Of a stretch of DNA of 64,000 nucleotides, positions 1 to 64,000 are shown one piece after another. Location: positions 1 through 64,000 of the forward strand of contig JAUSMA010000061.1 of NCBI GenBank assembly GCA_030645475.1, in the 5' to 3' direction. The position numbers and the translations under genes are program-made. Position 1 is the first letter of the stretch, and each line of letters begins with the position of its first letter. The notes under the pieces are model-generated. The model was not told the origin of the DNA. It did not search any database and saw only the letters and a list, made by a program, of their open reading frames with translations. The stretch comes from Nitrospirota bacterium (GTDB taxonomy: Bacteria; Nitrospirota; Nitrospiria; Nitrospirales; Nitrospiraceae).

Positions 1-141
1 CTTCGGCTTGGGAACCTGGCCTTCGAGGGTCACGATTCCCGTGATGCTACCTCCGTCCGTTACGGCAATTTCTTCATAGGCCCAAACAGGATTCCCGAAT
101 TCGATCGTGGCTAACATCACTGCTGCAATTACAGAACGCAT
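1..141 (-). CDS. N-terminal part of a secreted protein (truncated by window edge)
   Basis: The first 47 codons of a minus-strand gene are visible; the rest lies outside the window. The ATG at 141 is preceded by a clear GGAGGATCC ribosome-binding site. The product opens with a signal peptide (MRSVIAAVMLATIEFGNPVWA) followed by a stretch containing GGSITGIVTLEGQVPKP. That stretch looks like the start of a carboxypeptidase-regulatory-like or cupredoxin-type periplasmic domain, but too little is present to name a function. The export prediction is sound; the family is a guess. Confidence 0.6.
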   Translation of the reverse strand, partial: MRSVIAAVMLATIEFGNPVWAYEEIAVTDGGSITGIVTLEGQVPKPK

Positions 142-428
142 TGGATCCTCCTTGTTCTCAATCAGGGTCTCGGCATGAGTCCTTTGTATACGTGTTTGAC
201 TATTAAGAGTTGCCAGATCCGGGGTCGGCAGCGGGCCATCCCTCTTCATTTTAGATTGCCAGACGACAGGATAACATAATTTTTTCAGTTGAAGAGGGCT
301 TCTTTATGTTGTCCAAGCTTTTTCAGTACCGAGGCGGGGTCACGCTGGGCGAGGATACCCTTCTGGCAGATAGTCGGACGCTTCTCCACCCCTGCCTTCG
401 ATCGTTACAAGGGTCAATTCCAAGAGAT

Positions 429-1436
429 CTAGGGGGCGGGTGTTATCAGAAAAATGTGCGGCTTTCCGTCCGCGGCGATTCCGACCCCGGCGATCTGGCC
501 GCGATCGTTGATGCAGCGGGGAGTCAGGGCCTTCCACCCGGATCCCGATGGAAGAAGGGTGGTGAGATCGATCATTTTCCCCTGGCTATAGAGGAATCCG
601 CGCGAACCACTGGTTCCAACGATTTGCCCTGCCTCGTTGATGGCCAGAGCCGTACTTTCTTGCCCCTCTAACGTTCCCAGGTCCGTCATCTTTCCCTCTG
701 CATAGAGAAAGGCATGGGCCTTGTTGGAACCAGCCATGTTGGCGCTTCCCACGATTTGGCCACGGTCATTGACGCTGTTGGCGCGACTATCCGTTCCTCC
801 GAGCGTCCCCAGATCTGTCATCCTGCCATGTTGGTACAGAAAGGCATGGGTTTCGTCGCTGTAGGTGCTGGCATAGCCCACAATTTGGCCATTGTTGCTG
901 ATATCTGTCGCCGCACTTTCTTTGCCTCCGAGGGTGCCTAAATCAGTGAGTGTTCGTCCTCGATACAAAAAAGCATGTCGTTCAGAGGGGAAATCGGAGC
1001 CGGGCACCGGAATGAGGGTGTACCATCCCACTGCCTCAGCGGAATCGTTGACCGCCAATGCAATTCCCGGCGGTCTCACAAACGCGGCGAGGTCGACGAA
1101 CTTGCCGTCATGATAGATAAAGGCATCCCGACCGATATTCCCTACGATCTGGCTTTTGTCGTTGATGTCCATGGCTCGGCAACCCACTCCACCGCAATTG
1201 CCGAGATCGATGATTTTTTTCCCGTCAAACCACCAACCGGTATTCCTGGTTTGGCTGACCGGGACGGCTCCGGCCAATTGACCGTGGTTGTTGATGCTTT
1301 CAACCGTGCCGCCGGCGGCAATCGCTCCAAGGTCCTTGACGGTATATCTGTCCGCTGCCGCCGCCAGAACGGTGACACTCAACCAGGCTACTATTGCACA
1401 GAGGCTGATGGCCCAACGTGTACGAGACCGTTTCAT
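429..1436 (-). CDS. Secreted HAF-repeat protein
   Basis: A 335-residue protein with an N-terminal signal peptide ending near residue 28 (LAAAADRYTV). The body consists of repeated units of the HAF type (probable extracellular repeat). Three are very clear in the second half, each carrying a DLGTLGG-like core followed by a GQIVG turn, and more degenerate units precede them. The repeats probably fold as a beta-propeller or beta-solenoid, which is inference. No catalytic residues are apparent. GAGGAGG lies 9 bases before the ATG. It sits 22 bases downstream of the haem protein at 1459-2217 on the same strand and may be co-transcribed with it. Confidence 0.75.
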   Translation of the reverse strand: MKRSRTRWAISLCAIVAWLSVTVLAAAADRYTVKDLGAIAAGGTVESINNHGQLAGAVPVSQTRNTGWWFDGKKIIDLGNCGGVGCRAMDINDKSQIVGNIGRDAFIYHDGKFVDLAAFVRPPGIALAVNDSAEAVGWYTLIPVPGSDFPSERHAFLYRGRTLTDLGTLGGKESAATDISNNGQIVGYASTYSDETHAFLYQHGRMTDLGTLGGTDSRANSVNDRGQIVGSANMAGSNKAHAFLYAEGKMTDLGTLEGQESTALAINEAGQIVGTSGSRGFLYSQGKMIDLTTLLPSGSGWKALTPRCINDRGQIAGVGIAADGKPHIFLITPAP

Positions 1437-1458
1437 CAGATTGACCTCCTCGACTTTC

Positions 1459-2217
1459 TCATTTTACCGCGTTCAAAGGAATCGACACACTGATCGCACC
1501 AGCCAGATCGCCCTCTTCGGCTCCTTCTTTGCGATATCCGGAAATGTCTAACTGTCCTGCCGGTCCACCGTGGCAGGCCAGGCAGTCTCTGGTGTAGTAG
1601 ATCGGGGTCAGCACTCGCAGCATGTTGTTTCCGGTCTGCACCTCGCTGATCGTCACGGATTGACTGGGCTGAGTCAGCAAGCGCCGAAGGACCGCCTTTT
1701 CATACGGATCCGGTGCGTTTTTCGGGTTGCGCGGCTCGAGCGTCGTTTGTTTCAATTGAATGCCTGAACGAGCTGAAAATCGCTCGGCGACCTGGCTGCC
1801 GAAGGTGGCCGGGATGAAGTGTTTGTACCCGACTCCCTGTTGGTTAATCACCGGCTGGGCTTCTGCGACCACGTCTTTGCTCGCATCTAAGAGCGCGCGT
1901 AAGAGGTTCGTTGTACTGGGAGGCAAATGATCGGACGCGGGTTTGGTCAGGTCCACACCGGTCCTGGATCGAAACTCGTTCACGACCTGTCGCTCGAACA
2001 CTTCTGGCGTGAATCCCTTGGCCCCCTTGCTTGGATCGTCGATCAATGATTGATGGCGATCGATCACCACTCGTCCTGTACTGAGGAGCATGGCGATCAG
2101 GCGTGCGGTTTCTTCTGCTTGATAGGGCGTGACGCCTGCCTCCACACAAGAGGGTCCTGCCAGGCCTAATCCACCGGCAATCATGATCATTAAAATTTTC
2201 TTGGCAACACAGGTCAT
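1459..2217 (-). CDS. DUF3365-type monohaem c-type cytochrome
   Basis: A 252-residue exported protein of the DUF3365 (Tll0287-like) haem-binding family. A signal peptide lies at the N-terminus (MTCVAKKILMIMIAGGLGLA) and one c-type haem motif, CLACH, lies near the C-terminus, followed by GQLDISGYRKEG. The ATG at 2217 is preferred over a GTG 15 bases upstream because AAGGAG sits six bases before it and overlaps the GTG-proximal codons. The protein is clearly paralogous to the one at 8506-9261: the KGFTPEVFE, INQ(Q/R)G(V/I)GYK and LEPRNPKN-like blocks align along the whole length. It probably acts as a periplasmic redox or small-ligand sensing haem protein; the partner is unknown. Confidence 0.85.
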   Translation of the reverse strand: MTCVAKKILMIMIAGGLGLAGPSCVEAGVTPYQAEETARLIAMLLSTGRVVIDRHQSLIDDPSKGAKGFTPEVFERQVVNEFRSRTGVDLTKPASDHLPPSTTNLLRALLDASKDVVAEAQPVINQQGVGYKHFIPATFGSQVAERFSARSGIQLKQTTLEPRNPKNAPDPYEKAVLRRLLTQPSQSVTISEVQTGNNMLRVLTPIYYTRDCLACHGGPAGQLDISGYRKEGAEEGDLAGAISVSIPLNAVK

Positions 2218-2345
2218 ATTCGTCTCCTTCACCGTACTGGTCTACGCCGATGTACTGCCTCGCACCGCATTTCAGACATTGTTCAGTTCTCGCATGCGAC
2301 AGTGGGTCCACTGGGCGCATGGCCTTGCAAATGACTGACGAATTC

Positions 2346-2663
2346 TCATGCCTCAGGCTGAGTCGGTGTTCGGCTCTGCACCTCAATCTCATGCTGATAT
2401 GCCATGACTTCATAATCCGGTTGGAGGATCCGCTCGACTTCTTGGAGGATGAGTTGGGCCACGGACGTGGATACGATCAGGAGCATTTTGACGCTCTGGT
2501 CGCTCTCGAGTTGACCTGTGCGGCTGCCATGTTTTCCCCATCCAGACGCGACATCTTCAATCGTGTAGCCCTGAGCGCCCGCATGTTCAACCAGGTTTAT
2601 CAACGTGGGTTCCATGACCCGCTCGGTAATGATGGTCAGTAGTACTGCTTTTCCCATGGGCAT
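2346..2663 (-). CDS. sbtB: SbtB-like PII-family regulator of bicarbonate transport
   Basis: A 105-residue PII-superfamily protein directly downstream of sbtA; adjacency and length are the main reasons for calling it SbtB. In the known family, SbtB trimers bind adenine nucleotides and dock on SbtA to control bicarbonate uptake. The ATG at 2663 (MPMGKAVLL) is chosen because a GAGAGGAG ribosome-binding site precedes it. An upstream ATG overlapping the sbtA stop codon would add 17 residues and has no site of its own. The C-terminus lacks the CGPxGC redox loop of cyanobacterial SbtB, so thioredoxin-type control is not expected. Confidence 0.8.
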   Translation of the reverse strand: MPMGKAVLLTIITERVMEPTLINLVEHAGAQGYTIEDVASGWGKHGSRTGQLESDQSVKMLLIVSTSVAQLILQEVERILQPDYEVMAYQHEIEVQSRTPTQPEA

Positions 2664-2695
2664 ATGCAGTGCTCCTCTCGTCCGTACTCCGCCGG

Positions 2696-3718
2696 TCATG
2701 ATCCGAACAATTGTTTTGCGAGCCAAAAATACAGGGGGATGCCCATCGCAATATTGAAGGGGAACGTGATCCCCAGCGATGCTGTGAGGTAGAACGAGGG
2801 GTTGGCTTCCGGGATTGAGATGCGCATGGCGGCCGGTGCGGCGATGTAGGAGGCGCTCGCAGCCATGACGCCCAACATTGTGGCGCCGCCGACGCTCAGT
2901 CCGACAAATCCCCCCACGAGTACCCCAATCGTCCCGTCGATAATCGGCATACAGATCGCAAAGGCGATCAGGAACGCTCCGACGGCTCGAACCTCAGCCA
3001 GTCGTCGACCGGCTACCAAACCCATTTCCAACATGAATAGACATAAGACGCCTTTGAAGAGATCTCCAAAGAAAGGTTTGGTCACGGCAATCCCGTCCGG
3101 TCCTGAGATGTAGCCGATGACCAGCGCACCTAGGAGGATGATGGAGCCAGTCCCAGTCAGGGCTTCGTGCAAAACGGGCCGGATCCATCCTGCGCGGCTC
3201 TTCACGGTTCCATCCGATTCACCCTGTTGCCGCATTTCCACTTGAAGGGCGATCCGGGCCAATAAGATTCCGACGACCACGCCGGTTGGTTCGAGGATCG
3301 CCAGAAAGGCGGACAGATATCCCTCAGGTTTGACTTGAAGGCTGGATAAGAACTGCGTCGCCACGGCGAAGGTGACGGCACTGACCGATCCATAGTGGCC
3401 TGCAATTGCGGCCGAGTCATGGATGCTGAATTTCCCCATATAACGAAGGATAAAATAACCGGCGATGGGGATCAGGGAGCCCAACAAGAAGCAGGCGACA
3501 ATCGGCATCCAGATTGCCGTGATTCCCACTTCACGGATTTCAGCTCCTCCATGCAACCCAATGGCGGCTAACAGATACAGTGTCAGTCCGATATAGAGGG
3601 CATCGGGGACTTTGAGTTCAGACCGGAGCAAGGTGGCTAGGATGCCCAACGCAAAAAAAAGCGGCATTGGTGCGGTTAAGTTATGCCCGATGGCGTCGAG
3701 TAACGTGTGGTCTACCAT
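2696..3718 (-). CDS. sbtA: SbtA-like sodium-dependent bicarbonate transporter
   Basis: A 340-residue inner-membrane protein with about ten hydrophobic segments arranged as two similar halves. Family landmarks include the HDSAAIAGHYGSVSAVTF region near residue 100 and a second glycine-rich half around GGATMLGVMAASASYIAAPAA. SbtA imports bicarbonate with sodium in cyanobacteria. The length is slightly below the cyanobacterial form, mainly in the central cytoplasmic loop (EMRQQGESDGTVKS). GGAAGGA lies before the ATG. The stop codon overlaps an alternative start of the PII-like gene, which indicates one transcript. Confidence 0.85.
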   Translation of the reverse strand: MVDHTLLDAIGHNLTAPMPLFFALGILATLLRSELKVPDALYIGLTLYLLAAIGLHGGAEIREVGITAIWMPIVACFLLGSLIPIAGYFILRYMGKFSIHDSAAIAGHYGSVSAVTFAVATQFLSSLQVKPEGYLSAFLAILEPTGVVVGILLARIALQVEMRQQGESDGTVKSRAGWIRPVLHEALTGTGSIILLGALVIGYISGPDGIAVTKPFFGDLFKGVLCLFMLEMGLVAGRRLAEVRAVGAFLIAFAICMPIIDGTIGVLVGGFVGLSVGGATMLGVMAASASYIAAPAAMRISIPEANPSFYLTASLGITFPFNIAMGIPLYFWLAKQLFGS

Positions 3719-4162
3719 TCGGTTTTCCTTCCGATGTCATGCTGGTCCAAACGTAAACCGGGGATCGCAAGTTCTGTTCCGTCAACATGCGGTTGGCCAT
3801 GAGGCTCGCGTCGATCTGAAATCATTGTCGGAAGCGGCTTTTCGCAAAAATCTGTAGAGATGTAGGCGGGTTCTGCCTTGAGTCATGTTTTGAGGTAGAG
3901 CGGATTCGCTCGGCCCGCTCTGTGCGAATCATGAGGTCTGAGAACGGGGAAGCACGACACTGATGTGGAGTGGGGGTGCTGTTGGAACCGGGTATATGGC
4001 GAATCCGACTGTGCTTCCATCACAGGTGACCGTGATGCCAATCGTATGGGCTGTTGCTGGTAGATCGGTCAATCGGCCAATTCCTGCCGGGTTGCGGGAG
4101 TCAGCGGTTTTGATGTTGAGAGATAGACCGGCTGCGTTGGTCAAGTGGCATCGCGGTCTACG
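3719..4162. other. Intergenic stretch upstream of sbtA
   Basis: No supported gene. A 71-codon minus-strand reading frame at 3929-4144 starts with TTG, lacks a ribosome-binding site and resembles nothing recognised. The sbtA promoter should lie between 3719 and about 3900, but no convincing -35/-10 pair was picked out. Confidence 0.4.
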
Positions 4163-5734
4163 CTAGAATCGCCAGAAGAACGACAGTTGTATCCGGTGGT
4201 TCTCGGCATTGGCCCCATCCGCATAGGTGGTACGGACCCAGTTCGTCATCAGCGCCGCTCGAATTTCCTGAGTGAAATCGTGGAACACATAGGCATAGTA
4301 GGTGGAGTCGCGGATATAGATACTCTGTGCTGTTCGGAGCGCTCCACCACAGAACGCCGCTGTCACCGTACAGGTCATTTCACCGGCGTTGGAGGAGTAG
4401 ATGGTTCCATAGCCGCCTCCGATCCACGTTTTCCCTTGATCGGGGAGATAATACGTCGCATGAACCATCATCGAGGTCGAGCGTATCGCTTCAAATTTGC
4501 CGGTTTGACTGCTCACGGCTGCAAGACCGGCATCGATATTGGTCTGGCCGAAGGCCGTTCCGCCAAAGCCGCTGTTTGAAGTGGAACTCCCGCACACCGG
4601 ATTGCAGACGCCCCAACTCAATCCGTTAAACATGTCGGATATCCCGGCACCTGTGACGCCCTCCATCACGATGTGCGCCGTATGACCCCACTCTCCATCC
4701 CGTGATGGGAGAACCGGAATAAATAGGCTAGAGGAGATTCCCCAGCCGGTTGCGTATGATTGACCAATCAGATTGGGTTGGGTTCCCGATGGACTCGTCG
4801 AACCCCCAGCATTCGCTTCGAGTTTCCGTCCGACCCCGCTGATTTGGAGGCTCAACGGCTTGAGCGAAATGTCGCCTGTCGAAGAACCGGTATAGGGCGC
4901 AAGCAAGCCGTGATAGGCGACCTGAACTCCCGCAACGAACGAGGGGAGGTTGGCATCGGGTTGTGGCGGACGCTCTACGGAGAAGACGGGAGTCAGGGAG
5001 AGGGTATCCGTCACGCGAAGTCGCTTAGACAGGCTGGCTTGAATCCATCGATTGAACATATTTGCCGGAGTCGCGGCGACCGACACCTGCCCTCTCGAAT
5101 AGTCAGACATGAATCCAAACCGAGACCAATCCTGCCCGATCTTCACATCGACCGCTGGACTTTCCACCAGGAAGTACATCTGGAAAATGCGTGCATCCGG
5201 GCTGGTCCGCAACGTGAGATTGGACACTCCGGGGCTGCCGATCGCCGGCTCGTTCCCCAGGAAGTCGATCGATCCATAAAAGCGGCTTTTGATGCTATCC
5301 CGCTCCGGGGCTCGCACATCGAGTGTGATTCGGCTGTTTCTCGGGCTGGTTTGAAATAGGCTGTTGGCTCCGCCCAGCGTATTGCTTCGCAGGACCGGTC
5401 GGTTGCCGATGATTTCCTCATAGCTCCGCGTGCTATCCCCGATAAAGTCAATTTCGGCGAAGCCTCCCAATTTGACTTGCAGCCCGTTTTTCGTGATGGC
5501 CGCCGCCTGCTTCATGCGCTGTGCTTCTTCGGCTTTCGTTCGTTGCTCCTCTTCGAAGGCCTGATCGAATTCCTGTTGGGTGATGATGCCTTTGTCCAGG
5601 AGGAGTCGTAGTGCACGATGATCGTCTCCCCCCGCGAGACTCTGTTGAGAGAGCATGAGCGTTACTAGGAGGAGAGCAATTGTCCCAGCCAAAACTTGTC
5701 CCGTCGCGATTCGAGCTCGGCACGTGATGGCCAT
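4163..5734 (-). CDS. DcaP-like trimeric outer-membrane porin
   Basis: A 523-residue outer-membrane protein. The ATG at 5734 is preceded by AGGAG and starts a signal peptide (MAITCRARIATGQVLAGTIA) cleaved near SLAGG. A short helical segment follows (LLLDKGIITQQEFDQAFEEE), reading as a periplasmic coiled coil. After it come the long amphipathic beta-strands of a DcaP-type barrel, including KLGGFAEIDFIGD, and the chain ends in phenylalanine (SFFWRF) as expected for barrel assembly. DcaP porins pass small organic anions. Here the position between sbtA and carbonic anhydrase suggests a channel for bicarbonate or organic acids, which is inference. In-frame codons extend to 5905 without a site and look non-coding. 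Confidence 0.75.
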   Translation of the reverse strand: MAITCRARIATGQVLAGTIALLLVTLMLSQQSLAGGDDHRALRLLLDKGIITQQEFDQAFEEEQRTKAEEAQRMKQAAAITKNGLQVKLGGFAEIDFIGDSTRSYEEIIGNRPVLRSNTLGGANSLFQTSPRNSRITLDVRAPERDSIKSRFYGSIDFLGNEPAIGSPGVSNLTLRTSPDARIFQMYFLVESPAVDVKIGQDWSRFGFMSDYSRGQVSVAATPANMFNRWIQASLSKRLRVTDTLSLTPVFSVERPPQPDANLPSFVAGVQVAYHGLLAPYTGSSTGDISLKPLSLQISGVGRKLEANAGGSTSPSGTQPNLIGQSYATGWGISSSLFIPVLPSRDGEWGHTAHIVMEGVTGAGISDMFNGLSWGVCNPVCGSSTSNSGFGGTAFGQTNIDAGLAAVSSQTGKFEAIRSTSMMVHATYYLPDQGKTWIGGGYGTIYSSNAGEMTCTVTAAFCGGALRTAQSIYIRDSTYYAYVFHDFTQEIRAALMTNWVRTTYADGANAENHRIQLSFFWRF

Positions 5735-6061
5735 CAATTTCTCCTGAGACGATGTGTGGTTGATGTGAGTGCAGAGGCCTCCAGCAAGGACAATGCCATC
5801 TGAGAATGGTGGAAGCGCGCGTGGGATTGCTTGTGTGCTGGAGGATTGATTTTGGAGTCGAGCGGATCCGCACAGACCGCACAGTGCGAAACAGCGAGAG
5901 CGCATGGATTATTCGGCGCGTCTTGCGCGCGCTGTGCCACGGAGTCTTCTGAATTGCCCACTGCAGTCGAGCCGTTAGCCTACGGCGCAGGATTCGTATG
6001 AGGACGGACTAAATATTGCAGAGTTGTCGAGAGAGGTTTCTCTATGAGGGGCTGACGCAAG

Positions 6062-6310
6062 ATGGCTGGTCACATGGTTTCTGTCACGATGCGAGAAATT
6101 GAAGACGCGGTGTATCAACTGGTGGCGCAGCATCGCCGGGTGACCTTTACGCTGCTCTCGTCTGCTTTACCTCAGTGTAGATGGCAGACGCTGTTTCAGG
6201 TGCTGCATGATTTACAGGAGAAAGGCCTCGTGGTCCTGGCTCCTCTTCCGTGGGATTACGAGATCCGTGCGGAGGACGCAAACGCGCGAATCGATGGGAG
6301 GACCAGGTGA
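6062..6310 (+). CDS. Small uncharacterised protein translated with carbonic anhydrase
   Basis: An 82-residue protein with no membrane segment or signal peptide. Its helical composition (MREIEDAVYQLVAQHRRVTFTLL, broken here as MREIEDAVYQL and HRRVTFTLL) and the run QVLHDLQEKGLVVL resemble a small winged-helix, but there is no firm match. A weak GAGGGG lies upstream. Its stop codon overlaps the GTG start of the carbonic-anhydrase gene by four bases, so translation is coupled. A role as a regulator of the carbon locus is a guess based only on position. Confidence 0.55.
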   Translation: MAGHMVSVTMREIEDAVYQLVAQHRRVTFTLLSSALPQCRWQTLFQVLHDLQEKGLVVLAPLPWDYEIRAEDANARIDGRTR

Positions 6311-6912
6311 CTGTATTGAGACCGATCGAATCATTGGCCGACATCTCGCCGGAGGTCAGGGGCACACCGATCGAGGATCTCCTTCGCTACCACAATATGG
6401 GAGCGACTCACAGCCCCTACAGTCAGGCAGAAGTTTTAGTAGGGATGTGTATGGACCATCGTGAACGGCTGAGTTTCCCGGAAAACTTTGCCTATATCAT
6501 TCGCTCGGCGGGGTGCAATTTGAGATATAGCGAGTTTCAGATCTCGTATGCCGTGGCGATCGGAGGAGTCTCCGCGATCGCGCTGGTCGGTCATACGAGC
6601 TGCGGCATGGTGAATCTGATGGATCGACGGGAGTTATTCATATCCGGACTGGTTCGGCGAGGCGGGTGGCAACGAGAATGGGCGGAGGCCCACTTCATGA
6701 ATTCTGTGGCCATGTTTGAAATCGGGAATGAAGTCGACTTCTTGGTTGCTGAAGCCAGGAGGCTCCGAGGCCGATATCCCACTCTTCCGGTTGTTCCGTT
6801 GATCTATCGCGTAGAGGACCATCGGCTCTACCAGCTGAATGAACAGTGGATCCAATCTAATGCCACAGGTGGAGACGAACCTTGTCTGTCGTCGGAGCTG
6901 ATGGCCCCGTAG
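6307..6912 (+). CDS. Beta-type carbonic anhydrase
   Basis: A 201-residue protein carrying the beta-carbonic-anhydrase zinc-site signature: CMDHR (Cys-x-Asp-x-Arg dyad) and GHTSCGM (His-x2-Cys). It would interconvert CO2 and bicarbonate in the cytoplasm. The GTG start at 6307 has GGGAGG just upstream and overlaps the preceding gene by GTGA. A longer reading from 6250 would run through the previous gene. The segment between the two zinc motifs is of family length. Proximity to sbtA/sbtB/porin on the opposite strand suggests inorganic-carbon handling. Some beta-like enzymes act on CS2 or COS instead, so the substrate is not proven. Confidence 0.85.
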   Translation: MTVLRPIESLADISPEVRGTPIEDLLRYHNMGATHSPYSQAEVLVGMCMDHRERLSFPENFAYIIRSAGCNLRYSEFQISYAVAIGGVSAIALVGHTSCGMVNLMDRRELFISGLVRRGGWQREWAEAHFMNSVAMFEIGNEVDFLVAEARRLRGRYPTLPVVPLIYRVEDHRLYQLNEQWIQSNATGGDEPCLSSELMAP

Positions 6913-6948
6913 GCAGGGCGCGCACCATACCCTGGTAGAGAGGCTGCG

Positions 6949-7149
6949 ATGAACTGTGTCCGGTGTAACGGATGTGTGGTGGCGGAACAGCTCTCAGATC
7001 CCCACGGGACGAGCGAACGGGTAGATGCCGTGCGCTGCTTGAATTGCGGCAATATCGAGGATGCCATGATTGAATCCAACCGGAGTCGCCATCTTAAGCC
7101 GACTGTCGTCAAGAGCGCCACGGTTTTCTGTCGCCGGTCGGTCTCTTGA
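6949..7149 (+). CDS. Zinc-ribbon microprotein
   Basis: A 66-residue protein with two cysteine pairs, CVRC near the N-terminus and CLNC around residue 30, forming a treble-clef or zinc-ribbon site. The second pair continues as GNIEDAMIESNRSR. The same arrangement recurs in the 77-residue protein at 33956-34189 (CERC then CVNCGNVIDPLIETNR), so the two are paralogues. Both lie close to a lone receiver protein. AGAGG precedes the ATG. Function unknown; an adaptor or nucleic-acid-binding role is possible. Confidence 0.65.
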   Translation: MNCVRCNGCVVAEQLSDPHGTSERVDAVRCLNCGNIEDAMIESNRSRHLKPTVVKSATVFCRRSVS

Positions 7150-7287
7150 TCGTTGGGTCGATTCTGCCTGGGAGGCGTCAAGTGAATCCTGACGGGAGGT
7201 GTCGCCGGCGCTACCTGTTCACCCGCTTTCACCAGCGTCCGATAGGTTTGATACACGCATGCAGCATGCAGTGAAGGAGGCGTCATC

Positions 7288-7698
7288 ATGTATCCAGATG
7301 GCTATGGACAGCGAGTATTGGTTGTCGACGACGATACACATGTCCGAGCGCTGCTCTCGGCTCTACTCACGTATGAAGGGTACAACGTGTTTGAAGCAGG
7401 TGATGGGCTCGAGGCGGTTCAAGAGTTACAGAAGCGACATTTCGAGGTCGTCATTTCCGACTATCGCATGCCACGGTTTGATGGGATGCAATTGTTAACG
7501 ATGTGCCAGCTCCTTTGGCCAGAGACCGCGGTGGTTTTGGTCTCGGGCGAGGACTCAAGTTGGATCGAGCTCGCGATCCGAAGGGGAGCCCATGCGTGGG
7601 TGAAGAAGCCGTACGGACGGATTGAACTGGTCGCGTTGGTTCGCCAGGCGATCGAGAAGGTCTCCGCGCGGACCGCTTCTCATGAAGTTCAGGCCTAG
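7288..7698 (+). CDS. Single-domain response regulator
   Basis: A 136-residue receiver-only protein (CheY-like). The acidic pocket (VVDDD near residue 14), the phospho-acceptor Asp58 in VISDYRMP, the switch serine in VLVSGE and the conserved lysine in VKKPY are all present, so it should be phosphorylatable. There is no output domain. AAGGAGG precedes the ATG. No histidine kinase lies next to it; it follows the zinc-ribbon gene by 138 bases and precedes an acetate-transporter-like gene. It could act as a phosphate sink or protein-binding switch. Confidence 0.9.
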   Translation: MYPDGYGQRVLVVDDDTHVRALLSALLTYEGYNVFEAGDGLEAVQELQKRHFEVVISDYRMPRFDGMQLLTMCQLLWPETAVVLVSGEDSSWIELAIRRGAHAWVKKPYGRIELVALVRQAIEKVSARTASHEVQA

Positions 7699-7727
7699 CA
7701 GAGGTGTGCGAGGATATATACGAGGTT

Positions 7728-8342
7728 ATGGCCATGGCCAATGAGGCACATCCACGACGGAGCGACGCGCTGGCGATGGGGTTGTTCGGCCTGGCGGTCG
7801 GCGCCTTCACCCTCGGTCTTGCGCAGCTCGGCGAAATTCCGGAGCGGAATCATATCGGAATACTGGTCATCGTCTTCGTCTGCGGCGGTCTGATGCCCTT
7901 CCTTGCCGGCATGGCTATGTTCCGCAGTCACGAGCCATATTGCGGTATTGCGTTGATGACGTACGGATTGTTTTCGATTGCCGCCTGCATGGCCCAGCTG
8001 GTGAGCGTGAGCATTGGCGTCCAGCTTAGCCCGATATTGTACGGGCAGCTCAATGTCGTTTATTTCATGTGCTCGGCCGTCGTGGTGTATCTTACGGCCT
8101 ATCGGGGCACTACGATCTGTCTTCTCTTCTTAATGATCGCGGCGACGTCGTTTCTCTCCGTTCCTGCCTCCCTGGGTCTACTGACAGAAACTCTTCCGGG
8201 AATCGGGCACCTTGTTGTGGGCCTGATGGCTCTTTATCATGCGGTAGGGAGTGTCACCTTGTCTTTTAACGGCCATGAACTGGTCCCGCTCGGACCGCCG
8301 CTATTGCCCCGGAGAGCGAGAGCCATTCAGGCTGTGCGCTAG
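7728..8342 (+). CDS. SatP/YaaH (GPR1/FUN34)-family membrane protein
   Basis: About 204 residues with six predicted transmembrane helices. The pattern fits the AceTr family of acetate/succinate channels: an LAMGLFGLAVGAFTLGL first helix and a conserved FLAGMAMFRSHEP loop resembling the family's GxW/G-rich signature. Members pass acetate or protons/organic acids across the inner membrane. Start uncertain: the ATG at 7728 is preceded closely by GAGG, the ATG six bases later fits the spacing better, and a GTG at 7704 is also in frame. Acetate uptake would pair with the acetyl-CoA synthetase at 56002-57891, which is inference. Confidence 0.75.
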   Translation: MAMANEAHPRRSDALAMGLFGLAVGAFTLGLAQLGEIPERNHIGILVIVFVCGGLMPFLAGMAMFRSHEPYCGIALMTYGLFSIAACMAQLVSVSIGVQLSPILYGQLNVVYFMCSAVVVYLTAYRGTTICLLFLMIAATSFLSVPASLGLLTETLPGIGHLVVGLMALYHAVGSVTLSFNGHELVPLGPPLLPRRARAIQAVR

Positions 8343-8505
8343 CCGGGAGCCTGGTTTTACAATGTCTGATGAGTGTTTATGACATTGCTGATGGAGGCCT
8401 GGTGCTCAGAAAGCCGCCGAATTTTCTCGGTCACTCAGCGAAAGCTCGTGGAATTAGGGAGCGCTTGGGTAGAGTCTTGGCGGTTATCGAGCGGAATCCC
8501 TCACG

Positions 8506-9261
8506 CTAGGGCCGAGTCAGGGTCACCGTGATCGCTCCTGCGAGGTCACCGTCCATGTAGCCCTCCTTGGGGTATCCGGAAATATCCAGCTCGCCTTTTG
8601 GCTCACCATGGCAGCTGAGGCAGGCCGGTACATAATAGATCGGCATGACGACCCGCAAGGTTTGGCCTTGATCGGTGAGTTCGCTGACGTAGGCTTCGGC
8701 TCGAGGACGTCCAGACAGCCACTTCAGAACCGAGGCCTCGTATTCGTCCGGTTCATTTTTTGGATTGCGTGGTTGTAAGGTGGTTTGCTTGAGTCGTACG
8801 CGTGTGTGTTTGGAGAATCGCGCAGCGGCCTGGCTGCCGTAAGTGGCTGGAATAAAATTTTTGTACCCAATCCCCCGCTGGTTGATGACGACTTGGGCAT
8901 CACGGACTACTTCTTTGCTGGCGACCACGAACGCCGGCAATAGCTCTTTGGCAAGGGGGGGCACTACGACCGTCGTGTTGTGCAGTTTTGCGAGATCAAT
9001 GTTGGTCTGTTCGCGAAACTCCCGAACAAGTTGTTGTTCAAACACTTCGGGTGTAAAGCCCTTGTCTCCCTTATGTTGATCGTCAATCAGTAGTTGGTTC
9101 CGCTCGATGACCAGCCGGCCCGCTTTGAGTAACTTGGCTAAGAGTCGAGCGGTCTCCTCCGCCTCAGCACGATCGACCGCCCAGCTCGTGCTCGGGGTTA
9201 CGGCTCCGAGGGTGAGGATCGCGAGCATTCCCGTGATGGCGGCAAATCGTAGGCTGTTCAT
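8506..9261 (-). CDS. DUF3365-type monohaem c-type cytochrome (second copy)
   Basis: A 251-residue exported haem protein paralogous to 1459-2217. Signal peptide at the N-terminus (MNSLRFAAITGMLAILTLGA, cleaved near SWAVD), one CLSCH haem motif near residue 220, then GELDISGYPKEG. The start at 9261 is chosen because AAGGGG precedes it; an in-frame extension to 9348 lacks a site. The two copies differ mainly in the middle linker and the loop before the haem. It is followed 16 bases upstream on the same strand by a solute-binding lipoprotein gene, so it may be the last gene of that operon. Confidence 0.85.
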   Translation of the reverse strand: MNSLRFAAITGMLAILTLGAVTPSTSWAVDRAEAEETARLLAKLLKAGRLVIERNQLLIDDQHKGDKGFTPEVFEQQLVREFREQTNIDLAKLHNTTVVVPPLAKELLPAFVVASKEVVRDAQVVINQRGIGYKNFIPATYGSQAAARFSKHTRVRLKQTTLQPRNPKNEPDEYEASVLKWLSGRPRAEAYVSELTDQGQTLRVVMPIYYVPACLSCHGEPKGELDISGYPKEGYMDGDLAGAITVTLTRP

Positions 9262-9277
9262 CGGAGTCCCCTTTCTT

Positions 9278-10363
9278 TCATCGTGACCGGGTGTCGGCCA
9301 GTCGGCATTGGCCTTGATCGTAATGCTGAGGCATTTTCTCTGCGGCAAACGGAAGCCCTTCCGTTGCGGCCCGGCGAGGATAGGCGTAATTTTCCTCTAG
9401 CCAGCGCTGCCGCATCTCGGTGAGCCGGCCCGATTCATCAAGCCGGAACAGGAGGTCATTGAGGAACCGTCGTAACCGATAGCTCTCCTCGTCGGTGACG
9501 ATTGCATAGTGTTCACGGGTCAGGATCAGCGGCTTACCATTTCCCACTGTGAGGAGCTGCCAATCTTTGCGGACCCGGCGTACCGTATAGTTGAGGACCG
9601 GTTCTTTTCCAAGAATAAGGTCGATCGGTGGGTGTTGGGACTCGAAGGCAGCGGGAAGTGAGTCGCAGAGCACGAGCGTGATGCCTTTCAGATTGGCTTC
9701 CGCATAGAATTGGGCACTGGTGCCTTCTTGAACGGCCACGGTCAGCCCTGCAAGGGCCTCGGACATGAGATGTGCATCGGCCACTCGCTCAGAGCGACGG
9801 ATAGACGCACTCACGCGTTCAGCGACGTCAGGACGTACAGTGATGCCACCGATGCCTCCGGCATCAAAGTAGGGGTTCGAATAGGCGAGGCCGATGCGTC
9901 CTGGTGCTGCCACGTTGGCGCTGATAGAAGACACAAACAAGTCGAGATTGCCTTCCGTCAGTTCGATGAAGAGGTTTCGGAAACGAATCAGTTGTAGCGT
10001 CGGCACGATCGGTTCCTTGTTGCCGCAGCGTTGCGAGAGGGCCGCGCTGATTTCGCGCACGAGCTCGACATCGAGTCCTGTGACGCGTAGCCCTTCGTCT
10101 GTATAGATGGCCGGGAACACGAAGGGCTGAAAGGGTTCAACTGCCATGCCGACGCGGATCTGGCCCCTGGCGCAGATCGCATCGAGTTCGTTCGTGGCGA
10201 CGGGATGCAGCAGTTGGACCGCATCTATCACCAGCCCACAGCCCTGCAGCATGAACGCGATGAGCAACAGTGACGCCCAGCCGCGCAACATCCCGATGAA
10301 CGGCGCGCCGGTTCCGGCCTCATGTCGTGGAGCCTCCAGGGTCGTTCGCAATGTGTGAGACAT
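9278..10363 (-). CDS. Periplasmic solute-binding lipoprotein (SBP family 3)
   Basis: A 361-residue protein related to amino-acid-type extracellular solute-binding proteins. A lipobox (LQGC) ends the signal peptide, then the two-lobe fold starts at ICARGQIRVGMAVEPFQPF and runs through LDVELVREISAAL and the hinge near TVAVQEGTSAQFYAE. No ABC permease or ATPase lies nearby, so it may act as a binding or sensing protein, or be an orphan. The ATG at 10363 starts two bases after the stop of the beta-barrel gene with no clear ribosome-binding site, implying coupled translation. The last ~35 residues are polar and unlike the family. Confidence 0.75.
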   Translation of the reverse strand: MSHTLRTTLEAPRHEAGTGAPFIGMLRGWASLLLIAFMLQGCGLVIDAVQLLHPVATNELDAICARGQIRVGMAVEPFQPFVFPAIYTDEGLRVTGLDVELVREISAALSQRCGNKEPIVPTLQLIRFRNLFIELTEGNLDLFVSSISANVAAPGRIGLAYSNPYFDAGGIGGITVRPDVAERVSASIRRSERVADAHLMSEALAGLTVAVQEGTSAQFYAEANLKGITLVLCDSLPAAFESQHPPIDLILGKEPVLNYTVRRVRKDWQLLTVGNGKPLILTREHYAIVTDEESYRLRRFLNDLLFRLDESGRLTEMRQRWLEENYAYPRRAATEGLPFAAEKMPQHYDQGQCRLADTRSR

Positions 10364-10365
10364 GC

Positions 10366-11013
10366 TCAAAACCGAATCCCTGTCGTAATCAACCATTGTT
10401 GGGTCTGTCCGGCTTCACCGCGAAAATCGATTCCGTACTGAGTATATTGGATGGCCGTGTCGACTGAGACGCCCCGCCCGACCGGAAACCTGACGCCGAC
10501 TTGACCGCCGATGAGATGTCCCGGCCATGTGTTGCCTGGACCGGGGAGTGTGGCGCCTCCGAGCAGACCCAGATAGGGAACGGCCCGGTCTTCGAGGGGG
10601 CCGAAGAGGACATGCCGGATTACGCGATTGATCGGCATCCCCTTTGGGAAGTCCAGAATATCGATGAAGTTATTCCATCGGGGATTGAGATACAACGAGT
10701 TCTGATCCGTCGTAAAGGTCTGCGTGTGATTGCTGTAGTATTGGTAAATGGTTCGAACTTCTAAATCGCCATAACGCAATGCCGTGATCCCGCCTTGGAT
10801 CCCGATGACGCGATTGTCGGGAGCGAATGACCGCTGGCTGAATGTGATGTCGAAGTTGAATGGCCGGATAGGGAGCCATTCGAGGAGCGAGTCCTGAGCG
10901 TTGACCGGTGAGGCGAGCAGATAGGTTATGAGGCTGAGGGCTATGACTGAGAGGTAGCGCATGAGGCGATGGGGCCGATACGGCTCAGCAGGTGTCAGTC
11001 GTTGTTGCATCAT
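10366..11013 (-). CDS. Small outer-membrane beta-barrel protein
   Basis: A 215-residue exported protein. The hydrophobic signal (MRYLSVIALSLITYLLA) ends at PVNAQD, and the rest alternates polar and apolar residues as in an eight-strand barrel, ending with phenylalanine (LITTGIRF). The overall layout resembles lipid-A-deacylase-like or OmpW-like small barrels, but no catalytic set could be assigned. The start is uncertain: the ATG pair at 11013 is used, while an ATG at 10962 would give a more ordinary signal peptide. Neither has a strong ribosome-binding site. Confidence 0.65.
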   Translation of the reverse strand: MMQQRLTPAEPYRPHRLMRYLSVIALSLITYLLASPVNAQDSLLEWLPIRPFNFDITFSQRSFAPDNRVIGIQGGITALRYGDLEVRTIYQYYSNHTQTFTTDQNSLYLNPRWNNFIDILDFPKGMPINRVIRHVLFGPLEDRAVPYLGLLGGATLPGPGNTWPGHLIGGQVGVRFPVGRGVSVDTAIQYTQYGIDFRGEAGQTQQWLITTGIRF

Positions 11014-11040
11014 GCGCTACGGTAGGTTTCGAGGCGAATG

Positions 11041-11412
11041 TTATTGAGCGGATGCCTCGGCCCCGATATGCTTCGGGGCGGTGATGCATGATTGCATAAT
11101 TTCGATCTGGCAGGAAAGGGCGGTGCCGAGTGTTGTCTGAGCGACCCTGAGCATGTCCTGTGCTGAGATTTTTCCCTCCTCGACATCGAGGAGCAGATGT
11201 CCCGGAACGCTGGTGCCATCGACCGCGAAGACTCCCTCGGTTTGCCTCAAGACGGGTTCGAGTGTCTGCTGTGCCTCCTGACATTGTGAGCCTGACAGCA
11301 TGAGGGCAATGCGTTCTTTCGGTGGGGCGGCCGAAATAGGGGAGTGGAGGAGGAGCGTGGCCGTGCAGATGGCTGTGAGGAGTGCGAACCTGGCTGATAC
11401 GACGTTCAACAT
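11041..11412 (-). CDS. Small exported protein downstream of nirK
   Basis: A 123-residue protein with a signal peptide (MLNVVSARFALLTAICTATL) cleaved near ISAAPP. The mature part has three cysteines and a VEEGKISAQDMLRVAQ segment. Its small size, beta-alpha pattern and the ending SCQIEIMQSCITAP recall heavy-metal-associated-like folds but lack a clean CxxC. The ATG at 11412 has no obvious ribosome-binding site. It lies 88 bases after nirK on the same strand, behind a 25-bp perfect hairpin, so expression may be separated from or tuned relative to nirK. Function unknown. Confidence 0.6.
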   Translation of the reverse strand: MLNVVSARFALLTAICTATLLLHSPISAAPPKERIALMLSGSQCQEAQQTLEPVLRQTEGVFAVDGTSVPGHLLLDVEEGKISAQDMLRVAQTTLGTALSCQIEIMQSCITAPKHIGAEASAQ

Positions 11413-11446
11413 GATTTGATATGTATGGGCGAGATGCTCTTTGTCT

Positions 11447-11499
11447 CGGCAATGGCAGGGAGCGAGCCGCCAACGGCGGCTCGCTCCCTGCCATTGCCG
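11447..11499 (-). terminator. Perfect 25-bp hairpin directly behind nirK
   Basis: Positions 11447-11471 and 11475-11499 are exact reverse complements around a three-base loop (AAC). The hairpin begins one base after the nirK stop codon when read on the minus strand. No T-run follows, so it is either an unusual terminator or a 3'-end stabiliser/processing structure. Confidence 0.7.
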
Positions 11500-11500
11500 C

Positions 11501-12451
11501 TTACTTCGCTGGCAGTACCCAGGGCACCATCGGCATAAGTGGTGCGTCCTTGGCGTCTGGTCCCACCAGTAATACCGCAATGGCGCCGCGTAGCGCACCC
11601 GTGAGCGAATGTGTGACGAGTGGGTAGGCGCCGGCTGATTCAGCCACGACGTCGAATGTGGCTGCGCTGCCAGGGCCGACGACATAGGTCTGCACACCCT
11701 TCAGATTATTGGCCGGATTGCCGCTCTCATAGACGTTGTCCCAGATTTCGCCGATCGGGTGAAAGGCGGAGAACTCGTTCGGGCCCGCGTTGACGAAGTA
11801 GATTCGAACTCGCTCGCCTGGTTTCGCATCCAGCTTGCCGCCTCCGGTCACGAACGGGTGGTATTTGAAGATGCCGCCGTTAAACATGACTCCATCGAAC
11901 TTTCGGTCGAACATGGCCTGTACATCGTTGGGATTTTTGAAGAACTCGGACTGCACGAGGACATATTCGCGATCGGCTTTTGCCCAGGCTTTCGTATCTT
12001 TCGGATCGACGATGATGGCGCCGAACATGCCGCGGGCGACATGTTGGATCATCGGAGGCGCACCGCAATGGTAGAAGAAAATACCGGGTTTTTTGGCGAC
12101 GAAGGTATAGCTGATGGTTTCGCCGGCATTGATGGCCCGATAGTTCTTTAGGAAGTCGATTTCTGCGGCATGGAAGTCCATGGCATGAGGATTCTTGTTC
12201 GTGGCGGGGTTGGTCAGGGTAAAGTTGATCGTGTCGCCTTCGGTGACGCGGACGACTGGCCCCGGCATGGTTCCGTTGAAGGTCCAGGCGGCATACTTCT
12301 CTCCGCTCCCATCGATGACGACATCCGATTCCACCGCTGTCATAGCGATGTCATGAGTCTTGGCCCATGCCGGTGCCGAGAGGGCTAGGCCTCCGACGAG
12401 TAAGCCCGTGAGGATGGCACGAGTGCCATAGTGGTGTCGCGATGATTGCAT
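11501..12451 (-). CDS. nirK: Copper-containing nitrite reductase
   Basis: A 316-residue periplasmic two-cupredoxin enzyme reducing nitrite to nitric oxide. After the signal peptide (cleaved near PAWAKT), the type-1 copper ligands are His89, Cys129, His137 and Met142. The type-2 ligands are His94, His128 and His281, and the catalytic pair is Asp92 and His231. All fall in recognisable blocks: HAMDFH, FFYHCGAPPM, HVARGMFG, FHPIGE and THSL. The gene sits downstream of a Crp/Fnr regulator on the same strand and carries a perfect palindrome in its promoter region (12575-12600). A role as a divergent multicopper oxidase is possible but the full ligand set argues for NirK. Confidence 0.9.
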   Translation of the reverse strand: MQSSRHHYGTRAILTGLLVGGLALSAPAWAKTHDIAMTAVESDVVIDGSGEKYAAWTFNGTMPGPVVRVTEGDTINFTLTNPATNKNPHAMDFHAAEIDFLKNYRAINAGETISYTFVAKKPGIFFYHCGAPPMIQHVARGMFGAIIVDPKDTKAWAKADREYVLVQSEFFKNPNDVQAMFDRKFDGVMFNGGIFKYHPFVTGGGKLDAKPGERVRIYFVNAGPNEFSAFHPIGEIWDNVYESGNPANNLKGVQTYVVGPGSAATFDVVAESAGAYPLVTHSLTGALRGAIAVLLVGPDAKDAPLMPMVPWVLPAK

Positions 12452-12552
12452 GGTCTCTCTCCTTCTCTGGTTGAAAATGGATGGATCCGTGGTCGTGTGA
12501 ACTAACGGTCCTCTGCATTCAGAGGTTACAAATCCTAAATGTTAGCCGAATC

Positions 12553-12600
12553 ACCATACGCTAGGCCGATGGCAATAAACATGACATATGTCATGTTTAT
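12553..12600 (-). promoter_or_regulatory. nirK promoter with Crp/Fnr-type palindromic operator
   Basis: Positions 12575-12600 form a 26-bp perfect palindrome; each half reads ATAAACATGACAT from the outside in. The core TGAC-N4-GTCA matches a Crp/Fnr-family site. A TATGGT hexamer on the minus strand at 12558-12553 lies 32 bases from the centre of symmetry, the spacing of a class II activator site centred near -41.5. The nirK start codon is about 95 bases beyond the predicted transcription start. Confidence 0.7.
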
Positions 12601-12634
12601 GAAAATCGTGCTGAAAGGGGTGCGACGCGCGAGA

Positions 12635-13366
12635 TTATGAGGCGGAGGCAAGGGCTTTCAGCCCTTTGAGGTCGCGAATCAGGAGGCGGTTGGCGGTACC
12701 GGAGACCAACCGGTCGCGCTTGAATCGGCTCATGATGCGAATGGCTGTTTCTGTAGTAATCCCCACCATGTTGGCCATGTCTTGTCTGGTCATCCGAACC
12801 GTCAGGCGGATTCCATTCTGATCTGCAATGCCGTTACGGGCTGCAAGGTCCACGAGCAAGGAGGCGAGCCGTTGGTCGGCGCGGTCGAGCGCGAGGTCTT
12901 TAGTCTTCTCCTGTGCTTCGTTCAAACGATTGCCCAGGTATTTAATGACTTCCATCGCGGCATCGGGATTTCGCCGCAGCATCTCGAAATAGGATTTCTT
13001 TTTCATCCGGAGAATGCTGACGTCTCCCATGGGCTGGGCCGAGCCTGGATGAGCCGTCCCATCGAACGCGGCCGCGTCGCAACAGAAGAGATCCCCCGGC
13101 ATCAGCATCTTCAGCGTACATTCCTTTCCCTCCGGCGTGGACTTCACGCACTTGACGGTTCCTTCCTTGACGATGTGGAAGTATTCGGTGGGGTCGCCTT
13201 CGCGGAAGATGTAGTCGTGTTTGCCGTAACGGGTTTCGGTCAATTCCTGGAGCACGCGTTGGCGGTCCGCGATGGACAGGATGTTCAGGAGGGGAATGTG
13301 GTCCAGCCCTTGAGGAAGGACTGGACCAGACGGCTTACTTGGTGATTTGCTTGGTCGCTTCGACAA
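12635..13366 (-). CDS. Crp/Fnr-family transcription regulator, likely of nirK
   Basis: About 243 residues: an N-terminal cyclic-nucleotide-binding-type domain (FREGDPTEYFHIVKEGTVK, PGDLFCCD) followed by the dimerisation helix and a C-terminal winged helix with recognition helix region MANMVGITTETAIRIMSRFK. The cysteines present (GKEC, FCCD) do not form an Fnr-type N-terminal cluster motif, so the ligand may be haem/NO or another signal; this is not resolvable. The start is uncertain: no ATG lies near, and the TTG at 13366 with GGAG upstream is chosen; it overlaps the transketolase gene by 32 bases. It directly precedes the palindromic nirK operator, which it probably binds. Confidence 0.85.
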   Translation of the reverse strand: MSKRPSKSPSKPSGPVLPQGLDHIPLLNILSIADRQRVLQELTETRYGKHDYIFREGDPTEYFHIVKEGTVKCVKSTPEGKECTLKMLMPGDLFCCDAAAFDGTAHPGSAQPMGDVSILRMKKKSYFEMLRRNPDAAMEVIKYLGNRLNEAQEKTKDLALDRADQRLASLLVDLAARNGIADQNGIRLTVRMTRQDMANMVGITTETAIRIMSRFKRDRLVSGTANRLLIRDLKGLKALASAS

Positions 13367-15200
13367 TCGAGCGTGCTCCGATCCCAAAGTGATCCACGAG
13401 TTCGTCCGGCTTTCCGCTGTGTGGAATGACCCGAACCGCAAGTTTGTGTACTCGTAACCCTTCTGGTCCAACCGCACTGAGGACCGCGTCGCCTAACCCT
13501 CCGTGGGCATAGTGGTCTTCCACCGTAAGGATACGTCCTTGGGTGGCTCGGGCACTGTCGATCAAGGTTGTGCGGTCGATCGGTGCGATGCTGTAGAGGT
13601 CGATCACTCGTACGGAAATTCCAGCCGCCTTGAGCTGATCGTAGGCGTTGAGCGCTTCGAAGAGTGTCACGCCCGCTGCGACGATCGTGAGGACGTCCGA
13701 GGCGCTCTGGCGAAGGACTTTGGAGCCGCCGATCTGAAAACGCTCCTCTGGTCCATAGATGACTGGCGCTTTAGGTCTTCCGGCGCGGAGGTAGACCATT
13801 CCTTTGTGAGCGGCCGCTATTTCGACCAGTCTGTAGGTGCAGGTGGCATCTGAGGGATAGAGGACGACGACGCCTGGTTGGGCCGCCATCATCGCGATAT
13901 CTTCGAGTCCCATTTGCGAGGGGCCGTCTTCGCCGATGCTGACGCCGACGTGTGTGCCCACCAGTTTGATGTTCGATTGGCTGATGGCCGCCATCCGGAT
14001 GAAGTCGTAGGCGCGGGTGAAGAATGCCGCAAAGGTTGCGACGAAGGGAATCTTGCCGCAGGCGGCAAGTCCTGCTGCCGCGCCAAGCATGTTTTGTTCG
14101 GCGATGAAGTTTTCAAAAAACCGATTTGGAAATTTCTTGCCGAATTTGTCGGTATAGGTTGAGTTCTTCACGTCGGCATCGAGTCCGACCACCAAGGGGT
14201 TTGCTGCGCCGATGGCTTCGAGTGCAACACCGAAGGCTTCGCGCGTCGCGGCGGAATCGCCAAGCTTATAGGGTGACGGTGGCAGCGCGCTGGTGGCGGT
14301 AGCGTTCGGTGCCGGCTGTGCGGGTTTCTGACTAGAGAGCGAAATTGAGCTTGGTTTGAGCTGTTTGGTCAGTTCATCGATCGCCTTCTGTGTCTCTTCA
14401 CCTTTGGGGACGGGCTTTCCGTGCCAGCTGGGGTGGTTTTCCATAAACGAGAGACCGCGACCCTTAAAGGTCTTGGCGAGCAGCACCGTCGGTTTGCCCT
14501 TGGTGGTTGCGGCTTCTTGGAATGCGTTCACGACAGCAGAGAGATCGTGTCCATCAATGACGATGGCATGCCAGCCGAATCCAGACCAGCGTGCACGATA
14601 GGCCTCCATGTCATGCTGCAACATCGTGGGATCGCTTTGACCGAGTCGATTGACATCGACAATCGCACAGAGGTTGTCTAATCCATGGTGGCGTGCGACT
14701 TCTGCTGCTTCCCAGACGGATCCCTCAACCGACTCTCCGTCGCCCATTAAGACATAGGTTCGGTGATCGAGCTTGTCGACGAACTTTGCATTGAGGGCGA
14801 TGCCGATGCCGACAGGGAGGCCTTGGCCCAATGAACCGGTTGCCATATCGACGAACGACAAGCGGGGCGTCGGGTGTCCTTCAAGGTCTGAAGTCAAGGT
14901 GCGTAACTTCAAAAGGTCGCTTTTCGGAAAGAGGCCTGCTTCCGCCCAGGCGGCGTATAGCAGGGGAGCGGCATGCCCTTTTGAGAGGACGAATCGATCG
15001 CTGTTGATGGCCTTCGGATTCTTTGGGTCGTACCGCATCACAGTGAAAAAGAGGGCAGCCACGATCTCGGCAGCAGAGCAGCAACTTGAGGGGTGGCCGC
15101 TTCCGGCTTCGCTGGTCGCCCGAACACTTTCGATGCGGAGCTGCGTGGCCTTATTATGGAGAGCATTCAGGATATCGGGCGAAACGACTGAACTGGCCAT
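13335..15200 (-). CDS. tkt: Transketolase
   Basis: A 621-residue thiamine-diphosphate enzyme that transfers two-carbon units between sugar phosphates. It shows the early SEAGSGHPSSCCSAAE region, the ThDP motif GDGESVEGSVWEAAEV near residue 145, the Pyr domain with FIAEQNMLGAAAGLA and a C-terminal transketolase domain. A low-complexity linker rich in Ser, Pro and Ala near residues 285-310 separates the PP and Pyr domains. The ATG at 15200 follows AAAGGAG. Its end overlaps the Crp/Fnr gene. Confidence 0.93.
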   Translation of the reverse strand: MASSVVSPDILNALHNKATQLRIESVRATSEAGSGHPSSCCSAAEIVAALFFTVMRYDPKNPKAINSDRFVLSKGHAAPLLYAAWAEAGLFPKSDLLKLRTLTSDLEGHPTPRLSFVDMATGSLGQGLPVGIGIALNAKFVDKLDHRTYVLMGDGESVEGSVWEAAEVARHHGLDNLCAIVDVNRLGQSDPTMLQHDMEAYRARWSGFGWHAIVIDGHDLSAVVNAFQEAATTKGKPTVLLAKTFKGRGLSFMENHPSWHGKPVPKGEETQKAIDELTKQLKPSSISLSSQKPAQPAPNATATSALPPSPYKLGDSAATREAFGVALEAIGAANPLVVGLDADVKNSTYTDKFGKKFPNRFFENFIAEQNMLGAAAGLAACGKIPFVATFAAFFTRAYDFIRMAAISQSNIKLVGTHVGVSIGEDGPSQMGLEDIAMMAAQPGVVVLYPSDATCTYRLVEIAAAHKGMVYLRAGRPKAPVIYGPEERFQIGGSKVLRQSASDVLTIVAAGVTLFEALNAYDQLKAAGISVRVIDLYSIAPIDRTTLIDSARATQGRILTVEDHYAHGGLGDAVLSAVGPEGLRVHKLAVRVIPHSGKPDELVDHFGIGARSIVEATKQITK

Positions 15201-15372
15201 CGGAGCTCCTTTCAGGATTGAAAACCGAGGAAGCCGGCACACACTTCTCTAGTTCAGAGATCGGTTGCAACGCGGCGGGACTTGAGGCTAACAAAAATGA
15301 AATATGGGAGTCAATGAAAGGATCTGTGCAGATGGGGGAGGATTAACGGTGCTATTCAGGCGGTCAGTTGGT

Positions 15373-15813
15373 CTACACGGAGGAAGGAGGCGTGATGGTC
15401 GATACTTCACTTGAACAGGCGCTTTCGAGTCCGTTATAGGCACTGACTGTAAAGTAGTAGAGCGTATTGGGCTCAAGGCCAGTAATCGTGGCCGACGGGG
15501 AGCCAACGTACTGCGATTGTTCATATGCGCAGCTGCCAGGTTGACCTGGTGATTGACGGCCGTAATGGACAAAGTAAGCCATGACGGAGGGGTCCGGGAC
15601 CGGACTCCATGCGAGAGATGCGGTTGCTCCTGCCACCGGTGCCGACCCTCCACTGCTGCTACCGGGAGCGCTACTGCCTGGAGTTACAGTGACGCTTGGG
15701 TCGCTGCCAGTTTCTCCGCCGCCGCCGCATCCAGTCAGCAGCGAGGCCATACTAAGAAGCAGACCTGCGAAAAATGTGGTGAGGCGTAGTTGAGGCTTGC
15801 TGAATGAGGTCAT
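15373..15813 (-). CDS. Fibronectin type III lipoprotein
   Basis: A 146-residue lipoprotein: signal peptide with lipobox LTGC, a Gly/Ser/Pro-rich linker (residues ~30-60), then one fibronectin type III domain recognised by SLAWSPVPDPSVMAYFVHYG and LEPNTLYYFTVSAYN. Lipidated cysteine and the flexible tether suggest anchoring to a membrane with the domain displayed. GGAG precedes the ATG. It is monocistronic with AT-rich upstream sequence. Binding partner unknown. Confidence 0.75.
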   Translation of the reverse strand: MTSFSKPQLRLTTFFAGLLLSMASLLTGCGGGGETGSDPSVTVTPGSSAPGSSSGGSAPVAGATASLAWSPVPDPSVMAYFVHYGRQSPGQPGSCAYEQSQYVGSPSATITGLEPNTLYYFTVSAYNGLESACSSEVSTITPPSSV

Positions 15814-16278
15814 GTACTACTCCAGGAATCGTGTCTTGTTCTGTGCTGTAGGTGTTGTCTGCTTCGTGCGTGATGCAGGCAGAAGGAGATCGTATCCTGA
15901 CATGAGCAATGAACGTGCCAGAATTAATATATGTAAGATGTTGATTTAACATAATAAAATTACAGATGTATCGTCGGTCAAAACAATATGATCTGTAGAG
16001 TCTGCAGGGGAGACCATACAGACTCAGGTCCGATTCGAAGAGTGAAGAGAGGGATTTCTGTGAGGCACAGGCGAGTTCAGTTGGATCTAGCTCGACTCGG
16101 ATGAAAGATGGGCATAGCTAGGCAGATAGTGTCTGCCAGGTGGAGTCAGCATGGAGAGGATGAGCGATCGCTAGCCGAGGTGGTGTGGGGATGTGAGTAT
16201 GGATCGCGTTGCGTGAAAATGGGAGTGGCAACAGGGGCCTGGCGAGTGAATTAGAGGGCCGCTGCCAAGTTCTACCCC
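15814..16278. other. Gene-free stretch, partly AT-rich
   Basis: No supported gene. The part from about 15915 to 15995 is visibly AT-rich and probably holds the promoter of the fibronectin-type lipoprotein gene. Nothing else was recognised up to the stop codon of the exporter gene. Confidence 0.4.
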
Positions 16279-17112
16279 CTATGGGACGGTTCTATCTCGA
16301 AAGTAGCGAAACAGTAAGTATGCATTCAGGATCATCACGATGGAGAGGATGCTGTAGGTGGTGACGGCGGTGGCCAGGTTTAACTCGATCAGCACTCGGG
16401 ACATGCCGAATGCGACGATCAAGGCATCGAAGGCCATGCAGATTCGTCTGAAGGTTTCAGGGTCCATCAAACGGATGAGGTAGCTTCCCAGGGGAATTCC
16501 CAGCAGGACGCTGGGAATGATGTAGGGAATGATTTCCAGGCTCTCGGCGCTATAGAGTCCAATGAAGTAGTAGGCGATTCCCGTCATGACCGCTTCCCCT
16601 ACTCGAATGACGCCCAGCGCGGCCCGGAAATCCTGTTTCGCATACCCTTGATTGTTGAACAGCAGCGCAAGAGGAGGGCCTGAGATCGTCGTCACAGAAT
16701 AGAGGGTTCCAATTCCTACTCCGAACGGGATTGCGATGGCCTTTTCGGCTTTGATGGGCTTTCTGATACCGGCAGCCTGAAGCAGAATCAAGGGCAGCAG
16801 CATAAAGTAGGTCACAAATTTGACCCAGGACGGATGGACAAGGGAGAGGATATAGCTACCGATCGCGACACCGATCAGGAGGCCGATCAAAATGGGCGCC
16901 ACGCGCCACCAAATGTTCGGGACGCTTTTGCGGTTGATGAAGAGGACGTACCCATTGATCACTAATTCCACCAGGACCAACGCCGGATTCAGAATACGGT
17001 TGGTGTAAAACAGCAGCGCGACGGGAACCGTGATCGAAGAAAATCCGTATCCGAGGGCCCCGTTGACGGTGGCGGCTATGAACGTGATCAGTACTAGTAC
17101 GACTACATCCAT
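16279..17112 (-). CDS. TauE/SafE-family anion (sulfite/organosulfonate) exporter
   Basis: A 277-residue inner-membrane protein with about eight helices in two related halves. The family marks are NGALGYGFSSITVP near residue 17 and ISGPPLALLFNNQGY near residue 143. TauE/SafE proteins export sulfite, sulfoacetate or similar anions. The ATG lies two bases after the Rrf2 gene's stop codon, and the ribosome-binding site AAAGGA overlaps that stop, so the two genes form an operon. Control by its partner regulator, perhaps in response to a sulfur or redox signal, is inferred. Confidence 0.8.
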   Translation of the reverse strand: MDVVVLVLITFIAATVNGALGYGFSSITVPVALLFYTNRILNPALVLVELVINGYVLFINRKSVPNIWWRVAPILIGLLIGVAIGSYILSLVHPSWVKFVTYFMLLPLILLQAAGIRKPIKAEKAIAIPFGVGIGTLYSVTTISGPPLALLFNNQGYAKQDFRAALGVIRVGEAVMTGIAYYFIGLYSAESLEIIPYIIPSVLLGIPLGSYLIRLMDPETFRRICMAFDALIVAFGMSRVLIELNLATAVTTYSILSIVMILNAYLLFRYFRDRTVP

Positions 17113-17114
17113 AA

Positions 17115-17549
17115 TTATCCTTTGTGATGTCCGCAGGCGAAGTCGTCGAGTGTATAGTGGTCCAGGATGCCGGCAATGGCGTCACGCACGGTGCCCATCA
17201 CGTGCTGCACCGGACATTGGGCATGCTCGGCGTAGGGGCAGTCCGCGCATTTTTGATAGGCCGTCTTGCTCACACATCCGATGGGAGCGAGGGGGCCATC
17301 CAAAATGCGAATCACTTGTCCGAGGGTGATTTCTCCTGGAGGTTTAATGAGCGCGTAGCCACCCTTCATCCCTCGACGGCTCGAGAGAAGGCCGGCTCGT
17401 TTTAGTGCAAGCAGGATCTGCTCAAGGAATTCGACGGGGATATGCTGGCGCTCTGCGATCTGGTGCCGCTGGAGCGTTGCTTTGCCGTAGAAGAGTGTGA
17501 GTTCCAGCAGCGCGCGAAGGCCGTATTCGCTTTTTTTTGAGAGCTTCAT
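17115..17549 (-). CDS. Rrf2-family transcription regulator
   Basis: A 144-residue winged-helix protein with the typical Rrf2 start MKLSKKSEYGLRALLEL and the LKRAGLLSSRRGMKGGY wing. Four cysteines in the C-terminal half (GC, KCADC, QC) could bind an iron-sulfur cluster as in IscR, NsrR or CymR-type members, though the spacing includes an extra cysteine. The ATG at 17549 is chosen because the family begins there; upstream in-frame codons to 17576 lack a site. It heads a two-gene unit with the TauE/SafE exporter and lies divergent to glyQ. Confidence 0.85.
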   Translation of the reverse strand: MKLSKKSEYGLRALLELTLFYGKATLQRHQIAERQHIPVEFLEQILLALKRAGLLSSRRGMKGGYALIKPPGEITLGQVIRILDGPLAPIGCVSKTAYQKCADCPYAEHAQCPVQHVMGTVRDAIAGILDHYTLDDFACGHHKG

Positions 17550-17588
17550 GGGAATAGGCAATGCCGAGTGAGTCAATCAAGTATAAAG

Positions 17589-17617
17589 ACAATAGAGGAC
17601 TGATAAGGCTACGTCAA
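17589..17617 (-). promoter_or_regulatory. Sigma-70 promoter of the Rrf2-exporter operon
   Basis: Read on the minus strand: TTGACG at 17617-17612, a 17-bp spacer, and TATTGT at 17594-17589. The predicted start is near 17582, about 33 bases before the Rrf2 ATG. Confidence 0.55.
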
Positions 17618-17728
17618 GAGCAGGCGGGTGGAGATCAATCGCTGTCACTCCCGCAAGTTCGTCAAGATTTAAGGCCAAATCAGGAGGCCTATACTGATGC
17701 AACTCCTTGATCATAGAGGGATTGTTTC

Positions 17729-17757
17729 TTGACAGCTTGTGCGCATTCCTGTTAGCT
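17729..17757 (+). promoter_or_regulatory. Candidate sigma-70 promoter of glyQ
   Basis: TTGACA at 17729-17734, a 17-bp spacer and TTAGCT at 17752-17757. It lies about 50 bases before the chosen glyQ start. The -35 is perfect, the -10 weak. Confidence 0.4.
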
Positions 17758-17811
17758 TCTTCCTTCGCTCAGGGGCTCACGCAACAGTTTCACCACCTCG
17801 CAGGACCGATT

Positions 17812-18753
17812 GTGAACTACCAGGATCTCATTCTCACGTTGCATCATTATTGGGCCGACCAAGGTTGTGTGATCCAGCAACCCTATGATCTGGAAATGGG
17901 TGCCGGGACCTTCCATCCAGCCACATTTCTTCGGTCCCTTGGTCCTGAACCCTGGCGAGCTGCCTATCCCCAACCCTGTCGTCGTCCCACTGATGGGCGA
18001 TATGGCGAAAATCCGAATCGTATGCAGCACTACTACCAGTATCAGGTTGTGCTGAAGCCGGCTCCGGACAATATCCAAGCGTTGTATCTGGAGAGTCTGG
18101 CCCAATTGGGGATTGATCCGAAGCAGCACGACATCCGGTTCATTCAAGACGACTGGGAGTCTCCTACGTTAGGCGCCTGGGGCCTAGGCTGGGAGGTGCG
18201 TCTCGACGGGATGGAAATCACGCAGTTCACCTACTTTCAGGAAATCGGCGGGATTGAACTCAACCCCATTACCGTTGAAATCACATACGGGACCGAACGC
18301 ATCGCGATGTATCTGCAACAAGTGAATAACGTCTTCGACCTCGCCTGGAACGATGCAGTGACGTATGGCGACATCCATCACGAAACCGAGGTGCAGTTCT
18401 CGACCTATAATTTCGAAGAAGGCGATGTGGCGATGCTCATGGCCACGTTTCAATCGTTCGAGGGAGAATGTAAACGGCTGCTGGCAAATCGCGAGAAGCG
18501 GTTGACCCTTCCGGCCTACGAATTCTGTATCAAGTCCTCGCACCTCTTCAACCTACTCGATGCCCGTGGAGCCATCAGCGTGGCAGAACGTACAGGCTAT
18601 ATCGCCAGGGTTCGTGCGCTGGCGCGCCAATGTGCCGAACGTTATATTGAAGAACGAGCGGCGATGGGGCATCCGCTGCTCAATCGAGGCGGGGGGCGTG
18701 ATGGAGCGAAGTCGGCAGCGTCGCGCGTGAGAACTACGGCCCGCCGCTCATAA
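17812..18753 (+). CDS. glyQ: Glycine--tRNA ligase alpha subunit
   Basis: A 313-residue catalytic subunit of the bacterial (alpha2beta2) glycyl-tRNA synthetase. It contains the class II core: the [19 protein letters not shown] block near the start, [16 protein letters not shown] and [19 protein letters not shown]. The GTG at 17812 is chosen because the family starts with this NYQDLILTL helix and AGGA precedes it. An ATG-like start at 17707 would add 35 hydrophobic residues and cover the promoter. glyS follows after 18 bases. The C-terminal tail is basic and poorly conserved. Confidence 0.95.
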
Positions 18754-18771
18754 GGAACGACAGAGAAATTC

Positions 18772-20964
18772 ATGACAAAGAAGACTCAATCGTCTCGCCG
18801 TCCTGTCCCTCCTGCGAAAAAAATAAGCCGCCCTTCCTCTGTGAAGGCTGCTGAGTTGTTACTTGAGATCGGCGTGGAAGAACTGCCCTACCAGTTCATC
18901 GCGCCTGCGTTGGCAACATTGAAAGAGGCGGCTGAACAGTTATTCAAGGACCACCGCCTCGCGTTTCAATCTGTTCGTACCTTGGGAACGCCACGACGAT
19001 TGACCGTAGTGGTTGAGGGCCTGGCGACTTTGCAACTCTCGATGGCCAAGGAAGCGATGGGGCCTTCAAAGTCGGTGGCGTTCGATCCAGCCGGTCAGCC
19101 GACCAGAGCGGCAATGGGATTTGCTGCAGGGCAAGGGGTTGCGGTTCATGAACTGCAAGTGCGTCAGACTCCGAAGGGGGAATATCTGTTTGCGGTGAAG
19201 CAAGAGCTGGGGCGCCCAGCCAAGGTGGTTCTGGGAGAACTCCTTCCACTGTTGATCGCGAAACTGTCGTTTCCAAAAGCGATGAAATGGAATACCGCCG
19301 GCGTTCGGTTTGCTCGTCCAGTGCGGTGGCTGGTGGTGGTCTATGGCGGGGCCACGCTTCCGATCGAAGCAACTGGGATTACCGCCGGCAACAAGACTCT
19401 AGGCCATCGCGTCTTAGGGAGCTCGAAGGGGCTCGTGGTTCGGGACTCCGGGTCCTATCTGAAGGGGCTTGAACGTCAAGGCGTCACTCCAGATCCCCAG
19501 CGTCGCCGCCACATGATCGAAGAACAGATTGCGACCCTCTGCAAAAAAGCCGGATTCTCGTTGAATGTCGATGCGGATTTGTTGGATCAGGCGGTCTATA
19601 CGACTGAATGTCCCAACGCCATTATCGGTTCCTTCAAGCCTGCCTATTTAGAAGTGCCGCAAGAGATTTTGATTACCTCGATGAAAGAACATCAGGGGTT
19701 CTTTTCCTTGATGCACAAAGAAACCGGGAAGCTCGTTCCCCATTTCATCGCGGTGACGAACAATCGAGCCAAAGATATGGGATTGATTCGCGAAGGCAAC
19801 GAGCGGGTCCTGGCTGCGCGCCTGGCCGACGCGAAGTTCTTTTTTGACGAAGACCGGAAGGTCAAACTTGAGGACCGGGTGCCGAAGCTGGCCGGGGTCA
19901 CATTTCAGCAGAAGCTCGGCACGATGGAGAAAAAACAGCAACGGGTCAAGAAATTGGCCGGCGTCATCGCGTCGACGCTGCGACCGCAGGACGGCAAGCT
20001 CAAACAGGCTTGCGAGAGAGCCGCGGAGCTGTGCAAGGCGGATCTTCTTACGGGTGTCGTCGGTGAATTTCCTGAGCTGCAGGGCATTATGGGGGGCGAG
20101 TACGCGAAGCATGACGGTGAATCCGAGGCGGTGAGTCAGGCCATCAGAGAGCAGTACCTGCCTCGTTCGATTGAAGGCGAGTTGCCCAAGACCATCGCAG
20201 GTCAAGTGCTGTCGTTGGCCGATCGGCTGGATTCGATTGCGGCCTTCTTCTATGTGGGACTCGTGCCGACCGGATCGGAAGATCCCTTTGCCCTGCGCCG
20301 GAATGCCACGGCCGTTGTCAGGATTATTCTTGAGGGAGACCTGCGCATCGATCTCGGGAGTTATGTCGATACCGCGAGAAACCTCGTCATCGGTGATGGA
20401 TTCAAAGGGGGGGCGGACTCTGCCGAAGATGGCCGACGCCGTATGACAGAATTTCTTTTCGAACGGGTTCGGCACTATGCCAGGGTTGTCCATGCGTTGC
20501 GGGACGATGTCATCGAAGCGGTACTCAAGCAGGCGCAGGGCAAGACGCTCGACCTCGTGGATCTTGTGCAGAGAATGAAAGCGCTTGAATCTGTGACCAC
20601 CAAGCCGGAATTCGATCCATTGATCGTCGGCTTCAAACGCGCGCACCGTCTCGTCGAGAAAGAGAAATGGGATCGTCAGCCGGTCGATAACGCGCGGTTT
20701 GCGCATCCTGCGGAGTCGGCGCTGTACCAGGCTACGGTGGATGAGCGGGACAAACTTATGTCCGGGATGAAGCGGGGTGACTATAGCCAGGCGCTGGATG
20801 CGTTGGTACGTTTGAAGCCCGCCATCGATGCGTTCTTTGCGGCAGTCATGGTCAATGCAGAGGATCAGGCCGTCCGGAGTAATCGGTTGTCGTTGCTCCA
20901 AGAAGTGGATGATTTCTTCAACTCATTCGCGGACTTTTCGCAGATTGTGGTACAAGGTGGGTAG
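18772..20964 (+). CDS. glyS: Glycine--tRNA ligase beta subunit
   Basis: A 730-residue tRNA-binding subunit that pairs with GlyQ. The family start LLLEIGVEELPYQFIAPAL lies at residue 26, after a basic N-terminal extension (KKTQSSRRPVPPAKKISRP) that makes it longer than most GlyS. Other landmarks are FPKAMKW, the HD-type segment GIMGGEYAKHDGE and ADRLDSIAAFFYVGLVPTGSEDPFALRR, and a C-terminal anticodon-binding DALR-like domain. The extension may aid tRNA contact, which is inference. Confidence 0.95.
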   Translation: MTKKTQSSRRPVPPAKKISRPSSVKAAELLLEIGVEELPYQFIAPALATLKEAAEQLFKDHRLAFQSVRTLGTPRRLTVVVEGLATLQLSMAKEAMGPSKSVAFDPAGQPTRAAMGFAAGQGVAVHELQVRQTPKGEYLFAVKQELGRPAKVVLGELLPLLIAKLSFPKAMKWNTAGVRFARPVRWLVVVYGGATLPIEATGITAGNKTLGHRVLGSSKGLVVRDSGSYLKGLERQGVTPDPQRRRHMIEEQIATLCKKAGFSLNVDADLLDQAVYTTECPNAIIGSFKPAYLEVPQEILITSMKEHQGFFSLMHKETGKLVPHFIAVTNNRAKDMGLIREGNERVLAARLADAKFFFDEDRKVKLEDRVPKLAGVTFQQKLGTMEKKQQRVKKLAGVIASTLRPQDGKLKQACERAAELCKADLLTGVVGEFPELQGIMGGEYAKHDGESEAVSQAIREQYLPRSIEGELPKTIAGQVLSLADRLDSIAAFFYVGLVPTGSEDPFALRRNATAVVRIILEGDLRIDLGSYVDTARNLVIGDGFKGGADSAEDGRRRMTEFLFERVRHYARVVHALRDDVIEAVLKQAQGKTLDLVDLVQRMKALESVTTKPEFDPLIVGFKRAHRLVEKEKWDRQPVDNARFAHPAESALYQATVDERDKLMSGMKRGDYSQALDALVRLKPAIDAFFAAVMVNAEDQAVRSNRLSLLQEVDDFFNSFADFSQIVVQGG

Positions 20965-21094
20965 AGAATAGGTGGTCCCGGTGAGTCCCCCGTGCTCGCG
21001 CAACGCGCGGTCTGGGAAGGCCCTCGTTGAACGCGCGCAATAGGAGACTCATCCAGATCACCTATTGAGAGAGATCAACCGGTCGGGTGAGGGG

Positions 21095-21586
21095 ATGGAT
21101 CACGCATTGTCAGACGACCAGCGTCGGGCGAGTAAGATCCGTCGGTTCACGGTCGGCGTGTCTCTTGCCATCATGATTCTCTGCAATGCGATCGTTCTGA
21201 TCGGGTTATGGGCCAGTGGGATTAACCTTGATGAGCTGGCAGCGACTCCCGATGTGTTTAACTCTAAACAGGATATTTGTCTCCGGCTCGGCTGGAAATC
21301 CGTCGCAGGGGCAACGGACCCGGTCCGTCTCTGCTCGGAATGGATCAATCTGTCCGATCCCTCCGGCAAGACGCATCTGATTCAACGGGAGATCAAGCTT
21401 CGGCAAGGGCCTGACGGGCAGTATTATGTGGATCGGGGAGTTCGCGCCGACTATCGGTTGCTCATATTGATGTTGTTTGTCGTGGCCGTCATTGCATTCG
21501 GGCTGGTGGCGAAATGGTATCTGGTCAGCCGGTATCGGCTGCGTCTCGAATCCGTCGCCGGCCAAGGGGCATCACTCGTCCATTGA
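21095..21586 (+). CDS. Two-helix membrane protein between glyS and ppdK
   Basis: A 163-residue protein with one transmembrane helix near the N-terminus (VGVSLAIMILCNAIVLIGLW) and another near the C-terminus (LLILMLFVVAVIAFGLVAKW). Between them is a ~75-residue periplasmic domain with two cysteines (QDICLRLGWK and VRLCSEW) that could form a disulfide. The ATG at 21095 follows GGTGAGG; an upstream TTG is less likely. No family recognised. It lies 28 bases before ppdK, so it may share that transcript. Confidence 0.65.
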   Translation: MDHALSDDQRRASKIRRFTVGVSLAIMILCNAIVLIGLWASGINLDELAATPDVFNSKQDICLRLGWKSVAGATDPVRLCSEWINLSDPSGKTHLIQREIKLRQGPDGQYYVDRGVRADYRLLILMLFVVAVIAFGLVAKWYLVSRYRLRLESVAGQGASLVH

Positions 21587-21614
21587 ACTGAACTCAACGC
21601 GAAGGAGAGGCAGC

Positions 21615-24458
21615 GTGGCAAAGAAATACGTGTACTACTTCGGTGACGGCAAAGCCGAAGGGACTTCCAACATGAAAGAGCTCCTCGGCGGGAAGGGCGC
21701 CGGCCTTGCCGAGATGACGAATCTCGGCATCTCCGTTCCGCCGGGCTTCACGATTTCCACCGAGGCTTGCGTGGAATATTATAAGAACGGGAAACAGTAT
21801 CCGCCCGGTATGTGGGACGCCGCGCTGAAATCGTTGAAGCGGGTCGAACGGTCGATGGGTATGGGGTTCGGCGATCCTGAGCGGCCGCTGCTGGTCTCGG
21901 TCCGGTCCGGCGCCAGGGCGTCGATGCCGGGCATGATGGATACGGTGCTGAATGTCGGTCTGACCACCAAGACGGTCGAGGGGTTGGCTGCAAAAACACG
22001 CAACGAACGGTTTGCCCAGGACAGCTATCGGCGCTTTGTGTCCATGTACGGCAGCATCGTCATGGGCGTGCAGCGCGAACATTTCGAAGCGATCCTGAAG
22101 CAGAAGAAGGCGGATGTGGGCGTGGCGCACGAGACTCATCTCGATGCGAGGCACCTTCGGGAATTGGTCGCCAGCTTCAAGGCGCTTATCAAAGAAGAGA
22201 CGAAGAAAGAGTTCCCCGACGAGCCGCTTGAGCAGCTTCGTTTGGCGGTCAACGCCGTCTTCTCGTCCTGGTTCGGTGCGCGGTCCGTCACCTATCGGCG
22301 ACTCTATGGGATTCCCGATTCCTGGGGCACGGCGATCAATGTGGTGGCGATGGTATTCGGCAACATGGGAGAGACGAGTGGTACCGGTGTTGCGTTCACG
22401 CGTGATCCGGCATCCGGCGATAAAAACTTTTTCGGCGAATGCTTGATGAATGCTCAGGGCGAGGATGTCGTGGCAGGCATCAGGACTCCGCTTCCAGTGA
22501 ATGCGCTCGCGAAGAATGTGCCGGAGGCCTACAAGGAACTGGAGCACACTTACAAGAAACTCGAGAAACATTATCGGGATATGCTCGATTTGGAGTTTAC
22601 GATCCAAGAGGGCAAGCTCTACATGCTCCAGACCAGGGTCGGCAAACGGACCGGCATTTCCGCTGTAAAAATTGCAGTCGATATGGTGAGAGAAGGCCTC
22701 ATCTCGAAGCAGGAAGCCGTGCAGCGGGTCGGGCCGGAGCAATTGGCGCAATATCTCTATCCGATTTTCGATACGAAAGAAGAGTCGAAATCCAATCCGC
22801 TGGGGAAGGGACTCCCTGCCGGTCCTGGCGCGGCAGCCGGGAAAATCGCCCTGACTCCCGATAAGGCCGTGACGATGAAAGCGGCTGGCACCCGTGTAGT
22901 ATTGGTTCGCCAGGAAACGAGCCCGGACGATATTCACGGGATGAACGCTGCCGCCGGGTTTTTGACGGCACGAGGCGGGATGACCTCTCACGCGGCGGTA
23001 GTCGCCCGGCAAATGGGCAAGGTCTGTGTCGCCGGCTGCGATGCAGTGGAAGTGCTGGATGCCCAGTCCGTTCGTATCGGCGCCAAGGTGTTTCGCGAGG
23101 GGGATTATCTTTCGATCAATGGTTCGACCGGCAATGTGTATGAGGGGGACTTACCCGTCGTCGAATCTGAAATCATTCAAGTGATTCAGGGCAAGTTGGA
23201 CCCGAAGCAGTCGGACAAGTACCAGCGGTTTGCGTTGATTCTGTCATGGGCCGACAGCGTCAGAAAACTTCGCGTCCGTGCGAATGCCGATGTGCCGGAT
23301 CAGGCGAAAATCGCGCGGGGTTTCGGTGCGGAAGGCATTGGCCTCTGTCGGACAGAACATATGTTCTTCGCCGAGGATCGCATCCCGATCATGCAGAAGA
23401 TGATTCTGGCACGGACTAAGGAGGAGCGGGAAAAGTTTCTCGATCAGCTCCTCCCGCTGCAAAAACAGGATTTCATCGGGCTCTATCGCGAGATGGCGGG
23501 CTTCCCGGTGACCATTCGTCTCCTCGATCCGCCGTTGCACGAATTTCTGCCGAAGCGTGAAGACTTGATGGTGGAGATTGCGCAGTTGGAATTGACCGGG
23601 CGCGACGGAGCCAGGCTTGAAGAAAAACGCCGGTTGCTGGCCCGCGTCGAGGAACTCCACGAGTTCAATCCGATGCTCGGGCTCCGCGGCTGCCGCCTCG
23701 GGATTACGATGCCGGAGATTACCCGCATGCAGGCGCGAGCCATCATGGAAGCCGCCTGTGAGCTGGCCAAAGAAGGAAAGAAGATTGTCCCGGAGATCAT
23801 GATTCCGTTGGTGGGCATGGTCTCGGAAATGAAGGCACAGAAAGACTTGATCCGTGAAGTCGCGCAAGAGACGATGAAGCGGTACAACGTCAAGCTCACG
23901 TATCTGGTCGGTACGATGATCGAGCTGCCGCGGGCTGCCGTCACGGCGGATCGTATCGCGACCGAGGCGGAGTTCTTTTCATTCGGGACGAACGACCTCA
24001 CGCAAACCACGTTCGGGTTCTCCCGCGACGATGCCGCGAAGTTCATCGATTTTTATCAAACCAACAACATTCTGGACGCGGATCCCTTCGCGGTGCTCGA
24101 TCGAGAAGGGGTGGGGGCCTTGATGAAGCAGGCCATCGCCGGCGGACGGAAGAGCCGTCCAGGGATCAAACTCGGCATTTGCGGTGAACATGGCGGCGAT
24201 CCCAGTTCGGTGGAGTTCTGCCATCAACTTGGGTTGGATTACGTGAGTTGTTCGCCCTATCGCGTCGCCATTGCGCGGCTTGCGGCAGCCCATGCGGCCT
24301 TAGCCGAAGCTGGCGCGAGCGCTGCCCCTTCTCCGCGCAAGCGGTCGGTGCCGCGTACGAAGGCGAAAAAGACGACGAAGAAGACTGCGAAACCCACGAA
24401 GGCGAAGTCGGCTCCGCAGCCTCGCAGCCGACCGCGCGTCACACGCAAGAAGCGGTGA
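21615..24458 (+). CDS. ppdK: Pyruvate, phosphate dikinase
   Basis: A 947-residue enzyme converting pyruvate, ATP and phosphate to PEP, AMP and pyrophosphate, needed for gluconeogenesis and carbon fixation by reductive pathways. The N-terminal nucleotide-binding domain begins at LLGGKGAGLAEM, the phosphocarrier His459 is in GGMTSHAAVVAR, and the C-terminal TIM barrel holds Cys856 in ICGEHGGDPSS. The GTG at 21615 is set by the AAGGAGAGG before it and the family start KKYVYYFGDGKAEG. Unusually, the last ~45 residues are a Lys/Arg/Pro/Thr-rich tail absent from typical enzymes. Its stop overlaps ribD by four bases. Confidence 0.95.
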   Translation: MAKKYVYYFGDGKAEGTSNMKELLGGKGAGLAEMTNLGISVPPGFTISTEACVEYYKNGKQYPPGMWDAALKSLKRVERSMGMGFGDPERPLLVSVRSGARASMPGMMDTVLNVGLTTKTVEGLAAKTRNERFAQDSYRRFVSMYGSIVMGVQREHFEAILKQKKADVGVAHETHLDARHLRELVASFKALIKEETKKEFPDEPLEQLRLAVNAVFSSWFGARSVTYRRLYGIPDSWGTAINVVAMVFGNMGETSGTGVAFTRDPASGDKNFFGECLMNAQGEDVVAGIRTPLPVNALAKNVPEAYKELEHTYKKLEKHYRDMLDLEFTIQEGKLYMLQTRVGKRTGISAVKIAVDMVREGLISKQEAVQRVGPEQLAQYLYPIFDTKEESKSNPLGKGLPAGPGAAAGKIALTPDKAVTMKAAGTRVVLVRQETSPDDIHGMNAAAGFLTARGGMTSHAAVVARQMGKVCVAGCDAVEVLDAQSVRIGAKVFREGDYLSINGSTGNVYEGDLPVVESEIIQVIQGKLDPKQSDKYQRFALILSWADSVRKLRVRANADVPDQAKIARGFGAEGIGLCRTEHMFFAEDRIPIMQKMILARTKEEREKFLDQLLPLQKQDFIGLYREMAGFPVTIRLLDPPLHEFLPKREDLMVEIAQLELTGRDGARLEEKRRLLARVEELHEFNPMLGLRGCRLGITMPEITRMQARAIMEAACELAKEGKKIVPEIMIPLVGMVSEMKAQKDLIREVAQETMKRYNVKLTYLVGTMIELPRAAVTADRIATEAEFFSFGTNDLTQTTFGFSRDDAAKFIDFYQTNNILDADPFAVLDREGVGALMKQAIAGGRKSRPGIKLGICGEHGGDPSSVEFCHQLGLDYVSCSPYRVAIARLAAAHAALAEAGASAAPSPRKRSVPRTKAKKTTKKTAKPTKAKSAPQPRSRPRVTRKKR

Positions 24459-25573
24459 CTGCCACCACGACGCATCTCCACTTCATGACCCAGGCGCTTC
24501 GCCTCGCGGCGAAGGGCCTGGGTCAGACCAGTCCGAATCCCATGGTCGGCGCCCTCGTGGTCAAGAACGGCCGCATCGTCGGCCGCGGTTATCACCATGG
24601 GCCAGGGCAACCCCACGCAGAAATTCTTGCGCTCAATCAAGCAGGGCCCCGTGCCAAGGGCGCGACGCTCTACGTCACGCTCGAACCCTGTTGCCACCTT
24701 CTCAAGAGAACTCCACCCTGCGTACCGACAGTCATCAAGTCCGGTGTGCGAGCGGTGGTGGTGGCGATGACCGATCCGAACCCTCCGGTGAAGGGTCGCG
24801 GCGTTGCGGCGTTGCGCCGTGCCGGGATGACGGTGACGACTGGTGTTGCACGAGAAGAAGCCGCGCAGATGAATCGCGCCTATCTCCATTGGGTAAAGAC
24901 CGGCCGTCCCTTCGTCATCCTGAAAGCCGGGATGACATTGGACGGAAAGGTGGCCACGGCGATGGGCGAGTCTCAATGGATTACTGGTCCACTTGCGCGG
25001 CAAGACGCGCATCGACTCCGGAGTCAGGTGGATGCGGTGATCGTCGGGGTCGGCACTGTGCTCAAGGATAATCCCACTCTCACAGCTCGACGCTTCGATC
25101 GCCCACTGAGGCTGGCACCGCGGCAACCGTTACGCGTCGTGCTCGATAGCACAGTCAGGACGCCGACGAAGGCAAGGGTCTGTGCCAATCAGGAGCAGGC
25201 GAAGACCTTGATCGTGGCGACGAGTCGTGCCTCAGAATCACGCCGGCGTAGACTCGAACTGGTAGGGGTGGAGGTGGTCTCCCTTCCGCTAAAGAACGGA
25301 CAGGTCTCGTTCCCGGCGCTTATGACGATGCTGGGTAAGCGTGGGATCACGTCGGTGCTCATCGAGGGAGGCAGTACCGTCAATGCCACAGCGTTACGAG
25401 AGAAACTCGTCAATCGCATCCGGTTCTATCTTGCTCCCACTCTTATGGGAGGGCAGGATGCGAAGGCGGTGATCGGGGGACGGAGTCCGAAGCGCTTGGC
25501 CCAAGCATTGCCCTTACGCCACGTCACGGTTCGCCGCATCGGGGAAGATCTGGTTGTGGAAGGAGATCTGTGA
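24455..25573 (+). CDS. ribD: Bifunctional riboflavin deaminase/reductase
   Basis: A 372-residue enzyme performing the second and third steps of riboflavin synthesis. The N-terminal CMP/dCMP-deaminase-like domain has the zinc ligands in PHAEILAL and EPCCHLLKRTPPC. The C-terminal reductase domain begins near GRPFVILKAGMTLDGKVA and includes LIEGGSTVNA. The GTG start at 24455 overlaps the ppdK stop (GTGA) and gives an N-terminus close to family length; an ATG at 24486 is an alternative. Lying inside an operon with ppdK is unusual; ribE lies 3.5 kb downstream. Confidence 0.92.
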   Translation: MTATTTHLHFMTQALRLAAKGLGQTSPNPMVGALVVKNGRIVGRGYHHGPGQPHAEILALNQAGPRAKGATLYVTLEPCCHLLKRTPPCVPTVIKSGVRAVVVAMTDPNPPVKGRGVAALRRAGMTVTTGVAREEAAQMNRAYLHWVKTGRPFVILKAGMTLDGKVATAMGESQWITGPLARQDAHRLRSQVDAVIVGVGTVLKDNPTLTARRFDRPLRLAPRQPLRVVLDSTVRTPTKARVCANQEQAKTLIVATSRASESRRRRLELVGVEVVSLPLKNGQVSFPALMTMLGKRGITSVLIEGGSTVNATALREKLVNRIRFYLAPTLMGGQDAKAVIGGRSPKRLAQALPLRHVTVRRIGEDLVVEGDL

Positions 25574-26859
25574 CGCGCAGGCTCCTCTGTGCGGTCCTGG
25601 CCATGATTCTGGCTTCGTGCATCGTTCATGGAATGCATGCGGTTGCTGCTTCCCCCTCAGTCGATCTCAAGACGCAGGTTTTCCAGTACCTCGACAGCGG
25701 GGATACGGACGAGGCTGCGCGCATTCTACAGACCATACTGTCCGATCCGAATGCCACGATCGACCAGATCATACGGATCATCCAAACCGAGCGGGACTAT
25801 GTGCCACAGCCGACTGGAACGATGCCAGACGAGCGAATCGAGGTGCGGGGCCATGCCCACCACCTGGCGCTTTCCGTTCCTCTGACCTATCAGCCGGCGA
25901 AGGGTTATGGACTGGTGGTCTGCCTGCATGGCGCAGGATTTACCGGTGAGGCCTATCTGGAACGATGGCAGGCCCGATTGGGGGAGGACTACGTCTTAGC
26001 CTGTCCAACCGCTCCCATGGGTGCCTGGTTTACGAGAGGTGCGGAGGAGCTGGTGCTGGCGACGATTCGCTCCGTGCAACGGCGCTATCACATCGATCCT
26101 GACAGAGTGTTTCTCACCGGCATGTCCAACGGCGGAATCGGCGCCTGGGTGATCGGTATGCACGATGCGCCCCTGTTCGCCGGCATTGCGCCAATGGCCA
26201 GCGGCCTCGACAATGTGCTGATGCCGTTTTTGGCCAACCTGCGCTCCACGCCGCTCTATATCATTCATGGGGCCAAGGATCAGGTGATGCCGGTTGAACT
26301 CAGCCGCACCATTACGAAAGAGTTGACGAGGTTGGGCTATCCCTTTGTGTATCGGGAGCATGATCGCGAGCATCCCACGGCTGGCGGGCATTACTTCCCC
26401 AGGGAGGAATTGCCAGACCTGGTGACCTGGTTCAACGCGCAGCGCCGAAATCCAGTTCCAACGACGGTGACGGTCGTGCGTGAGGCAAGCCATTTTCAAT
26501 CGTTCGGCTGGGTTCGTATCGATACCACGGACGCGATTGCCGCATTCTCGGAAGACCTGGTCTCCAAGCGAGACGAGCTGACCAGAACAAAACGTTATGC
26601 CAGGCTGGATGCGTCCGTCACAGCACCGAACCGGATTGAGGTTGAAACGGGCCTGGTGCGGCGGTATACGCTGTTCCTGAACGACCAGCTGGTCGACCTC
26701 TCCAAGCCTGTGACGATCGTCACGAACAAGCAGGTCTCGTTCGAGGGGAAGGTGGTCACGACCGTCGAGACCCTGTTGCGTCAAGCGCGTCTCCGTCAGG
26801 ACGCTCGCCAGCTGTTTCCCGCTCAGCTATCCATTCAGGTCTTGCAGCAGACTCCATGA
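25570..26859 (+). CDS. Secreted alpha/beta-hydrolase (esterase-like)
   Basis: A 429-residue protein with a signal peptide (MTRRLLCAVLAMILASC, then HAVAASP). A short helical segment precedes an alpha/beta-hydrolase core of the LpqC/feruloyl-esterase or phospholipase type: oxyanion region LVVCLHGAGFTGEAYL, nucleophile Ser186 in GMSNGG, acidic residue in HGAKDQVMP and a histidine in GGHYFP. The C-terminal ~130 residues resemble the beta-sheet extension seen in similar proteins (NRIEVETGLVRRYTLFLND). Probable substrate: a carboxylic ester, unknown. The GTG start overlaps the ribD stop by GTGA. Confidence 0.75.
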   Translation: MTRRLLCAVLAMILASCIVHGMHAVAASPSVDLKTQVFQYLDSGDTDEAARILQTILSDPNATIDQIIRIIQTERDYVPQPTGTMPDERIEVRGHAHHLALSVPLTYQPAKGYGLVVCLHGAGFTGEAYLERWQARLGEDYVLACPTAPMGAWFTRGAEELVLATIRSVQRRYHIDPDRVFLTGMSNGGIGAWVIGMHDAPLFAGIAPMASGLDNVLMPFLANLRSTPLYIIHGAKDQVMPVELSRTITKELTRLGYPFVYREHDREHPTAGGHYFPREELPDLVTWFNAQRRNPVPTTVTVVREASHFQSFGWVRIDTTDAIAAFSEDLVSKRDELTRTKRYARLDASVTAPNRIEVETGLVRRYTLFLNDQLVDLSKPVTIVTNKQVSFEGKVVTTVETLLRQARLRQDARQLFPAQLSIQVLQQTP

Positions 26860-27659
26860 CGTTCCTGGGGGCGATGCAAGGAAGATTGTGGGCGATATTG
26901 CTGGGGGGAGCCGTCGGGCTCTGGATCGTCCCGGTACAGGCCGAGTCCTGTGTGCTGGCGCCGTACCATGCGGGTCTCACGTTTCCAGTGTCGAAGGTTG
27001 AGCCACGATGGGCCTGTTCCCTGCAGGCGATTGTCGACGGATATACGACGGCCAGCAAGGTTGGGCCGGTTGTCATCCCGCTTCCCGAACAGGTCTATCT
27101 CTATCTGCTGGACCGTCCGCCGATGGCCGCCGCGTTGATCAATCGGCTTGAGTTGGGTCCCTACAAGGCAGAGGAGCGTGGCGCAGCTCGTTTCTGGGGG
27201 GATGATGGAGAGGGGGCGTCCGGAACCGTCGAACTTGTCTATCAGGATCGTACCAATCGGATTTACTTCCTGGACGGGTCTTACGAGGGTACGCTCTTGC
27301 CGCCGGTCAAAGGGAAGGCGGTCGTGTTTGTGAGAATGAATCCGATGAAAGATGGACAGGGAAAGGACGCGGTTGAAACGACGCTGGTGGCCTACACGAA
27401 ATTGGACAGCCGTCTGCTGGCAGGGCTGGTGTCGCTCATTCGTCCATTGGTCGGAAACACCGTGACACGGAAGCTCACCCAAGGAGTCAATATCGTCAAC
27501 CGGCTAGGACAGGAAATGCGGCAACATCCAGATCGAGTCCTGTTCGAGGCGATCGACCCGCCATCGTTGTCGGACGACGAGGTGGCCTTCTTACAGCATG
27601 CGCTGGAGCGCTTGTCGCATGGCAACGGCTCGATCCATTCAGGGACGGCTGCACCATGA
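26856..27659 (+). CDS. Secreted protein of unknown function
   Basis: A 267-residue protein with a signal peptide ending near VPVQAESC. The mature part has two cysteines close to its start and no recognised domain. The regions GTVELVYQDRTNRIYFLDG and KGKAVVFVRMNP suggest a beta-rich fold; the C-terminus is helical. It is translationally coupled to the esterase-like gene (ATGA) and to the following MFS gene (ATGA), so its function is probably linked to export of or processing for a small molecule. Confidence 0.65.
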   Translation: MTFLGAMQGRLWAILLGGAVGLWIVPVQAESCVLAPYHAGLTFPVSKVEPRWACSLQAIVDGYTTASKVGPVVIPLPEQVYLYLLDRPPMAAALINRLELGPYKAEERGAARFWGDDGEGASGTVELVYQDRTNRIYFLDGSYEGTLLPPVKGKAVVFVRMNPMKDGQGKDAVETTLVAYTKLDSRLLAGLVSLIRPLVGNTVTRKLTQGVNIVNRLGQEMRQHPDRVLFEAIDPPSLSDDEVAFLQHALERLSHGNGSIHSGTAAP

Positions 27660-28825
27660 CAACGACACGCAGTTTCGCCCTGCTCTGCACCGTCGGCGTG
27701 TTTTGCTTTATCAGCTATAACATGGTCCGGATGCCGGTGTTGGCCCTGTTTGCAGAATCGCTCGGGGCCAGTCCTGAACGGATCGGGCTTATCGTGTCGG
27801 TCTCCACATTGACCGGGGTGTTCCTCAAGTTGCCGTCCGGCGCCCTCTCCGACATCTATGGTCGGCGGTTTCTCTTGCAGATCGGCGTGGTCGCGTTCGG
27901 GCTTCCGCCGTTTCTCTATCCCTGGGTCACAGATCTCGATTGGCTGACCGCCTTGCGCTTCTTTCATGGGCTCGCCACTGCGATCTTCGCACCCAGTGCG
28001 CTGGCGACTGTGGCCGATCTCTATCGAGAACGGCGTGGCGCGGCGCTCGGCACCTATACGGCCTCGACGCAATCCGGTGCCCTGCTCGGTCCGTTCATTG
28101 GCGGCTATCTGATCTACGCGTCGGGATTCCCCGCTGCCTTTGTGACGGCCGGCCTCTTCGGCTGCTTCGCCATTGTCATCTTCTATAGCCTGCACCTCAC
28201 GCCGCCTCCTCCGCGCATTCAAGAAAAGGGGATGGCTCCGCTGCTGGCGGAGATGTGGAAGGGCTTTCGGGTCATCGCCAAGAATCGCAAGGTCCTCATT
28301 ACCAGTTCGACCGACGCAGCCAAGATGATTGCGAACGGGGCCTTGATGGCCTTCCTCCCGCTCTATGGGATCTCGGTAGGATTGAATCCTGGAGAAGTTG
28401 GACTGCTGTTTACGGTCCAGGCCCTCACGTCGCTTGTGTCGAAGCCGATCATGGGTCGGGTATCCGATCGTGTTGGACGTCAGCCGCTCATCGTGATCGG
28501 CCTCGTGATCTGCGCGATAACCTTTGTCTGTATCCCTCAGGTGTCGATGTTTTGGCTGCTCTTGCTGCTCTCGGCGGGCTTTGGATTCGGCGAAGCCGTC
28601 GTCTCGTCTTCCTCGTCCGCGTTGGTCGCCGATAGTTCCGAGTTCAAGACGCTGGGGGCAGGGATGGGCATGCAAGGAACAATTGGAGACATCGGCCATG
28701 CCAGTGGGCCGCTATTGGCAGGCGTGTTGATTGCACACCTGAACTATGCCAACGCCTTCGCCATCATAGCCGGCCTACAACTGGTTGCGGCAGCGTTGTT
28801 CTGGATGACGATGAGACGAACGTAG
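27656..28825 (+). CDS. Major facilitator superfamily transporter
   Basis: A 389-residue inner-membrane transporter with twelve predicted helices. The MFS signature between helices 2 and 3 is GALSDIYGRRF and a matching one lies between helices 8 and 9 (GRVSDRVGRQP). It belongs to the drug:proton antiporter type by length and motif, but the substrate is unknown. The ATG overlaps the stop codon of the preceding gene. It is the last gene of the overlapping ppdK-ribD run. Confidence 0.85.
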   Translation: MTTTRSFALLCTVGVFCFISYNMVRMPVLALFAESLGASPERIGLIVSVSTLTGVFLKLPSGALSDIYGRRFLLQIGVVAFGLPPFLYPWVTDLDWLTALRFFHGLATAIFAPSALATVADLYRERRGAALGTYTASTQSGALLGPFIGGYLIYASGFPAAFVTAGLFGCFAIVIFYSLHLTPPPPRIQEKGMAPLLAEMWKGFRVIAKNRKVLITSSTDAAKMIANGALMAFLPLYGISVGLNPGEVGLLFTVQALTSLVSKPIMGRVSDRVGRQPLIVIGLVICAITFVCIPQVSMFWLLLLLSAGFGFGEAVVSSSSSALVADSSEFKTLGAGMGMQGTIGDIGHASGPLLAGVLIAHLNYANAFAIIAGLQLVAAALFWMTMRRT

Positions 28826-28962
28826 ACGTTGTTCTGGCAAGAGGCGCGGGGCGAGAGGCCAGGGGCGATCAGAAATAAGGTCTCGCCTCGTGCCATGTGC
28901 CCCTCGCCCGGTTTCTATACGATTTGGCAACGAACCGTCATGAATAATGTGGACTAGTTCTA

Positions 28963-28968
28963 TATAAT
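28963..28968 (+). promoter_or_regulatory. Isolated -10 element before the 38-residue membrane protein
   Basis: A perfect TATAAT whose predicted transcription start (about seven bases downstream) falls on the A of the first ATG at 28975. No good -35 was found and no ribosome-binding site lies between, so a leaderless message is possible. Confidence 0.35.
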
Positions 28969-28974
28969 GACAAA

Positions 28975-29091
28975 ATGATGAAAGAGATCGCGTCAGAGAA
29001 CATCGTGATTGGCACCCTGGCCGGCATCGGTTTGCTGGTGCTGATCTTCTTGTTTGTCTATGTGGTGAAACGGATCATGAGGGACGAGTAA
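28975..29091 (+). CDS. 38-residue single-helix membrane protein
   Basis: A very small protein with one transmembrane helix (IGTLAGIGLLVLIFLFVYVV) and a short basic/acidic tail (KRIMRDE). The TAA stop shares one base with the ATG of ribE (TAATG), which argues for translation of the reading frame and for coupling. No ribosome-binding site precedes the double ATG at 28975/28978. Function unknown; it could be a membrane regulator or merely a leader for ribE translation. Confidence 0.6.
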   Translation: MMKEIASENIVIGTLAGIGLLVLIFLFVYVVKRIMRDE

Positions 29092-29747
29092 TGTTTACAG
29101 GTATCGTCGAAGAATTGGGTGCCATCATCTCGGTCGAGAAGACTCTCGTCGGAACGAGGATGACGGTTCTGGCCTCAATAGTCCTGGGCGACCTCAAGAT
29201 CGGGGACAGCATCAGCGTGAACGGCACCTGCCTGACCGTGGTGAACAAGAGCGAGTACAATTTTTCCGTGGAGGTCTCTCCCGAAACGCTGTCTGTTACG
29301 ACGCTCGGGCAGCTCACTGCCGGCGCGCCGCTGAATCTGGAACGGGCGATGAAGCTGAATGAACGGCTTGGCGGGCATCTCGTAGCCGGTCATGTGGACG
29401 GCATCGGCACGGTTCGCAGCCGCCAACAAGATGGGAACGCCATCTTGTTCACGATCGAAGCTCCATCTGAGATTCTTCGTCACTGCATCCTGAAGGGGTC
29501 CGTCACAGTAGACGGCATCAGCCTGACGATCAACCAGGTAACCGAGCGTGGCTTCTCCGTCGCGATTATTCCACACACGGCGAAGGTCACGACCCTGGGC
29601 CTCAAGCAAGTCGGCGATCAGGTCAACCTCGAATCGGACTTGATCGGGAAATACGTCGAACGATTATTACAGGAAAGGGCGCAGCTTCCGGCCAAGCCAA
29701 CCCCCGTTATCGACAAAGACTATCTCCAGAAGCGCGGACTTCTCTGA
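29091..29747 (+). CDS. ribE: Riboflavin synthase alpha subunit
   Basis: A 218-residue enzyme making riboflavin from two molecules of lumazine. It has the family start MFTGIVEELGAI and two lumazine-binding repeats, marked by SISVNGTCLTV near residue 42 and SVTVDGISLTIN near residue 140. The active-site-type loop LERAMKLNERLGGHLVAGHVDG is present. Coupled to the 38-residue membrane protein. ribD is upstream; no ribBA or ribH lies in the window. Confidence 0.95.
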   Translation: MFTGIVEELGAIISVEKTLVGTRMTVLASIVLGDLKIGDSISVNGTCLTVVNKSEYNFSVEVSPETLSVTTLGQLTAGAPLNLERAMKLNERLGGHLVAGHVDGIGTVRSRQQDGNAILFTIEAPSEILRHCILKGSVTVDGISLTINQVTERGFSVAIIPHTAKVTTLGLKQVGDQVNLESDLIGKYVERLLQERAQLPAKPTPVIDKDYLQKRGLL

Positions 29748-29950
29748 CGCTCGACCTGAGTCCTCGGCTCGATCCGTGGCGTGACGCAAGGCTCACATCG
29801 ACATACCCTCTTCAAACGTGGTTACATGCTTCACTCGCCGAGCCGTTCGATCATACGGCTTATCGTGGGGCAAGCCGGGCACATTGGTTTTCCGTACCTG
29901 TTGAGCTTGAATTGATACCGTTGCCGAAAGATAATCCACGGGAGCTAGCG

Positions 29951-31075
29951 ATGAACAGAGGGGCTCGACAAGGATTCATTGCTGCCGGTGTCGCAACATT
30001 GACGGTCGTGCTCTTTGTTTTGGATCTCCACACGCCGCTGACTCTGGCCACCCATGTGCTCTACATCGTGCCGGTCCTTCTCGCTTTGTTTTCTCCGGTG
30101 CGGTGGTTTCCTGTTTCCGTTGCCGTCGTGGTGACCATATTGACGGCTATCGGGGGCATACAGAGTCCTCACCTGTATGACATTCCTCTCTGGATCCCGG
30201 TGGTCAATCACCTGCTCAGCGGCGTCGTGATTTGGATGCCGGTCTGGTACTCCTTCCAACGCCACAAGCATGCAGAGGAGTTACAACGACTTAACGAAGC
30301 CTTGGATAGGCGGGTGCAGGCTCGAACGCAAGAACTGGCTTCGGTCAACGAATCATTGGTGGCGGAAGTGGCTGAACGGATGCAGACCGAGCAGTCGCTC
30401 GAATCCAGCCGGCAAGAACTGCAGAAGTTGGCCTCTCGGCTGCTACGGGTGCAGGAGGAAGAGCGTCGCCGTATCTCGCGCGAGCTCCACGATGATATCA
30501 ACCAACGGCTCGCGCTTCTCGTCATGGAAATCGAAGCGGTGGAACGTCAGCTTATGGCTTCACCCGTTCATGTGGGACGAGCCGTCCGAGCGATACAGGA
30601 TCGGGTCGTGGAGTTGTCGGAGGATGTGCGTCATCTCGCCTATCAGTTCCATCCGTCTATTCTTGATGACCTTGGCATTCCGATCGCGTTGCAGCGTTTG
30701 GTGGACGATTTTTCGGCTCGAAGCAATGTCCGAGGGAGCTTTTGTCACAAGAACATTCCAGATGTGGTTCCCCAGGAGATCGCCACCTGTCTCTATCGCG
30801 TAGTTCAAGAAAGTCTCAATAACGTGGCTCGCCACGCGCAAGCTTCGCGAGTCGATGTGGAGCTGGTGCGGTCGCGTTTCGAGCTCACGGTGACGATCAC
30901 GGATGACGGGGTGGGATTTGACGCTGAACCGTTCCAGTACGGAGAGCATGGATTGGGGTTGCTGAGCATGAAAGAGCGAGTCGCCCTGGTTCAGGGGACC
31001 CTGCAGATTGTTTCTGCCGTGGGAAAAGGCACGACGGTATTGGTGGCGGTGCCGGTGCTGGAGGAAGAGGCATGA
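29951..31075 (+). CDS. NarL/DesK-type membrane histidine kinase
   Basis: A 374-residue kinase. About four N-terminal transmembrane helices (through residue ~100) are followed by a coiled coil and an HisKA_3 phosphoacceptor helix with His180 in ISRELHDD. A HATPase domain follows, containing DDGVGFD and GLGLLSMKERV. No large periplasmic sensor is visible, so it may sense within the membrane. The ATG at 29951 follows GGGAG. The next gene overlaps by four bases and is its cognate regulator. Confidence 0.88.
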   Translation: MNRGARQGFIAAGVATLTVVLFVLDLHTPLTLATHVLYIVPVLLALFSPVRWFPVSVAVVVTILTAIGGIQSPHLYDIPLWIPVVNHLLSGVVIWMPVWYSFQRHKHAEELQRLNEALDRRVQARTQELASVNESLVAEVAERMQTEQSLESSRQELQKLASRLLRVQEEERRRISRELHDDINQRLALLVMEIEAVERQLMASPVHVGRAVRAIQDRVVELSEDVRHLAYQFHPSILDDLGIPIALQRLVDDFSARSNVRGSFCHKNIPDVVPQEIATCLYRVVQESLNNVARHAQASRVDVELVRSRFELTVTITDDGVGFDAEPFQYGEHGLGLLSMKERVALVQGTLQIVSAVGKGTTVLVAVPVLEEEA

Positions 31076-31716
31076 GCAGGCCCCGGGTGCTCTTGGCGGA
31101 TGACCATACCCTGGTATTGGATGGATTCAGGAAGCTGTTGGAGGATCGGTGCGAGATTGTGGGCGTCGCGGAGGATGGCCGTACCCTGCTTCGAATGGCC
31201 GAAGAACTCCAGCCGGATATCGTGACGCTCGACATCTCGATGCCGCAGCTCAATGGGATCGACGCCGCCAGGAAGCTGAAGAAAATACTTCCTCGCATCA
31301 AGCTGATCTTCGTCACCATGCATGCCGACTCGGCCTATGTGAATGAAGCGTTCAAGGCCGGTGCTTCCGGCTATCTACTGAAACGATCTGCCGGCTCAGA
31401 ATTACTCCAAGCCATTGAATCGGCGATGGGTGGTCAGTGTTATGTCACCCCATTGGTCGCAAAAGGTCTGGTGAAGTCGGTCATCACCGGCGGCAGGCCT
31501 GCGGTGTTGAAGGACGAACCACTGACGGCGCGTCAACGAGAAGTCTTGCAACTCGTGGCGGAAGGGATGACGGTCAAGGAGATTGCGACGACCCTCAATA
31601 TCTCACCGAAGACCGTCGAGTTTCACAAGTCGCAGATCATGACCCAACTCGATCTTCATACGACAGCGGAGCTGACAAAATACGCGCTCCTTCACGGCCT
31701 CACCGCATCGGACTAA
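31072..31716 (+). CDS. NarL-type response regulator
   Basis: A 214-residue two-domain regulator: receiver with Asp54 in TLDISMP and the lysine in YLLKRS, then a LuxR-type helix-turn-helix (LTARQREVLQLVAEGM, TTLNISPKTVEFHKSQI). The ATG overlaps the kinase stop codon. Its targets are unknown; the adjacent receiver island and metal-efflux genes are candidates by position only. Confidence 0.92.
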   Translation: MSRPRVLLADDHTLVLDGFRKLLEDRCEIVGVAEDGRTLLRMAEELQPDIVTLDISMPQLNGIDAARKLKKILPRIKLIFVTMHADSAYVNEAFKAGASGYLLKRSAGSELLQAIESAMGGQCYVTPLVAKGLVKSVITGGRPAVLKDEPLTARQREVLQLVAEGMTVKEIATTLNISPKTVEFHKSQIMTQLDLHTTAELTKYALLHGLTASD

Positions 31717-31979
31717 GCTTTTGCACGCTTCCTGCCCGTACGAGCCGGCTCCGCAGCCCCGATTGGGTATCACGGTTTATCGAGCACCCGAGCGCCATGC
31801 TGCGGGACTGCAAGTGGAGCCATGCATGCAGCAGAAGCTTGCTGAAGACCGTGGCCGATTTTCCTAGGGAGATTGGCCTGCGTCCCTAGGGATAAGCCTA
31901 GTGTGCGTCCTCCTTCCTCCGCTTTAATATACAAAAGAAAGTGTTCACAGGAACATTCTCAATTAGCGGAGGGCAGATC

Positions 31980-32411
31980 ATGGAAAAGATGCGGCTTCTT
32001 CTGGCGGATGACAATCCACATGTGCTGCAGATGCTGGCCTGCCTTTTGTCGGACGAAGATCGGATTGTGGGGACGGTCCCCGATGGGAGAACCCTCCTCA
32101 CCGCTGCGGCCGAACTCAGGCCGGACATCGTGATTTCAGACATCGATATGCCTGGCGTCAATGGATTGGAGGCAGCCAGTCAATTGCGGGAGCTGCTTCC
32201 GCACACGAAAGTCATTCTCATGAGCGGTCATGACGACTCGGACCATGTTGCGCGCGCCTTTGCTGCGGGAGCCTATGCCTTTGTGTCAAAGGGGCAGGTG
32301 GGGGATTTGCGAACCACCTTTAATGAGATCATCAGAAATGCCCTCGCACGACCAGTATCTGAAGAACTTGTAGGGCATGGCATGACCGGTACGAACGTAT
32401 TCAATTTCTGA
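31980..32411 (+). CDS. Single-domain response regulator
   Basis: A 143-residue receiver-only protein related to the NarL receiver. Asp54 in VISDIDMP, an acidic pair in LLADDNPH and a serine/lysine pair (LMSGHDD, FVSKGQ) are present. Here the conserved lysine sits in SKG rather than the usual KP. The ATG at 31980 follows GGAGG. It has no DNA-binding domain, although the last ~25 residues are polar and could dock a partner. Confidence 0.85.
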   Translation: MEKMRLLLADDNPHVLQMLACLLSDEDRIVGTVPDGRTLLTAAAELRPDIVISDIDMPGVNGLEAASQLRELLPHTKVILMSGHDDSDHVARAFAAGAYAFVSKGQVGDLRTTFNEIIRNALARPVSEELVGHGMTGTNVFNF

Positions 32412-32429
32412 AGAGCGGAGTGTTGCCAT

Positions 32430-32714
32430 ATGAAGCCCGATGAAGGTCTCACACAAGCAACCGAGCCTGATTTTCACGCGGTTCGTTGCTTGCTCTGCCA
32501 CAGGATGCGGTCGGCTGAATCAACTGAGCTTGCCGCTCCGGAATGGGATGAATCGTCCGGGCTCCTGCACCGTTACCGTATTGGGTTGCCTGAGGTCTTT
32601 GTATCCGATACCTACTGCGATGAATGCGAGGTCTTTTATCGTCAGCTCATGACCTATGGACATCCTGGGCAGGGATCGGGAGTCTGGGACGCGCTTATCC
32701 CGCCCGTCATGTAA
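32430..32714 (+). CDS. Small zinc-binding-type protein in the signalling island
   Basis: A 94-residue soluble protein with CLLC near residue 20 and CDEC near residue 63, a spacing fit for a zinc ribbon. No other family signal. It follows the lone receiver gene by 18 bases and shares the island with two other CxxC microprotein genes, though its fold looks distinct from those. Confidence 0.55.
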   Translation: MKPDEGLTQATEPDFHAVRCLLCHRMRSAESTELAAPEWDESSGLLHRYRIGLPEVFVSDTYCDECEVFYRQLMTYGHPGQGSGVWDALIPPVM

Positions 32715-32810
32715 GACGCGACAATGGCAGCGTCCAGGAGACGTTGTGTGGCGGCCATACGTTGAGTCCGTGACGGCGTGAGGCAAGCTATTTCAACGTG
32801 TGAGGCGACA

Positions 32811-33215
32811 ATGGGTGCAGGATCAGGACCAGCGCTGGACGGTCAAGCTCATCACACCGACGTCGGTATTGTCATGCTGGGAGAGTCATTGCAACTGCAC
32901 TATGCGAATGATCGGGCACGCCATTACATGGACCGAGCGGGGAGTATGGATTCGGTCGTGCCACATACACATGACCTTCGCCTCGAAATTATCAAGTTGG
33001 GGACACAAATCCGGGAACGCAACACCAGGGGATCATGGTTCCATCCTGATGAGGACGAGGCCCGAAAGACCGTCAGAACGACACAGGGAGCATTTAACTT
33101 GCGCGGGATGCGAGTGCCGGGTCGCAGTGAGCGAGCCGAACAACAGATTATGATTCTCATTGAAGATCGAGTGAATGGGGCGTGCTCAACGAATTTTCAG
33201 GAGGTTTCCCGATAG
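32811..33215 (+). CDS. PAS-like sensory protein
   Basis: A 134-residue soluble protein. The segment GIVMLGESLQLHYANDRARHYM near residue 20 (written here as GIVMLGESLQLHYAN and DRARHYM) looks like the first strands and helix of a PAS domain, followed by a charged helix and two later strands. The ATG at 32811 follows GAGG. Cofactor and partner unknown. It lies between receiver genes, where a lone sensor would make sense. Confidence 0.5.
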   Translation: MGAGSGPALDGQAHHTDVGIVMLGESLQLHYANDRARHYMDRAGSMDSVVPHTHDLRLEIIKLGTQIRERNTRGSWFHPDEDEARKTVRTTQGAFNLRGMRVPGRSERAEQQIMILIEDRVNGACSTNFQEVSR

Positions 33216-33286
33216 GCTCTGATAGTTAGGGTGAGTTCCGGTTATGTCGGCTGGGACGGGGTGGCGTTGCAACAAGGTGATACGTC

Positions 33287-33802
33287 ATGGCTCCTCTTGA
33301 GAAAACGCGAATCGATAGTGAACGGGAGAGACCAGCGCGTATGAGAATTGCCGCTCTTGTTCGGAAAGAATCGTTATCAGCGGAAAGGGGTCATGCCACT
33401 GGGCAGACGTCCATGCGCCGACGTATTCTGGTCATCGATCATGACGATGAAGCGAGGGACATGGTCTGTGAGCATCTGCTCGGGCTTGGGTTCTCTGTGG
33501 CGAGTGAAGACAGTGGGTTTTCCGGTCTTGTTCGAATCGCGCAGGAAAAGGCGCGGGCTCCCTTCGACGGACTCATACTGGAGCTCGATATGCCGTTGCT
33601 TGGAGGGATGGCGATTTTGCAGGAAATGCGGGACCGTCATTCGGAGATTCCGGTGATTGTGACTGCGCTATCGAGCGAGATCAAGCGTCTCCGCGACGCG
33701 GTGAATCTTGGAGCCAAAGAGTATCTCGTGAGGCCGTTCGATGCTGAACTGTTCGCGAGGAAATGCCGACGCATATTTCCTAACATTGTCAGTTCGACCT
33801 GA
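33287..33802 (+). CDS. Receiver-domain protein with lysine-to-arginine change
   Basis: A 171-residue protein with a ~45-residue polar N-terminus, then a receiver domain (RRRILVIDHDDEARDM). Asp101 in LELDMPLLGG is the phospho-acceptor. The switch threonine (VTAL) is present, but the near-invariant lysine is an arginine, Arg149 in YLVRPFD. Such receivers can be weakly phosphorylated or act as constitutive binding modules. An ATG at 33341 is an alternative start. No output domain. Confidence 0.75.
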   Translation: MAPLEKTRIDSERERPARMRIAALVRKESLSAERGHATGQTSMRRRILVIDHDDEARDMVCEHLLGLGFSVASEDSGFSGLVRIAQEKARAPFDGLILELDMPLLGGMAILQEMRDRHSEIPVIVTALSSEIKRLRDAVNLGAKEYLVRPFDAELFARKCRRIFPNIVSST

Positions 33803-33955
33803 TCACTTGAAAAGTCCAGACGATCACATCCACGACGTTCGCGTAAGTTAGATCGGTCCTTCTGGTCTGTCGAACCGACCCGCTCCGCTCGATAATTGAG
33901 GCCCGGAGAGTGCAGGTTCCAGGCTAAAGATATTCAGGGATATCGCGAGTGGCAT

Positions 33956-34189
33956 ATGAGATGTGAACGCTGCCGCGGATTCATCATTCCGATGCATTTC
34001 TGCCACGAGCATACGTGGGAGTATGACGGGTGGCTCTGTGTGAATTGCGGAAACGTGATCGATCCCCTCATTGAGACCAATAGGGATGTGCAGGCTCATG
34101 GGGGCGTAGGGCCGATGACACAACGAGGAATGCGTCCAGCACGGGGCGCGGTGGGTTCGATCCAACCTCTTCGTGTCCCTCGCACATGA
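33956..34189 (+). CDS. Zinc-ribbon microprotein (second copy)
   Basis: A 77-residue protein with CERC at the start and CVNC around residue 27, continued by GNVIDPLIETNRD. It matches the 66-residue protein at 6949-7149 in both the cysteine spacing and the GN-x2-D-x2-IE-x-NR tail. A further cysteine-histidine pair (FCHEH) lies between. The ATG at 33956 is preferred because it precedes the first cysteine pair directly, as in the paralogue. It is flanked by two receiver genes. Confidence 0.6.
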   Translation: MRCERCRGFIIPMHFCHEHTWEYDGWLCVNCGNVIDPLIETNRDVQAHGGVGPMTQRGMRPARGAVGSIQPLRVPRT

Positions 34190-34277
34190 TTTAACCGGCC
34201 ACAGTCGAAGATCGACTCGACGGGGATACGCGAAGGCGATGCGTGTCTCTGCATTCGTATATCGTGAGGGCAGATTC

Positions 34278-34679
34278 ATGAGTGAAGCGCAGCAGAAACA
34301 GGGCATTCTTGTCGTCGCGAACGATCCGGATCTGCGGATGATTGTACGGCTGGCCATGGAAGAAGCAGGATACGAGGTCCACGAAGCACAAGTCGTTCAG
34401 GCGTCCTGTGCGGCACATGAGAAATTCCCTTCCCTCATGATCGTGGATCTCTCCAAGTCCAAAGAGGGAGAACCCGACGCCGTTCTGACAGCGATGCGCG
34501 AGCATCCGAAAATGAAAGTCATCGCGATTGGCGGCGGGAGTCGACCCATCAACGGGCTGTTCGAAGACAAGCCCTCCGGGGTGGCCAGGACGTTCTGGAA
34601 ACCTTTCGAGCTTGGAGAACTCGTTAAGGCGGTCGAGAAAGAATTGAGCGTCACGGCAAGAGGATTGATCAATGTCTGA
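34278..34679 (+). CDS. Atypical single-domain receiver protein
   Basis: A 133-residue receiver-like protein. The first strand reads GILVVANDPDLRM, where an asparagine and single aspartate replace the usual acidic pair. Asp57 is in MIVDLSKSKEG and the lysine in FWKPFELGEL is kept, whereas the switch residue region is AIGGGSRP without Ser/Thr. This suggests altered or absent phosphorylation. The ATG at 34278 follows GAGGG. Its end overlaps the next gene by eight bases. Confidence 0.75.
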   Translation: MSEAQQKQGILVVANDPDLRMIVRLAMEEAGYEVHEAQVVQASCAAHEKFPSLMIVDLSKSKEGEPDAVLTAMREHPKMKVIAIGGGSRPINGLFEDKPSGVARTFWKPFELGELVKAVEKELSVTARGLINV

Positions 34680-35184
34680 AGAAGTCCAGCAGCGCATCCT
34701 GTCAATGCTCCGACGGTTCGTCTCCAGGATCCACCAGTTTCGATCTGGAGACCGAAAAGACGCGCAGCGGAACGGTCTCACGGCCGTCTTGGTCTGCCTG
34801 GCATTGATACCCGGTTGTGCGAACCAGCCGGCCACTCAGCCTGTTCGGACACACGACATTCAAATCCGGGAGCACGTCAGCCCGCAAGACTTGTATGTTA
34901 CTACCGGGGATGAGGTGCGCTGGCAAAATCTGCGGACCGATCCCGTCAAAGTCGGGCTTCTCAGTCATCACCATCTGGATCTCGTTTCATGCGGGAAGGG
35001 ATTCACGCGGCTCGGCATGGTGGACGATACGGCGACGATTCCACCGATGGGCTACGTGAGCTTATGCTTTTCCAGACCCGGGATTGTTCAGTACAACGTC
35101 TGGTTGAATCCTGCCGATCCCCGCGGACGCATGACTCCCACAGCGAGAATCGAGGTATCTAACCTCTCGACCGGTCGAAAATAA
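34672..35184 (+). CDS. Cupredoxin-like lipoprotein
   Basis: A 170-residue protein with a long N-terminal extension, a hydrophobic segment and lipobox (LIPGCANQP near residue 46). The mature part fits a cupredoxin fold: TGDEVRWQNLRTDPVKV, then a Greek-key strand region ending in FSRPGIVQYNVWL. The usual copper-binding cysteine after the C-terminal Tyr-x is replaced (YNV), so a normal type-1 site is unlikely; the HHHLDLVSC segment could bind metal another way. It precedes the metal-efflux operon. Confidence 0.6.
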   Translation: MSEEVQQRILSMLRRFVSRIHQFRSGDRKDAQRNGLTAVLVCLALIPGCANQPATQPVRTHDIQIREHVSPQDLYVTTGDEVRWQNLRTDPVKVGLLSHHHLDLVSCGKGFTRLGMVDDTATIPPMGYVSLCFSRPGIVQYNVWLNPADPRGRMTPTARIEVSNLSTGRK

Positions 35185-35323
35185 TAAAAAAAGAGCGTAT
35201 CCTTAAACCAATTCTGCATGCCGGATAGCGGCTTGTACGAAGCGTTATGCGCTTGCGGGATGCACAGTGGACGATCTCTCGCAGGCTGACAGCAAATGTA
35301 TGGCGGACAAAAGGTATCGCACG

Positions 35324-36679
35324 ATGAACAGAATAACTCAATGGTCGCGTTTCTCGAAAGAACATGCTCGTGGGTTTTTCGTCGCAAGAAGCAGGACCGC
35401 ATCGACGGGGTTCTTCTCGATGATCGCTCTCGCAGCGACAGGCACGATGGTTCTCGTCTGTTCAACGACTCATGCAGCCGGAAATGCTTCGGAGATCTAC
35501 ACGTTAGAGGGGATTGTCCAGCTGGCGTTGGAACACAATCCGACGATGGCAGGCGCGCAAGGGTTTATCGATCAGCAGCGTGGCCAACAAACCCTTGCGG
35601 GATCCTATCCCAATCCGACGGTAACTGGAAATACCGGAGTGGGAGAGATCAGAGATGCGGGACGGGCTCAAATCCGTGAATCGCTCGCACGGGAATCGTT
35701 GACCGAATATAACGCCACGATCGGGCAGCCCTTGGAATGGCCGGGGATGCGTGCCGCACGGCAGCGGGCGGCAGATGCCGGAGTGGCCACGGCGAATTCC
35801 GGTCTTACGGAAACCCGCTTGAATCTTATCGCCCAGGTCAAAGTGGCCTTCTACGATCTCCTGCTGGCTCAACAGGATGCCGGCTTGGCCAGGCAGAACC
35901 TCGACATCGTCGACGGGGTGGCCAGAATCGTCAAAGCACGGGTCAAATCAGGGGAAGCGCCTCAGTTTGAAGCGATCAAGGCCGAAGTTGAAGTCCTCAA
36001 GGCGCGGCAGCAGCTGGCGCGGGCGGACAATTCAGTCCGGATCAGTCGCGTCGTCGTAGATACCTACACCGGCGGCGTCCTGGGACTCTCCTATTCGGTG
36101 AACGGTGAGTTCGTCGGTATCCCGAAAGGCATTCACGTCGATCCCTTAATGACACGTATGCTGGACCAGCATCCCACCATTCAACGCCTGCTTCAATCGG
36201 TTGAACAATCAGAGTGGAAGCTCGAGTTCGAGCGGCAATCCCGGGTGCCGAACGTCACGGTGAACGGCAGTTACTGGCGGGAAATCGGCCGTGAAGCGTG
36301 GCAGGGAGGACTCTCGGTTCCGATCCCGACCTGGTATCGCCGCCAGGGGGAGATCGCCTCGGCGTTGGGCACCAAGCGACGTGAGGAGGCTGAACTGCTG
36401 CGGGCCCGCAACGAGCTTGTGCGAGCGGTGCATCAACATTATCAAGACGCCAGGACTACGGCTGAATTGATCGAGGTGTTCGACAAAGGTTTGTTGAAAC
36501 AAGCTCAGGAGGCTCTGCGGCTCGCGCAGTTCAGTTTTCAGCAGGGGGCGTCCAGCCTGTTGGAGGTCTTCGACGCGCAACGTGTGCAGCGACAGATTCA
36601 GATGGACTACGTGCAGGCTCGGTATGACTTGTCAGTGTCGCTGGCTCGGCTCGAACGAGCGGTCGGAGGGACGCTATGA
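35324..36679 (+). CDS. TolC-family outer-membrane factor of RND metal efflux (CzcC/CusC-like)
   Basis: A 451-residue exported protein with two tandem OEP repeats, the first starting at TLEGIVQLALEHNPTMAGAQ and the second near DPLMTRMLDQHPTIQRL. It forms the outer-membrane duct of a tripartite pump. The signal peptide region is long and includes a hydrophobic run (FFSMIALAATGTMVLV) near residue 40. The ATG at 35324 follows AAAGG. The adaptor gene overlaps its stop by four bases. No lipobox is apparent, unlike CusC. Confidence 0.85.
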   Translation: MNRITQWSRFSKEHARGFFVARSRTASTGFFSMIALAATGTMVLVCSTTHAAGNASEIYTLEGIVQLALEHNPTMAGAQGFIDQQRGQQTLAGSYPNPTVTGNTGVGEIRDAGRAQIRESLARESLTEYNATIGQPLEWPGMRAARQRAADAGVATANSGLTETRLNLIAQVKVAFYDLLLAQQDAGLARQNLDIVDGVARIVKARVKSGEAPQFEAIKAEVEVLKARQQLARADNSVRISRVVVDTYTGGVLGLSYSVNGEFVGIPKGIHVDPLMTRMLDQHPTIQRLLQSVEQSEWKLEFERQSRVPNVTVNGSYWREIGREAWQGGLSVPIPTWYRRQGEIASALGTKRREEAELLRARNELVRAVHQHYQDARTTAELIEVFDKGLLKQAQEALRLAQFSFQQGASSLLEVFDAQRVQRQIQMDYVQARYDLSVSLARLERAVGGTL

Positions 36680-37905
36680 GCGATACCGTCTGTGCCGCAC
36701 TGAGTCAGGCGTGGAGAGAGAGTTCGGCACGAGGTTTCACGGGCTCGGCTCTCGGTCTGCTCCTCGGCGCGGCAGCGGCAGTATTCGGTTGTGATGGTGC
36801 GCCGCCCACGTCTGCGGTTGCGCCGCAGCAGGCTGCCCCTGTCGAAGGACTCGTCCGTCTGTCGGCGAAAGAATCCTTGCGTGTCGGGGTGGCAGTTGCC
36901 CCGGTGGTTCGGAGCGAGTTCAGGACCCACCGGGAGTTTCCTGCTCTCGTCCAGCCGAATCAGCGCGCGATGGCTGATATTACCACCCTGGTCCGGGGCC
37001 GCGTCGTCGATGTCTACGCGGATCTTGGCCAACAGGTTGAAGCGAACGCCCTGCTGGCGATTCTCTATAGCAGCGACTTAGGCCTTGCCCAATCTGCGTA
37101 TCTCAAGGCGCGGGCTCGGCTCCACCTCGCAGAGCAGGCGTATGCGCGGGCGAAATTTCTCCTGAAAGAACAGGTGATCGGTGAAGCCGAAGCGCAACGT
37201 CGACAGGCGGAATTGCTCAGCATGCAAGCGGAAGAGCATGAGTCGCGAGACCGCTTGAAACTGCTGGGGATGGACGACGATCAATTTCTCCGTCTTGGCC
37301 GCAGCCGGAACATTCAATCCCATGTGCCGATCGTCGCACCCTTCGCCGGCCGCATCATCGGGCGCAACATGACGAGAGGTGAAGTCGTCGAGACGACCGA
37401 GAAGCTCTTTGTCATCGCCGACCTGTCGGAGGTCTGGGTGCTGGCCAACATTCCGGAACGGGATATTGCGTTCGTTCACGCCAGCCATGCTTCCGGAGGC
37501 CGACAGGTGGAGGTTCGGATCAATGCGTATCCGAAAGAGGTGATGACGGGCACCATTACTTATGTGGGCGATGTGCTGGACCCTGCCACTCGCACGATGC
37601 AAGTCCGGCTTGAGTTGCCGAACCCTGACGGGCGGCTCAAACCGGAAATGTTCGCGACAATCCGCCTCTCGTCCGAGCCCCAGCCTGACCAGCTCGTGGT
37701 GCCGGATGCCGCATTGCAGCAGGATCAGGGTCGGACATTTGTTTTTGTGCAACGGGATGCGGATACCTATGAAGCCCGTGATGTCCAGATCGGTGAATCC
37801 AACGGGATTGCCACGACCATACTCGGCGGCCTGAGCGAAGGAGATCCGATCGTGACGCACGGCGCCTTCCTCTTGAAATCTGAATTATTGAAGAAGCAAG
37901 TCTGA
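36676..37905 (+). CDS. RND periplasmic adaptor (CzcB/CusB-like)
   Basis: A 409-residue membrane-fusion protein linking the inner-membrane pump to the outer-membrane duct. A hydrophobic signal with possible lipobox (VFGCDG near residue 35) is followed by a barrel-sandwich hybrid domain (VRGRVVDVYADLGQQVEANALL), an alpha-hairpin (residues ~135-205) and a beta-barrel with VPIVAPFAGRIIGRN. No methionine-rich metal-binding N-terminus like CusB's is visible. Overlaps both neighbours. Confidence 0.85.
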   Translation: MSDTVCAALSQAWRESSARGFTGSALGLLLGAAAAVFGCDGAPPTSAVAPQQAAPVEGLVRLSAKESLRVGVAVAPVVRSEFRTHREFPALVQPNQRAMADITTLVRGRVVDVYADLGQQVEANALLAILYSSDLGLAQSAYLKARARLHLAEQAYARAKFLLKEQVIGEAEAQRRQAELLSMQAEEHESRDRLKLLGMDDDQFLRLGRSRNIQSHVPIVAPFAGRIIGRNMTRGEVVETTEKLFVIADLSEVWVLANIPERDIAFVHASHASGGRQVEVRINAYPKEVMTGTITYVGDVLDPATRTMQVRLELPNPDGRLKPEMFATIRLSSEPQPDQLVVPDAALQQDQGRTFVFVQRDADTYEARDVQIGESNGIATTILGGLSEGDPIVTHGAFLLKSELLKKQV

Positions 37906-40900
37906 TGGTCGCGCGACTCCTCGAACTGTCCCTCCGCCAGCGCATGCTTATCGTGATCTTTTCGATCATGATCGCGGCAGGAGGGCTCTACGCCTTTCGA
38001 ACCATTCCCATCGATGCCTTTCCCGACGTCACCAGCGTACTGGTGCAGGTGGTCACCAAGGCGCCCGGACTGTCGCCGGCAGAAGTCGAACGGCTGGTGA
38101 CCTATCCGATCGAACTACAGCTGACCGGTGTGCCCTCTTTGACGGAGCTGCGATCGCTGACCAAGGTCGGCCTGTCTCTCGTGACGATCGTCTTCGACGA
38201 TTCAATGGATATCAACCTCGCGCGCCAACTGGTGCTCGAACGGCTGATTGAAGTGAAGGAACTGCTCCCCCCTGGGGCGGAGCCGATGTTGGTGCCGAAC
38301 AGCACGGGACTCGGGGAGGTCTTCCAATATTATCTGGAGGCACCTTCACGTCCCGCGCAGGACCCTGCCGCGAATGAACGGGCATTGATCGATCAGCGCA
38401 CGATTCAGGATTGGGTCATTCGACCGCTGTTGAAGAGCACGCCGGAGGTCATCGACGTCAATTCGATGGGCGGCTATAGCAAGCAGTACCAGGTCCTGAT
38501 CGAGCCGGCAATGTTGCGCAAATACAACCTCACCCTCCACGACGTGTTTGAAGCCATCGCCAACAACAATGCCAATGCCGGCGGCGATATCCTGGAAAAA
38601 CATGCTGAGAAATACATCGTGCGGGGGGTCGGACTCATCCGCACCATTCAAGATATCGAACGCATCGTCGTGAAAGCCGTCGCAGGGACGCCGGTCTTTG
38701 TCGGCGATGTGGCCCAGGTACGGGTCGACCATGCCGTCCGGCATGGCGCCACAGTGCTGAACGGGGAGCGGGAGGTGGTGAGCGGTATCGTCCTGATGTT
38801 GCGGGGGGGCAATGCCCGCGACGTGGTCGAAAGCATCAAGGCTCGCATCGAGGACATTCATGCCAAGCAGTTGCTTCCCGATGGACTGAAGATCGTGCCG
38901 TTCTACGATCGGATCGAACTGATCAATGCGGCCTTGAGCACTGTCTATAAGGCGCTCGCGGAGGGGGTGGTGCTGGTTGTCATCGTCCTCTTTCTCTTTC
39001 TGGGCAACGTCCGGAGCGCGCTGATTGTCGTCGGTACCCTGGTTCTGGCCCCTCTGGCCACGTTCATCGTGATGGGCCAGGTCGGGCTGACGGCCAACCT
39101 CATGTCGCTGGGCGGATTGACCATTGCGATCGGCATGATCGTAGACGGATCCGTGGTGGTGGTCGAAAATGTCTATCGGCACCTCTCGCTGCAGCATGGC
39201 AACGTCAGGAAGCACAGCGAGGTGATCCTGGCGGCCGCGAAAGAGGTCGCGCAGCCGGTCGTGTTCGGCATCTTGATCATCATCATCGTGTTCCTGCCGG
39301 TGCTGTCCCTCCAGGGGATGGAAGGCAAGATGTTCAAGCCGTTGGCCTACACGATTATGATCGCGCTCCTGGTGTCGCTGGTCCTGTCGCTGACGCTGTC
39401 GCCGGTCCTCTGCTCCCTGATGTTGAAGCGGGGAAGCGAAGAAGATCCCTGGATCGTCCGCTGGGTCAAGCGTCTCTATGCACCGTCACTTCGCTGGGCG
39501 CTCGGGAATGGGAAGATTGTGCTCAGCCTGGCAGTCGGATTGCTCCTGTCCAGCCTAGTCCTCGTGCCATTTTTGGGAAGTGAGTTCATTCCGACCTTGA
39601 ATGAGGGCTCCGTCGCTCCCCAAACTATCCGGCTTCCCAGCGTGTCGCTGCAGGCCTCCATCGAGATCGAAAAAGACATGCAACGCGCGATGCTGGAATT
39701 CCCGGAAGTCGAAATGGTGCTGTCCAAGATCGGCAGAACCGAATTGGGGAACGACCCGCAAGAGGCCAACGAAAGCGATCCCGTCGTACGGCTTCGCCCG
39801 CTCGATCAATGGACGACTGCCCGCACGATGCCGGAACTGATGCAGAAGTTCCGTGAACGGTTGACGCGGGTCCCCGGCGCCACCTTCCTGATCAGTCAGC
39901 CCATTCAGCAGCGGGTCGATGAGTTGATTTCAGGGGTGCGGACGGAAGCGACGGTCAAGTTATTCGGTGACGATCTGGAGCTGTTGCGGCTCAAAGCGAA
40001 CGACATCGCCGGCGTGCTGGCGACCGTGCGCGGGGTGCGGGACATCAAGGTCGAGCAAGTGTTCGGGCAGCCCTACCTGACGATCGATATCGACCGCGGC
40101 AAGATCGCCCGGCACGGCATCAACGTCGCCGATGTGCGGGAGATCATCACGACGGCGATCGGCGGGAGCGCCGCCACCCGTGTGTATGAAGGCCAGCAAC
40201 GGTTCGATCTGTTCGTCCGTTTTCCGGAACAGTACCGGAACAGTGCCGAGACCATCGGCAATATTCTCCTGACTGACGCATCCGGCAGGCTGGTTCCCCT
40301 TGGCGATCTGGGGACGGTTCGGGTGGAGGAGGGGCCTGGACGGATCAGCCGCGAACGGCTACAGCGCTACGTGTCTATCGGGTTCAACACGCTGGGGCGT
40401 GACATCGGCAGCCTGGTGTCCGAGGCTCAGGAGAAAATTACCGCACAGGTGGCGCTTCCGTCCGGCTACACGATCACGTGGGGAGGGTCGTTCGAAAACA
40501 TGGAACGGGCGATGTCCAGGCTCAAGATCATTGTGCCCATGACCATCGGGCTCATCTTTCTATTGCTGTACTCGTCGTTCGATTCGCTCCGTCAGGCCAC
40601 ACTGATCATCCTGAATCTGCCTTTCGCCTTGGTGGGTGGGGTCGTGGCGCTGTGGCTGACGGGGGAGTATCTTAGCGTGCCTGCCTCCATCGGCTTCATC
40701 AACCTCTTCGGTGTGGCCGTCCTGAACGGCATTGTGTTGGTCTCGTATATGAACACGTTGCGTGACGAGGGCCGCAGTCTGGACGAGGCCGTGGTGGTCG
40801 GTTGTCTGCTCAGGCTGCGCCCAGTCCTCATGACGGCATTGGTTGCGCTGCTGGGCTTGCTGCCACTCGCATTTGCCCGTGGCATCGGTTCTGAGGTGCA

Positions 40901-41117
40901 ACGGCCTTTGGCGATTGTCGTCATCGGAGGACTCGTCAGTTCCACGTTACTGACATTGATTGTGTTGCCGGTGCTGTATCGGTGGATGGAGGGACGGGTC
41001 GCGGCTCCGGTCCCTGCAACGGAGTCCGATGTCGACGAGGCTGCGGTGTCTCCGAGCGTTTCCGCAACCGGCAATGGTCACGCGGACGGAGTAGAACCGG
41101 TCTCGTTGCATTCGTAG
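37905..41117 (+). CDS. Heavy-metal RND efflux pump (CzcA/CusA family)
   Basis: A 1070-residue inner-membrane proton-driven pump with twelve helices and two large periplasmic loops. Early HME-RND landmarks are DAFPDVTSVLVQV and PGLSPAEVERLVTYPIE. The helix-4 motif reads AIGMIVDGSVVVVEN, which resembles CzcA-like more than CusA-like members but does not fix the metal. The C-terminal ~35 residues are a cytoplasmic tail. Its ATG shares one base with the adaptor stop. Candidate substrates: divalent cations or copper. Confidence 0.9.
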   Translation: MVARLLELSLRQRMLIVIFSIMIAAGGLYAFRTIPIDAFPDVTSVLVQVVTKAPGLSPAEVERLVTYPIELQLTGVPSLTELRSLTKVGLSLVTIVFDDSMDINLARQLVLERLIEVKELLPPGAEPMLVPNSTGLGEVFQYYLEAPSRPAQDPAANERALIDQRTIQDWVIRPLLKSTPEVIDVNSMGGYSKQYQVLIEPAMLRKYNLTLHDVFEAIANNNANAGGDILEKHAEKYIVRGVGLIRTIQDIERIVVKAVAGTPVFVGDVAQVRVDHAVRHGATVLNGEREVVSGIVLMLRGGNARDVVESIKARIEDIHAKQLLPDGLKIVPFYDRIELINAALSTVYKALAEGVVLVVIVLFLFLGNVRSALIVVGTLVLAPLATFIVMGQVGLTANLMSLGGLTIAIGMIVDGSVVVVENVYRHLSLQHGNVRKHSEVILAAAKEVAQPVVFGILIIIIVFLPVLSLQGMEGKMFKPLAYTIMIALLVSLVLSLTLSPVLCSLMLKRGSEEDPWIVRWVKRLYAPSLRWALGNGKIVLSLAVGLLLSSLVLVPFLGSEFIPTLNEGSVAPQTIRLPSVSLQASIEIEKDMQRAMLEFPEVEMVLSKIGRTELGNDPQEANESDPVVRLRPLDQWTTARTMPELMQKFRERLTRVPGATFLISQPIQQRVDELISGVRTEATVKLFGDDLELLRLKANDIAGVLATVRGVRDIKVEQVFGQPYLTIDIDRGKIARHGINVADVREIITTAIGGSAATRVYEGQQRFDLFVRFPEQYRNSAETIGNILLTDASGRLVPLGDLGTVRVEEGPGRISRERLQRYVSIGFNTLGRDIGSLVSEAQEKITAQVALPSGYTITWGGSFENMERAMSRLKIIVPMTIGLIFLLLYSSFDSLRQATLIILNLPFALVGGVVALWLTGEYLSVPASIGFINLFGVAVLNGIVLVSYMNTLRDEGRSLDEAVVVGCLLRLRPVLMTALVALLGLLPLAFARGIGSEVQRPLAIVVIGGLVSSTLLTLIVLPVLYRWMEGRVAAPVPATESDVDEAAVSPSVSATGNGHADGVEPVSLHS

Positions 41118-41188
41118 TTCGAAAATGCTGGGATATCGATCTTGTAGAAAGAGCCGCGAGGCGAACGATCTGAAGAGAGTGGGGTGAG

Positions 41189-41503
41189 ATGGGTTGGTTC
41201 TATTTGTGTGTGGCGGGACTGCTGGAAATAGGCTGGGCGATCGGATTGAAATATACGGAGGGATTCTCACGTCCATGGCCCAGTGCCTGGACGCTGTTGG
41301 CTATGGTTGGCAGCTTCTATTTTCTGGCGCTGGGGTTACGAACCATTCCGGTCGGGACCGGCTATGCCGTATGGACCGGGATCGGAGCCGTCGGGACTGC
41401 CACATTGGGGATTCTCTTATTTGCCGAGTCGACGGCTCTTCCACGGTTGGCCTCACTTGCCTTAATTATTCTGGGAATCCTCGGTCTCAAAGCCAGTTCA
41501 TAG
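41189..41503 (+). CDS. SMR-family exporter, SugE/Gdx type
   Basis: A 104-residue four-helix membrane protein of the small multidrug resistance family. The first helix contains LLEIGWAIGLKYTEGF, with the essential glutamate and the KYTEGF signature of the guanidinium (Gdx/SugE) branch. The GTAVWTGIGAVGT-like segment (GYAVWTGIGAVGTA) agrees. It likely exports guanidinium against protons. No guanidine riboswitch was recognised in the 72-base leader. Its TAG stop codon is the first three bases bordering a palindromic repeat element. Confidence 0.88.
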   Translation: MGWFYLCVAGLLEIGWAIGLKYTEGFSRPWPSAWTLLAMVGSFYFLALGLRTIPVGTGYAVWTGIGAVGTATLGILLFAESTALPRLASLALIILGILGLKASS

Positions 41504-41629
41504 CAGGCTGCTGAAAATGTCCGTCAGCTTCGTTCTCAGCTCATCGAAATCCTCAACGTACCACTGAGGGTACGCCTCCGGTTTCGATTCGCCTGCGGCC
41601 TTGCTGAACGAACATTTTGAGCAGCCTGC
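41503..41629. repeat. Nested palindromic repeat element, copy A
   Basis: A ~127-bp element with imperfect terminal inverted repeats of about 26 bp: the left end begins GCAGGCTGCTGAAAATG and the right end finishes CATTTTGAGCAGCCTGC. Inside is a second stem (CGTACC/GGTACG) flanked by ATCGAAA/TTTCGAT. Copies B and C lie at 54949-55073 and 57911-58033. Copy A has C/G where B and C have A/T in the terminal arm, on both sides, so pairing is preserved. Confidence 0.85.
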
Positions 41630-41687
41630 GAATGCGTGTCCTGTTATCCCATAACATTCGACAAGGGCGATCTTCTCTGTCGCGGAC

Positions 41688-41696
41688 TGCTATAAT
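41688..41696 (+). promoter_or_regulatory. Extended -10 promoter of the pseudouridine synthase gene
   Basis: TGCTATAAT, an extended -10 with a perfect hexamer, 52 bases before the start codon. No strong -35. A short inverted repeat (TGTTAT-CCC-ATAACA, 41642-41656) lies just upstream and could be an operator. Confidence 0.45.
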
Positions 41697-41747
41697 CCGA
41701 AGTCGTCGGCTTTCAGCGATCACTTTTCAAAATGGATAGGGTTCAGA

Positions 41748-42485
41748 ATGGCACAAAAGTCTTCTTTATCGTCTAAACGGTTTACGGTGGATCGATTGCT
41801 CTCGAAGCTTGGTGTGGCGTCCCGGAGTATGAGTCAGGAATGGGTCCGTGCAGGACGAGTGCGCATCAATGGTCGAGTTGTGCAGGACCCGGCTACGTGG
41901 GTCCTGTGGCCGAAAGATGCCATCGCGGTCGATGACAAGCCGATTCAAGATTCGGCCAAGCGATTGATTCTCTTTCATAAACCCAAAGGGGTCATCACCA
42001 CACATAGCGACGAAAAAGATCGTCAGACCATCTTCGATCTATTGCCGGCAGACTTGGGCTATCTGCATGCGGTCGGGAGACTCGATCAGGCGACCAGTGG
42101 GTTACTGCTGCTCACCAACGATTCGACTGTATCGAGTTATCTCACCGATCCTGGTCATAAAGTGATGAGGACTTATTTGGTCTCCGTGCGGGGAGAGTTC
42201 ACTGAGGCCCAAGCGACAGAGGCCGTAGCCGGAGTAGTCGAGGAGGGCGAGCGCCTCCAGTGTCATACCGTGAAGATTCAGAAGAGCTCCGGACGCGAAT
42301 CCCATCTGGAAGTGGTCCTGGTCCAGGGGAAGAATCGTGAAATCAGACGGCTGTTCTTGGCCTTGGGGCATGAAGTAACCAGACTTAGGCGCATTCAATA
42401 TGGGCCGTTCAAATTAGAGGAACTCCCACCGGGCGCTTGGCGCGAGATCCCAATCGCGGACGCAAGAAAATTGCTCAAGCTGTAA
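41748..42485 (+). CDS. rRNA pseudouridine synthase (RsuA/RluB family)
   Basis: A 245-residue RNA-modifying enzyme. An N-terminal S4 domain (RFTVDRLLSKLGVASRSMSQ, WVRAGRVRINGRVV) precedes the catalytic domain with the aspartate in VGRLDQATSGLLLLTND and later GKNREIRRLFLALGHEV. This layout fits RluB/RsuA, but which uridine is modified cannot be told from sequence alone. Probably monocistronic, with copy A of the palindromic repeat upstream. Confidence 0.9.
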   Translation: MAQKSSLSSKRFTVDRLLSKLGVASRSMSQEWVRAGRVRINGRVVQDPATWVLWPKDAIAVDDKPIQDSAKRLILFHKPKGVITTHSDEKDRQTIFDLLPADLGYLHAVGRLDQATSGLLLLTNDSTVSSYLTDPGHKVMRTYLVSVRGEFTEAQATEAVAGVVEEGERLQCHTVKIQKSSGRESHLEVVLVQGKNREIRRLFLALGHEVTRLRRIQYGPFKLEELPPGAWREIPIADARKLLKL

Positions 42486-42697
42486 CCTGCCTTCCGACCC
42501 CCTCTTCTGTAGAGTGGAATTATTCTTCGCATCAACGTAGATTGCCAGCCCAGGGCACTTGTACACGTAGGATTGTGCCGTCGACAGCCCGCTGTCGTTC
42601 ATCTCAGACCAATACGCTAGACACCTCCGCACTGAATCTACGCGGACTACTCCTGTTCCAGCATTTTTGAGTCACCTTTTTTCGTAGGAGAAGCACT

Positions 42698-45160
42698 ATG
42701 GCCTCGACGACTTCAGGCAAGGGCAACGTTCACAGAGCGATGGGGATGAGAGCCGCCGCCCTCGTCGTGATGTTAGGGATGGTCGTAGGCTGTAGTGGCA
42801 GCGACACGGCTACTCCTGCTCCTGCCACCTCTTCCGTTGCATGTCTATCGAGTACGATTGGTCCGGCAGGCTGCACGCTCACAGGGCCCGATGGCGTACA
42901 AGTCGTGGTGCCAGCCGGTGCATTGAGCCAGCCGACCACCATCGGCATTGTGCGTAACCCTCCAGTCGGCGCGCCGGCGCCCCTGCAAGAGGGCAACGCC
43001 CCAGCCGGCCCGGTCTATGAGTTCACGCCGCACGATTTGGTCTTCAACGTACCAGTGACGATCCGCATACCGGTGCCGGCAAACGGAGTCGGGCTAGAAG
43101 TCTTCATGGCCAGCCTCGGTGCGGATTGGCAGGTGAATAACGCCACTCTGGTCAACGGCTTCGCCGAGTGGCAGCGGAACAGTTTCTCCTTCGGCATGGC
43201 GGGGTTGGCTTGTGCTCCTCAGGCGGGTGACCCGTATCCCTGTTCTTACCCGTCTGGCGGAGCGAGGGTCACGGCTACGCCGAGCGCAGCCATTACTCAG
43301 ATCGCTCCAGGCTGGCTTAATTTTGGAAGTGGAAGTGCAGGGTCCTGGCGCGTGAATCCTCCCGGTGGTACGGTCAGTGTGACCTTGCACTATCGCGCCG
43401 CGCCCGATTGCAGCGCCGTCGGCGGCGGCGGACTGTCCGGAAACGTGAGATTGATACGCTGGAATCCGGCTGTTCCGTTGAATACACCTGGCAGAGTCAC
43501 GACCGTGTTCGACCAACCAGTCACGCTTATCCAGGAACAGGTAATCCCGCCTATCGGAACTATGAGCCACGGCGGCGGCCCCACTTTCCGCGGCGTGGGC
43601 AGCACGACGGTCGACATATCCTCGCACCTCGGCGATGCGACCAACGCGTTTGGCTTTACGTTTTCCTGCCAACGTCCAGGTCATCCCGTGCATACAGGAG
43701 GCGATCTTGTCACGATCATCGGGCCCATGCCTGCACCTAGCGCGACGTTCACCATCGGTGGCACGGTCAGCGGCCTGACTAGTTCTGGACTGGTGCTACA
43801 GAACAATGGCGTCGATGATTTGATTGTGCCTGCGAACGCTTCTTCCTTTACCTTCAACACAGCCGTCGCGGCAGGCACATCTTACGCCGTGACTGTAAGG
43901 CTCCCCCAACCAACTGGCCTGAACTGTACCGTGCTGAGTGGCATTAACACGGCCAACGGCAACGTCACGAATGTGGCGGTGAGCTGCAGCCCCGTCAGCG
44001 GTCCAGTGCCGTTGGCTGCGACGGCGATTGCGGCTGGTTTCTGGAATTCGCTGGCCGTGGCGACCGACGGTACCGTCTGGGCCTGGGGCTACCTCGTTGA
44101 TCCCACGACTGGCGGCTACAAGAGCGCGGCTCCATGGGCCACGACGCCCGTGCGGGTGCAGGGGTTGACGGGTGTGAGGACTGTCGCTTTGTCCAGTGAA
44201 TCTGGAGCGTTCTACGCGCTGCACACCGACGGCACGGTCTCAGCCTGGGGCCGCAACGATGTCGGTCAATTGGGCGACCGCACGACCACGACACGTACGA
44301 CGCCTGTCAAGGTGCAGCAGGGTGTAGGCCTGGATATGGATGAGGTCTGCTCGATCGCAGCCGGTTCAAACATGTTGCTCATGGCCCGCGAGACAGGCTG
44401 CTCTCCCGGCAACCGTTCCATTAGCTTCGGCCCGTGGATCGTCGGTCTGTTTAGCGGCCAGAACTTTGGCGGCGATAACGCTACTGGATTCCCGTTCAAC
44501 GGGGCCATCGCGAAACTCCCGTCAGGTTGGCCGGTGGGGCAGACGGCAGGGCAGACCGCGAGCGTTATGACGGTGCCTGACGCCGCTAATGTCGGTGGTG
44601 CGGTCGCTATTACGACCGGTCGAGGTGACGGGTATGTGTGGGGCGCTAACGGCAGCAATCGTTTGGGGGCTGGCCCCTCGGTCTCCTTTGTGGGAGGTGC
44701 AACCGGCCCAGTACTTGGGGGCTGGTCAGGCTTTGTCCCCCTTGAGATTGGTCGTGATTTTGCGATCGCGGTTGACGAAACCGGTACCTTGAATAGCGTC
44801 GGTCGCAACGCGGAAGGGCAGCTCGGCGACGGTACGATGACCAGCAGAACGACGATGGCGCCGGTACTCGGGCTTCCCGCATTTCCTGTGACAGCGTATA
44901 GTGCCGGCCAGGTGAGCGCGGCTGCTATTGTGAACGGACAACTATGGGCCTGGGGTTGGAACGACTTCAGCGGCGGCGTCGCCGTCACCAGGCCTGGACG
45001 CGTGGGCACAGGAACAGGCTTCACTCAGGTTTCGGTCGGTGACATGCATTCACTGGCCATCGGCCCTGGTGGAGAGGTCTATTCCTGGGGTGTTGGCACC
45101 AACGGTGGCCTCGGCAGAAGCGGCAGCGGAAGCCTCCCAGCCGTTGTCATGCGGCCCTGA
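42698..45160 (+). CDS. Large lipoprotein with ZU5-like and RCC1-like repeats
   Basis: An 820-residue exported lipoprotein (lipobox VVGCSG near residue 32). A ZU5-like region (GPDGVQVVVPAGALSQP, EFTPHDLVFNVPVTIRIPVP) leads; a middle beta-rich part follows (residues ~170-430). The C-terminal half holds RCC1/alpha-tubulin-suppressor repeats, recognised by AWG(Y/R)N and LGDGT(M/T)TSRTT blocks such as VSAWGRNDVGQLGD. RCC1 repeats form a seven-bladed propeller. TAGGAG precedes the ATG. A strong terminator follows. Surface display is likely; the ligand is unknown. Confidence 0.75.
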   Translation: MASTTSGKGNVHRAMGMRAAALVVMLGMVVGCSGSDTATPAPATSSVACLSSTIGPAGCTLTGPDGVQVVVPAGALSQPTTIGIVRNPPVGAPAPLQEGNAPAGPVYEFTPHDLVFNVPVTIRIPVPANGVGLEVFMASLGADWQVNNATLVNGFAEWQRNSFSFGMAGLACAPQAGDPYPCSYPSGGARVTATPSAAITQIAPGWLNFGSGSAGSWRVNPPGGTVSVTLHYRAAPDCSAVGGGGLSGNVRLIRWNPAVPLNTPGRVTTVFDQPVTLIQEQVIPPIGTMSHGGGPTFRGVGSTTVDISSHLGDATNAFGFTFSCQRPGHPVHTGGDLVTIIGPMPAPSATFTIGGTVSGLTSSGLVLQNNGVDDLIVPANASSFTFNTAVAAGTSYAVTVRLPQPTGLNCTVLSGINTANGNVTNVAVSCSPVSGPVPLAATAIAAGFWNSLAVATDGTVWAWGYLVDPTTGGYKSAAPWATTPVRVQGLTGVRTVALSSESGAFYALHTDGTVSAWGRNDVGQLGDRTTTTRTTPVKVQQGVGLDMDEVCSIAAGSNMLLMARETGCSPGNRSISFGPWIVGLFSGQNFGGDNATGFPFNGAIAKLPSGWPVGQTAGQTASVMTVPDAANVGGAVAITTGRGDGYVWGANGSNRLGAGPSVSFVGGATGPVLGGWSGFVPLEIGRDFAIAVDETGTLNSVGRNAEGQLGDGTMTSRTTMAPVLGLPAFPVTAYSAGQVSAAAIVNGQLWAWGWNDFSGGVAVTRPGRVGTGTGFTQVSVGDMHSLAIGPGGEVYSWGVGTNGGLGRSGSGSLPAVVMRP

Positions 45161-45187
45161 TTGCGCGCAATAGCGAATCATGAAGAA

Positions 45188-45235
45188 GGGCCGCACGTTT
45201 GATCGTCAAACGTGCGGCCCCTTTCTTTTGTTTTG
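45188..45235 (+). terminator. Rho-independent terminator of the RCC1-repeat gene
   Basis: A perfect 15-bp stem (45188-45202 with 45206-45220, loop TCG) followed by a T-rich run CTTTCTTTTGTTTTG. It lies 27 bases past the stop codon. Confidence 0.9.
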
Positions 45236-45298
45236 AAGCAGCCGTGGTGGCTTGCAGGTCAGCAGGATGCAGGCAGATGGGTGGGATGGCGGGCCGCT

Positions 45299-45340
45299 GA
45301 ACAATCTTGCGGTCGGCTGGATCGAACCGCAAGATTGTTC
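45299..45340. terminator. Second perfect 15-bp hairpin between convergent genes
   Basis: Positions 45299-45313 (GAACAATCTTGCGGT) pair exactly with 45326-45340 over a 12-base loop. No T-run on either strand. It lies past the stop codon of the minus-strand haem gene, so it may act as its 3' end structure. Confidence 0.55.
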
Positions 45341-45378
45341 GGTCATCGACTCGATAGTCACACCCACAGTCTTTCGAT

Positions 45379-45969
45379 TTATTTCACAGGAATACTGATC
45401 ACAATTGCTCCCATGACATCATTGATCTTGAAGTCCCGTTTGGGGCTGTCCGGATGGGCATTATGGCAGCCGATGCAAGCCTGGGTTACCGCAAGATCCG
45501 GATAGACGGCCTGGAAATAACGGGCTCCTCCTTCCTTCACAAAACCGGTATGGGGTTTAGCCGGATGAGTGAGGACCGTGCCCAGGCCTGTCTTCTCGAA
45601 CTCACTGGCGGCGGCATTCTTCTTGTTGATCGGCCAGAGGCTGATCAATCGATATTGGATGCCGACGCCTTTTCTGGCCATGACGCGGCCCGACTCCATC
45701 AGGAATTGAGCCGGGAGCGGCAGCGTATTCTTCTGCTCCCAGTTCTCCGAGGCCACGACCACGCCTTTGGTCTGCATCCGTTCCACGACGTGCTTGGTGT
45801 AGACCTCACGGTCCGCTTCAATCACGGCGTGCACATAGTCCGCCACCAGTTCGACGGGCAGACTGACAGCGGTCCCTTCCGACGCTGCATGGCTCGGCCC
45901 GACTGCGCCGCAGCCTAATCCGAACACCAGGATGAGAGCTCCCCGTAGGAACTTGCTGGAGAATGTCAT
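45379..45969 (-). CDS. DUF3365-type monohaem protein (short form)
   Basis: A 196-residue exported haem protein: signal peptide through PSHAASEG, a Tll0287-like domain and a CIGCH haem motif near residue 165, then PDSPKRDFKINDVMGAIVISI. It is shorter and more distant than the paralogues at 1459 and 8506, lacking the first ~60 residues of those proteins' mature part. It may sense or bind a small ligand in the periplasm. GGAGGGT lies close before the ATG at 45969. Confidence 0.82.
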   Translation of the reverse strand: MTFSSKFLRGALILVFGLGCGAVGPSHAASEGTAVSLPVELVADYVHAVIEADREVYTKHVVERMQTKGVVVASENWEQKNTLPLPAQFLMESGRVMARKGVGIQYRLISLWPINKKNAAASEFEKTGLGTVLTHPAKPHTGFVKEGGARYFQAVYPDLAVTQACIGCHNAHPDSPKRDFKINDVMGAIVISIPVK

Positions 45970-46950
45970 GGTACCCTCCTTGGTTTCTTCATGGACCAGT
46001 CGGCGTCATGCGCCGCGGTTCCATGAAGGGGTGCGGTGCGTTGCGGATAGAAGGTTGCACAATCGTAGCGATGAGTAGGCGGATTAGTTTGTCCGCCAAG
46101 CTGGAGTCGTGAATAGGGTGAGGGGAGCGGAAGCCGTGACCTGCACGAGGTGACTGAGTCAGCTGGTCGCTAGGATCGCTGGAGGAGTGGAAGGAGGCCA
46201 CGTAGTAGGAAAATACCGAAGCCATAGCCCGGTTCTCCCTGTCAGTATGATGCAGCGTGCCCACCGGATCATATGATGAATCATCATACTCTCCGGTCTG
46301 AAAGCTGTCCAACTCGCTGATTCACCACAGATTCCTGTGAGTGATTTCTACTCATGTTCAAGGCGAGGAGACGGTCAGAGTCTTGAACCGGAGATACTCC
46401 TCATCCCGATAGCCGCAGGCGTGCCATTGAATCACCTGTATGTTGTTATTCAACCCCCTCGACACGACCACGCGCCACCTTGTTGTTCATCGCTGCCTTC
46501 TGGCCTACATATAGAGCGAGTTTTATGCCAGATGTACCAATGGAGATTTTCCAGCAATTGACTAGGCAAATGAGGGGAAGCATTTAGGAGCCATGCTGAA
46601 TGAGTACCTAAAGTGATTCAGCCATGTATCTTTCAGGATCACAGAGCATGAGATCATGCTCTCATTAAGTACAGTCCGGAGCGCTGTTGAGAGTGCTGTA
46701 AGGGCGAGATCGAAGGTAATGGAAAACTGATGTTCATGCTGGGACGATTAAGTTGACACCAACCACTGCTGTCCTTGGGGGAAAGTGGGGAGTCGTTCAA
46801 GTAAGCAGCACCGTGCCGGGCGAGAGGAGCAGAGGTCTCGGGAGGAGGACTCGTTTGAAGGAAAGGCTGTCGAGCCCCGAACTCACGCCGAGGGAGTCTC
46901 GCCTGCCGCATTCGATCGGCAGACGAGACTCCTGGCTCTTGTCCCTCAGC
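45970..46950. other. Nearly 1 kb without a supported gene
   Basis: A minus-strand frame of 78 codons from an ATG at 46225 (MASVFSYYVASFHSS) has GGGAG nine bases upstream but no recognisable fold. The rest shows only short hairpins, including AGAGCATGA-GA-TCATGCTCT at 46642-46661. The composition and lack of long frames suggest intergenic or decayed sequence. Confidence 0.4.
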
Positions 46951-47448
46951 TTAGCTCTCCCAGTTCGCCCGGAGCAGGTCTTCGCTTTCTTCGTAACGAC
47001 AGGTGAATGTGCCGTGATGTGCGTGATGGAACGCTTCGCCGATGCGCCGCGCGAGATGGGGGTCGGTTGTGGTGATGATCACCCCGACTGGTGCTTCGGT
47101 TTGGTCCTGGATCGTGATGATGCGAGCCAGAGGATGTTCGGCTTTGACACGGGTCTCTTCATTGCGGGCGAGCCCGAGAACCTGGTCCCGATGCGAGGCG
47201 ACAAACTCACCGGTGAGCAGCAGCACTCCGCTTGGCGCGCCGTCCTGTATCCGTTCACAGGCAGGGCACAGGAGCTCGTGACTCTTCGCTGGGGCAGGGT
47301 CCCATGTCCACCGCCCTTTGTGGTAGACCGCTTTGCACTCACGACACACCGACGGCTCCTGGAGTTTGCCCTTCGCCTTGTATGGATCGTGCATCCGGGC
47401 TCGAACCGATCGATCTTTGCTGTCTTGGGGAAGATGTGACGTCGACAT
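46951..47448 (-). CDS. BCAM0308-like cysteine-rich protein
   Basis: A 165-residue soluble protein with an N-terminal zinc-ribbon-like block (VCRECKAVYHKGRW, then LLCPAC) and a C-terminal part rich in His/Thr (TTTDPHLARRIGEAFHHAHHG). It resembles the BCAM0308/NMD3-related family of uncharacterised proteins. AAAGGAG precedes the ATG. The strand opposite carries a long but unsupported frame. A role in RNA or ribosome binding is only suggested by the family name. Confidence 0.7.
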   Translation of the reverse strand: MSTSHLPQDSKDRSVRARMHDPYKAKGKLQEPSVCRECKAVYHKGRWTWDPAPAKSHELLCPACERIQDGAPSGVLLLTGEFVASHRDQVLGLARNEETRVKAEHPLARIITIQDQTEAPVGVIITTTDPHLARRIGEAFHHAHHGTFTCRYEESEDLLRANWES

Positions 47449-47918
47449 AACAGCTCCTTTATTCCCTTATGTGAGAGATCTCTGATCATTCCGTCAGGGA
47501 GGGAAGTCCCCCCGTGCGGCCTTTCCGCACCGCTCCAACAGGATGCCAAATCGGCACGTAAAATACCACTGCAGAAGGATGCAGAGGGGAATCAATTCTG
47601 CCGAAACCATGGATGGACGAGAGATCCAGATCGCGGACGTGAGGAAGGCGCTCCGACAGTCCTAACTCATCGCTCGTATCTCGTCCGAAGAAGAGAGCAT
47701 ATGGCGTATAGCCAATAGCGTATGGTCTGGAATGGAGAGTGGGCATCTTTGCAGCCAGCTATAAGCCATTCGCCATACGCTCTTATCCCCAGCGAGATAC
47801 GCTTCATGGGTGTCGACCTGTTCGTGACGGAAGGCGGCGGAAGGGCTAGCTTGGAGAAAAGACTGTCGAGCCCTCCAATATCTTTGAGCATGGCGACTGG
47901 CTCCAATAAGTCAATAGT
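47449..47918. repeat. Gene-free stretch with a degenerate inverted repeat
   Basis: No supported gene. Positions about 47690-47720 (GCATATGGCGTATAGC region) and 47757-47786 (ending GCCATACGCTCTTAT) are imperfect inverted copies of an AT-rich low-complexity unit. The stretch ends at the target site of the insertion element. Confidence 0.5.
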
Positions 47919-47994
47919 CATGCTTGGGCTATTATGTTGCACTTGACACCCATGTATGGTCCTTGGTATATTCGTCCCAACAAAGGAGGACGAC

Positions 47995-48888
47995 ATGACC
48001 AAGCCGACTATGACACTCGCCGCGTTGATGACTCGCTTCTCTACCGAAGAAGCCTGCAAAGAGTTCTTGATTCAACAACGCTGGCCGAACGGAGTGGAGT
48101 GCCCTCGCTGCCATAACAAGAAAGTCTATGCCCTTAAGAGCAAGCCGTTTCACTGGGTCTGTAAGGGCAAGGATTGCGGAGAGCGAAATGGCTATCGCTT
48201 CTCTGTGATCAGCAAGACCATTTTTGAGAATACAAACTACCCACTTCGTATCTGGTTTCAGGTGATCTACTTGATGACGCAGAGCAAGAAGGGCATCAGT
48301 GCCTTGCAGATCCATCGCCAGATCGGGAGCGGCGACTATCGCACCGCCTGGTATATGTGCCATCGGGTTCGTGCTGCCATGCGGGATAGCGGATTCGCTA
48401 AACTCATAGGTGAAGTGGAGGTTGACGAAACCTATATTGGTGGCAAGGACAAAAACCGGCATTGGGACAAGAAAGAGCATGTGAAGGGCGGTAGTGCCAA
48501 GATGACTGTCATCGGGGCCATTGCTCGTAAGGGAAACGTCGTCTGCCAGGTGATCGAGAATGCGGACCGCCTGACCATGTGTAACTTCGTCCGTCAAACT
48601 GTCGGCGATGCCGTGTCGCTTGTTGCCACCGATGAGGCTGCAGGTTATGCCACACTCAAGAACACGCTCCCACATGAATCCGTGAATCACGGCAAGAAGG
48701 AATATGTTCGCGGCAATGTGCATACTAACAATCTGGAAGCCTTTTGGAGCTTGTTGAAGCGCGGCGTGATCGGCACGTTTCACCAAGTGAGCAAGGACTA
48801 CTTGCCGCTGTACCTGGCAGAATTCTCGTTCCGGCATAACAACCGGAAGAATGCTGACATCTTCACGCAGGTCGTAGCAGGATGCTGA
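47995..48888 (+). CDS. IS1595-family transposase
   Basis: A 297-residue transposase with an N-terminal zinc ribbon (CPRCHNKKVYAL, then VCKGKDC) and a DDE/N-type catalytic domain: VEVDETYIGGKD, VATDEAAGY, and HTNNLEAFWSLLKRGV, where the last acidic site is Asn/Glu-type as in the ISXO2-like domain. AAAGGAGG lies before the ATG at 47995. The last five codons run GTC GTA GCA GGA TGC before TGA. The frame is intact, so the element may be active. Confidence 0.93.
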   Translation: MTKPTMTLAALMTRFSTEEACKEFLIQQRWPNGVECPRCHNKKVYALKSKPFHWVCKGKDCGERNGYRFSVISKTIFENTNYPLRIWFQVIYLMTQSKKGISALQIHRQIGSGDYRTAWYMCHRVRAAMRDSGFAKLIGEVEVDETYIGGKDKNRHWDKKEHVKGGSAKMTVIGAIARKGNVVCQVIENADRLTMCNFVRQTVGDAVSLVATDEAAGYATLKNTLPHESVNHGKKEYVRGNVHTNNLEAFWSLLKRGVIGTFHQVSKDYLPLYLAEFSFRHNNRKNADIFTQVVAGC

Positions 48889-49004
48889 GTACGCCTCCGC
48901 TGAAGCGTGCTCAGATGAAGTATCAGCCGAAGAACGTGCAACTCTCTTTGCCGTTGGAGGGCAATCTATGCCGAAAGCGAAACCGGTTTCGCTCCATCCG
49001 TTGA
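48882..49004 (+). CDS. Possible 40-residue accessory frame in the IS element
   Basis: Starts in the ATGCTGA overlap with the transposase stop and encodes MLSTPPLKRAQMKYQPKNV and a basic tail. It overlaps the better supported 52-residue frame. Offered as a weak call; it may be non-coding. Confidence 0.25.
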   Translation: MLSTPPLKRAQMKYQPKNVQLSLPLEGNLCRKRNRFRSIR

Positions 49005-49126
49005 GTTTTGATGAGGCCATAAAAGCGCTCCTGGGCGTTACCGCTGAGCCTAAACAGCGCAAGTCACGTGGAAAATCAACAGATGACGTAAAGCCAAGAC
49101 GGGCAAAACGCCCTACTAAATCATGA
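48968..49126 (+). CDS. 52-residue accessory protein of the IS element
   Basis: A small basic protein, start MPKAKPVSLHPLSFDEAIKA, rich in Lys/Arg towards the end (RRAKRPTKS). GGAGGG lies just before the ATG. Small proteins of this kind behind IS1595-family transposases are familiar; their role is unknown and DNA binding is a guess. Its stop meets the end of the passenger gene on the other strand. Confidence 0.6.
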   Translation: MPKAKPVSLHPLSFDEAIKALLGVTAEPKQRKSRGKSTDDVKPRRAKRPTKS

Positions 49127-49804
49127 TTTGGCTGCATCCTGTGGATCGTAATATTCTTTCCAAAACTCTCCAAGTTTCCCCTTGTACCTCTCAATAACTC
49201 CCCAAATATTTGGGTTGGAGGCACTCTGCGGAACTACTATCATTTGACCACTCATAATGTCCTCAAATCTTCCAGTGTGACCTGGTAAATTATCATTTAA
49301 GTACTGGCGAATTTCGCCATGCCAATCACTGAATTCACTGTCTGGTGTAGCTCCCTGCGCAATGTCGGAAAGATAAATTCCGCTAAAGTGTTGCTGAATA
49401 TGATGCGCCCTAAAAACAAAACGATCTAAATCCTCCCTGATTTTTGCATTTCTAGCTTTTACTTCTAAGCGCGCCTCTAGCATCTTTTTGTCATTTTCGA
49501 GAGCTTCATATCGTTTTGCGAAATCCGCTTCTTGTTTTTCTGCAATATCCATTGGAGCCTTAACCCCAAAGAATAAAACTGCACCGAAAATAATCCAAAG
49601 CGCAGCACCTACCCCAATCATCGCAGTCATACCCCAACTCTTATATTCTGTCGGTGCAAAAATAAGCGTGAGTATGGCTGCCGCGATGAGAACGCAAACT
49701 GTTGTGACCGGAGTGGCCCATGAACTAATTCCAAATAGATTAAAGAGAGCGTCCTTGATATAGCGGTAATAAAGAATTGAATAACTCGGGTCGGTTGTTT
49801 CCAT
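49121..49804 (-). CDS. Passenger membrane protein carried by the IS element
   Basis: A 227-residue protein inside the insertion element, in opposite orientation to the transposase. Two transmembrane helices (TTVCVLIAAAILTLIFA and TAMIGVGAALWIIFGAVLFFG) are followed by a coiled coil (AEKQEADFAKRYEALENDKK region) and a soluble C-terminal domain of ~110 residues. AAGGGGG lies before the ATG. Its base composition is visibly more AT-rich than the chromosome around it. No family recognised; a selfish or defence-type role is possible but unsupported. Confidence 0.7.
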   Translation of the reverse strand: METTDPSYSILYYRYIKDALFNLFGISSWATPVTTVCVLIAAAILTLIFAPTEYKSWGMTAMIGVGAALWIIFGAVLFFGVKAPMDIAEKQEADFAKRYEALENDKKMLEARLEVKARNAKIREDLDRFVFRAHHIQQHFSGIYLSDIAQGATPDSEFSDWHGEIRQYLNDNLPGHTGRFEDIMSGQMIVVPQSASNPNIWGVIERYKGKLGEFWKEYYDPQDAAKS

Positions 49805-49884
49805 AGCGCACCCCCTTGGTGAGAGGTAGCCATGGTAGCGATGTCTAACTTGGGTGTCAAGTTAGACATAATCGCCCATGCTTG

Positions 49885-50112
49885 ACCCCGAATCCCTGTT
49901 CTAGGCTAACAGGATGATTTTGATGAGGGCGGCAGGATCGAAGGCCGGGGCGCCTTCGTCGTCGTTTTTGTAGCGGGCGTGGAATCCGGCGAGGTCGAGT
50001 TCGTGATCTACCAAGTGGCAGAGGGCGTGTTCAAAACTACCGGGAATAACCTGCTGGTCAAAATCCACCGGCAGAAGTTTCAGACCTGTTGAATGGGTTT
50101 GTATCGAGCCAT
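49885..50112 (-). pseudogene. Stump of an IS1182-like transposase
   Basis: The minus strand encodes MARYKPIQQ, then a frameshift, then LKLLPVDFDQQVIPGSFEHA and FHARYKNDDEGAPAFDPAAL, matching the N-terminus of IS1182-type transposases (DUF772 region). The reading ends at a TAG where such proteins continue with a YSRG-like block, and the IS1595 element abuts it. The sequence just upstream (to about 50195) resembles the end of such an element. It is a decayed, non-functional remnant. Confidence 0.75.
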
Positions 50113-50258
50113 CCCAACGGCCTCCCCATGAAATTTGGTGCGTTTAATTATCTCATGGGAGATAGGGGTATGGAGGTTTTTCTACAGCCTCAACGTGGAA
50201 TTCACCAGCCGCCGCGCTTCTGGGCGGTCTGGTGGAATGCAGGGCTAGAGATCATGAT

Positions 50259-51011
50259 TCAAGGTTTGCTGCCAACATACATTCTTATCATAGCCTTATT
50301 AGCTCCTGGTGGAGCCATTGTGAATCCAGGCCACTCTTCTCTTTTTGATACCCCGGCATTTGCAGTGTTGATACCTTCTGCATTTAGCGCTGATAGTAAA
50401 GCAGATGCGGCCGTCTTATCAGACTCGCTGGCATCTACCAATACTCCAACTGACAGCCCAATGAATGATCCGCTCCCGACTGCTGTTGAGGAAAATAAAT
50501 TCAATCCGGCAGCACGCAATGGATTTTCGATTAAAGAGCGAAAGTTTGTAATCTCCGGACTCTCTCCAATTTGGAGTATGTCAATGGAGATGCCGGAATA
50601 TGGTTTAAGTCTCTTGGATAAAGCACCAATTTGTTTTTGCGTAATTGAACGCGGCGCTAATCTTTCCTCGATTTTCACTCTTGCCAATCGTTCGCCTTCT
50701 GCGATTTTGTTGGCCTCCGCTGCACGGGCATTTGCCTCTGCTGATTCGGCTTTTGCTTCTTCGGCTCTGGCATTAGCCCCAGCCAAATTGGATTCTGCCT
50801 GCTTTGCGGCCGCGAGAGATTGTGACGCATCCGCTTTAGCTTCCTCCGCACGAGCGTTTGTATCTGCAAGATCACGTCTTAGGTATTCTTCTTTTACATT
50901 TCCCATCCATACGACTAGCGCTGTTGCAATTACGCCAACAACCAAAGCCCCGATTAACGCTATATTGGCAGCATCTTGCCACCGAGCGGCTGTTTCAAAT
51001 GAAGGCCACAT
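50259..51011 (-). CDS. AT-rich membrane protein with coiled coil and C-terminal domain
   Basis: About 250 residues. One transmembrane helix (ANIALIGALVVGVIATALVVW) leads into a long alanine/glutamate-rich coiled coil (residues ~40-115) with repeated NARAEEAKA units, then a soluble C-terminal domain of ~110 residues (YSGISIDILQIGESPEITNF to the end). The ATG at 51011 is favoured by AGAGGA; an in-frame ATG at 51086 adds 25 residues without a site. The composition is unlike the core genes and it lies by transposon remnants, so horizontal origin is likely. Function unknown. Confidence 0.65.
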   Translation of the reverse strand: MWPSFETAARWQDAANIALIGALVVGVIATALVVWMGNVKEEYLRRDLADTNARAEEAKADASQSLAAAKQAESNLAGANARAEEAKAESAEANARAAEANKIAEGERLARVKIEERLAPRSITQKQIGALSKRLKPYSGISIDILQIGESPEITNFRSLIENPLRAAGLNLFSSTAVGSGSFIGLSVGVLVDASESDKTAASALLSALNAEGINTANAGVSKREEWPGFTMAPPGANKAMIRMYVGSKP

Positions 51012-51086
51012 GCTCTTCCTCTCAATTCTCCCTTGGATTTCTCTATCAGCGATAGTCGTTGTATCCATTATTGGGTTGGTTGCCAT

Positions 51087-51408
51087 TTGAGGAATATTTC
51101 GTCATAGATACAGGATGAGGATGATGATCTCTAACTGTCTATTATCTGGTTCCGTATAAGATACCAATTGCCTTGCATGCAGGATAAGACCCCGTGGGGT
51201 CCTGCCAGGATTGCGACGTAAGTCCAAGTGATTTCTTCGAGGTTCTTCTCTGCATCCCATCCATGCGGGGTCTTCTACAGTTCCGTATAAGACCCTTTCC
51301 CCCGCCTGCTCGACGAGCGAGTTTATCTGGCTTGTGGGTTTGTCTTGTTGACCGAAACCAAACAGACCAGACCAACCAAATAGACCAAACAAACCAGAAG
51401 CCCCGCGA
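51087..51408. repeat. Intergenic stretch with short direct repeats
   Basis: No gene. The segment 51348-51400 is a degenerate tandem array of ACCAAA/AGACC-like units. GTTCCGTATAAGA occurs twice (near 51150 and 51281), and GACCCCGTGGGGTC forms a short hairpin at 51188-51201. Confidence 0.45.
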
Positions 51409-53043
51409 TCAAAAGTTTCCCGCCTGGACCACATCCTCAAGGCTGTTGATATCGAGCCAGTGGCCTGCCGTATAGAGCACGCGGATTGGGTACTGCCGTT
51501 TCAAGAGTTCTTGGAGCAGGTGCGGGATGCCGGCTTTGCGGTTGGCTGGCTTGGCCAGTAGCTCCACAATGATGCCGGTGATGAGCGTGGCGGCGCTGGG
51601 TGAGACTTTGAGAAAGCCCATCCAGACCCCGTGGATGGATTCTTTGGGAAGGTTGTCGCCCAATTGCTTGAGAAAGATCTTTGCGTTAAAGGCTCTTCTC
51701 GAATTGGGAATGGTACATTCTGTAAATCCGCCGAGGCGGGCATAGCTGCTCTGTTCCTGCCAGTTGCTGTCGACGAAAATGACGCAGTCACCGGTTTCCT
51801 GGCAGAGGGACTGGGGAATATATTTATTGAACAGCACGTCGCCATAGGAAATGATGGTGTCCTTTGCCGGTCCTTTCAGGGATTGGAGGGCCTTTAAGAG
51901 CGAATCCAGTTCGCCGGTGTCCGCGAAATCGTCGTTGTCGACATAGGTCAGGTTGGGCAGATTGACGGTTTCTTTCTTATATCCGCGGACCACCACGATG
52001 TCTTTGATCCCTACGGCATTGTAGGCGTCGGCGATATGGGACAGGATGGGGATGCCCTGGATCTTGACCATCGTTTTGGGCTGCAGTTCGGTAAGTTCCC
52101 CCAGCTCTTTTCCGCGGGAGGCGGCCAGCACGATGGCCGCGGTGCCCTCGGCGCCTTTGGGCAGATAGCGGTCTTCAGCCTCTTGTAGCTCTGCGGCGTT
52201 TTGCAGGCGGAAGATTTCGGAGACCGGCGCGACTTTGTCTTCGATGGAGAGCAGGTGTTCCTGGTCCTTTAACGTGCGTGCGGTTTTTTGCATGGCGGCC
52301 ACGGCCGATCGAAGCATGTGATTGGCCCAAATCACCATCGAAATCCCATGCTGCCGAAACACGTCGGTGGGGGTCGCGTAATATTTGGTGGGCACGATCA
52401 CGACGGGGCAGCGATTGCCCCATTCCTGTTTGAACGCCAGGATTTCATCCGGCACTGAGAGGGCGCTGTGAATGAGGATGCCGTCCGCCCCTGCCTGATG
52501 ATAGGCCTCGGCGCGACGCAGCGCTTCCGCCAACCCCCAGCCGCAGATGAAGGCTTCCACTCTGGCGATAATACAAAAGTCCTGGTCGGTCTGCGCATCT
52601 TTGCCGGCTTTGATCTTGCCGCAGAATTCCTGCATGTCCGCCATGGGTTGGGCGTCCCCCTTGATGAAACTATTCGTCTTGGGGAAGAGTTTATCTTCGA
52701 TACAGACCGCGGCGATTTTGCGTTGTTCGAGTTTGCGGACTAAGCGCTGCATATTATTGAAGTTGCCGTACCCCGTGTCGCCATCGAGGAGAATGGGAAT
52801 CGTGGTGGCGTCGGACATAAATTCCAGGGTCTCCAGCACCTGGGTCCAGCTGGCTTCGTTGTTGTCACGGACGCCGAATTGCGCGGAAATGGAGAGACCG
52901 CTGCCCCAGATGCCTTTAAAGCCAGCCTCTTGAACGATTTTTGCGCTGAGGCCATTGTGCGCCTCGCAAATGAATTCGAGCTGCTCCGACAAAAGGAGCT
53001 TCTTAAATTGACGTGCTGTGGTCGTGCCTGTGGTCGAACTCAT
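51409..53043 (-). CDS. Phosphoenolpyruvate mutase fused to a nucleotidyltransferase
   Basis: A 544-residue two-domain protein. Residues ~10-290 are a PEP mutase of the isocitrate-lyase superfamily: GIWGSGL near 45, DGDTGYGN at 87-94 and the diagnostic [10 protein letters not shown] at 116-125, which makes phosphonopyruvate from PEP. Residues ~300-540 are a sugar-phosphate/choline-type nucleotidyltransferase ([37 protein letters not shown]), so it probably activates a phosphonate as a CMP derivative. No phosphonopyruvate decarboxylase or aminotransferase is nearby. The mutase call is firm; the transferase substrate is inferred. Confidence 0.88.
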
Positions 53044-53983
53044 GGATTCCCTTCCTTCTCACTACCAACACTCATTGAGGCGGTGCCACTCTTGGTACTC
53101 GCTCGCTGGAAAGAATACCGTTTTCCCCTGGAGAAATCACCCTGCATTAGGGGCCATAAAACGTGCGCAGTAAGAGCTGAACGAGGTGGAGCTTCCTCAC
53201 CCTCGTTTCGATGGCCTCCTGCTGGGATACGTTGGGAATGTTCTCGCTATCTCAGACTGGTAGTAGGCCGATCTGTGAATGCTTGCAATATATTTCCAGG
53301 CGAAATGAAATTTCCGCTTTGGCTCTACTGGACCGAGTGCAGACGGCTCTATAATTCGGTTCCCCAACTTCTGTGGACAACTCTGTGGACAAGCACCTCT
53401 TTGGTAACGAAATGGCTGATACGGAGAGAGTTGCGAGCTGATTGCCTGAAAAATAGGCATTGTGGCCCGCAGAACGGACCCCCAACATTTTGTGGCTTGA
53501 CGGGTATTTCAGCCGTTTTACTACCAGCTGTGGGACTTTTTTTAGGATCGATTGATTTCATGCTTGAAGCGGCAATCTGAATGTGGGGTGTCGCACGGGA
53601 GACCTGACTTATGCACAGCTTTTGAAATAGTACTCAGGTGTCAAGAGTAAAAATTCATAGGGTTTATGCTGTTTTTGCCTCCTGACAGAGGGCGGGGGCG
53701 ACATTTGCTTAGGAGGTTTGACGCGGGCGAGGCTGGTTTATTCGGTTTGTCTCGTTCCTCAAGCCAAAGAAGCTGAACCAACCAAGACACAGACTCAGCG
53801 ACGAATGATGGGGGTATGAGATGGGATGGAAGGGTGAGGCATTGCCCGTTTGATTGGATGAGCATACTTCCCGGTGCTGGTGCAGTTGTACCAGTGTATT
53901 ATGGATGACGGAGAAGGTTTTGTGTCGTATGTGACCGTCCCTGCAAAGCCGGTTTGTTGAGGATTCTCAATCTGGAGGGAACC
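53044..53983. other. Gene-free stretch of 940 bp
   Basis: No reading frame is convincing on either strand. It contains the promoter region of the PEP mutase gene near its left end and a group of DnaA-box-like sites between 53372 and 53617 listed separately. Confidence 0.5.
53372..53617. other. DnaA-box-like cluster
   Basis: TGTGGACAA (reverse of TTGTCCACA) at 53372-53380 and again at 53384-53392, and a perfect consensus TTATGCACA at 53609-53617. Weaker TGTGG sites lie between. They fall in a gene-free, locally AT-rich stretch. A replication-origin or DnaA-binding role is only a hypothesis. Confidence 0.35.
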
Positions 53984-54241
53984 ATGTCAACCAAGAGGAT
54001 CGTTTCACGGAAGCGGGTGCAAGGTCGAGTGGTTGGTCGAGAGAAGAAGGGACCGGCTGCGAAGCGAGAGGATTCGGGGCTGAGTCGCCGGCTGCAGGAC
54101 CTGCGGGAGCAGGTTGATATTGTGCTGCCGGAGATGACGGCCCGGATCGCAGCATTAGAGCATCTGTTGCGTGAAAAGCAGCTCTGCACCAGGCAGGACC
54201 TGATCTCCGCGCGCGCGTTCGTGCGTATGCAGGAGGCGTAG
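53984..54241 (+). CDS. Small basic coiled-coil protein
   Basis: An 85-residue protein. The N-terminal third is Lys/Arg-rich (STKRIVSRKRVQGRVVGREK), followed by a helical coiled coil (LSRRLQDLREQVDIVLPEM, ARIAALEHLLREKQL). No family recognised. GGAGGG precedes the ATG at 53984. It stands alone between two gene-free stretches. Nucleic-acid contact is possible from charge alone. Confidence 0.55.
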   Translation: MSTKRIVSRKRVQGRVVGREKKGPAAKREDSGLSRRLQDLREQVDIVLPEMTARIAALEHLLREKQLCTRQDLISARAFVRMQEA

Positions 54242-54435
54242 ACGGCGGGCCTGGCGCCTGGATGCTCGTGACGATTTCATGGGAGAGCGCATACTCCAGT
54301 GCGCGGCTCCCTTTCCTGTAACTGACTCAACCGAGGGGGGGAAATCGTAAGGCGTGAAAGGTGAAACAAGCGCGATGAGCGAGATGGGCGGATCTGGCGA
54401 GACGGGGCATGATTGGACGGAGGGAGGGTATTTCT

Positions 54436-54948
54436 ATGGCAATGTCTGAGGCACTGTCGGATGAAGAGGTGCAGGCTGCGTGGTCCAACCTAGCCGAGGA
54501 GGTCCGTACGGGGGTTTTGCTGACGCTCAGAAATGGGCGGCCGTTCGGGTCGCATGTGCCCTACGTCTTTGGCAAACAGTGGTCGCGAGCCTATATTCAT
54601 GTCAGTGGTTTGGCGTTGCATACCGGACATTTGTTGCTGGATAGCCGCGTCGGGCTATTTGTCTCGGAGCCGGATCGCCCAGAGAAGAATCCCTCGGCGC
54701 TCCGAAGGATGAATCTTCAGGGTGAGGCGGTGTTGTTGAATGCTGGTGCACCGAATTATGCGGAAGTGAAAGAGCGGTATCTGGCGCGTTTTCCCCAGTC
54801 GGCCATGATGTTTGGGTTTGCGGACTTCTCACTCTGGGAACTGCGGCTCCAGGACGCGCATCTGGTCCTGGGATTCGGGCAGGCCTACCTTTCCGATGCG
54901 ACCACTCCTCTGGCATGGACACATCAGAAGCCCGAGCAGAAGAAATAG
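54436..54948 (+). CDS. Pyridoxamine-5'-phosphate-oxidase/HugZ-like protein
   Basis: A 170-residue soluble protein with a split-barrel flavin-binding fold: VRTGVLLTLRNGRPFGSHVP (first strands), YIHVSGLALHTGHLLLDSRV and NLQGEAVLL. A C-terminal AYLSDATTPLAW follows. Relatives bind FMN or haem and act on vitamin B6 or haem; the substrate is not resolvable. GGAGGG lies before the ATG at 54436. The TAG stop overlaps the border of palindromic repeat copy B. Confidence 0.75.
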   Translation: MAMSEALSDEEVQAAWSNLAEEVRTGVLLTLRNGRPFGSHVPYVFGKQWSRAYIHVSGLALHTGHLLLDSRVGLFVSEPDRPEKNPSALRRMNLQGEAVLLNAGAPNYAEVKERYLARFPQSAMMFGFADFSLWELRLQDAHLVLGFGQAYLSDATTPLAWTHQKPEQKK

Positions 54949-55073
54949 CAGGATGCTGAAAAAGTCCGCCAGCTTTGTTCTCGGCTCATCGAAATCCTCA
55001 ACGTACCCCCGAGGGTACGACTCCGGTTTCGACTTGCCTGCGGCCTTGCTGGACGGTCTTTTTGAGCATCCTG
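54949..55073. repeat. Nested palindromic repeat element, copy B
   Basis: Same element as copy A. Ends CAGGATGCTGAAAAAG and CTTTTTGAGCATCCTG; inner stem CGTACCC/GGGTACG with loop CCGA. It begins right at the stop codon of the flavin-type oxidase gene. Confidence 0.85.
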
Positions 55074-55092
55074 TGGGGAGAGATCTCTTGCG

Positions 55093-55308
55093 CTAGGGTT
55101 CATTCTGGGCCGAGGCCCGGTAGGTGAAGTACAGTGCGATGGCTCCAGTTGTGGCAATGAGCAGGCCGGCGATGAAGCGGGTAGAAAAACTCAGTTGCTG
55201 GATATAGCGGTGATAGAGGAGCGGCAATAGAAAAGAGGCAAGCAGAGCCGTAGCAAGGCCTAGCATATGCCGTTTGAGATAGATCGGTTCGCCCGGCTTA
55301 CGTTTCAT
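55093..55308 (-). CDS. Small two-helix membrane protein
   Basis: A 71-residue protein with two transmembrane helices (LGLATALLASFLLPLLYH and FIAGLLIATTGAIALYFTY) and a polar tail (RASAQNEP). The start is uncertain: ATG at 55308 is used; a GTG at 55356 with AGGA upstream would add a charged 16-residue extension. No family recognised. Confidence 0.55.
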   Translation of the reverse strand: MKRKPGEPIYLKRHMLGLATALLASFLLPLLYHRYIQQLSFSTRFIAGLLIATTGAIALYFTYRASAQNEP

Positions 55309-55459
55309 GTCCGATGTGTCCTCATCATTTTTCCGCTCTCTCTTGTCTCTCTCCACAGGTCATCCTGGCAGATCCTCAAGTGCGCGCATCGGACGAGCAC
55401 CGTTTCACCGTGCGCGTTCTGCGAGCAAGAAGGATGGTCTGGCTGGCCCCCGCTCTTCT

Positions 55460-55933
55460 CTATTTCACCAGGAACGGTTTCGAGTTTTCTCCCGAGGCTG
55501 TGGTGACGGTGAGGAGAACCATGCCCTTCTTTCCGCCGCTTGGCACGGTCGTCGTGATGCTGTCGTTGGTCTGTTGAAACTTTGCTGGATGACCAGGGCC
55601 GAAGGAGACGCTGCGTAAGCAGGCTGCCGCGCCGAAGCTGGTTCCGGTGATGGTGACCTTGTCGCCGGCCTTCCCTTCGTCAGGCGTGAGTTTATCGAGC
55701 CTTGGTGCCTCACCGTAACAGGATTGGGCTTTTCCCGCCGTCTCCGCCGACGCAAATTTCGGGGTGGTCGACTTTTTGGCATTTGGAACGGTCTGGGGCT
55801 GAGACTGTTTTTTTGCTTTCGTTTCCTGCTTGCCCGGTTCCGCAGCCCAGGTAGCAGTCGGGCTCATGGCGACCAGGAAGGTTGCCAGTACTCCAATCGC
55901 AACTGTGATGCTGGAACTTCTTGCTGTTTTCAT
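55460..55933 (-). CDS. Secreted IPT/TIG-domain protein
   Basis: A 157-residue protein with a signal peptide (SSITVAIGVLATFLVAM, cleaved near TWAAEP), a Lys/Gln/Pro-rich linker and one IPT/TIG immunoglobulin-like domain (LDKLTPDEGKAGDKVTITGT to the end). Two cysteines (QSCYGE, AACLRS) may pair. GGAGG precedes the ATG at 55933. It lies 68 bases after acetyl-CoA synthetase on the same strand, but a functional link is unclear. Confidence 0.7.
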   Translation of the reverse strand: MKTARSSSITVAIGVLATFLVAMSPTATWAAEPGKQETKAKKQSQPQTVPNAKKSTTPKFASAETAGKAQSCYGEAPRLDKLTPDEGKAGDKVTITGTSFGAAACLRSVSFGPGHPAKFQQTNDSITTTVPSGGKKGMVLLTVTTASGENSKPFLVK

Positions 55934-56001
55934 GACCGGCCTCCGATCGTTTCGAGAGCGCACAGACGTCTCATTGACCACCGGTCTTGAAGCCGGTTGG
56001 A

Positions 56002-57891
56002 TCAATCTTCGATCGTCGAGATATCGCCAAGATCTTGTCCGAGTTCCTTGGCTTTGAGCACCCGCCGCATGATTTTTCCAGATCGGGTTTTTGGGAGCGA
56101 GGGGACGATGTCGATTTCAGACGGCACCGCGATTTTTCCCAACTCTTTCATCACTTGATCCTTGATCGACTGGATCAGTGCCGGGCTTTCCACTTCCCCC
56201 TGTTTCAAAATGATGAAAGCCTTGATGGACTCGCCGACGAGCTTGTGCGGTTTGCCGATGACTGCCGCCTCAGCCACCGCATGATGGCTGACTAGCGCGC
56301 TTTCTACTTCGGCGGTGCCGAGCCGGTTACCGGCCACTTTGATCACGTCGTCGGCGCGGCCCATGAACCACATGTAACCATCTTCATCTTTGTGGCAGAT
56401 GTCGCCGGCGCTGTAGCAGTTCGGGATGGTGTTCCAATAAGTTTTGTAGCGTTCCGGATCTTTGTAGATGGTCCGCATCATTGCAGGCCAGGGCTTCTTG
56501 ATCACGGCGAAGCCGCCGGCGTTGGCGGGGAGGCTGTTGCCTGCGCTGTCCACGACATCGGCTTCGATGCCAAGGAAGGGTCTGGTGGCCGATCCTGGCT
56601 TCAACGGGACGGTCGGCAGGGGGGTAATCATGATCGATCCTGTCTCGGTCTGCCACCAGGTATCCATGATTGGTTTGTCCCCACCGGTTGCACGATGGAA
56701 CCATTCCCAGGCTTCCGGATTGATCGGCTCGCCCACGCTGCCGAGGATGCGGAGGCTAGAGAGGTCGTATTTCTTGGGCCAGTCTTCCCCATACCGCATG
56801 AGCAGACGAATGGCGGTGGGGGTCGTATAGAAAATCGAGACGCCGTAGCGTTCAATGAGATCCCACCAGCGGCCTGGTGTCGGATAGTCAGGCTTGCCCT
56901 CTGCCGTGAGGATTGTGGCGCCGTTCAGGAGGGGGCCATACACAATATAACTATGGCCTGTGACCCAGCCTGGATCGGCGACGCAGAAATAGACATCGTC
57001 TTCTTTCAGGTCGAAGACGTATTTCGTCGTGATGTAGGTCCCGACCATGTAGCCGCCGTGAACATGGACTACGCCTTTGGGTTTGCCTGTGGTGCCGGAG
57101 GTATACAGGATATAGAGGGGATGTTCGGCATCCAGATGCTCGGCCTCGCAGACCGCCTTCTCGTCCTTCAGCCAGTCGTGCCAATCAATTTCTTTCGGCG
57201 AAGCCAGCGCGACTCCTGGGGTCTGTCTTCGCAGCACCACGACTCGCTCAACGGTGGAGGAGTTGGCGACGGCTTGGTCGACCACCGTCTTGAGGTTCAG
57301 GACTTTTCCCCGGTCATATCCCACGTCGGCCGTAATGACCAGCTTGGCTTCGGCATCTTGAATGCGGTTCGCGAGGGCTGGGGCACTGAATCCTGAATAG
57401 ACCACACTATGAATGGCACCGATGCGGGCACAGGCGAGCATAGCGACAATCTGTTCGGGGACTTTCGGCAGGTAGATCGTGATCCGGTCACCCTTCGTGA
57501 TTCCCAGCTTCTTGAGCGCATTCGCGCAACGATTGACCTGTCGATAGAGTTCCCCATAGGTGATGACCCGTTCCTGGTCCTGCTCACCCACCCAGATGAT
57601 GGCGACCTTGTTCTTGCGCCAGGTTTTGACGTGACGATCGAGACAGTTATAGGCAATGTTGCAGGTGGCGCCGACGAACCACTTGGCCCAGGGGTAGTTC
57701 CATTCCAGAACTTTGGTCCAGGGGGAGAACCACTCAAGTTCCTTGGCGACGGTGGCCCAGAAGCCTTCAGGGTCGGCAATCGATTTCTTATAGGCGCTCT
57801 CGTAGTCTTGAATATGAGCCGCGGCTTTGGTTTGAGCGGTCGGCTGATACACACGGCTTTCCTTGAGGAGGGTGTCGATGTTCTCTGACAT
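56002..57891 (-). CDS. acsA: Acetyl-CoA synthetase (AMP-forming)
   Basis: A 629-residue enzyme that activates acetate with ATP and CoA. It contains the adenylate-forming core motif YTSGTTGKPKGVVHVHGG, the signature MDTWWQTETGS, the hinge region MGRADDVIKVAGNRLGT and the C-terminal catalytic lysine in PKTRSGKIMRR, which is the acetylation site in the family. AAAGGAG lies 11 bases before the ATG; palindromic repeat copy C lies directly upstream of it. It links acetate to central carbon metabolism, together with the SatP-like protein by inference. Confidence 0.95.
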   Translation of the reverse strand: MSENIDTLLKESRVYQPTAQTKAAAHIQDYESAYKKSIADPEGFWATVAKELEWFSPWTKVLEWNYPWAKWFVGATCNIAYNCLDRHVKTWRKNKVAIIWVGEQDQERVITYGELYRQVNRCANALKKLGITKGDRITIYLPKVPEQIVAMLACARIGAIHSVVYSGFSAPALANRIQDAEAKLVITADVGYDRGKVLNLKTVVDQAVANSSTVERVVVLRRQTPGVALASPKEIDWHDWLKDEKAVCEAEHLDAEHPLYILYTSGTTGKPKGVVHVHGGYMVGTYITTKYVFDLKEDDVYFCVADPGWVTGHSYIVYGPLLNGATILTAEGKPDYPTPGRWWDLIERYGVSIFYTTPTAIRLLMRYGEDWPKKYDLSSLRILGSVGEPINPEAWEWFHRATGGDKPIMDTWWQTETGSIMITPLPTVPLKPGSATRPFLGIEADVVDSAGNSLPANAGGFAVIKKPWPAMMRTIYKDPERYKTYWNTIPNCYSAGDICHKDEDGYMWFMGRADDVIKVAGNRLGTAEVESALVSHHAVAEAAVIGKPHKLVGESIKAFIILKQGEVESPALIQSIKDQVMKELGKIAVPSEIDIVPSLPKTRSGKIMRRVLKAKELGQDLGDISTIED

Positions 57892-57910
57892 GGTGCAATG
57901 GCTCCTTTAG

Positions 57911-58033
57911 CAGGATGCTGAAAAAGTCCGCCAGCATCGTTCTCGGCTCATCGAAATCCTCAACGTACCCCTGAGGGTACGCCTCCGGTTTCGATTCGCC
58001 TGCGGCCTTGCTGGACGGCCTTTTTGAGCATCC
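57911..58033. repeat. Nested palindromic repeat element, copy C
   Basis: Third copy, ends CAGGATGCTGAAAAAG and CTTTTTGAGCATCC (last bases eroded); inner stem CGTACCC/GGGTACG with loop CTGA. It lies immediately upstream of the acsA ribosome-binding site. The following 58034-58278 shows no gene. Confidence 0.85.
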
Positions 58034-58278
58034 GTGTTGGTGTTCTGTTCTTGCTCCAAGCGTACAGGGTATCGAAGTCCTGTTGGCGTAATCAAAATAG
58101 TTTCTTCGATGCCTGCTAGATCAAGGGACAAAGCACAGCCTCGATATTATGCTGGAGGGCCAGGGGGAACTCAACTACAGCCGCGATTGCTGTTGCGGTG
58201 CTCCGTTTCTTGACAGTCGCGCAAAGGCGAGAGTAGGCTCAACTTGTCACTCGTTATACATTGAGGCCGGATTCATTG

Positions 58279-59673
58279 ATGTTGCCCATTGTGTCCCCAC
58301 TATCGCGGCCACTCATTTTCGTATTGCTCGCCTGCTTGTTGGTGCCGATGTTTTGTCCGTCGCCGGCTACTGCCCAACTGGGAAAGCCGGAAGGGCTCTA
58401 CTACAAGTCGTGGGCCATTATCATCGGGGTGGAGAACTATCTTCTGGCTCCGAAGATTCCCGGCGCAATAGAAGATGCCAAGGCAGTGGCCCAATCCTTC
58501 CGCCAATTAGGCTTCGACGAAGTCGTGGAGCTCTACGACAAGGATGTGAGTTTTCGCCGTCTGCAGCAGACGCTCTCCGATTTTTTGCCCCGCAAGGTCG
58601 GTCGGCATGATCGGCTTGTGCTTTATTTCGTCGGGCATGCCGGGATGACGCAAGATCTTGACGGCAAGGAATTGGGGTATCTCGTGCCCTGGGATGCGCA
58701 GATCGGAAACGTGTCCAAGTCCGTGACGTTTGAGCAGCTCAAAGAATTCAGTCGGCGGAGTGCGTCTAAACATACGCTCTTTCTCGTGAACGCGGCGGTT
58801 CGCGGGTGGGAGGTGAGCACGGCTCAGCCCCTCTCCCTTGAAGGGCGCTTGGCCCCGGAAGACGATACGGAGCGGCGAGCGGTGCAGCTCTTGACGGCGG
58901 GCGATAAGGGAGAGCCCCTGAGTCAGGAGAATGGGAAGAGTGTCTTCGTGCAGGCGCTGGTGAATGGACTGAGTGGCATGGCAGATGGCAATAAGAATGG
59001 CTGGCTCATGGCTTCCGAGGTTGGAGACTATGTGAGGCAACAAGTTGTGGAGCGGTCGAAGGGTGCGCAGCATCCTCTTTTCGCACAGCTTGAAGGGGAC
59101 GGGGATACGGTATTGATCGAGGGGCGAAAGGCCGCGTTTGTCGCAGGGGCAGGGCCTCAGTCTCCATTTGAGCAACGGCAGGCCGCAAAGACGCAGTATG
59201 AACAGGCGTTTGCATTGCTCCAAACCGGGAAGTTGGCGGAGGAAGCGCTGGAGCGGCTGAACAAAGCCTTGGAATACGACCCCACGTTCGGCGATGCCTA
59301 TGTGCTCAAGAGTTATGTGTTGTTAGAAGTGATACCGAACCTTGATGCCGCGTTATCGGCGGCGACGCTGGCGGTACAGTATGCGCCGAAGAACCCGGAC
59401 TCTCAGTACACGCTTGGGTTGATTCACGAAAAACGCGGGCAGTATGCCGAGGCCGAGCGCGCGATGCAGGCGGCGCTGGTAGTTAATCCCAACTATGTGG
59501 ATGTCTATTTCTCGTTGGGGATTCTCTATGCCGACGAGATGAAGGATCAGTCCAAATCAGTCGAGGCCTTCACGCGCTATCTCGAACTCGGGGGAAGTCA
59601 TGCTCGCGCCCGAGCTGCCGTTGCACAGCAGTCATCACCCGCCGCTCCTGTCGTACCATCTGCCAAGCCTTAA
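58279..59673 (+). CDS. Secreted caspase-fold (C14-like) protein with TPR repeats, probably inactive
   Basis: A 464-residue exported protein: signal peptide ending near PATAQLG, a caspase/metacaspase-like domain from residue ~45 (WAIIIGVENYLL) and TPR repeats near residues 300-450. His120 in FVGHAGM occupies the catalytic position, but the cysteine position aligns with Ala173 in FLVNAAVRG instead of the usual DACHSG. It is therefore probably a pseudo-enzyme used for binding. The ATG at 58279 has no strong ribosome-binding site. It heads the envelope cluster. Confidence 0.78.
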   Translation: MLPIVSPLSRPLIFVLLACLLVPMFCPSPATAQLGKPEGLYYKSWAIIIGVENYLLAPKIPGAIEDAKAVAQSFRQLGFDEVVELYDKDVSFRRLQQTLSDFLPRKVGRHDRLVLYFVGHAGMTQDLDGKELGYLVPWDAQIGNVSKSVTFEQLKEFSRRSASKHTLFLVNAAVRGWEVSTAQPLSLEGRLAPEDDTERRAVQLLTAGDKGEPLSQENGKSVFVQALVNGLSGMADGNKNGWLMASEVGDYVRQQVVERSKGAQHPLFAQLEGDGDTVLIEGRKAAFVAGAGPQSPFEQRQAAKTQYEQAFALLQTGKLAEEALERLNKALEYDPTFGDAYVLKSYVLLEVIPNLDAALSAATLAVQYAPKNPDSQYTLGLIHEKRGQYAEAERAMQAALVVNPNYVDVYFSLGILYADEMKDQSKSVEAFTRYLELGGSHARARAAVAQQSSPAAPVVPSAKP

Positions 59674-59840
59674 GGTTTTTCTCCTCCCTTGAGATAGCCC
59701 AGTCCGATCTTGACCGCTTTCCGTGTAATTTCTGCCCAGCGGACTTGAGGGTATTCGGCAAGGATTGCGGCTGCTTTGGGATCTTGTACTTCCATGTTCA
59801 TAATCTTAATGATACCGTCATTGATCTGAATGTCTGCCAC
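59670..59840 (-). CDS. Small uncharacterised protein
   Basis: A 56-residue protein starting from GTG at 59840, which has GGAGGATC upstream. The helix-rich C-terminus (WAEITRKAVKIGLGYLKGG) is basic. Its stop overlaps that of the convergent caspase-like gene by a few bases. Function not recognised. Confidence 0.55.
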   Translation of the reverse strand: MADIQINDGIIKIMNMEVQDPKAAAILAEYPQVRWAEITRKAVKIGLGYLKGGEKP

Positions 59841-60016
59841 GGGGATCCTCCTTACAGAGAACATTGAGACGGTCAACCGTTGATCGCCTGTTGCGTTGAC
59901 TGAGGTAGGGGTGCATGTTAGCATGATTTCGTTTGGATTCTCGAACGTTTGTCGCTGGCATCTGCCGCTGTGACGTGCTGTTTCACTGTCCAGATCATCA
60001 CCAAGGAGGCATGGGT

Positions 60017-60583
60017 ATGAATAGGGTACTGGGATTCAGGTCGGGGCTAGTCGGGGGGGGAGTCGCTGTTGCCCTGATGATCGGACTTGTTGCTTGCGGC
60101 GGGCCTCCGAAGTGGGTCAAGCAAGGGTCTGGAGCCTTTAACGAGAAAGATAGTAAAGCCTTTTATGGCGTCGGGTCCGTAGCCGGTGTTCGGAACGAGC
60201 CGCTGGCCTGGGACACCGCTGAAAATCGTGCCAGAGCTGAAATTGCCAAGACCTTTGAAACTTATACCGGCTATCTGATGCGCGACTATGCAGCCTCCAC
60301 GACGGCTGGAGACTTTACGAAGAACACGGAAGAGCAGAATGTCGAGCGGGCCATTAAGACGGTGACGACGACGACGCTCAGCGGTGTGCGTCCCATTGAG
60401 CGGTACAAGGACGAGAAAACGAACACCTACTACGTGTTGACCAAGCTGAATCTCGAGGAGATGAAGGATAACCTTGAGAAGGCGAAGGAATTGAACGCGC
60501 AGGTTCGCGATTATGTCAGGAAGAATGCCGATAAACTCTTCGATCGGCTCGAGAAAGAAGAAGATAAACGAGCGCCGAAGTAA
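60017..60583 (+). CDS. LPP20-like lipoprotein
   Basis: A 188-residue lipoprotein (lipobox LVACG near residue 28). The central region (KAFYGVGSVAGVRNEPLAWDT) and following helices resemble LPP20-family lipoproteins. A C-terminal coiled helix ends KEEDKRAPK. AAGGAGG lies before the ATG at 60017. It is 50 bases upstream of an LpoB-like gene. Confidence 0.75.
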   Translation: MNRVLGFRSGLVGGGVAVALMIGLVACGGPPKWVKQGSGAFNEKDSKAFYGVGSVAGVRNEPLAWDTAENRARAEIAKTFETYTGYLMRDYAASTTAGDFTKNTEEQNVERAIKTVTTTTLSGVRPIERYKDEKTNTYYVLTKLNLEEMKDNLEKAKELNAQVRDYVRKNADKLFDRLEKEEDKRAPK

Positions 60584-60633
60584 GGGCTCTAACTCATCGA
60601 TTGCCAATGGCTGCATGTGCGAGGAGGTATCGC

Positions 60634-61245
60634 GTGATCGTGATGGATCGTGGACGAATCGGGGTTATGGCGCTGGCGGTGCTGTTGTTGGCCGGTTGTG
60701 CGCAGGAAACGAAAATTACCAGGGTCGATTCCGGGGTCGTCACGGATCTGAGTGGGCGGTGGAACGATACCGATTCCAGGATCGTCGCGGAATCTATGGT
60801 CAAAGAGGCGTTGGAGTATCCCTGGCTCAATAATTTTGCCAGTTCGAAGCATCGCCAACCGGTCGTGGTCGTCGGGGCCATTCAGAATAGCAGTCACGAA
60901 CATATCAACGTCAACACGTTTGTGACCGATCTTGAACGTGAGCTGACGAACTCCCAGAAAGTCACATTCGTGGCGGGAAAGGGCGATCGCGACGAACTAC
61001 GCACTGAGCGCAAAGAGCAGGCGATGTATGCGCGTGAGGATACGCAGAAAGCGCCGGGAAAAGAGATCGGTGCCGATTATATGATGAAGGGCACTATTGC
61101 CACGATTCTCGACGAGGCCGACGGGACGAAGGCGGTATTTTACCAGGTCGATCTCCAGATGGTAGATTTGGAAAGCAATGCCAAGGTCTGGTATGGCCAG
61201 AAGAAGATCAAGAAAGTTGTCGAAAAGAAACGTTCCATTTTTTAG
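60634..61245 (+). CDS. LpoB-like lipoprotein (penicillin-binding-protein activator type)
   Basis: A 203-residue lipoprotein (LLAGCAQ lipobox near residue 23) with an LpoB/CsgG-like fold: SGRWNDTDSRIVAESMV, PVVVVGAIQNSSHEHIN, FVTDLERELTNSQKVTFV, and GADYMMKGTIATI. In enterobacteria LpoB spans the periplasm to activate PBP1b. The GTG at 60634 follows AGGAGG. The next gene starts after a terminator-like hairpin, and the previous LPP20-like gene lies 50 bases before. Confidence 0.8.
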   Translation: MIVMDRGRIGVMALAVLLLAGCAQETKITRVDSGVVTDLSGRWNDTDSRIVAESMVKEALEYPWLNNFASSKHRQPVVVVGAIQNSSHEHINVNTFVTDLERELTNSQKVTFVAGKGDRDELRTERKEQAMYAREDTQKAPGKEIGADYMMKGTIATILDEADGTKAVFYQVDLQMVDLESNAKVWYGQKKIKKVVEKKRSIF

Positions 61246-61260
61246 GTTCCAGAACCTCCG

Positions 61261-62751
61261 TTGAGCTGTCTTGCCTCACGCCCCACCGCCCTTCTTCAGG
61301 CACGGTGGGGCTTTTTTATTTTCATTCAGTCTCTTGCGGCCTTGGTGGCCTTGTCGCTGCTGGCCGGATGCGGTCCCTCGGTCAATCGGTATCTCCTCAT
61401 TGAAGCCAGTCTTCGCGCCCACGACCCCAAGGGCGCCGATGCCATTGTCGCAGCAGCAGAGAAAGAGTATGGATCGAAAAGCCGCGTCCTCTACGGTATG
61501 GACCGAGGCATGACGCTTCAACTTGCCGGCGAGTATCAGCAGAGTAACGCGGTGCTCGAACAGGCAGAGGATGAGGTCGATCGCCTCTACACGAGGAGGA
61601 TCCGAACGGAGACGCTCGCGTTCATGACGAACGATACGGCGTTACCCTATGAGGGTGATCCCTATGAGCAGGTGCTCATCAATGTCTTGAAGGCCCTCAA
61701 TTATGCGACGGTGGGCCAGTGGCAGGATGCGCTGGTCGAGGCCCGGCGTATCGATCATCGGCTCAATGTCCTGTCGGATCGGACCAAGGAGAAGAATGCC
61801 TATCGGGATGACGGTTTCGCCCGCTATCTGACCGGCATTCTGTATGAGAGCACCGGGGATGTGAATAATGCGTTTATTGCCTATCGGAAGGCGTACGAGA
61901 CTCTTGAGGCGACCCGCGCATGGTCCCATACGGCGGTTCCCTCTCAGCTGCGGGCCGATCTGCTACGAACGGCCGAGGCGCTGCACTTCACGCAAGAGTT
62001 GGCCGAGTACCAACAGGCTTTTTCCGAGACGAGATGGGAGAGCAGTCAGGCGTTGCAACAACTCGCTCAAGTGGTTGTGATCAGCTATAATGGCCGCGCG
62101 CCACACAAGGAGGATCAGTTTCTTGATCTGCCGATCAGTCTCGATGCCCTCCAGTTGGTGCTGTTGAATCGCGGAATGTCGCAATCGAATCGGCAATCCA
62201 ATCGAGGGGTGGACACGGTTTTGTATGGACTGAATGGCCGCGTCGTTCGTGTGGCCTTGCCACGTCTCGTTCCACAGCAGACGCACGTGAAGGTTGATAC
62301 CGTTAATCTGATTTCCGACAATGGTTCGCGGGTGACGGTGAACACGGAGTTGGCGCATAACGTGACGGCACAAGCAGATAAAGCGCTGTCAGAACGAATG
62401 GCCGGCATCACCGTCAAGGCCCTTGCCCGTGCTGCTACAAAGTTCGCCCTGGCCGAGGGAGCGACGAGAGGAGCGCAGCAGGCAGCGGGAAAAGATGCGG
62501 CGCCCTGGGTAGGTTTGCTCGTCGGACTATTGACGAAAGGACTGGCCGTGGCATCCGAAGAAGCCGACAAGCGGAGCTGGCAGACATTGCCCGACGAAAT
62601 CCATCTTGCGCGGGTCTGGGTTCCCGCTGGTCGCTACCAGGTGCAGGATTCAGCCAGTGGGCCGCTTGACCCGATGAAGCCTGAAACCATGCGGACCCTC
62701 TCTCTTGGACCTGGCGAAACTGCAGTCGTGATCCAGCGGGTGATGCCATGA
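61261..62751 (+). CDS. COG3014-like TPR lipoprotein
   Basis: Up to 496 residues; the lipobox SLLAGCGP is near residue 36. The mature part starts with alpha-helical repeats (residues ~45-250), then a beta-rich segment (VVVISYNGRAPHKEDQFL) and a glycine-rich helical region (TRGAQQAAGKDAAPWVGLLV). It matches the uncharacterised COG3014 family that travels with LpoB/LPP20-like genes. The start is unsettled: TTG at 61261 places a terminator hairpin inside the signal peptide; a TTG near 61340 would avoid it but shorten the signal. No ribosome-binding site helps. Confidence 0.75.
   Translation: MSCLASRPTALLQARWGFFIFIQSLAALVALSLLAGCGPSVNRYLLIEASLRAHDPKGADAIVAAAEKEYGSKSRVLYGMDRGMTLQLAGEYQQSNAVLEQAEDEVDRLYTRRIRTETLAFMTNDTALPYEGDPYEQVLINVLKALNYATVGQWQDALVEARRIDHRLNVLSDRTKEKNAYRDDGFARYLTGILYESTGDVNNAFIAYRKAYETLEATRAWSHTAVPSQLRADLLRTAEALHFTQELAEYQQAFSETRWESSQALQQLAQVVVISYNGRAPHKEDQFLDLPISLDALQLVLLNRGMSQSNRQSNRGVDTVLYGLNGRVVRVALPRLVPQQTHVKVDTVNLISDNGSRVTVNTELAHNVTAQADKALSERMAGITVKALARAATKFALAEGATRGAQQAAGKDAAPWVGLLVGLLTKGLAVASEEADKRSWQTLPDEIHLARVWVPAGRYQVQDSASGPLDPMKPETMRTLSLGPGETAVVIQRVMP
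61280..61317 (+). terminator. Terminator-like hairpin behind the LpoB-like gene
   Basis: Nine-bp GC-rich stem (GCCCCACCG with CGGTGGGGC) and a loop of 14, followed by TTTTTTATTTT. It lies 35 bases past the LpoB-like stop and inside the first codons of the next gene if that gene starts at 61261. Confidence 0.8.
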
Positions 62752-63911
62752 GAGACGGATCGTCGTTTGTGTGCCGGATCGGGATGGCGCTGATTACGTT
62801 GTGTGCTTTTTCCGGCTGTTCCTGGTTTGGAGGACATGCGAAACCAGACTGGATCGACGGGGTGAGTACGGCCTATCCGTCCGGACAATATCTGTTGGGT
62901 GTGGGACAGGCGGAAAGTCGTGCGACAGCTGAAGATCGCGCCTATGCCGCAGTGGCCAGGATTTTTAAAGCCGAGGTGAGTGCGCAAGCCAAAGATTGGG
63001 AGTCGTATCTGCTGATCGAACAGCGGGGGCAGAGCAACGCTGAACGGCGTCTGACCCTCGACAATCTGACGAGTGTGTCGACCGACAAAGTGTTGGAGAA
63101 CGTCAAGATCGTCGATCGGTGGGTCGATGGGCACAGCGGCCTCCACTATGTCTTGGCGGGGATGCAGCGGTCGCAGGCAGAGGCCTCGTTCATGGAAAAG
63201 ATCACCGAGCTTGATCGATCGATCGGAGACGATGTCGGTGAGGCTCGCCGCCCCTCCGATAAGTTGGCCAAAGCCAGAGCATTAAGACGGGCTGCTAGAA
63301 ACTTGGTGCTGCGTGAGACCTATAATGCCGACCTCCGTGTGATTCGTCCGAGTGGGCAGGGCACAGCCGCGGCCTACCGCGTGAGTGAGCTCACGCGTGA
63401 GCTCGAGCAATTCCTCGCGACGAATCTTGTGATCGCGGTGGTGGTGACCGGCGATCAGGCTGAACCGGTTCAACGTGCCTTGACGGAGGGTCTGTTGAAG
63501 GAAGGGTTGCAGGTTACGAGTCGTCCTGGGGGTGGAGATCGATCGATGGGCGGCGATACTAACGGTCCATCTCCGGAGCTGCTGGTGAGGGGCATGGTAC
63601 GGGTATGGCCCATCGACGTGCGCGATCCGCAGTTCAAGTTCGTGCGTTGGTGTAGCGATTTCGAAGTTGTGGATGTCGCCAGCCAGCGAGTAGTCGGCGC
63701 TTTGTCAAAGGGTGGGAAGGAAGGCCATTTGTCTGAGCGTGAGGCGACAGCCAAAGTTGTGCGTGTCATGCAGCATGAGTTTTCTGCCGATGTGGCGAAG
63801 GCCATTGCGGCGCATGTGTATGGAGAGGCGGAATTGCCGGCATTATCAAGCCAGCTTGCGGGATGTCCGCGGGACGGGCAGGTCTCTATGCCGGCGTCAG
63901 CACCCCATTAA
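62748..63911 (+). CDS. LPP20-family lipoprotein
   Basis: A 387-residue lipoprotein (FSGCSWFGG lipobox near residue 24) with an LPP20-like N-terminal domain (PDWIDGVSTAYPSGQYLLGVG, AEDRAYAAVARIFKAEVSAQ) and a C-terminal portion resembling the LpoB/CsgG fold (TRELEQFLATNLVIAVVV). The ATG overlaps the previous stop (ATGA). It completes the lipoprotein cluster; the likely task is envelope or peptidoglycan maintenance, by analogy with LpoB. Confidence 0.8.
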   Translation: MRDGSSFVCRIGMALITLCAFSGCSWFGGHAKPDWIDGVSTAYPSGQYLLGVGQAESRATAEDRAYAAVARIFKAEVSAQAKDWESYLLIEQRGQSNAERRLTLDNLTSVSTDKVLENVKIVDRWVDGHSGLHYVLAGMQRSQAEASFMEKITELDRSIGDDVGEARRPSDKLAKARALRRAARNLVLRETYNADLRVIRPSGQGTAAAYRVSELTRELEQFLATNLVIAVVVTGDQAEPVQRALTEGLLKEGLQVTSRPGGGDRSMGGDTNGPSPELLVRGMVRVWPIDVRDPQFKFVRWCSDFEVVDVASQRVVGALSKGGKEGHLSEREATAKVVRVMQHEFSADVAKAIAAHVYGEAELPALSSQLAGCPRDGQVSMPASAPH

Positions 63912-63930
63912 TTCAGAGAGAGAGGGAAGT

Positions 63931-64000
63931 ATGGCCAAAGCGAAATCAGGAGCAGGACAAACAACCACTCGTGCACCACGGAGCCGTGGCCGCGGGTTGA
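63931..64000 (+). CDS. Start of a gene cut by the window edge
   Basis: ATG at 63931 with AGAGGGA before it; the visible 23 residues (MAKAKSGAGQTTTR and then APRSRGRGL) are basic and low-complexity. It may be a fifth member of the envelope cluster. Nothing more can be said. Confidence 0.4.
   Translation, partial: MAKAKSGAGQTTTRAPRSRGRGL

Follow-up and report, generated by a model that had tools for sequence, protein, structure and literature searches.

Among PepM proteins having the EDKX5NS motif, 33% are fused to a PF12804 domain (Rice et al. 2019, PMC6697681). The PepM (Ppm)-PF12804 fusions of phosphonyl tailoring (Pnt) pathways contain the same two domains as the protein described here, and the published clusters that carry such a fusion also encode a second, separate nucleotidyltransferase (NTase) (PMC6697681). 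PntC activity has been measured on Ari1348 and Tde1415 (Rice et al., PMC6697681). Fom1 of the fosfomycin pathway is likewise a PepM fused to a cytidylyltransferase (PMC6697681), but its cytidylyltransferase is an N-terminal PF01467 domain, whereas the NTase of the present protein is C-terminal and belongs to the PF12804 family.

Here we analyse a 64,000-nucleotide stretch of DNA from a Nitrospira genome (contig JAUSMA010000061.1, positions 1 to 64,000; the window), in which, compared with the Pnt fusions (PMC6697681), pepM lies apart from the other pathway genes.

Results

Identity of the PepM-NTase fusion

The window gene (51409..53043, minus strand; type A) is one open frame with an ATG start and encodes a 544-aa protein. 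An earlier note on this DNA had read it as a PEP mutase-nucleotidyltransferase fusion, which is borne out for both domains: residues 13-283 (52195..53007, minus strand) match the TIGR02320 PEP mutase equivalog with 392.8 bits (cut-off 319.55), and the MobA-like NTase domain at residues 298-544 (51412..52152, minus strand) contains a PF12804 match at residues 303-423 with 48.6 bits (Pfam gathering cut-off 27). The frame is not a chance one, because most sampled relatives have it and it recurs in several other phyla; the best matches among named genomes are Nitrospira MAGs. The protein carries the EDKX5NS motif as [10 protein letters not shown], spanning residues 116-125 (52669..52698, minus strand), and the E, D, K, K122, N and S positions together with D60 are identical in 96/96 type A homologues. 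With TIGR02320 over its cut-off and the motif invariant, the reading of this part as a true PepM domain is supported. Among solved mutases the mussel PepM (structure 1m1b) comes closest, aligning to residues 9-296 (E 1.6e-130). Phosphonopyruvate hydrolase was rejected as the identity of the protein, the hydrolase model reaching 225.8 bits against 392.8 bits for the mutase model. By its sequence, the window protein looks like a genuine PepM of a common fused design and is predicted to form the C-P bond; it is the only PepM copy in its genome.

The order acs, pepM, rsuA-like pseudouridine synthase around the window gene is conserved in near relatives. The observation that no decarboxylase or transaminase lies nearby is right for the window, since tblastn of the decarboxylase and transaminase proteins described below against the whole window gave no match at E<=0.01. 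A tblastn search for a decayed full-length ppd beside the gene found no real remnant in the window: the only strong matches were to the pepM gene itself, because the frames labelled ppd in loci L142 and L144 either overlap pepM-like sequence or continue from it. Two neighbouring genes are recorded here as separate observations. An IS1595-family transposase gene (47956-48888) lies downstream of pepM at a distance of ~2.5 kb, in a place where gene order differs in many related Nitrospira. A gene at 58261-59673, conserved next to acs in related genomes, encodes a protein that combines a caspase domain (Peptidase_C14) with TPR repeats at its C-terminus.

A second locus with candidate genes for the rest of a 2-AEP pathway

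A genome search for phosphonopyruvate decarboxylase and 2-AEP transaminase, proposed as a check in the earlier note, returned candidates for both on contig C69 of the same Nitrospira genome, within a six-gene plus-strand cluster (locus L012, C69:455000-474900). The N half (ppdA, alpha; L012:8538-9062) and C half (ppdB, beta; ending at L012:9637) of a TPP enzyme are candidate subunits of a phosphonopyruvate decarboxylase. They are followed by a class V aminotransferase closest to 2-AEP transaminases (AEPT; L012:9717-10799), a stand-alone PntC-like NTase with full-length similarity to Treponema PntC (L012:10796-11515) and, by family match, a protein that joins an N-terminal part lacking a Pfam match to a CDP-alcohol phosphotransferase (L012:11723-13150) and a flippase-like LPG-synthase-TM/HpnL-like protein (L012:13143-14162).

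TIGR03301 is by far the best family for the AEPT among the PhnW/AepZ equivalogs tested, with 347.2 bits, just under the cut-off of 360.8, and the best PDB matches of this protein are 2-AEP transaminases. The stand-alone NTase aligns with Treponema PntC (6pd1) over residues 2-238 (E 3.6e-14), and its GxGxR, PK and DxD motifs are intact in 33/33 relatives. Treponema denticola PntC-AEPT (6pd1/6pd2) is its closest solved relative and at the same time the closest fold to the fused NTase of the window protein; PntC is fused to the transaminase in T. denticola, whereas the two are separate adjacent genes here. The phosphotransferase motif DGxxAR...G...D...D is intact in 32/32 relatives. The protein that carries it shares its layout, NTase-like part plus CDP-alcohol phosphotransferase, with IPCT/DIPPS (inositol-1-phosphate cytidylyltransferase/CDP-inositol phosphotransferase; NF041135), but its 110.4 bits are far under the family cut-off of 580, and its N-terminal part is probably not an active NTase, because it has no Pfam match.

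Both decarboxylase halves score under the TIGR03297 phosphonopyruvate decarboxylase equivalog cut-off. The alpha half prefers phosphonopyruvate decarboxylase over sulfopyruvate decarboxylase (131.9 vs 110.2 bits), and the beta half slightly prefers sulfopyruvate decarboxylase (190.4 vs 175.6 bits).

Co-occurrence and gene order across genomes

Of 198 Nitrospirota genomes sampled, 57 have the cluster-type transaminase and 56 have PepM; 55 genomes have both, three only one (split 2/1) and 140 neither (Fisher p 2e-45, a value that ignores kinship). Two genomes listed as 100% complete, G119 and G192, have no PepM, and AEPT is the last gene of their clusters, which lack the genes for the NTase, the phosphotransferase and the flippase-like protein; the phosphotransferase, looked for in the whole of both genomes, is absent from each. 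Because the Fisher p ignores kinship, this correlated absence is the better evidence of joint function. Genome G027 has the cluster and yielded no PepM, and G004 shows the reverse; these mismatches are perhaps assembly gaps. As a side observation, ppdA, ppdB and AEPT are retained in G119 and G192 (L173, L174) despite the loss of PepM and the rest of the cluster.

The C69 cluster might instead make a sulfonate, from sulfopyruvate via sulfoacetaldehyde to taurine, with PepM serving something else. Such a role would fit the slightly higher score of the beta subunit as a sulfopyruvate decarboxylase and the persistence of ppdAB and AEPT without PepM in two genomes, but the alpha subunit prefers phosphonopyruvate decarboxylase, nine of the genomes sampled from the phylum have a PepM homologue adjoining the cluster genes, and the cluster itself encodes a PntC-like enzyme and a CDP-alcohol phosphotransferase. 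We know of no CMP-activated sulfonate, and regard a sulfonate product as unlikely.

Gammaproteobacteria, Gemmatimonadota, Spirochaetota and a cyanobacterium also have type A fusions, which share ~57-66% identity with the window protein, and the usual gene order in these other phyla is pepM-NTase, full-length ppd, AEPT, NTase. These data bear on the shorter pathway that the earlier note had offered as one option, in which the fusion alone would make phosphonopyruvate and its NTase would activate that or another early phosphonate without decarboxylation. The only point in its favour is that partner genes are missing from the window. The genome does contain decarboxylase, transaminase and PntC-like genes, which track PepM across the phylum, and ppd and AEPT follow type A in other phyla, so that a short pathway is very improbable; a complete set of conventional pathway genes elsewhere in the genome is what the earlier note itself had named as refuting it. 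In one gammaproteobacterial type A operon (L158:12828-18419), the genes after that for the NTase encode a protein weakly matching CDP-glycerol glycerophosphotransferase, a DUF3413-sulfatase protein and a YidC-like protein, a hint that the acceptor differs in that organism.

Within Nitrospira, a full-length ppd directly follows pepM in many genomes and is missing in the nearest relatives of the window. Since some Nitrospira, such as G221 (L177, L178), have a full-length ppd beside pepM plus the split ppdAB cluster, another phosphonopyruvate decarboxylase may work alongside the split pair or may have preceded it. G221 also encodes, at L176:5622-7004, a second PepM, with an N-terminal PF01467 cytidylyltransferase fusion as in Fom1, adjoining a 1422-aa methyltransferase-glycosyltransferase protein; this locus is probably a separate phosphonate cluster. 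The PepM tree was built without L176, a different PepM fusion whose very long branch distorts the tree.

Two mutually exclusive types of PepM-NTase fusion

A divergent PepM-NTase (type B) is found in place of type A in 11/198 genomes; it scores 270-290 bits, and its mutase part shares ~38-41% identity with that of the window protein. Most type B fusions (L044:6266-7945, L045:7095-8783, L046:11831-13510, L063:8827-10509 and those in L164-L171) lie beside 2-AEP cluster genes: in 9/11 type B genomes the gene adjoins ppdA, and 3-4 kb separate its start from AEPT. Forty-four type A genomes have the cluster, and in these pepM lies on a different contig or, if the contig is shared, 0.2-2.5 Mb off. 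The two types never coincide in any of the 198 genomes (p 4e-10, without correction for kinship). Swaps are seen within genera: genus g2 includes G032 and G201 with type B and G231 with type A, and g6 has both types. In G201, type B sits between PilZ-like genes and ppdA, and the same slot is without pepM in G231 and in the window's genome. Because type B adjoins the decarboxylase genes in related species and no genome has both, type A probably replaced a cluster-linked type B in the window's lineage, the direction being provisional; such a replacement by an unlinked type A would account for the separation of pepM from its cluster.

EDKX5NS is absent from type B, which has EDN[VI][YF]PKRCS instead in 12/12 sequences. 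Family scores for mutase (TIGR02320) and phosphonopyruvate hydrolase (TIGR02321) are about equal for L044 (276.5 vs 272.9 bits) and clearly in favour of mutase for L063 (275.7 vs 235.7 bits). A hydrolase reading of type B is disfavoured because type B is the sole candidate in this cluster, a place that a hydrolase would hardly fit, and the position of type B and its mutual exclusion with type A suggest that it is a PEP mutase. EDKX5NS is used to define PepM in surveys, and those demanding a match to it would miss type B proteins (PMC6697681, PMC12723261).

The fused NTase domain

Because domain placement in the model of the full-length window protein is weak (pTM 0.50), the NTase domain was modelled alone. 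The resulting model has a mean pLDDT of 92.2 and matches the fold of PntC first (6pd2) and then that of LicC. The domain departs from the GxGxR...PK signature, with PK kept and ASRGKEL in place of the arginine loop: LAASRGKEL at residues 306-314 (52102..52128, minus strand) replaces the usual LAAGxGxRL. The loop is LAASRGxEL in the 96 homologues, where the canonical arginine position is E, A or D and never R. R310 is conserved in 94/96, and the PK lysine, E378, D402, D425 and D531 are invariant. The type B fused NTase has the loop AAGFE[KE]xLL. Decay to loss of function within Nitrospira was considered and rejected, as other phyla share this conserved loop. The fused NTase represents a distinct, conserved LicC/PntC-like subfamily that may or may not form CMP-AEP. 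Its missing GxGxR arginine is a possible further difference from the published PepM fusions (PMC6697681).

The earlier note had assigned to this C-terminal domain the attachment of CMP to a phosphonate. The PntC-like fold agrees with that assignment, but CMP transfer is in doubt because the GxGxR arginine is absent in 96/96 relatives, and an NTase with intact motifs is present in the cluster. It is a real possibility, only just short of an even one, that the fused NTase does not cytidylylate 2-AEP and instead acts on another phosphonate or serves as a non-catalytic regulatory or oligomerisation domain, with the stand-alone NTase transferring CMP. This would be in line with the distribution of the arginine (0/96 fused vs 33/33 stand-alone NTase homologues) and with the published activities, which belong to PntC proteins other than Ppm-fused domains (PMC6697681). 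The invariant PK lysine, E378, D402, D425 and D531 and the near-invariant R310 argue instead for a working, perhaps rearranged, active site, as does the best fold match to PntC.

Discussion

The window gene is a phosphonate gene of known architecture, and its orphan appearance is explained by genome organisation: the genes lie at separate locations, so pepM only appears orphan. Very probably it encodes the enzyme that opens a conventional 2-AEP surface pathway, the remaining genes of which are not linked to it, with reactions, substrates and product assigned from protein families. PepM would convert PEP to phosphonopyruvate, the two-subunit TPP decarboxylase would yield phosphonoacetaldehyde, and the PhnW-like transaminase would form 2-AEP, which the stand-alone PntC-like enzyme would activate to CMP-AEP. 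The CDP-alcohol phosphotransferase would then pass AEP from CMP-AEP to an alcohol, with a lipid as the most likely acceptor, and the HpnL-like membrane protein may flip the product. Transfer to a lipid or another alcohol is suggested by the presence of the phosphotransferase and the flippase-like protein, and the family logic makes a 2-AEP lipid or glycan the likely product. The earlier proposal that genes elsewhere help to make phosphonate-decorated lipids or glycans is thus supported as to the genes, a complete 2-AEP set being present on C69, and its product stays a prediction. A search of an open-access library, outside which most subscription papers lie, returned incidental papers only and no report of 2-AEP surface lipids or glycans in Nitrospira.

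Three features remain of interest: the swap of PepM types, the lack of the motif in type B and the non-canonical loop of the fused NTase. We tentatively advance, as a possibility somewhat short of probable, that Nitrospirales have one 2-AEP surface pathway served by two mutually exclusive PepM-NTase fusions, that type B is a working mutase without EDKX5NS so that motif surveys undercount producers, and that both fused NTases, which lack the canonical arginine, have a new role or mechanism. Type B offers a case for asking whether PepM works without the textbook motif, and the window protein a concrete case for asking whether the PepM-fused PF12804 domain, which a third of known PepM proteins carry, has cytidylyltransferase activity. 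More generally, a pepM that looks like an 'orphan' can be part of an intact pathway divided across the genome, and Nitrospira, which are widespread nitrifiers, are predicted to carry 2-AEP on surface lipids or glycans.
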